Of a stretch of DNA of 20,690 nucleotides, positions 1 through 20,690 are shown in pieces. The notes beneath the pieces are model-generated. The model had not been told where the DNA came from. It searched no databases and worked only from the letters and a program-made list of their open reading frames with translations. The DNA is from a virus, in IMG/VR virus record IMGVR_UViG_3300047356_000302, positions 1 through 20,690 of that record; one strand, given 5' to 3'. Position 1 is the first letter of the stretch; every line of letters begins with the position of its first letter. A program made the translations under genes and the position numbers.

Positions 1-1
1 G

Positions 2-2944
2 GCTAGAGGAGATATTACGAGCAGCACTCATGATAGCTTGGTCGCCACCTGTCTTTAGCTGACGTGCAAGACGAGTGATTGCTGAGGCTACTTCTTCTTC
101 TACTGCTTTGGTAGCTTCAGCTTGTCCGAAGGTCTTAGTCGAATCCCGTCGAATCTGGGTTGCTTTTCTATTCCCTTGTTGATTTAGGAAAGGTTGCTTC
201 TTGAAGTTTTCAATATATTCATCTTCTTCTCCACGAAGTTTTGCTTCAAACCTACCTTTTTCAAACTCTTTCCTTTGAGCCCTAGATAAGTCAGCAGACA
301 TAGGGTCACTAAGAATATCCTCATCAGGGCGTCTACCATCCTTAATGATGGTGTTATCCACAAAAGCCTTTTCGTTTATCTTAGCCGTCTCCACATTATA
401 TGGATTGGTTGAAATACCTTCGTCACGTAGTTGGTCAGGAACGAGTCTCTTCTTAGTCGTGGGGGTAGCCATATCCAAACCACGAGCCTCTATGTAATCC
501 TTAAAGCTTTCCACACGAGGATTAGCTAGTCCACCTGCTTTGTTGCGACGGTAGTTACGGTAGGCTTCCTGAAGAGTTTTATTGAGGACAGGACGACGTG
601 CCTCCATTCCTTGTTGAACACTTGCTCTAGTAGCATCACCACGAGCCAACTCTTCGGATGTAAATTCTTCGTCCTTAGTTTTACTTTTCTTCTTTGGTTC
701 TTCTTTAGGCTTCTTTCCTGAAGCAAGTATAAATTCATTCTCAGCTCTAATCTCCTTCGGGGTCTTTCCTCCAAAAGCCTTCTCGACGTTAGCCATCTTC
801 TTCTCGCCAACAGCTATATTCTTCTCCACCTCTTTAATCTTAGCCTCTAGCTGCTGACGTTTGTCAGGGCTGATGTCTTTTGATTTCTTAGGGTTAGGAA
901 GGTCAGAGGAAGGTGTATTCTCAAGTTGCTTTTTGTAAGTCTCAAGAACCGTCTTTAGCCCTTTCTTCGGATGATTGATTGCTGTCTTTAGCTCTTGATA
1001 TTCTTTAAGACGCTTAATCTTCTCCTGAGCTTCTTGCTTCTGTACCGATGTATATTCTGTTTTTCGTTCTTTGTGAAAGTCATATAACTCTTCTCCGTTC
1101 TCTCTACGGGCGTGGAGTTCATTCTCAATCTTCTCCTTGATGTTGGGCTTAACACTGTCCCACTCCAAGGCCTTTTTGAGGTATTCGGAGGGTACTTCTG
1201 ATACCTTCTTACCTCTCCAGTTTTTACTACCGAAGTTAAGTGTCCAATCTTTTCGGATGTACTTCTGTCTTTTAGAGTAATCCGTCTGCATTTCGGATAC
1301 GGGAGGTCTTTTTATACCTGCCTCGTCCAGCTTCTCTGAATCCCTAACAACTTTACCGTCACCGTCTAGTAGTTGAAATCCGTCTGTAAAATCTGACTTA
1401 CGGTTACCAGTCGGGTTGACGTCATCTATAGTATTTAGAGTACGGTAGGCTTGTCCGTGTAGCTGGTCGATGTCCTTGAGGAATGAGAACTGCTCATCAA
1501 ACATACGGTTCTGTTCAGAGACAATGTCACCTGTGTATTTGAATACATCATCTAACAGGGAACCGTCAGTTGCACTCAGCCCCAGCATACCTTTAACAGC
1601 AGCTAGTAGTTCATCAAAGACAGACTTCTTAGGGACGTCGCTCTCCATTGCACTGAGAACCATACGGAACTCTTCATTAGAGAATGCCTCGGAGATAAAC
1701 TCAGCAAGGTTAGTGAACGCATAAGGTGTATCAGTAGTACGTGTCGCTGCTCCTGTAACTTCACTGGAACCAGCAATACCGCCTTCACCAAAGACCTTTT
1801 CGTCAAGCCCTAGCTTCTCAACAGCCTTTAGGTATGTACGAGCAAGACCAGACGTAGCGTTGTCAGACTGAGCTGCAACCTCCGTCATCATTTCTTTAAA
1901 TGCTGAGGGACTGTCTGCCGTGTGTCGAACGTCTACGTTGAGCTTGTGTAAAGTTGTAGCGTGCATCAGCTCGTGAGCCAATGTACGAACACCACCGTTG
2001 CCCATCGTGATAGTGCCAGACGCTTGTCCTGTGGCTTCATCAACGTTAGCTTTAAATGTAGAACCACCCTCACCAAAGTTCACCACAGTGTTCTTGAGGC
2101 TTTCTGGTGCGTTGGTCAGTAGAGCTTTAAACAGAGGAGCAAGCTCACCGTCGTAGCCCTGTGAGTAACCTTGAAGTAAGTCAAAGGCACTTGTGGACTC
2201 ACCTGTTACATCACGACCCATAGCCTTCGATAACGAGGCACGGAAGGTCTGTGTGCTGTCAAAGTCTTCTTGAAGTAACTTAGCGTCTCGCTGTCCTGAG
2301 AATACTACGTTCTCATACTCCTCAAGGATTGCCTTTGGGTCATCTCCTCTACGGGACTTCTTAATAGCTTTAACACCAGCAATCAGTCCGTCTACCACAC
2401 CACCAAGAGCTAAGCCCTCAAGGGTGTTCTTTAGTCGTCCTTCAATCTCCCCGTCGTCCTCATCTGCGGCAAGGTAATCGGATATAGGGTTACTTAGTGT
2501 CGGAAAGGTTTCGATGAGGTTACTTAGGCGGTCTTCTTGTGCTTGGAACATCGAGAAGTCAGCCACAGCTCCCGCTGCCATGTTACCCTTTAGGTTTAAC
2601 TTACGGGCTCCACGGGCTCCTTTGAGACCCTTGGCTGCTGTACTTAGCTTACCGACTTTACTGAGCTGTCCTGCAACAGGAATGAAGCCAGTCATAAACT
2701 GACTAACACCTTCAACCATACCGCCCGCAAAGGTCTTAGAGCGACCAAGGAAACGAGTGTCGTAATCAGGTAAGAGGTCGTCACCTGTAGCGAAGTCAGC
2801 TAGGTCATAGAGACTTTGAACTGCTCCTTCTACACCACGGAAGGGAGCTGCCAATACGTCCGTAAACATATTAGCATCTTCTTGTGGATTAGGGGTTTGT
2901 TGGGTGCTACGAGGAGTAGCGTTAAGGAAGTCGTCTATTGCCAT
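2..2944 (-). CDS. gp16-like ejection core protein with metallopeptidase motif (3' end outside window)
   Basis: The first 981 codons of a very large protein in the gp16 position; I read the frame through to the left edge and found no stop. T7 gp16 (1318 aa) starts with a lytic transglycosylase domain; none is seen here. Instead the N-terminus is helical and partly hydrophobic (EGVSQFMTGFIPVAGQLSKV, 78-97), followed by a block typical of phage polyvalent proteins, NPISDYL...EGRLKNTLEGLALGG (152-182). Residues about 290-430 look like a gluzincin-type zinc peptidase: a strand TITMGNGG, then RTLAHELMHATT with HELMH at 324-328, and EFISEAF (Glu415, Glu419) as candidate third ligand. A Lys/Glu-rich helical stretch follows (about 590-780). 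The start is two bases after the gp15-like stop. I infer an ejected core protein with peptidase activity or ancestry. Confidence 0.85.
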   Translation of the reverse strand, partial: MAIDDFLNATPRSTQQTPNPQEDANMFTDVLAAPFRGVEGAVQSLYDLADFATGDDLLPDYDTRFLGRSKTFAGGMVEGVSQFMTGFIPVAGQLSKVGKLSTAAKGLKGARGARKLNLKGNMAAGAVADFSMFQAQEDRLSNLIETFPTLSNPISDYLAADEDDGEIEGRLKNTLEGLALGGVVDGLIAGVKAIKKSRRGDDPKAILEEYENVVFSGQRDAKLLQEDFDSTQTFRASLSKAMGRDVTGESTSAFDLLQGYSQGYDGELAPLFKALLTNAPESLKNTVVNFGEGGSTFKANVDEATGQASGTITMGNGGVRTLAHELMHATTLHKLNVDVRHTADSPSAFKEMMTEVAAQSDNATSGLARTYLKAVEKLGLDEKVFGEGGIAGSSEVTGAATRTTDTPYAFTNLAEFISEAFSNEEFRMVLSAMESDVPKKSVFDELLAAVKGMLGLSATDGSLLDDVFKYTGDIVSEQNRMFDEQFSFLKDIDQLHGQAYRTLNTIDDVNPTGNRKSDFTDGFQLLDGDGKVVRDSEKLDEAGIKRPPVSEMQTDYSKRQKYIRKDWTLNFGSKNWRGKKVSEVPSEYLKKALEWDSVKPNIKEKIENELHARRENGEELYDFHKERKTEYTSVQKQEAQEKIKRLKEYQELKTAINHPKKGLKTVLETYKKQLENTPSSDLPNPKKSKDISPDKRQQLEAKIKEVEKNIAVGEKKMANVEKAFGGKTPKEIRAENEFILASGKKPKEEPKKKSKTKDEEFTSEELARGDATRASVQQGMEARRPVLNKTLQEAYRNYRRNKAGGLANPRVESFKDYIEARGLDMATPTTKKRLVPDQLRDEGISTNPYNVETAKINEKAFVDNTIIKDGRRPDEDILSDPMSADLSRAQRKEFEKGRFEAKLRGEEDEYIENFKKQPFLNQQGNRKATQIRRDSTKTFGQAEATKAVEEEVASAITRLARQLKTGGDQAIMSAARNISSS

Positions 2945-2946
2945 AA

Positions 2947-5280
2947 TTATTTAAGGTAGCCGTTTGTTGTTAGGTAAAGGTTTTGGAACGTCATAATCTG
3001 TTCGACGCTCATTTCGTATTTCTCTGCTATTTTATTAAGGGTTTCCCGGTGCTGAGGGTCAACATTTTCAAGGGTCATCCCTCCATCTTTCCAAGCTTGA
3101 ACAGCCGCCGCAGTGTTTTTGATATTACCACCGATTATGATGGGTACTAAGGAGAAGTCTAAAAGGTTATTATCCATCATAAACTCTACGGAGACCTGCC
3201 CTTTCTGACGTCTGTTTTCGTGTCCTTCAAAACCAAGTGTGAACTGTGTTCCTAATTTAAAGACACCGTCAACCAACGTTTCCGCAGGAACCCCTGCTAC
3301 CTTCATAAGTTCAAAAAGCTGTGTACCTTTGTCTAGGCGTTGGTCAAGAGGCGGTTTGATGTATACCTCTGGACCTTGTTTGAAGTTCCACTTAGGTATG
3401 ATGCCCATGATTAGTCTGTCAGCCTCGGAGGGCATCACTGTGTTACCTGCAAAACCTATTCTGGCTTTCTTATTGACCCACGCATCCTCATAAATAGATA
3501 CGTGAGCTTGGTAAACTTCGTCATCGCTTAATGTACCGAGCTTTTTAAGTTCTTGATAATTTTCTAATCGTTTTTGAGGCGACCTACCTGCGGGGACCAG
3601 AACACCATTTATATTTTCATGTGTGATTTTTTCGGTCTTATCTTGTCTTGCCTCCTCAGCTTCTAAAGTAATCACCTTGGCGGCATTCTCTGGGCTCATA
3701 ATGCTTTCAAGTTCTGCTACACGCTCCTCACCAACAATCTCTATGTCCTCTTTTTGTTGTTGAGTTTTTGCCCCAGCAGCAACAACAGTCGAGGAATTAT
3801 TAGTTTCCTTAACCCATTCCTTCAGGTCTTTGACTAGCTCAACCTCCCCTTCCTTGAAGGCTAGGCGTTGAGCCCCTTCGTCTTCAATGTCTATAACCGA
3901 CCTGTAAAGAGCATCGTACATAGTGTCCCGTTTAAGCGCATACTGTTCTTGAAACTCTTGCCCAGCGGCGGTGAACCCTTGAACCGTATTGTCTTCCACA
4001 CTTCTATCAAGGTAACTCTCAGGCAGGTTTATAAAGACATATTCATCAACACTTCGTTGTGAGCTATTCTCTCTAGCGATAAAGTTTGCAGCAGCCTCGC
4101 GCTCAAATAACAGTGGGTTCGCTTTCATCTTATTAAGCTCCACGGTCATAATGTCCCGTAAGATGTCATTCTCATAAGTGACATCGTTAAACACACCGCC
4201 GTGAATACTCATGGCTTTAATGGCTGAATCTAGGTAGGCTTTTCCTGTCCCCTCACTTGGGATACGAATGACTGCTGCTTGAATACTTGCTAGGTGTACC
4301 TTGGAATCCCGAACAGCATCGTTGTAGGATTCATCCTTACGCTCCTCTAACTTTGCTTCCATCTGTGTTAGGTACAGCTGACGTGTAGGAGTAGCGAACA
4401 ACTCTTGCCCTGCTACCATATTGTCCTCTCCTTTGCCGTCCCCAATCTCCTCAATCATGTCTTCGAGGAGCTGGTGGTCTACGGAGCTGTCACTGGCTAA
4501 CAAAGTATTCATCTTGGTTTGTAGTGTACCAAAGACCGCCTCTGCTGCTGCACGTCCTCCAAGTGTTCCTTTGTGAGATTTAATTAACTCTCCTCCAATC
4601 GTTGCTATCTGGTCTACATTTGCAGACGTAATACCATCAAACTGACGAGCCATAGACTCCATAGCCATCTGTTGATTACGAGCAGGTAACTCCCGACTAA
4701 ACTTGGCAACCTCCTTGCTTAGGAAGTCAGCACGTGTAGCAGACTTGAGGGCATTGTTGGCTTGTTCACTAAATACATTACCACCAAGGAGCTGGTCAGC
4801 CTCTTCATAAACAGACCCTACTCGTTCCTCCAAAGCTGCCTCAAAGGATGCAGCATCTTTGTAGTCGTAGTAGTTCTTGAACATATCGTTCGATAGTTCT
4901 TGGAGCTTTGTTGGTATCTCTGTTGCGTAGTACTTTGCAGCTACCTGTCGGTTGTACGTCTTTGTGTATCCAAACAAACTACGGGCTTCTGGGTCTAGTC
5001 CTTTTTGTAAGAACTTATCGTACTCAGCATCCGACATATTAGCGACGTCTTCTGCTGCTTTTTTCTGTGCTACATCTACAGCTTGACCGTAGGCAGCTAC
5101 ACCCTGTTTTAAGGCACTACTCAACTGCATCGCTGAGTTGGTTAGAGGTGTCTGCTGAACGGCTACACGGTAGTTACCTCCAGCTCGAACTGTGGGGTTC
5201 AGGGCTACAGGGTTCAGGTTAAGTTCTACCTGCTTCCGTTTCTTGGAGCCGTCGTCGATTGTAATTTGTCTAGTAGCCAT
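2947..5280 (-). CDS. Internal virion protein, T7 gp15-like
   Basis: A 777-residue, largely helical protein of the size and position of T7 gp15 (747 aa). In T7, gp15 and gp16 form the internal core and, after ejection, the periplasmic conduit that moves DNA into the cell. Features are ALKQGVAAYGQAVDVAQKKA and NMSDAEYDKFLQKGLDPEAR near the N-terminus, ARNQQMAMESMARQFDGITS (about 200-219), long acidic helical stretches, and near the end FVHEN-free, mixed helical sequence finishing NLYLTTNGYLK. There is no signal peptide or enzymatic motif that I can see. The stop is separated from the gp16-like start by two bases. Assignment rests on order, length and overall resemblance of the N-terminal half to other gp15 proteins. 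Confidence 0.85.
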   Translation of the reverse strand: MATRQITIDDGSKKRKQVELNLNPVALNPTVRAGGNYRVAVQQTPLTNSAMQLSSALKQGVAAYGQAVDVAQKKAAEDVANMSDAEYDKFLQKGLDPEARSLFGYTKTYNRQVAAKYYATEIPTKLQELSNDMFKNYYDYKDAASFEAALEERVGSVYEEADQLLGGNVFSEQANNALKSATRADFLSKEVAKFSRELPARNQQMAMESMARQFDGITSANVDQIATIGGELIKSHKGTLGGRAAAEAVFGTLQTKMNTLLASDSSVDHQLLEDMIEEIGDGKGEDNMVAGQELFATPTRQLYLTQMEAKLEERKDESYNDAVRDSKVHLASIQAAVIRIPSEGTGKAYLDSAIKAMSIHGGVFNDVTYENDILRDIMTVELNKMKANPLLFEREAAANFIARENSSQRSVDEYVFINLPESYLDRSVEDNTVQGFTAAGQEFQEQYALKRDTMYDALYRSVIDIEDEGAQRLAFKEGEVELVKDLKEWVKETNNSSTVVAAGAKTQQQKEDIEIVGEERVAELESIMSPENAAKVITLEAEEARQDKTEKITHENINGVLVPAGRSPQKRLENYQELKKLGTLSDDEVYQAHVSIYEDAWVNKKARIGFAGNTVMPSEADRLIMGIIPKWNFKQGPEVYIKPPLDQRLDKGTQLFELMKVAGVPAETLVDGVFKLGTQFTLGFEGHENRRQKGQVSVEFMMDNNLLDFSLVPIIIGGNIKNTAAAVQAWKDGGMTLENVDPQHRETLNKIAEKYEMSVEQIMTFQNLYLTTNGYLK

Positions 5281-5283
5281 TTC

Positions 5284-5931
5284 TTATTTAAATGTTGTAG
5301 GAGCAGTAAAAGGTTTGTAGGTGGAAGGACTGACGTTGAACGAAGAGGAAGCATCAAACGCTGGGGCTCCCGATGAGGCGGCAGAAGGCGTACCTCCTCC
5401 CTGACCAAACCCAGCCTTACTACCGAATGAGTAAGCACTCATCCCTGTCTGGGCTCCTTCAAGAATAGCACCAAGGTAGTTTGGTTGTGCTATTGGTTTG
5501 TTAATTGAAAGAAGGTTCATACGTGACTGCATAGCTCCATCTTGGAACGCTAGGTCACGGTTGATAGACTGGAACTGCTGTTGTTGTTGAACAGAGAAAT
5601 TATACTCAGCTTCCTTACGTGTCATATCATTCAGGAGCGCATCAACACTCAATCCTGCTACTCCAGCCTCCCCAGCACTAACACGTCCTGTTGCACGTGC
5701 TTCACGGGATTTCTTGGTGGACTCTTGGATAGCCTGTGCCGCTGAGGTCATCTCTTGGCGTTCCCGAAGGCGTGACGCTGACATCTCCGCTAGGTGTCTC
5801 TGTCTCTCCGCTAGAGAGGCATTCTTTTGCATCTTCTCTTGGGTCTTGGCTTGTTGTCTCTGCCCGTGGATGGACATACCTGCTTGGGCTGTCCCCATAG
5901 CTATAGCCGTTATCGTTAATGGGTCACACAT
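5284..5931 (-). CDS. Internal virion protein, T7 gp14-like
   Basis: A 215-residue protein equivalent to T7 gp14 (196 aa), one of the core proteins ejected first into the host envelope, where gp14 forms an outer-membrane pore. It begins MC, as T7 gp14 does, with a short hydrophobic segment PLTITAIAMGTAQAGMSIHG, then a long Gln/Arg/Ala-rich helical region (QRQQAKTQEKMQKNASLAER onward) and RKEAEYNFSVQQQQQFQSIN. The end is Gly/Ser/Ala-rich (FGSKAGFGQGGGTPSAASSG). The start lies one base after the gp13-like stop and the stop three bases before the gp15-like start, so the order gp13-gp14-gp15-gp16 is fully conserved. Similarity is mainly in composition and position, but together these are convincing. 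Confidence 0.9.
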   Translation of the reverse strand: MCDPLTITAIAMGTAQAGMSIHGQRQQAKTQEKMQKNASLAERQRHLAEMSASRLRERQEMTSAAQAIQESTKKSREARATGRVSAGEAGVAGLSVDALLNDMTRKEAEYNFSVQQQQQFQSINRDLAFQDGAMQSRMNLLSINKPIAQPNYLGAILEGAQTGMSAYSFGSKAGFGQGGGTPSAASSGAPAFDASSSFNVSPSTYKPFTAPTTFK

Positions 5932-5932
5932 A

Positions 5933-6403
5933 TTATTTAGAAGGGATTAGGAATTCAAAGAAGGGTTGATTGCTAAAGTTAAGTTTACGAATGAAGGAAG
6001 CTCCACAGAATTTGAGCCACTTGAGGGCAACGTGGTTATCCTCGTGGACATAGTTAAAGGTTGCGCCATAAGGCTTGGTTAGTCGTTGAGTCCACTCACG
6101 GGACGCTTTAAGGAATTGGTAGGAGTTGTCAGAAACACTCTCCGTGCCTAGACACCAGATGTACGCTTGGTCTCCTACCTGTCCAACACCAAACATTGCA
6201 AAGGGAACATCATCAGCATCTAGAGCTGTCAGGGTAACATCATCGTTCTCAAAGCCACTTAAAAGCGCCTGACGGGGCTCGTGACCCATACAGGCTATCT
6301 CTATCTTGTCTGCTTTACGCATGTACGGATAGATACGCTCTATGTGGTCGTGGGTAGCAACAACTACCTTACAATCCCCGTGGGTACTGAGAACTTTATC
6401 CAT
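5933..6403 (-). CDS. gp13-like internal virion protein (DUF2833, GNAT-like fold)
   Basis: A 156-residue protein in the gp13 position between tail tube B and the gp14-like gene. The C-terminal half, GATFNYVHEDNHVALKWLKF then CGASF, matches T7 gp13 (TLWNYVWVGNTSHIRFLKTIG), and VPFAMFGVG with QAYIWCLGTE corresponds to its central strands (FPLAIGGN, DQCWFVTSD). The fold resembles a GNAT acyltransferase, although no acetyl-CoA binding loop is obvious; T7 gp13 is a minor morphogenesis factor. I chose the ATG at 6403 rather than the longer frame from 6541: the extra 46 residues lie inside the tail tube B gene and have no family resemblance, while 6403 gives an 8-base overlap (ATGGATAA) and a family-like length. 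Confidence 0.88.
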   Translation of the reverse strand: MDKVLSTHGDCKVVVATHDHIERIYPYMRKADKIEIACMGHEPRQALLSGFENDDVTLTALDADDVPFAMFGVGQVGDQAYIWCLGTESVSDNSYQFLKASREWTQRLTKPYGATFNYVHEDNHVALKWLKFCGASFIRKLNFSNQPFFEFLIPSK

Positions 6404-9194
6404 ATCGGTTAGAGCGGGAGTGAACAAAGGATTCAAACTCAGCACTCTGGAATGTACTCGGAAGAGCACTCTCGTTTTCAATGGTGATAGTTGTGTCCAA
6501 AGGTTTGGTGAACACAGGGAAGCGATAGAAACCACTCCCAAGTGTCAGAGAACCGATGGTAGATGAACCAACGACATCAGGTGTAAAGACGTTCTCGTAG
6601 GTGTCACGGTACTTAGGGGTCACCTTAACTTTGAAGTAAGCTGAGTCAGCATAATAGATAGAACCATTACGGATACGCATCTTGGCTGCATTAGAGGGAC
6701 TCTTACCGTTCCCTGCTTTAGCTTTGAAGAGCTGCTCAGAGAACGTGTACTTCATTGTGTAAGGGATACCTACCCAGACATCTGTATCGGAGGTTACAGG
6801 ACTGCTTAGAGTGACCGTAGAGCCGCTATTGGTGCAGTTAAGGGCTAACCCATCAGTCGTATAGACTTCCACCGAGTTGTCCTCTGGGGTGTACGGCAGG
6901 GTGATTGTAGAGGAGCCAATGTCTACTGTGGTAGACACTCGACTGTCTAAGTGTGTAACATAACCAGCATTATCCTTTAAGCCAGACTCTAAGGGCATCT
7001 CTACGAGGTTCGTTTCGTCGTTGTTTACGATGACTGCGTAGAGGGTGGACTCGATAAACTCGATGCCTCGTATATCACCCGCGAAGGTAAACTTTGACCA
7101 CGCACTAAGGACTTTCTGGTTGTTGTTCCAGAAGTAATTGTAGACGTATAGGGAGCCCTTTTCTTCGTTACTTAGTAGGGCAATTATGTCCTCCGAGGTG
7201 GTTCCTGCTATATCAATGATGTCCTTTGGTATGTAAGCAGGTACATGCTCAGTCACCTCCTCGGAGTCATACACATCGGTAGAGGCGTTCACAGTGTACT
7301 CTCGGAGTCCTGTGAATGAACCACGAGTAAACGGAAAATAAAGGTAAGAACCCAAGGGGAGAGGCTCTACTTGGTCTTCTACGCTGAAGTTGGTAACAGG
7401 AGTTATGCTCACTGTTTTAGGAGTTAGAACATCCCCACCCTTCATAACAAACTGACCATTCTCAGAGAATATAATTAGATTCTCTTGGAATCCTTTAGCA
7501 CTTTTAAAGTTAGTTATGCGACTGCTTGATACAGAGACGTCAATAGGGTCAGAATCAAGTAGAGTAGTTACTGAAGTACGTCCAAAATTATACTCCATTG
7601 AGCCTTGTTCATTCAGAACCCCTAAACCACTTTCAGACATTATAATGTTTTCTTTACTTAGAAAGCCTAGTCTATTTTTAAAGAAGAATATGTTATCAAT
7701 AGGCTGCCCTACAAACGATGGAAGTGGGTTGGTGTCATCGTCTCCAGCAAGCCTATCAGCATAGAATCCTTGTCTGATTTCAAAGGAATCAACAGCATCG
7801 TTTACGAGTACATGAGGCATAGTGCTTGCTTCATACCCTGCTACAATACCAAAACCTACTGTCTCAGTATAGACGCCCTGACCATATACCGCATTAGAGT
7901 TGGTAGAAAATTCTACATAGTAATCATCGGCTGAAAGCTCAGCATCTCCTCTGATTTTTATTCTAAATCCATCCTTATTAGAGGCTGGTAGAGAAGATAT
8001 AGAGTCAATTTCTTTATATGCAGCACTTAGCCCAGAATTTGATAAATCATCACGAGTGGTTAAACTAAAATCTTTCGTTTGGTCTGAGAGAGTAAGATAA
8101 ACATTACTGTCCGAAGATGCTTGAACAACTGTAAACGCTCCATTTATACCACCACCATAGGTAGTGTCATAAGTAGAGTTCATTTCATCTTTTAATCCAG
8201 CAGCAATAGTAGTGGAATTAGCATGGTCATCTGAGCTTGAATCCGAAGACTTAAAGCTCGCAAAAAACTCCGCCGTCGAGCCTACTGACCCACCAGTTAC
8301 GGAATGATTTATGGTGGGAGTCCTGTAACCCAACTTTTTTATTGAGGAAGAATCATCAGCCGTATTCGTTATCCCCTCAAAGCTTCCCCCGTTTACAACC
8401 GTAACACTTACAACTGAACCGTTTGATATATTTACATCTAAGTTTGGATTACTATAAGTAGCTTTGTTGCTTGTAACTCCTATGCTAATGTTTCCAGTTA
8501 TGTCTGAGCCAGCCGCCGTAACCTGTACTGAGGCAACGCGCCATCTGTATGTATTTCGGTAGTAGTCATTATAAGCATTTACGAATTGGGAATCATATAA
8601 ATATCGTTCTAGTGTTAAAGTGAACTCAGGTAACGTTGGTGGCGTTACACTTACAGCGTTACCATCAGCGTCCGTAACCCTTACATCAACCCTATAATTT
8701 TTTTCGTAACCGCCTTGCGTAACAAATACCACACCTTCTTTTGTTAAGGGGGCGGTAGTGGTTGTTTTAGGAGCAACAGATACACTAGAATTTAACAAAA
8801 AGGTTGAATCGCCCAATGTAAGCGCCTTTAAGTTACTACGTGGAGATAGGTTAGATAAGTAATGTCCAGATGTAGGAGCATACCCACCAGCAGAACCGTT
8901 GATAGTAGCTTCAACACCTGTGAGTGCATTCCACGCCTGTATTTTAGTCCCGTCATGAATAACAACATACTTCTCGGACTCACTTCGATTGATAAAATGA
9001 ACGAAGCTATCTGCATCAATAGCCGTCTCTAACAACCTAGCAACATGCCGAGTGTTAGGGCGCTTCTTCAGTCCCTCCGCAACAGAGCTAAGAGCGTTTT
9101 CCTGCTCCTCACATTGTCCATCAAAACGAGTGGCATCGGGTTGTTGAGAGACACCTTGGATAAGGTTAGGAACACTGGTGTTAATTAAAGGCAT
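6396..9194 (-). CDS. Tail tube protein B (nozzle), T7 gp12-like
   Basis: A 932-residue protein equivalent to T7 gp12 (794 aa), the nozzle at the tip of the short tail. The start MPLINTSVPNLIQGVSQQPD with RFDGQCEEQENAL and GLKKRPNTRHVA is diagnostic. Other family blocks are VGQPIDNIFFFKNRLGFLS (about 515-533), ENLIIFSENGQFVMKGGDVL and the end RSNRYG. The extra length compared with T7 appears to lie in residues about 180-390, a Ser/Thr/Asn-rich region (for example NISIGVTSNKATYSNPNLDV) encoded by DNA noticeably richer in A and T than the flanks. It may be an inserted or exchanged beta domain on the outer surface. The start shares one base with the tail tube A stop, and the 3' end overlaps the next gene by 8 bases. 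Confidence 0.95.
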   Translation of the reverse strand: MPLINTSVPNLIQGVSQQPDATRFDGQCEEQENALSSVAEGLKKRPNTRHVARLLETAIDADSFVHFINRSESEKYVVIHDGTKIQAWNALTGVEATINGSAGGYAPTSGHYLSNLSPRSNLKALTLGDSTFLLNSSVSVAPKTTTTAPLTKEGVVFVTQGGYEKNYRVDVRVTDADGNAVSVTPPTLPEFTLTLERYLYDSQFVNAYNDYYRNTYRWRVASVQVTAAGSDITGNISIGVTSNKATYSNPNLDVNISNGSVVSVTVVNGGSFEGITNTADDSSSIKKLGYRTPTINHSVTGGSVGSTAEFFASFKSSDSSSDDHANSTTIAAGLKDEMNSTYDTTYGGGINGAFTVVQASSDSNVYLTLSDQTKDFSLTTRDDLSNSGLSAAYKEIDSISSLPASNKDGFRIKIRGDAELSADDYYVEFSTNSNAVYGQGVYTETVGFGIVAGYEASTMPHVLVNDAVDSFEIRQGFYADRLAGDDDTNPLPSFVGQPIDNIFFFKNRLGFLSKENIIMSESGLGVLNEQGSMEYNFGRTSVTTLLDSDPIDVSVSSSRITNFKSAKGFQENLIIFSENGQFVMKGGDVLTPKTVSITPVTNFSVEDQVEPLPLGSYLYFPFTRGSFTGLREYTVNASTDVYDSEEVTEHVPAYIPKDIIDIAGTTSEDIIALLSNEEKGSLYVYNYFWNNNQKVLSAWSKFTFAGDIRGIEFIESTLYAVIVNNDETNLVEMPLESGLKDNAGYVTHLDSRVSTTVDIGSSTITLPYTPEDNSVEVYTTDGLALNCTNSGSTVTLSSPVTSDTDVWVGIPYTMKYTFSEQLFKAKAGNGKSPSNAAKMRIRNGSIYYADSAYFKVKVTPKYRDTYENVFTPDVVGSSTIGSLTLGSGFYRFPVFTKPLDTTITIENESALPSTFQSAEFESFVHSRSNRYG

Positions 9195-11173
9195 TAGATA
9201 AGGTCGTAGTTACGGTTAATACCAATTCTGGAGGCTACGTCGTAGCTGTCAAATATGGAGTAGTTAGCATCATCAAACTCACGGTCTTTAAAGTAAGCCC
9301 GTAGCTCCGCTTCCATCTTCGGAAGACGCTGGATGTCTACACCGCTCTGTGGGTATAGCTCGGTCAATAAGATAGCTACACGAACACTGAGATACTCACG
9401 GTACTTCTGTGGGGTGTCACCGAGTGCTTTAGGAACAATGACACCATCTTCATCGATGTTGAAATACCATCCACGTCCTTGTAGCTCTTTGTCGGTGTCA
9501 CGCAGTAGGCGAACACATTCAGAAGCTAAGGAGTCGGAGTTAAGAGCTGTCACTGGAGGTTCGCCAATAAAGCGCATCACCTTGTTGACCTCAGAAAGTT
9601 CTGTGGCGTCTGTGCCTGTCTCTGTGGCTGTCACTAGGCGTAGCTTAGCGGCATCCTTTAGAATCTCTACCTTCTTGTAAGCAGGTGTCTGCTGGAACGT
9701 GGACTCTTGAATACCCATGATACGCATTTCAGCGGCGTAGTCTCTGTATGTATCCTGAGTACCAGCAACAACACCATCGTAGAAAGCTTTTTCGGCTGTC
9801 ACTTCGATAGCAGTCTGGGCGTCTAGTTGGGTCTTCTGGGAGGTCTTTAGGTCTGTGTCTGCATCAAGCGCAGCCCCTTGTTTACCCTTAAGAGTCGTAT
9901 CAGCAGCTACATCCGTAGCTTGAGCATCCACAAGACTTCCTTGTTTACCCTTGAGGGTTGTGTCTGCGGCTACGTCAGTTGCTTGTGCATCAACTAATGA
10001 ACCCTGTTTACCTTTAAGTGTAGTGTCGGCGGCAACATCGGTCGCCTGAGCATCCACAAGACTTCCTTGTTTTCCTTTAAGCGTTGTATCAGCGGCAACA
10101 TCTGTAGCTTGAGCGTCAACGAGAGAGCCCTGTTTGCCTTTCAACGTGGTGTCTGCCGCTACATCCGTAGCCTGTGCATCTACGAGGGAACCTTGCTTAC
10201 CTTTCAGAGTAGTATCAGCAGCGACATCTAAAGCTTGAGCTTCTACTAGGTCTTCTTGCTCACCCAGTAGGGAAGTCTCAGCAACAACCTTTAGGGCGTT
10301 TTGAATCTCAGTAAGAGCTTGCTTGTCAATTAAAGAGCCTTGTTTACCTTTGATGGTAGTATCAGCTCCAATGTCTGTTGCTTTAGCGACTTCAGTCAAC
10401 GCTTGTTTAACAACTAACGCTTCTTGGTCATTTATCAGGGATGTCTCTGCAATGACCTTTAGGGCATTCTGGACTTCTGTGAGTGCCTGCTTAGTAACCA
10501 AGGCTTCTTGGTCATTAATTAACGAGGTCTCAGCAACGGTCTTGAGGGCACTCTTTAATTCAGTAGCTGCTTGATTAGCAACCAGTGCCTCTTGGTCGGC
10601 TATGAGGTCTGTCTCAGCTTTGGTCTTAGCAATGTTAGCTAGTTCACCACCGAGACGTAGTGTACCAATCTTCTCCTCTACGTTCCCCTGAAGGAACATA
10701 ACCTCGTCCATTCCAAGACCTCTGAGTTCCGCTGGGAACGAGTTGAAGTCTAGGGTTCCATTGGAGTTACGGACGTGGGCTTGTTGAAGGATGGCTAGAC
10801 TTACTAGCTCCTCATTGTAACTAAATTTTTGTAGCTCTTCTGAGCCAATTAATCGTGTTTGTGCAATGCGAGAAGCACGGATTGTGATGTACCGTCGTGC
10901 TTCCTCTGGGATGTCCGAGCTCCAGTTATTGTTAGTACTACTCGGATAGATAACAACATTGGCAGTAGTGTCGTAGTTACTTCCTGTTTTTTGATTGAAC
11001 CACCAGCCTTTAGACTGGATGTCAGTACTTACTTCCTCAATAGTGTTTAACGCCAGCGACACTTGCTGTGGCAGAGCACCACCAGAAAGAGAATTAACTG
11101 GAGACTCACCTAAGTTAGCAAGGACGATATTAACCGACTCAAGGAGAGTCGTAGATATAGAGGTTGTAGGCAT
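9194..11173 (-). CDS. Tail tube protein A, T7 gp11-like, with two gp11 domains and a repeat insert
   Basis: A 659-residue relative of the T7 adaptor/tail tube protein gp11 (196 aa), which forms the ring between portal and nozzle. The C-terminal part is the closest match: ELSEVNKVMRFIGEPPVTAL (525-544) and DKELQGRGWYFNIDEDGV (561-578) parallel T7 LSAVNDILASIGEPPVSTL and IQSRGWTFNIEEG. The N-terminal part is a second copy: LLESVNIVLANLGESPVNSL (10-29) and TDIQSKGWWFNQ (50-61), with the family's RRYITIRASRIAQTRLIG helix after it. Between them, residues 187-433 are a repeat array of 28- and 21-residue units. The start follows the terminator closely and lacks a Shine-Dalgarno; its stop shares one base with tail tube B. 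The family is certain; the function of the extra length is unknown. Confidence 0.92.
   Translation of the reverse strand: MPTTSISTTLLESVNIVLANLGESPVNSLSGGALPQQVSLALNTIEEVSTDIQSKGWWFNQKTGSNYDTTANVVIYPSSTNNNWSSDIPEEARRYITIRASRIAQTRLIGSEELQKFSYNEELVSLAILQQAHVRNSNGTLDFNSFPAELRGLGMDEVMFLQGNVEEKIGTLRLGGELANIAKTKAETDLIADQEALVANQAATELKSALKTVAETSLINDQEALVTKQALTEVQNALKVIAETSLINDQEALVVKQALTEVAKATDIGADTTIKGKQGSLIDKQALTEIQNALKVVAETSLLGEQEDLVEAQALDVAADTTLKGKQGSLVDAQATDVAADTTLKGKQGSLVDAQATDVAADTTLKGKQGSLVDAQATDVAADTTLKGKQGSLVDAQATDVAADTTLKGKQGSLVDAQATDVAADTTLKGKQGAALDADTDLKTSQKTQLDAQTAIEVTAEKAFYDGVVAGTQDTYRDYAAEMRIMGIQESTFQQTPAYKKVEILKDAAKLRLVTATETGTDATELSEVNKVMRFIGEPPVTALNSDSLASECVRLLRDTDKELQGRGWYFNIDEDGVIVPKALGDTPQKYREYLSVRVAILLTELYPQSGVDIQRLPKMEAELRAYFKDREFDDANYSIFDSYDVASRIGINRNYDLI
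9875..10615 (-). repeat. 28/21-residue tandem repeat array inside tail tube protein A
   Basis: This stretch encodes residues 187-433. It starts with four 28-residue units of the type ETSLINDQEALVTKQALTEV plus QNALKVIA (starts at 187, 215, 243 and 271), then a 21-residue transition unit at 299. Five perfect copies of a 21-residue unit follow (DTTLKGKQGSLVDAQATDVA plus A; residues 320-424, bases 9902-10216) and then a degenerate sixth. Both unit lengths are multiples of seven, and Leu/Val/Ala recur at regular places, suggesting a continuous helical or coiled-coil rod. At DNA level the copies are not identical: many third positions differ without changing the protein. Confidence 0.93.
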
Positions 11174-11196
11174 ATTATTTATATAAAGTTAAAGAT

Positions 11197-11233
11197 AAAA
11201 AAGAGCCCCCAAAGGGATTACCAATGGGGGCTC
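11197..11233 (-). terminator. Rho-independent terminator between capsid and tail tube A genes
   Basis: On the minus strand, GAGCCCCCA pairs perfectly with TGGGGGCTC (plus-strand arms 11225-11233 and 11203-11211) to form a 9-bp GC-rich stem with a 13-base loop, followed immediately by six T (11197-11202). This is a textbook intrinsic terminator. Its position, 12 bases after the capsid stop and just before the gp11-like gene, is that of T-phi in T7, which lowers transcription of the tail genes relative to the capsid gene. The tail tube A start lies only 23 bases beyond the T tract, in an AT-rich leader. Confidence 0.92.
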
Positions 11234-11245
11234 AGAATTAAGGGT

Positions 11246-12268
11246 TTACTGTACTTCTACAGCACACTCAGGACGCAAGACACCGTGTCCCATTGCATAC
11301 TTTGCAACGAACAATGTACCTTGGCGTTCGATTTGGTACTCGGACTCTGTAGCGAGGTCGAGAAGCTTAACAGTACCGATAGCTTCCTTAGTACCAGCGA
11401 GGATACGAGTAGCAGATAGGTCACCGTTATAGCCAGCACCATTAGCACCGAACACGTCATTCTTGACAGCCGAGCTACCGTCACCAGAAGTGTCCGCAGA
11501 GCTGTCAACAGCGATAGTGCTGAGGTGGTTGCTCTTGACTAGCTTGATGCCAGCAACTTGAGCAATAGTACCAGTTGCGATGTTACCAACACCACCAACG
11601 TCACGGTTAGCAGCGAGAGAAATCGCGCTGTTGTCCGCAGTGATGAGGGTGTAGTAATCAGCAGGGCTGAGGATAGCGAAGCGACCTTCATCAGTCACGT
11701 CTTTACCGTCGAGAGTCTCAGCGATACCGTAGAGGGCATCAATAAGCTCAGCAGCAGTAGCATTAGCACCAGCGAATAGACCAGTGAGTTGCGAACCAGC
11801 TTCACCACCAGAGACAGTTGCCGAGGAGCGAGCTGCACCAGCAAGGGTCTTCATTGTGGCTACGTCGAAGCGTTTAGCAAGGGCTTTACCAAGCTCCTTA
11901 GCGTAGATGCTACGAACGTCGTAGTGGTTCTTCAATTCATCAATGTTGGCGATGAATGTAGACGAGATGAGGACATCATCAATCGAGATGACACGCTCAG
12001 CATGTTTGATTGCAGACAGGTAACCATTTCCAGAGTCAGCGATATTCTCGCCAGCTGTGTGGTATCCTGCGGTTGCGATTCCTGTTGCTGGGAACTGTGC
12101 AGATTTACCGCTCTGAATAGTGCGAACCATGTGTAATTCCTTCATCACGTTTTGTTCTTCAAACGTAGTTAGAATTTCACCAGAGAACACCTTCAGGAAC
12201 AACGCATTTGCATCACCAGCAGCATTTACTTGTCCCAAACGGGACGGGGATGTATTGCCATTAGCCAT
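11246..12268 (-). CDS. Major capsid protein, T7 gp10A-like
   Basis: A 340-residue HK97-fold major capsid protein of the T7 type (T7 gp10A is 345 aa); it forms the icosahedral shell. Recognisable blocks are ALFLKVFSGEILTTFEEQNV (22-41), RTIQSGKSAQFPATGIATAG (49-68) with YHTAGENI, the E-loop region, then AERVISIDDVLISSTFIANI and KELGKALAKRFDVATMKTLA. The end, RQGTLFVAKYAMGHGVLRPE, is the usual C-terminal motif of the family. It has its own ribosome-binding site and long leader, consistent with high expression, and is followed 12 bases later by a strong terminator. There is no room for a T7-style frameshift extension (10B) because the terminator follows at once. Confidence 0.97.
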   Translation of the reverse strand: MANGNTSPSRLGQVNAAGDANALFLKVFSGEILTTFEEQNVMKELHMVRTIQSGKSAQFPATGIATAGYHTAGENIADSGNGYLSAIKHAERVISIDDVLISSTFIANIDELKNHYDVRSIYAKELGKALAKRFDVATMKTLAGAARSSATVSGGEAGSQLTGLFAGANATAAELIDALYGIAETLDGKDVTDEGRFAILSPADYYTLITADNSAISLAANRDVGGVGNIATGTIAQVAGIKLVKSNHLSTIAVDSSADTSGDGSSAVKNDVFGANGAGYNGDLSATRILAGTKEAIGTVKLLDLATESEYQIERQGTLFVAKYAMGHGVLRPECAVEVQ

Positions 12269-12394
12269 AGTTTTTTATTTTCCTTAGTATTGGATTATTA
12301 TTGGGGGTTTAGGTGTCCGTGGGCTTGGTTTGCTCGTCTAAGATTATCCTCCTCGAAGGGTCTTACGCTACTTCTTGCTTAGGGACGGAAATTG
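12269..12394 (-). promoter_or_regulatory. Leader of the major capsid gene with ribosome-binding site; possible promoter region
   Basis: This is the longest non-coding stretch in the window, 126 bases, and it directly precedes the major capsid gene, where T7 has its strong phi10 promoter. I see no ORF and no stable hairpin. AAGGA at 12281-12285, followed by an A-rich spacer of 12 bases, is a usable ribosome-binding site for the capsid gene. A phage RNA polymerase promoter probably lies here by analogy, but no T7-consensus match is visible and the phage's own polymerase gene is not in the window, so the promoter is inferred from position only. Confidence 0.4.
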
Positions 12395-12634
12395 TCAGCA
12401 CTTCCAACGACGCAGGGCTAATGCCTTACGGGTTGGTCTGCCTTTAGAGTCTTTCATTGGTCCTTTGTTTCCACTCATACGAGCACAAAAGGACTTCTTA
12501 CGTGCGCCACCTTCAGGTTGAGGGGCTTTAAGATTAGAGCCAGTCTTGGAGTTATAGTACTTCCTGCCTTTAGCAGTTAAACCACCTTTGGATGATTTAT
12601 GCTCCTTGCGGAGACTGACGCCTTTTCTTTTCAT
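12395..12634 (-). CDS. Small basic DUF6321-like protein (79 aa)
   Basis: A 79-residue, very basic protein: MKRKGVSLRKEHKSSKGGLT, then KGRKYYNSKTGSNLKAP, ARKKSFCARMSGNKGPMKDS and KGRPTRKALALRRWKC. I recognise this pattern (GGLTAKGRKYYN, SFCARMSGNKGPMKD, ALALRRWKC) as the small DUF6321-type protein that recurs in aquatic phages. Its function is unknown to me. The strong positive charge and two spaced cysteines (Cys50 and the C-terminal Cys79) would suit nucleic-acid binding, possibly of packaged DNA, but that is speculation. It overlaps the muralytic enzyme gene by 38 bases and is the last gene before the 126-base leader of the capsid gene, so it belongs by transcription to the head/lysis block. 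Confidence 0.75.
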   Translation of the reverse strand: MKRKGVSLRKEHKSSKGGLTAKGRKYYNSKTGSNLKAPQPEGGARKKSFCARMSGNKGPMKDSKGRPTRKALALRRWKC

Positions 12635-13091
12635 TTAGATACTTTGTTATGATTGGGGTTGCCCTACTTCTGTAGGTATTAAGATTGATTTGCTTCTGGT
12701 CAGCCCTTGGGCTTTCCACACGTGTCCAAGCACCACCTCCACCATTCCAGATGAACAGTAGGTGGTCTGTTGTGGGTGTAACACCAGTGGACTCTATGTG
12801 CTGTGCGTAGTGGCTCAGAACGGCATAGGCGATATGCTCACTGACCTTGGGGTCAAAGGCGTCCGTATGGACAGCGTTAGAACCAGTTATACGGTTGTAA
12901 TCGTCCACCATTACCTTGTGGATTTGGTAGTGACCGTATGCGGCTCCGTTGTCCCCAACAACTGTGTATGGGCTGTCGTCATATACTTCCCACTGAGGGA
13001 TGAGCTTAACGAACTCCTTGAGTGTTATTGTGGTGTCTGCTTGGCAACAACCAAACAGTAAAAGGGATGTGAGTATGAGTTTAATTAACAT
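12597..13091 (-). CDS. Exported lysozyme/transglycosylase-like muralytic enzyme
   Basis: A 164-residue protein with an export signal and a lysozyme-fold body. MLIKLILTSLLLFGCCQAD has a basic start, a hydrophobic core and a lipobox-like LFGC (cysteine 15); cleavage by signal peptidase I after CQA is an alternative. The body contains VVGDNGAAYGHYQIHKVMVD (44-63), DYNRITGS, and LLFIWNGGGGAWTR. This order (GDNG, G..QI, DVNRI-like, IWNGG) matches a phage family of soluble lytic transglycosylase-like enzymes that cut peptidoglycan glycan strands. The catalytic glutamate is probably Glu35 in PQWEVYDD, though the usual ES/EG context is absent. It is probably the endolysin, given the adjacent holin and spanin genes. 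It overlaps the lipoprotein gene by 11 bases and the next gene by 38. A lipid-anchored virion or cell-wall role is possible. Confidence 0.72.
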   Translation of the reverse strand: MLIKLILTSLLLFGCCQADTTITLKEFVKLIPQWEVYDDSPYTVVGDNGAAYGHYQIHKVMVDDYNRITGSNAVHTDAFDPKVSEHIAYAVLSHYAQHIESTGVTPTTDHLLFIWNGGGGAWTRVESPRADQKQINLNTYRSRATPIITKYLNEKKRRQSPQGA

Positions 13092-13275
13092 CGTTTTCTA
13101 GGTCGTTTACGTAGTCGAGGATGCCCCCGATGGTTTCCCGTTCAGAGGAGCTAAACTCGTGTTGGTCTAGCTCCTCGATGAACTCAGGAATCCTGCTCTC
13201 TCTTAGTGTCACGCACCCACTCATTAATACGAGTGCTGTGCTCACGGTGACGACGAGTTGCAAGTTCTTTAACAT
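13081..13275 (-). CDS. o-spanin (Rz1-like) lipoprotein
   Basis: A 64-residue predicted lipoprotein. The N-terminus MLKNLQLVVTVSTALVLMSG is a signal sequence ending in a lipobox-like LMSGC with the lipidated cysteine at residue 21. The mature part is about 44 residues, acidic (RESRIPEFIEELDQHEFSSS, ending DYVNDLENDVN). Outer-membrane spanins are short lipoproteins of this kind that bind the inner-membrane spanin across the periplasm and promote fusion of the two membranes. Two things support this role: the gene starts inside the Rz-like frame, and it is followed, with an 11-base overlap, by a muralytic enzyme gene. It lacks the proline richness of many Rz1 proteins. The lipoprotein prediction is firm; the spanin role is likely. 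Confidence 0.75.
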   Translation of the reverse strand: MLKNLQLVVTVSTALVLMSGCVTLRESRIPEFIEELDQHEFSSSERETIGGILDYVNDLENDVN

Positions 13276-13351
13276 ATTCGGTTCGTATTTTCAGAAACAT
13301 CGCTCCGATTTTTGGGAACGCTATTAGTAACTGAACGATAAGGGTAATCAC
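13184..13351 (-). CDS. Short i-spanin (Rz-like) candidate with GTG start (55 aa)
   Basis: A 55-residue frame, found by reading the region between the holin and the lipoprotein gene. It starts at GTG (13351-13349), which overlaps the holin TGA as GTGA, and stops with TGA at 13184-13186. The N-terminus ITLIVQLLIAFPKIGAMFL is hydrophobic enough for a membrane segment, followed by a strongly charged, mainly basic tail (KIRTEYVKELATRRHREHST, then RINEWVRDTKREQDS) likely to be helical. The lipoprotein gene starts inside it in another frame, sharing 92 bases. An inner-membrane protein with an overlapping out-of-frame lipoprotein is the Rz/Rz1 spanin arrangement, which fuses inner and outer membranes at the end of lysis. 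It is far shorter than typical Rz, and the membrane segment contains Pro and Lys, so the call rests mostly on architecture. Confidence 0.6.
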   Translation of the reverse strand: MITLIVQLLIAFPKIGAMFLKIRTEYVKELATRRHREHSTRINEWVRDTKREQDS

Positions 13352-13536
13352 TTGTCTTTAGCTTTACCTACGTTGAGAGCGACCCAGTCGAGAACCTTGT
13401 AAGCTTTAGCCACAATGGAGTCATCTTTAGGGGTAGGAGTAAGAGCAGCTACAGCAGAAGCAGCAGCTACGACAGCCGAAACAGCAAACAGAATACTGTC
13501 TACGTTGGCTACTAGGTATGAGATAATTTCTTTCAT
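13348..13536 (-). CDS. Holin candidate, one transmembrane segment (62 aa)
   Basis: A 62-residue membrane protein with one strong hydrophobic segment (ILFAVSAVVAAASAVAAL, about residues 15-32) and a polar, basic C-terminal part (TPTPKDDSIVAKAYKVLDW, then GKAKDK). The small size, single TM, charged tail and immediate linkage to spanin-like and muralytic genes suggest a holin that opens the inner membrane at lysis time; the TPTPKDD turn followed by a short amphipathic helix resembles holin-type proteins of other aquatic phages. An AAGGAG at 13550-13555 lies 13 bases before the ATG. The start overlaps the tiny upstream ORF (ATGA), and the stop overlaps the GTG start of the next gene (GTGA). Another small membrane protein role cannot be excluded. 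Confidence 0.7.
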   Translation of the reverse strand: MKEIISYLVANVDSILFAVSAVVAAASAVAALTPTPKDDSIVAKAYKVLDWVALNVGKAKDK

Positions 13537-13628
13537 GATACGTTAATAACTCCTTCTGTAATAAGGTTTACTACGGACACAACGATGTCAGTAGCTTTAG
13601 TGCATAGGGTTTTAATTAGGTCAGTCAT
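13533..13628 (-). CDS. Tiny hydrophobic peptide upstream of holin (31 aa)
   Basis: A 31-codon reading frame between the scaffold and the holin candidate. It encodes MTDLIKTLCTKATDIVVSVV and then NLITEGVINVS, a moderately hydrophobic, possibly amphipathic peptide that could associate with membranes. Its stop overlaps the holin start in an ATGA arrangement, and without it there would be a gap of about 100 bases in an otherwise tightly packed region. No Shine-Dalgarno is visible; the leader is two copies of ATAACCA just before ATATG. Its role is unknown. A holin regulator, antiholin or simply a translational leader for the holin are possibilities suggested only by its position. Confidence 0.5.
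   Translation of the reverse strand: MTDLIKTLCTKATDIVVSVVNLITEGVINVS
13550..13555 (-). promoter_or_regulatory. Shine-Dalgarno AAGGAG for the holin candidate
   Basis: Minus-strand AAGGAG lies 13 bases upstream of the holin ATG at 13536, inside the 31-codon ORF. The spacing is long but the match is complete, and it supports the ATG at 13536. Confidence 0.5.
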
Positions 13629-13640
13629 ATTGGTTATTGG

Positions 13641-14444
13641 TTATAGTACGTTGGAGACCGCTAAGCGTTTCTCGACATTGTCACGGAACGCTGGGTCATT
13701 TGAATAACGAGGGTCACGCATAGCTTCAGTAACCTGAGCAGCAGACCCAAAGGGTTTAACAGAGGAGCCACTTGTGCCTCCCTGTGATAGTTCTGGAGGG
13801 TTACCACCCGCCGAGATGAACTGAGAATAGAGACCTTTGACAGCCATCTTAGCTTGGTCAACCGAACCGTTCTCAACAATAGAGTTGAAACCGTCAAGGT
13901 CGCTGTCGCTAAGGTTAGCAGCAGCCCAGTCAGCCATAGCGTTGTAGTTAGCGTTGCCGCCTACTTCACCTTGGATGTCCATAGCCTGTGATGTCGCAAT
14001 TGACTCCTGACCACGGATGTAGGCTTCCACCATATCACGAGAGATACCTGCCTTCTCAAGTTCAACAAAGGACTTGTCAGACAGCTCTCCATTTTTAGCA
14101 AAGTCTTCAGAAGCCTTAGAGACTACTTCTGATGTCTTAGAGCTGGGAGATGGTTCTTCTGTCTTCTCCTCTGCTTTCTCTGTCTTGGTGGACTGTTTCT
14201 TCTGAAGCTCATTGTAAGCCTTAGCTAGGTCTTCAGGTGATTTAAACTTATCATCGAGCCACTCAGGACGCTCCTCGGTTGTTTCCTTTTCGGGAGTTTC
14301 CTCGGTTGTTTCCTGCTCGGTGTCACTTTCGATGGTTTGATTACGTTGGTTGGCAGCTTCTTCTTGCATAGCCGCCTGTTGTTCGAGCGAGACGTTTTCT
14401 TCCTCGCTGGTTTCGTTTACTTGGGTTGATTGATAGTTAGCCAT
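13641..14444 (-). CDS. Capsid assembly scaffolding protein, T7 gp9-like
   Basis: A 267-residue acidic protein filling the gp9 position between portal and capsid. Scaffolding proteins of this group guide prohead assembly and leave before DNA is packaged. The N-terminal 100 residues are rich in Glu, Gln, Thr and Ser and probably disordered (stretches such as ETTEETPEKETTEERPEW), followed by WLDDKFKSPEDLAKAYNELQ, a recurring motif of T7-like scaffolds. A helical C-terminal part ends MRDPRYSNDPAFRDNVEKRL, the expected capsid-binding end. Its start shares one base with the portal stop and has a GAGG close upstream. The next recognisable head gene, the major capsid, begins only about 1.4 kb further on because lysis genes intervene. 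Confidence 0.92.
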   Translation of the reverse strand: MANYQSTQVNETSEEENVSLEQQAAMQEEAANQRNQTIESDTEQETTEETPEKETTEERPEWLDDKFKSPEDLAKAYNELQKKQSTKTEKAEEKTEEPSPSSKTSEVVSKASEDFAKNGELSDKSFVELEKAGISRDMVEAYIRGQESIATSQAMDIQGEVGGNANYNAMADWAAANLSDSDLDGFNSIVENGSVDQAKMAVKGLYSQFISAGGNPPELSQGGTSGSSVKPFGSAAQVTEAMRDPRYSNDPAFRDNVEKRLAVSNVL

Positions 14445-15982
14445 TATACCTCGCTTGGTTGTTGCTGTTGAGCGGCGGTAGCTTGGTCAGACATCGCTTT
14501 GATACCTGCTGGTCCTAGCTTCTCCGCCATTTGTTGTTGTTGGGCTTGTTGCATCTCTGCACCCATTTCTTCAGCCGACTTAACCAGTCCCTCAGTTTTA
14601 ATACCGAGAGCGGTTGCTCGACGTTTGAAATACTCTGCCACCTGTACGTGACCTGCTACAGCTTCGGGACCAACAACCTGAGCAGCTCCAGCAAGGAACA
14701 GGTCAAGTTTCTGTAGGTCGTTACCGCGTCCGAGAGCCTCAACACCTGTGATGATGATTGGCTTAACGACATCCTTGGGTAACTTAGGAAGCTTGTTCTT
14801 CTTGTTCATCACGTCCATCAGACGATTGACCAGAGGAAGCTGTAGTTCCATTGAAAGTAATGAATAGAGGCCGCCGAGTGCTGACTCTAGTTCCTGTCCA
14901 AGCATACGTATTTCCTCAGCAGTAACACGCTCAGCTTGACGAACAACGCCACTAGTAAGCAGGAAAGAGTGACCGAGGCGTTCCTCAATCTTCTGTACGC
15001 TTTCCTGAACAACTCGGAAGTCATTGAACTTCTCTAGCTGTAGTACTGAGATGTCCTGAGCGTTACCTTGGGCAATAGCACCATTAGGACTCTCAGCGAG
15101 TGTACGAGCACGAGTAGTACCATTAGGGTTCACTAGGAACAGAACCTTAGCGGCAGCAGCCGACCCTTCGACAAGGGATTGAGAGAGAGACTCAAGGGAC
15201 TGTAGGTCACCGAGGTACTCTTCTACGTATCCACGTCCATAGTCCTCCCCGTCAATACGGGAGAAGCGGAGGGGGATGTAGGGGTTCTTATCAAGAGCAA
15301 AGAAACCTTCAGACTTAGGGATAACGTTACCGTTGATTTCCTGCCAGACCTTCCAGCCTTTCTCTTTACGACAGACAGCGGTGTAGAGGTTTACTTCATC
15401 ATCTACTCCACCTTCATTAGCACCTGCTACTTCTTTCATATCCTCAGAGAGGCTCATGTAGCTCAGGGTTTCCTTGGTGCAGATATAAAGGATGTTGCCC
15501 ATAGGGTCACGCTCAACACAGAAGCGGTCGAGGTGGAACACGCGGGCTCCTCCATCTTCGGGTACGTACAGCAAAGCGTTACCTGTGATTACTAGGTGCT
15601 TTACTGCTTCGTGAATGGCTGTGCGATACGAACCACGACTGACCTCCTCCATAAAGGTTTCCTCTACTTGTTGTAGGGAGGTCTCAATCTCGGTGATAAG
15701 TTCTTCGGGTGCTCCTTCTGAGCGTAGCCCGTGTTCATCTATCTGTAGGCGAAAGAACGGGGCATTGGGTGGTAGGAGTGCTAACAGTAATTTAGATGCG
15801 AGGTTATTTACTCCGCGAGCCCCAATGCCCTGAAATGGTGTCTCCAGACGACTGTGGGCTCCGAACCCTTCGTCTGGCATAATGTATGGTATGGTAAGTT
15901 TAGAAGCCGAACGAGCACGGTCTAGGTATTGATACCGCTTCCCCTCAAGGGATGTGTATAAGGCTTCTGCTGTCTTGTTCAT
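14444..15982 (-). CDS. Portal (head-tail connector) protein, T7 gp8-like
   Basis: A 512-residue portal protein, close to T7 gp8 (536 aa). In T7-like phages twelve copies form the ring at the capsid vertex through which DNA is packaged and ejected, and on which the tail is built. The N-terminus carries family hallmarks: LYTSLEGKRYQYLDRARSAS, then NNLASKLLLALLPPNAPFFRL (about residues 59-79). Later come RVTAEEIRMLGQELESALGG, in the conserved wing/stem helical part, and a glutamine-rich C-terminal tail (QQAQQQQMAEKLG, then TAAQQQQPSEV). The start has no Shine-Dalgarno; the 11-base gap before it is AT-rich. The stop shares its last base with the scaffold start (TAATG). Confidence 0.95.
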   Translation of the reverse strand: MNKTAEALYTSLEGKRYQYLDRARSASKLTIPYIMPDEGFGAHSRLETPFQGIGARGVNNLASKLLLALLPPNAPFFRLQIDEHGLRSEGAPEELITEIETSLQQVEETFMEEVSRGSYRTAIHEAVKHLVITGNALLYVPEDGGARVFHLDRFCVERDPMGNILYICTKETLSYMSLSEDMKEVAGANEGGVDDEVNLYTAVCRKEKGWKVWQEINGNVIPKSEGFFALDKNPYIPLRFSRIDGEDYGRGYVEEYLGDLQSLESLSQSLVEGSAAAAKVLFLVNPNGTTRARTLAESPNGAIAQGNAQDISVLQLEKFNDFRVVQESVQKIEERLGHSFLLTSGVVRQAERVTAEEIRMLGQELESALGGLYSLLSMELQLPLVNRLMDVMNKKNKLPKLPKDVVKPIIITGVEALGRGNDLQKLDLFLAGAAQVVGPEAVAGHVQVAEYFKRRATALGIKTEGLVKSAEEMGAEMQQAQQQQMAEKLGPAGIKAMSDQATAAQQQQPSEV

Positions 15983-15993
15983 AAAGTGTTTGT

Positions 15994-16230
15994 TTAAATA
16001 TTATCTTCGATATTGTCGGGTATAAGGTAACTGTCAACGACCGTTGCTTCCTCGACTTCGTCCAGTTCGTACTCGGAGACATCCAATGCCCACTTGCCGT
16101 CAGCAGTAGGTACTGGCTTAGTCAACCAGCGTGTTCCTTTGCCTTCCGTCCAGTAGGCGAAGTTGTTGTACTTGCCTTCTTCGTCAGCACGCTCACAAGC
16201 GTCTTGTTCAGTTGTATAGATTAGATACAT
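15994..16230 (-). CDS. Small protein following the fibre gene, possible fibre partner (78 aa)
   Basis: A 78-residue acidic protein starting MYLIYTTEQDACERADEEG, with AYWTEGKGTRWLTKPVPTADG in the middle and an acidic tail (YELDEVEEATVVDSYL). It has no signal or membrane segment. I do not recognise a named family, but I recall similar small proteins directly behind fibre-type genes in aquatic phages. Its start shares one base with the fibre-like stop (TAATG), so translation is very likely coupled to that gene. That coupling is the reason to suggest a chaperone or assembly partner of the fibre-like protein; this is inference from position only. Eleven bases separate its stop from the portal start. 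Confidence 0.7.
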   Translation of the reverse strand: MYLIYTTEQDACERADEEGKYNNFAYWTEGKGTRWLTKPVPTADGKWALDVSEYELDEVEEATVVDSYLIPDNIEDNI

Positions 16231-18383
16231 TAGTAGATGTCGTATTGATTGTTAATGTTAGCTTCGATGGCAACACGGTTGGCTGATTGGTCGGAGTTGT
16301 AGACGATTAGTTCTGCAATGTTTCCGTTAAACTCACGGTCTCCTGACGCATCAATACCAATAGTAAAATTAACATTTGCTGGAGTAAATCCAGAGTAAGC
16401 GTCCGTAGCCTTGCTAGTTCCGTCTCGCCAGATTTCAGCATTGCTTCCATCGCCATTGATAGAGATTAGCGTTTGAGCAGTTCCGATTGCTCCTGTGCTA
16501 AACCCAACAATTGAATCAGTCGCATTAGCAAAAAACGAATATTCGTTAGATGCATTCGCAGATAATTGAAATCTACCTGATGTGCCTATTTGATATTGCC
16601 CAAATGCGTTTTGACCATTAGCCGTTGATGTCCCCGTAGCGTGATTCATCACGGAGGTAGCATAGAACAAAGAGGATGTTAGCACTTGTCCACTTACGGA
16701 AAGTCCATCATTAACCCCATCAAAGTCAATCCCACCACTCACAAGCACACCAGCATCAACAATCTTAGGCTGACTTCCAGCTACCTGCTGTGTCGCATCA
16801 TTGCCGTTGCCTGACTGGTCATACCAAGTCTCCACAAAGCCGTCCACTTGGTCATACCCTGTGTCTACTCCAGATGGTAGGTCGATGTTGTAGGTCTCCC
16901 CGATGTTGGCCTCAAGGGCTGTACGGTTGTCCGACTGGTCGGAGTCGTAAAGGATTAGTTCCGATACATAATTGAATGAGTTACCTGTTGAACCTGTTGA
17001 GGGGTTTGCACCAATCCTATTAATTGATGACCCCGAACCCGATGTCATCCCAAGTAAGTGAAAGCCCAATGAAGATACATTAGATGTACCATTATAAGTA
17101 ACTCCGTCTACGTTGACACTTGGAGTTCCGAATCCCTCAAACTTGTAAGCACGATTGTTTGCGTTATTATTCGTGGTCAGTCTGGGGGTATTGTCGTTAG
17201 TATCACAAATCAGTGTTTCAAAGTTGGTGTTACTTGCTTGCAGGGCTGAAAATACGCTCTTCGCAATGGGTCTACCAACGACATCCAATCGGTTATCTAC
17301 CGCACCACCGAACAGTATACTTGGTTTGGAGTTTCCCCCTCTGGTAACCAAGCTCCCACCATCAACAATCTTAGGCTGGCTTGCATTAGTCGTCTGCGTA
17401 GCGTGATTGCCGTTGCCTGATTGGTCGTACCAAATCACAACGTAGCCGTTGGATTTGATGATTTGTATCGAGTTAATAACAAAAGAAAACCCCGTTGTTG
17501 AGCTTACGTTATTTAATCTTAAATCAGCAAAAGGAAGGTATGAAGTAGCTGTCAGCTCATAATCATTAGTCCCAGAAAGTAATGAAGTTAAAACGAAACT
17601 AGAACCACTCACAAGAAAAATACTACCAGACGTAAAATCTCCAGTAATCGTAGCATTTACTTTAACGGTTTCTCCTTCTTCAACACGAAAAGAGCCTGTA
17701 TGGTTGGTCGCTAATCCAGCGGCTCCCGCATCAACATCAAAAGAGTTAATGGTTGCATTTGATATTGTCCCAGTTCCAGAAAGTTTCGTATATACTCCAG
17801 AAGATGGCCCTGTATTAACATCCGTATTTACCCAAGTCGTCAGCGTCCCATCAGCAACCTCAGCCGCAGTAAAGAGTTCCTCTGCGTCGTCACTAGAACG
17901 CCTTACGACTACTACGTTACCTGTGTAGGTGGAGCTAAGGTTACGGAGGCTGTAGGCGGCGGCGGCAGAAATAACATCACCTGTGCGCCCATCAGATTCT
18001 AACTCTTGTATGTCAAGAGGGAGAACAGCTTGAGTGTTTACCCAAGTTGCAATGTCTTTTACTTCCTTTGCTCGGAAGTCTTTCTCGTGGTTGTCACTAG
18101 CACGTCTTACACGGACTACCTTGTTGTTACCTGCGCGGTCGTTGAGGTCACGTAGGCTATAAGCAGCAGAAGCCCCGCCTACTACTTTGGTAAGTAGCGG
18201 ACGAGACTCCCCTTTACGGTCTGAGGTAACTACCTGTGCCGTGCGGTCTACTGTAATATTGTCGGCCACGCCTCCTGTCACTCTGGACATCGTGCGTGTC
18301 CCTGCAAAACGACTACGGTCAGGGATGGTAATTGTTTTGGTGCTTCCATCACCATTAGTAACCGTAATCGTTTTTGAGGGCAT
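16230..18383 (-). CDS. Fibre-like structural protein with duplicated GH54/lectin-like modules
   Basis: A 717-residue protein built from internal duplications, probably a virion appendage that touches host surface sugars. The first repeat pair is AAYSLRDLNDRAG (73-85) with VVRVRRASDN, and AAYSLRNLSSTYTG (142-155) with VVVVRRSSDD, each ending in TWVNT. The second pair is larger: WYDQSGNGNHATQ (318-330) with SQPKIVDGG, and WYDQSGNGNDATQ (520-532) with SQPKIVDAG. Each then runs through a Gly/Ser/Thr-rich beta region to an end block, SELILYDSDQSDNRTALEANI (474-494) and AELIVYNSDQSANRVAIEANI (690-710). The AYSLR plus YDQSGNGN pattern is known from proteins annotated as alpha-L-arabinofuranosidase B-like or concanavalin-like; enzymatic activity is not implied. 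No T7 gp17 anchor is visible. It lies between the gp7.3-like gene and the portal, an unusual place for a fibre. Its middle (about 17450-17700) is AT-rich. Confidence 0.75.
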   Translation of the reverse strand: MPSKTITVTNGDGSTKTITIPDRSRFAGTRTMSRVTGGVADNITVDRTAQVVTSDRKGESRPLLTKVVGGASAAYSLRDLNDRAGNNKVVRVRRASDNHEKDFRAKEVKDIATWVNTQAVLPLDIQELESDGRTGDVISAAAAYSLRNLSSTYTGNVVVVRRSSDDAEELFTAAEVADGTLTTWVNTDVNTGPSSGVYTKLSGTGTISNATINSFDVDAGAAGLATNHTGSFRVEEGETVKVNATITGDFTSGSIFLVSGSSFVLTSLLSGTNDYELTATSYLPFADLRLNNVSSTTGFSFVINSIQIIKSNGYVVIWYDQSGNGNHATQTTNASQPKIVDGGSLVTRGGNSKPSILFGGAVDNRLDVVGRPIAKSVFSALQASNTNFETLICDTNDNTPRLTTNNNANNRAYKFEGFGTPSVNVDGVTYNGTSNVSSLGFHLLGMTSGSGSSINRIGANPSTGSTGNSFNYVSELILYDSDQSDNRTALEANIGETYNIDLPSGVDTGYDQVDGFVETWYDQSGNGNDATQQVAGSQPKIVDAGVLVSGGIDFDGVNDGLSVSGQVLTSSLFYATSVMNHATGTSTANGQNAFGQYQIGTSGRFQLSANASNEYSFFANATDSIVGFSTGAIGTAQTLISINGDGSNAEIWRDGTSKATDAYSGFTPANVNFTIGIDASGDREFNGNIAELIVYNSDQSANRVAIEANINNQYDIY

Positions 18384-18386
18384 AAT

Positions 18387-18590
18387 TTAGTAGCTGATAT
18401 TAGCACCCGAACCAGATGAACCAGTGTTCACTGTCGAGCGACGTACTGTTAATGCAGACGTACCACTTTTCTTGGATGTCTGTCGTTTCTTTAGAGACTT
18501 GTTTTCCACCTTCTTAGCCGTCTTCGTTGGAGGAGGAGGCGGAGCTGGTGGTGGTACTGGGTCTGGGATTTTGGGAGCTGAGGTACACAT
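18387..18590 (-). CDS. Proline-rich gp7.3-like virion/tail assembly protein
   Basis: A 67-residue protein that begins MC and then has a proline tract (KIPDPVPPPAPPPPP, residues 7-21), a basic middle (KKVENKSLKKRQTSKKSG) and a Ser/Gly-rich end, SALTVRRSTVNTGSSGSGANI. The last part resembles the C-terminus of T7 gp7.3, which ends with a KSLSVARSSGGGINI-type sequence. T7 gp7.3 is a small virion protein needed for tail assembly or adsorption, so a similar job is inferred. Its place just upstream of the fibre-like and portal genes agrees with T7 order (7.3 before 8). The N-terminal Met-Cys proline pattern is familiar from aquatic podoviruses. It is followed after three bases by the fibre-like gene. 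The main doubt is that such low-complexity proteins are hard to assign by eye. Confidence 0.7.
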   Translation of the reverse strand: MCTSAPKIPDPVPPPAPPPPPTKTAKKVENKSLKKRQTSKKSGTSALTVRRSTVNTGSSGSGANISY

Positions 18591-18592
18591 AA

Positions 18593-18790
18593 TTAACTCT
18601 TGTTTAGGATATTTTCGTTCTGTAGTTTATGTTGATTTTTAAGATAACGAATGACGGAACGTTGACCATAATAGAACATCAAAGCGTTCTGTCCTGTCGC
18701 CGTATCAAAGTCATCCCTTAATGGGAACACTTCCTCTAACTTATTGATAATAGAGGAAGAAATCGGAGGTAAATCGTTTTCGACCTTCAT
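18593..18790 (-). CDS. Small hypothetical phage protein (65 aa)
   Basis: I cannot name this protein. It is 65 residues, soluble-looking, with no transmembrane segment or signal peptide. The central part, TATGQNALMFYYGQRSVIRY, is predicted to be a short helical unit with a basic end, and I have an impression of similar small proteins between the replication and structural modules of T7-like phages. Support for it being real comes from tight packing (one base after the upstream stop, two bases before the downstream start) and from a clear ribosome-binding site, AAGGAG at 18801-18806, ten bases from its ATG, one of the few good Shine-Dalgarno sites in the window. By position it replaces T7 genes 6.3-7, but homology to any of them is not visible. 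Confidence 0.75.
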   Translation of the reverse strand: MKVENDLPPISSSIINKLEEVFPLRDDFDTATGQNALMFYYGQRSVIRYLKNQHKLQNENILNKS

Positions 18791-18791
18791 A

Positions 18792-19505
18792 TTAGTCCCT
18801 CTCCTTCCGTCGTTCTAGCATACCAAGAGCGATGGCTGAGTAGCCAATCAGGTCTTTGAATATGTCCGCAACAGTGTCACCCTTAGTTTCAAGGGATAGC
18901 CCAGCATTACAGAAGGACTTGAGCCTCTGCATCTTATCCCCCATACGAACCGAGAGTCCTACGAGTGGGTCTACACCAAACTCATTAGCCTCATCAAAGT
19001 TAGCAAAGGGATTAGGAGTGGCAGCACCACCAGTATAGTCCTCATTCTTCTTACGAGTAAGAGCGGCGATGTCATTGAAGGTATCTGCTTGGAAGGTAAA
19101 CCACCACTCTTTGTCGTGATGACGAGCAGTCTTTAGGTCTTCCTTGGATTGGTACATAATCGTCATACCCAACCATTCCGCCACAGCGTGTTCAGCTTTA
19201 GCTCCCTTACTGTACTGCCAGCCGTTCAACATATACATATGGGTAGCACGAGCCACGATGTGCTTGAGGTCAGTCTGAGCGCACTCACGCACAGTGATTT
19301 CATTTAAATCAATACCCATAGCCGCAGCGTGGTTACGACTTAACTCAGCAGGGTTAATTACTTCATATCCCTTCTCCTTAAATAGGTGCGCTTTCTCATC
19401 AAAGGCATCAAAGTTATAATCCTTGAGCCCTGTCATCGGTCCTGCGATGTAGACGACTTGGTCGCCTAAGTTTATTTCTGGTTGTTCTGTTTTGTAGGTG
19501 TCCAT
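18792..19505 (-). CDS. DUF4406-DUF1599 fusion, putative nucleotide-processing protein
   Basis: A 237-residue two-domain protein. Residues about 17-120 look like DUF4406, a relative of nucleoside 2-deoxyribosyltransferases: VVYIAGPMTGLKDYNFDAF opens the domain, and NGWQYSKGAKAEHAVAEWLG (94-113) contains a glutamate (Glu105) where that superfamily has its catalytic acid. Residues about 135-232 look like DUF1599: KNEDYTGG, then NPFANF, GDKMQRLKSF and a conserved helical end GDTVADIFKDLIGYSAIAL. DUF1599 proteins are found in phages and are suspected of acting in nucleotide or modified-base metabolism. From the fusion and its place directly behind the exonuclease I infer a role in nucleotide salvage or base chemistry; no reaction can be named. 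It overlaps the exonuclease by 34 bases and ends one base before the next start. Domain names are from memory of family motifs. Confidence 0.75.
   Translation of the reverse strand: MDTYKTEQPEINLGDQVVYIAGPMTGLKDYNFDAFDEKAHLFKEKGYEVINPAELSRNHAAAMGIDLNEITVRECAQTDLKHIVARATHMYMLNGWQYSKGAKAEHAVAEWLGMTIMYQSKEDLKTARHHDKEWWFTFQADTFNDIAALTRKKNEDYTGGAATPNPFANFDEANEFGVDPLVGLSVRMGDKMQRLKSFCNAGLSLETKGDTVADIFKDLIGYSAIALGMLERRKERD
18801..18806 (-). promoter_or_regulatory. Shine-Dalgarno AAGGAG for the 65-aa gene
   Basis: Minus-strand AAGGAG lies ten bases upstream of the ATG at 18790, inside the 3' end of the DUF4406-DUF1599 gene. It supports the chosen start. Most other starts in the window lack such a site. 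Confidence 0.6.
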
Positions 19506-20212
19506 AATTGTACTTCGTTGTTTGTGTAATCTTTGTTTCGTAGGATGTATGCGAGGCGAGCGTTGAGTAACGCATCCTCTTCTGTTTGGTCTTTGCTTTC
19601 GTATATTTTAACTACGCCGTCCCAGTTCCAGCCATGCTTATCAAGAAGCTTAACGGCGGTCTTAGGACCAACTCCTTTGAGACCTGCGTATCCATCTACT
19701 GCATCCCCCATAAGGGTCTGTGTCAAATGATTTCGGTCAGCCTCTTCCTCGGTCAACGTCTTCAGCTCATCACGGAGAAAGTTGTACCAAGTGATTGGGA
19801 GTGTGGCGAAGTCCTTGTCCCCAGAGACAGCAATGGTTGTGTCTGGGTCTTTGGTGCAGAGGATGCCAATTAAGTCGTCAGCCTCAATACCTTCTTCTAA
19901 AAGCGAAGGGTGACGTTCACGTGTCTGCTCAATAATCCCAGAGAGGGCTAGAGGCTTACGCTTACCACCACGGTTCGCTTTGTATGCGGGGAACAACTCG
20001 TATCGGAAGTTACGCCTCGGACTGAATACTAACTGGTAGGCATCCGTCTTAAACTTCTTACACAGGGATGTGATGAAGTCATCGAAGTAAGCCAACGCAG
20101 CATTCACATCCGTGTGGAGTGTCCAGACATTGTCGTCCCATTTAGTTTCCACCTCGTTACTGAAGGCGGCACGGTAGGCGAGCATATCGCCATCTATGTA
20201 TAGTGTTTTCAT
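19472..20212 (-). CDS. 5'-3' exonuclease / flap endonuclease, T7 gp6-like
   Basis: A 246-residue FEN-family nuclease, equivalent to T7 gp6, which degrades host DNA and removes RNA primers and flaps during phage replication. Metal-binding acidic residues appear in the expected order: YIDGD at 5-9 (Asp7, Asp9), EADD at 110-113, SGDKDF at 130-135 and GDAVDG at 169-174. The helix-3-turn-helix DNA-binding motif is GLKGVGPKTAVKLL at about 177-190. The arginine/lysine-rich FRYELFPAYKANR segment (69-81) fits the substrate-threading region of the family. The start ATG lies one base after the polymerase stop and has no obvious Shine-Dalgarno, so translation is probably coupled. The 3' end overlaps the next gene by 34 bases. 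T7 places several small genes between polymerase and exonuclease; here there are none. Family assignment is strong. Confidence 0.95.
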   Translation of the reverse strand: MKTLYIDGDMLAYRAAFSNEVETKWDDNVWTLHTDVNAALAYFDDFITSLCKKFKTDAYQLVFSPRRNFRYELFPAYKANRGGKRKPLALSGIIEQTRERHPSLLEEGIEADDLIGILCTKDPDTTIAVSGDKDFATLPITWYNFLRDELKTLTEEEADRNHLTQTLMGDAVDGYAGLKGVGPKTAVKLLDKHGWNWDGVVKIYESKDQTEEDALLNARLAYILRNKDYTNNEVQLWTPTKQNNQK

Positions 20213-20213
20213 G

Positions 20214-20690
20214 TTAGTGTGTTTCTGACCAGTTTTTACCTACGCTGAACTCACCGTCCAACGGGCAGTTGAAGCCAAGGACTTTGCCAGCCTTAGCGAG
20301 AGCATTTACAAAGCAACGACCGAGAGCATCTGCGTGCTCAGGGGCGCAACTGAATTGAACTTCATCGTGGATATTTCCGTGGAGTTCGTAGGGATGCCTA
20401 GCGGAGTCCACAAACTCAACGAGAGCTTGCTTCATTACCACCGCACCAGCAGATTGAAGGAGAAGGTTCACAGCAGAGTGAGGACTACGGCAAGGTAGCT
20501 CACGTCCGTCAAGACCTCGGAGGACACCTGTGGCTTCCACACGTTGTTTAACAGCTTCATAGAGCTTCTTGATGGATGGTGTCTTCTTCATGAAGGAAGC
20601 TTTGAGAGCTTTACCTTGCTTGGCAGAACCACCAACAATAGAACCAATCTTAGCGTCACCTGCGCCATACAGGAAAGCGTAGATGAATGT
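20214..20690 (-). CDS. T7-type DNA polymerase, C-terminal part (5' end outside window)
   Basis: This is the C-terminal 158 residues of a family A phage replicative DNA polymerase (T7 gp5 type), which synthesises DNA from the phage primase-helicase fork. The frame is open to the right edge, so the gene continues upstream of the window; the internal ATG at 20591 is not the start. The first visible residues, TFIYAFLYGAGDAKIG, match polymerase motif B (T7 has TFIYGFLYGAGDEKIG), including the tyrosine equivalent to T7 Tyr526. Further on come GLDGRELPCRSPHSAVN and LLQSAGAVVMKQ, then NIHDEVQF, the motif C His-Asp-Glu containing the metal-binding aspartate. The end, PLDGEFSVGKNWSETH, resembles the T7 C-terminus. 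The stop is one base from the exonuclease start, so the two are probably co-expressed. The family call is very secure; exonuclease and thumb domains cannot be judged because they lie outside. Confidence 0.96.
   Translation of the reverse strand, partial: TFIYAFLYGAGDAKIGSIVGGSAKQGKALKASFMKKTPSIKKLYEAVKQRVEATGVLRGLDGRELPCRSPHSAVNLLLQSAGAVVMKQALVEFVDSARHPYELHGNIHDEVQFSCAPEHADALGRCFVNALAKAGKVLGFNCPLDGEFSVGKNWSETH

Follow-up and report, generated by a model that had tools for sequence, protein, structure and literature searches.

A candidate two-component spanin with an unusually short i-subunit in uncultured marine phages of the Ayaqvirus group

Introduction

Two-component spanins are characteristically recognised by a gene for an outer-membrane-type lipoprotein that is nested out of frame in the gene for a small membrane protein, beside a gene for a cell-wall enzyme. 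In the embedded pairs of lambda (Rz/Rz1) and T7 (gp18.5/gp18.7), the i-gene encodes a membrane-anchored helical protein, and the gene for the outer-membrane lipoprotein, the o-gene, has its start within the i-gene, in the +1 frame. The two-component spanin of P2 (LysB/LysC) has an overlapped layout. The i-proteins of these phages are 153 aa (Rz), 143 aa (gp18.5) and 141 aa (LysB, with a canonical transmembrane helix) in size, and the T7 spanin genes are located next to the terminase gene. The o-spanin frame is +1 in lambda, T7 and P2 alike (PMC6139136). The combined periplasmic lengths of catalogued spanin pairs range from 62 to 300 residues, the shortest being that of phiP27 (Kongari et al. 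2018, PMC6139136), and more than 120 of the i-spanins have no predicted coiled coils (PMC6139136). Periplasmic cysteines occur in 507 of the 528 pairs and are thus common but not obligatory, with 21 pairs out of about 526-528 lacking them (PMC6139136). Several marine T7-like cyanophages were scored as spanin-less in the same survey (PMC6139136).

Here we describe a gene pair on a 20,690-base fragment (positions 1 to 20,690 of IMG/VR record IMGVR_UViG_3300047356_000302), referred to below as the window. The pair is carried by uncultured marine phages of the Ayaqvirus group (Autographiviridae). As in lambda and T7, a lipoprotein gene starts in the +1 frame inside a gene for a helical, putatively membrane-anchored protein, and the o-gene is fully embedded in the longer homologues of the family; the overlapped layout seen in the window itself is that of P2. 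Unlike the lambda and T7 pairs, to which no sequence similarity was detected, the short form in the window has an i-protein of 55 aa, no periplasmic cysteine and a weaker, amphipathic anchor, and it is located between the scaffold and capsid genes. We consider it probable, at roughly 0.78, that the 55-aa protein and the lipoprotein constitute a two-component spanin of a new sequence family with an unusually short i-subunit.

Results

A small cassette between the scaffold and capsid genes

The minus strand of the window carries a T7-like late region in which the portal (14444-15982) and scaffold (13641-14444) genes are followed by a small cassette, the capsid gene (11246-12268) and the tail genes. 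The interval between scaffold and capsid contains, in order, a 31-aa hydrophobic frame (MTDLIKTLCTKATDIVVSVVNLITEGVINVS, 13533-13628), whose stop overlaps the start of the next gene (ATGA), a 62-aa membrane protein (13348-13536), the 55-aa frame (13184-13351), the 64-aa lipoprotein (13081-13275), a 164-aa protein (12597-13091), whose gene overlaps that of the lipoprotein by 11 nt, and, as the last gene of the cassette, a DUF6321 protein (12634-12395), all on the minus strand.

Two other genes on the same strand have unusual structures. A tail tubular A-like frame at 9194-11173 has 659 aa (relatives: about 195 aa), and its two tubular-A-like halves are separated by an array of near-identical 'ATDVAADTTLKGKQGSLVDAQ' units. 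A 717-aa protein with repeated 'WYDQSGNGN' modules is encoded at 16230-18383, upstream of the portal gene, where an adhesin-like protein is unusual for a T7-like phage.

The 55-codon frame is a gene with a GTG start

The 55-aa frame starts with GTG at 13351-13349 and stops at 13186-13184, and its GTG shares 4 nt (GTGA) with the stop codon of the upstream 62-aa gene, as the initial annotation had placed it. The earliest ATG is codon 18, again in agreement with that annotation, and a gene of this kind can be missed by gene callers. There is no in-frame ATG, GTG or TTG upstream of the GTG before a stop codon is reached, and in several relatives a stop codon immediately precedes the start of the i-frame, so that the start position is pinned.

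Two scans of viral contigs recovered 50 loci with homologues of the i-frame. The initial annotation had named frame-breaking changes in relatives as evidence against a gene, and none was found: the frame is intact at all covered loci, with 55 or 66 codons and the start codon at the same site (GTG 43, ATG 8 in this first set of loci, the phage S45C18 being among those with ATG).

To quantify selection, we calculated pN/pS for the part of the i-frame that lies outside the overlap with the lipoprotein gene, which yielded 0.28; reading this DNA in the two alternative frames gave 1.01 and 3.22. Variability in this segment was concentrated at the third codon position of the i-frame (0.47 versus 0.23 and 0.09), and the third-position variability of the lipoprotein frame was 0.28 within the overlap versus 0.47 outside it. 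When the lipoprotein codons were randomised synonymously, none of 5000 replicates came as close to the i-family consensus as the real sequence for any of the 7 sequences (z 5.1-7.9). A pN/pS of 0.80 for the first 25 codons of the clade with long i-proteins was set aside because the sequences pooled for it are offset by an indel. The pN/pS values, the pattern of third-position variability and the recoding result together indicate that both frames are coding, and the 55-codon GTG frame is a real gene under purifying selection in its own frame. That it is a mere by-product of the lipoprotein and upstream genes, as its small size, GTG start and lack of matches in protein-family libraries might suggest, is refuted by the selection pattern, and the pinned start and the intact frame wherever the site is covered make such an origin extremely improbable.

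The overlapping lipoprotein gene

The lipoprotein frame (64 aa) sits in the +1 frame relative to the 55-aa frame and shares 92 nt with it (13184-13275), which confirms the reported start inside the 55-codon frame and the size of the overlap. It then extends 103 nt beyond the end of that frame, so the layout in the window is overlapped and not embedded, as it had been called. The lipoprotein has the lipobox LMSG|C followed by a mature part of 44 aa, and the lipobox-type signal is conserved in the family, with the Gly-Cys invariant among 16 aligned members; from this signal the o-subunit is predicted to be an outer-membrane lipoprotein.

Thirteen of 16 family members weakly matched PHROG 456, the LysC o-spanin family of P2 (best E 0.003). 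The match was absent when the mature parts alone were searched without the signal peptide, and one of 5 control sequences in which the mature part had been shuffled also matched, more weakly and in the signal peptide only. Since the match depends on the signal peptide, we count the homology to LysC as weak, a hint of an o-spanin. No matches were found for the i-proteins among the PHROG spanin families or for the window i-protein among the Pfam models.

A natural length series

Two further scans with the lipoproteins, using the family alignment (80 loci) and the S45C18 lipoprotein (62 loci) as queries, yielded together with the window 138 loci with a readable i-frame containing the Phe-Pro motif, representing 105 distinct i/o pairs. 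The start codons were GTG in 78, ATG in 57 and TTG in 3 loci. The o-frame was always +1 to the i-frame at these loci, and the lipoprotein gene always overlaps a gene of the 55-aa family where the contig covers the site. The i-proteins were 52 (2 loci), 55 (31), 61 (2), 66 (27), 70 (6) or 99-111 aa (70) long and share the core L-L-[IL]-x-F-P-[mostly K/R] ... Y ... R ... I-[DN]-x-W. The o-gene is fully embedded at the 70 loci with i-genes of 99-111 aa and overlapped at the other 68. Every i-protein of 99-111 aa has two cysteines near the C-terminus; none of those of up to 70 aa has any, and the pairs with short members contain no cysteine beyond the lipidated one.

The short i-proteins consist of the N-terminal core of about 48 residues only, and their ends coincide with particular codons of the lipoprotein gene. 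In all 31 members of 55 aa, the stop (TGA in the i-frame) is created by the Pro codon CCT, for which the 66-aa members have CCA or CCG. The 66-aa members in turn end where a lipoprotein Phe codon is TTT (25/25; TAA or TAG in the i-frame), and the long members that share this Phe motif have TTC (25/25). In an unrooted tree inferred from the concatenated cores (109 columns, with many weak forks), a fully supported branch separates the long forms from the rest, and a branch with an SH-aLRT value of 93 sets off the 55-aa forms, which lie next to 66-aa forms. With the tree unrooted, shortening of the i-protein is the simpler reading of the length change but not a proven one, and the short i-proteins may be trimmed forms of longer ones.

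The N-terminal anchor and the reach of the pair

The hydrophobic N-terminus pointed out in the initial annotation is present, but it does not have the features of a typical transmembrane anchor. It contains an invariant Phe-Pro (F12-P13), followed by Lys or Arg in nearly all members, and only 13 uncharged residues. Its insertion energy was +1.3 to +2.6 on a rough, position-weighted biological scale that gives approximate values, as compared to -3.7 for lambda Rz, -3.7 for P2 LysB and +0.1 for T7 gp18.5. Likewise, the hydrophobic moment was 0.31-0.41 versus 0.02-0.14 in the control i-spanins (approximate scale). The segment is thus predicted to be a marginal, amphipathic membrane anchor rather than a clean transmembrane helix, and with this character and the Pro-Lys conserved at its centre it may differ from an ordinary N-in/C-out transmembrane helix.

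The main rival to the spanin starts from these properties. The 55-aa protein could be a second holin, an antiholin or a lysis-timing protein, that is, an amphipathic or N-out/C-in membrane peptide whose basic tail is cytoplasmic, and the lipoprotein would then work with another i-spanin or in some other way. The N-terminal helix has a narrow polar stripe and a conserved Lys, in the window protein no Lys or Arg precedes the anchor and five follow it, and the gene with its basic tail is located in a lysis-like cassette; each of the control i-spanins has at least one Lys or Arg ahead of the anchor. However, the control i-spanins also have more of these residues after the anchor than before it, and some homologues of the 55-aa protein have a Lys at residue 2-3. 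The overlap with the lipoprotein gene is consistent with a spanin, as are the long homologues with their embedded o-gene and Cys-bearing tail, and four relatives have a two-TM holin-like gene at the T7 holin position (see below). Taken together, we regard a holin or antiholin role as improbable.

An AF2 model of the 55-aa protein consists of a single helix (residues 2-54, pLDDT 77), basic beyond the marginal anchor. With the anchor taken as residues 2-20, about 35 residues of the i-protein and 44 of the lipoprotein, or 79 in total, would be periplasmic, which falls within the published range of 62-300. By ordinary helix geometry, the periplasmic part of the i-protein is estimated to reach about 5 nm, to which that of the lipoprotein would add about 7 nm as a helix or as much as about 15 nm in an extended form. 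From these estimates the pair is short but not impossible as a spanin, and the published minimum of 62 residues (PMC6139136) weakens the earlier view that the i-protein seemed too short to span the periplasm.

Relatives and the search for other spanins

Among annotated phages, the only true relative was the uncultured phage MedDCM-OCT-S45-C18 (Ayaqvirus S45C18, AP013544.1); matches to Synechococcus B23 and a Pseudomonas jumbo phage (E 0.2 or worse) were taken as chance, and a search for a host via genome contigs gave no confirmed relative. S45C18 has a homologous cassette at the same genome position between scaffold and capsid, downstream of the same 62-aa membrane protein, with identities to the window of 29% over the core of the i-protein and about 40% for the o-protein. 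It differs from the window in that the i-protein is 104 aa, the o-gene is fully embedded and no lysozyme-fold gene adjoins the pair, an amidase being encoded elsewhere. In the AP013544.1 record (L031), the i-gene (3995-4309) is annotated as 'hypothetical protein' and the embedded lipoprotein gene (4074-4277) is missing.

The initial annotation had named a full-length Rz elsewhere in the genome as evidence against the pair, and none was found in the genomes and contigs covered here. A rule-based scan of all frames found no second Rz/Rz1-like pair in S45C18 (complete, 40.6 kb) or in the near-complete contigs G002 (37.5 kb, 66-aa clade) and G007 (37.9 kb, 55-aa clade), in which the lipoprotein gene of the pair is the only convincing one, the lysozyme-like gene aside. 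Neither were there matches to Rz families in ten related contigs (six searched against PF03245 Phage_lysis, four others against PHROG 1327). The same scan, which also misses true cases such as that in the relative G001, found no pair of this kind in the 'spanin-less' phages P-SSP7, Syn5 and P60 or in P-SCSP2, HTVC019P, HTVC031P and CRP-125. Roseobacter phage CRP-804 (L057) has, at 33521-33772, just upstream of DNA maturase A, an overlapping pair of a 72-78-aa TM protein and a lipoprotein, annotated only as hypothetical; it is separate from the window family and likely a spanin at a T7-like position.

Another small membrane protein might instead serve as the i-spanin, the 55-aa protein being something else. 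Three candidates, namely the adjacent 62-aa protein, a 49-aa TM-plus-coil protein near the terminase and a 64-aa TM-plus-helix protein in G007, look by sequence cleaner in their N-terminal TM segments, and spanin genes may lie apart (PMC6139136). Yet the 49-aa protein was seen in G002 and G007 but in neither G001 nor S45C18, only G007 showed the 64-aa protein, and RHEph01 has a member of the 62-aa family as well but yielded no overlapping lipoprotein pair at this site. Since the candidates near the terminase are not conserved across all relatives, they were dropped. The consistent overlap of the lipoprotein gene with the 55-aa family, wherever the site is covered, likewise argues against such an assignment, which we consider unlikely, and less probable than a holin role.

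Neighbouring genes

The upstream 62-aa protein belongs to PHROG 9685, a family with no assigned function, and is a putative membrane protein, 'holin' being a label from the initial annotation only. A probable holin, judging from its sequence, is a conserved 53-54-aa two-TM protein located between the tail fibre and the small terminase, the T7 holin position, in S45C18, G001, G002 and G007 (L214 in G007:C1, 9420-9262 and just downstream, minus strand; L066, 18761; L069 in G002:C1, 20806; L033, 36942-37103, minus strand). It matches no known family, and in G002 and G007 it is followed by the 49-aa TM-plus-coil protein.

The 164-aa protein had no Pfam match and no significant PHROG match. Lysozymes and lytic transglycosylases accounted for each of the best 14 PDB fold matches to its AF2 model (pLDDT 71), with a best probability of 0.99 and E values of 0.2 or more, and we predict from the model that it is probably the endolysin of the cassette. 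A lipobox-like signal, LLFG|C, is conserved in its relatives, making a lipoprotein endolysin possible. The gene is present at most 55-aa-clade loci that cover the site and was not found at the 66-aa-clade loci examined.

Discussion

The spanin assignment is based on the overlapping lipoprotein gene in the +1 frame, its strict co-occurrence with the i-gene, the embedded longer homologues and the lack of another Rz/Rz1 pair in the complete relatives. The initial suggestion of an Rz-like, minimal spanin is thus supported in part: layout, co-occurrence and the embedded long homologues favour the pairing, and the hydrophobic N-terminus is present but unusual. If the pair acts as a spanin, the N-terminal segment of the i-subunit would reside in the inner membrane, with its basic helix exported to the periplasm, and a lipid anchor would hold the o-subunit in the outer membrane. 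The two subunits may bind each other through their C-terminal parts and, after degradation of the peptidoglycan by the lysozyme, would draw both membranes together and fuse them, such that the outer membrane of the bacterium would be broken at the end of infection.

A more specific and rather doubtful version is a spanin in which the i-subunit has been cut to its core of about 50 residues, with a marginal amphipathic anchor, perhaps in-plane or SAR-like, no disulfides, and a length set by synonymous codons in the lipoprotein gene. If true, the natural series from 111 to 52 residues would reveal the indispensable part of an i-spanin.

The GTG starts, the overlapping second frame and the location of the lysis cassette between scaffold and capsid illustrate why marine T7-like phages are left without annotated spanins. 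The family constitutes a natural deletion series within one homologous group, from 52 to 111 residues, with and without cysteines and in both embedded and overlapped layouts, and it bears on how small an i-spanin can be and still join two membranes.
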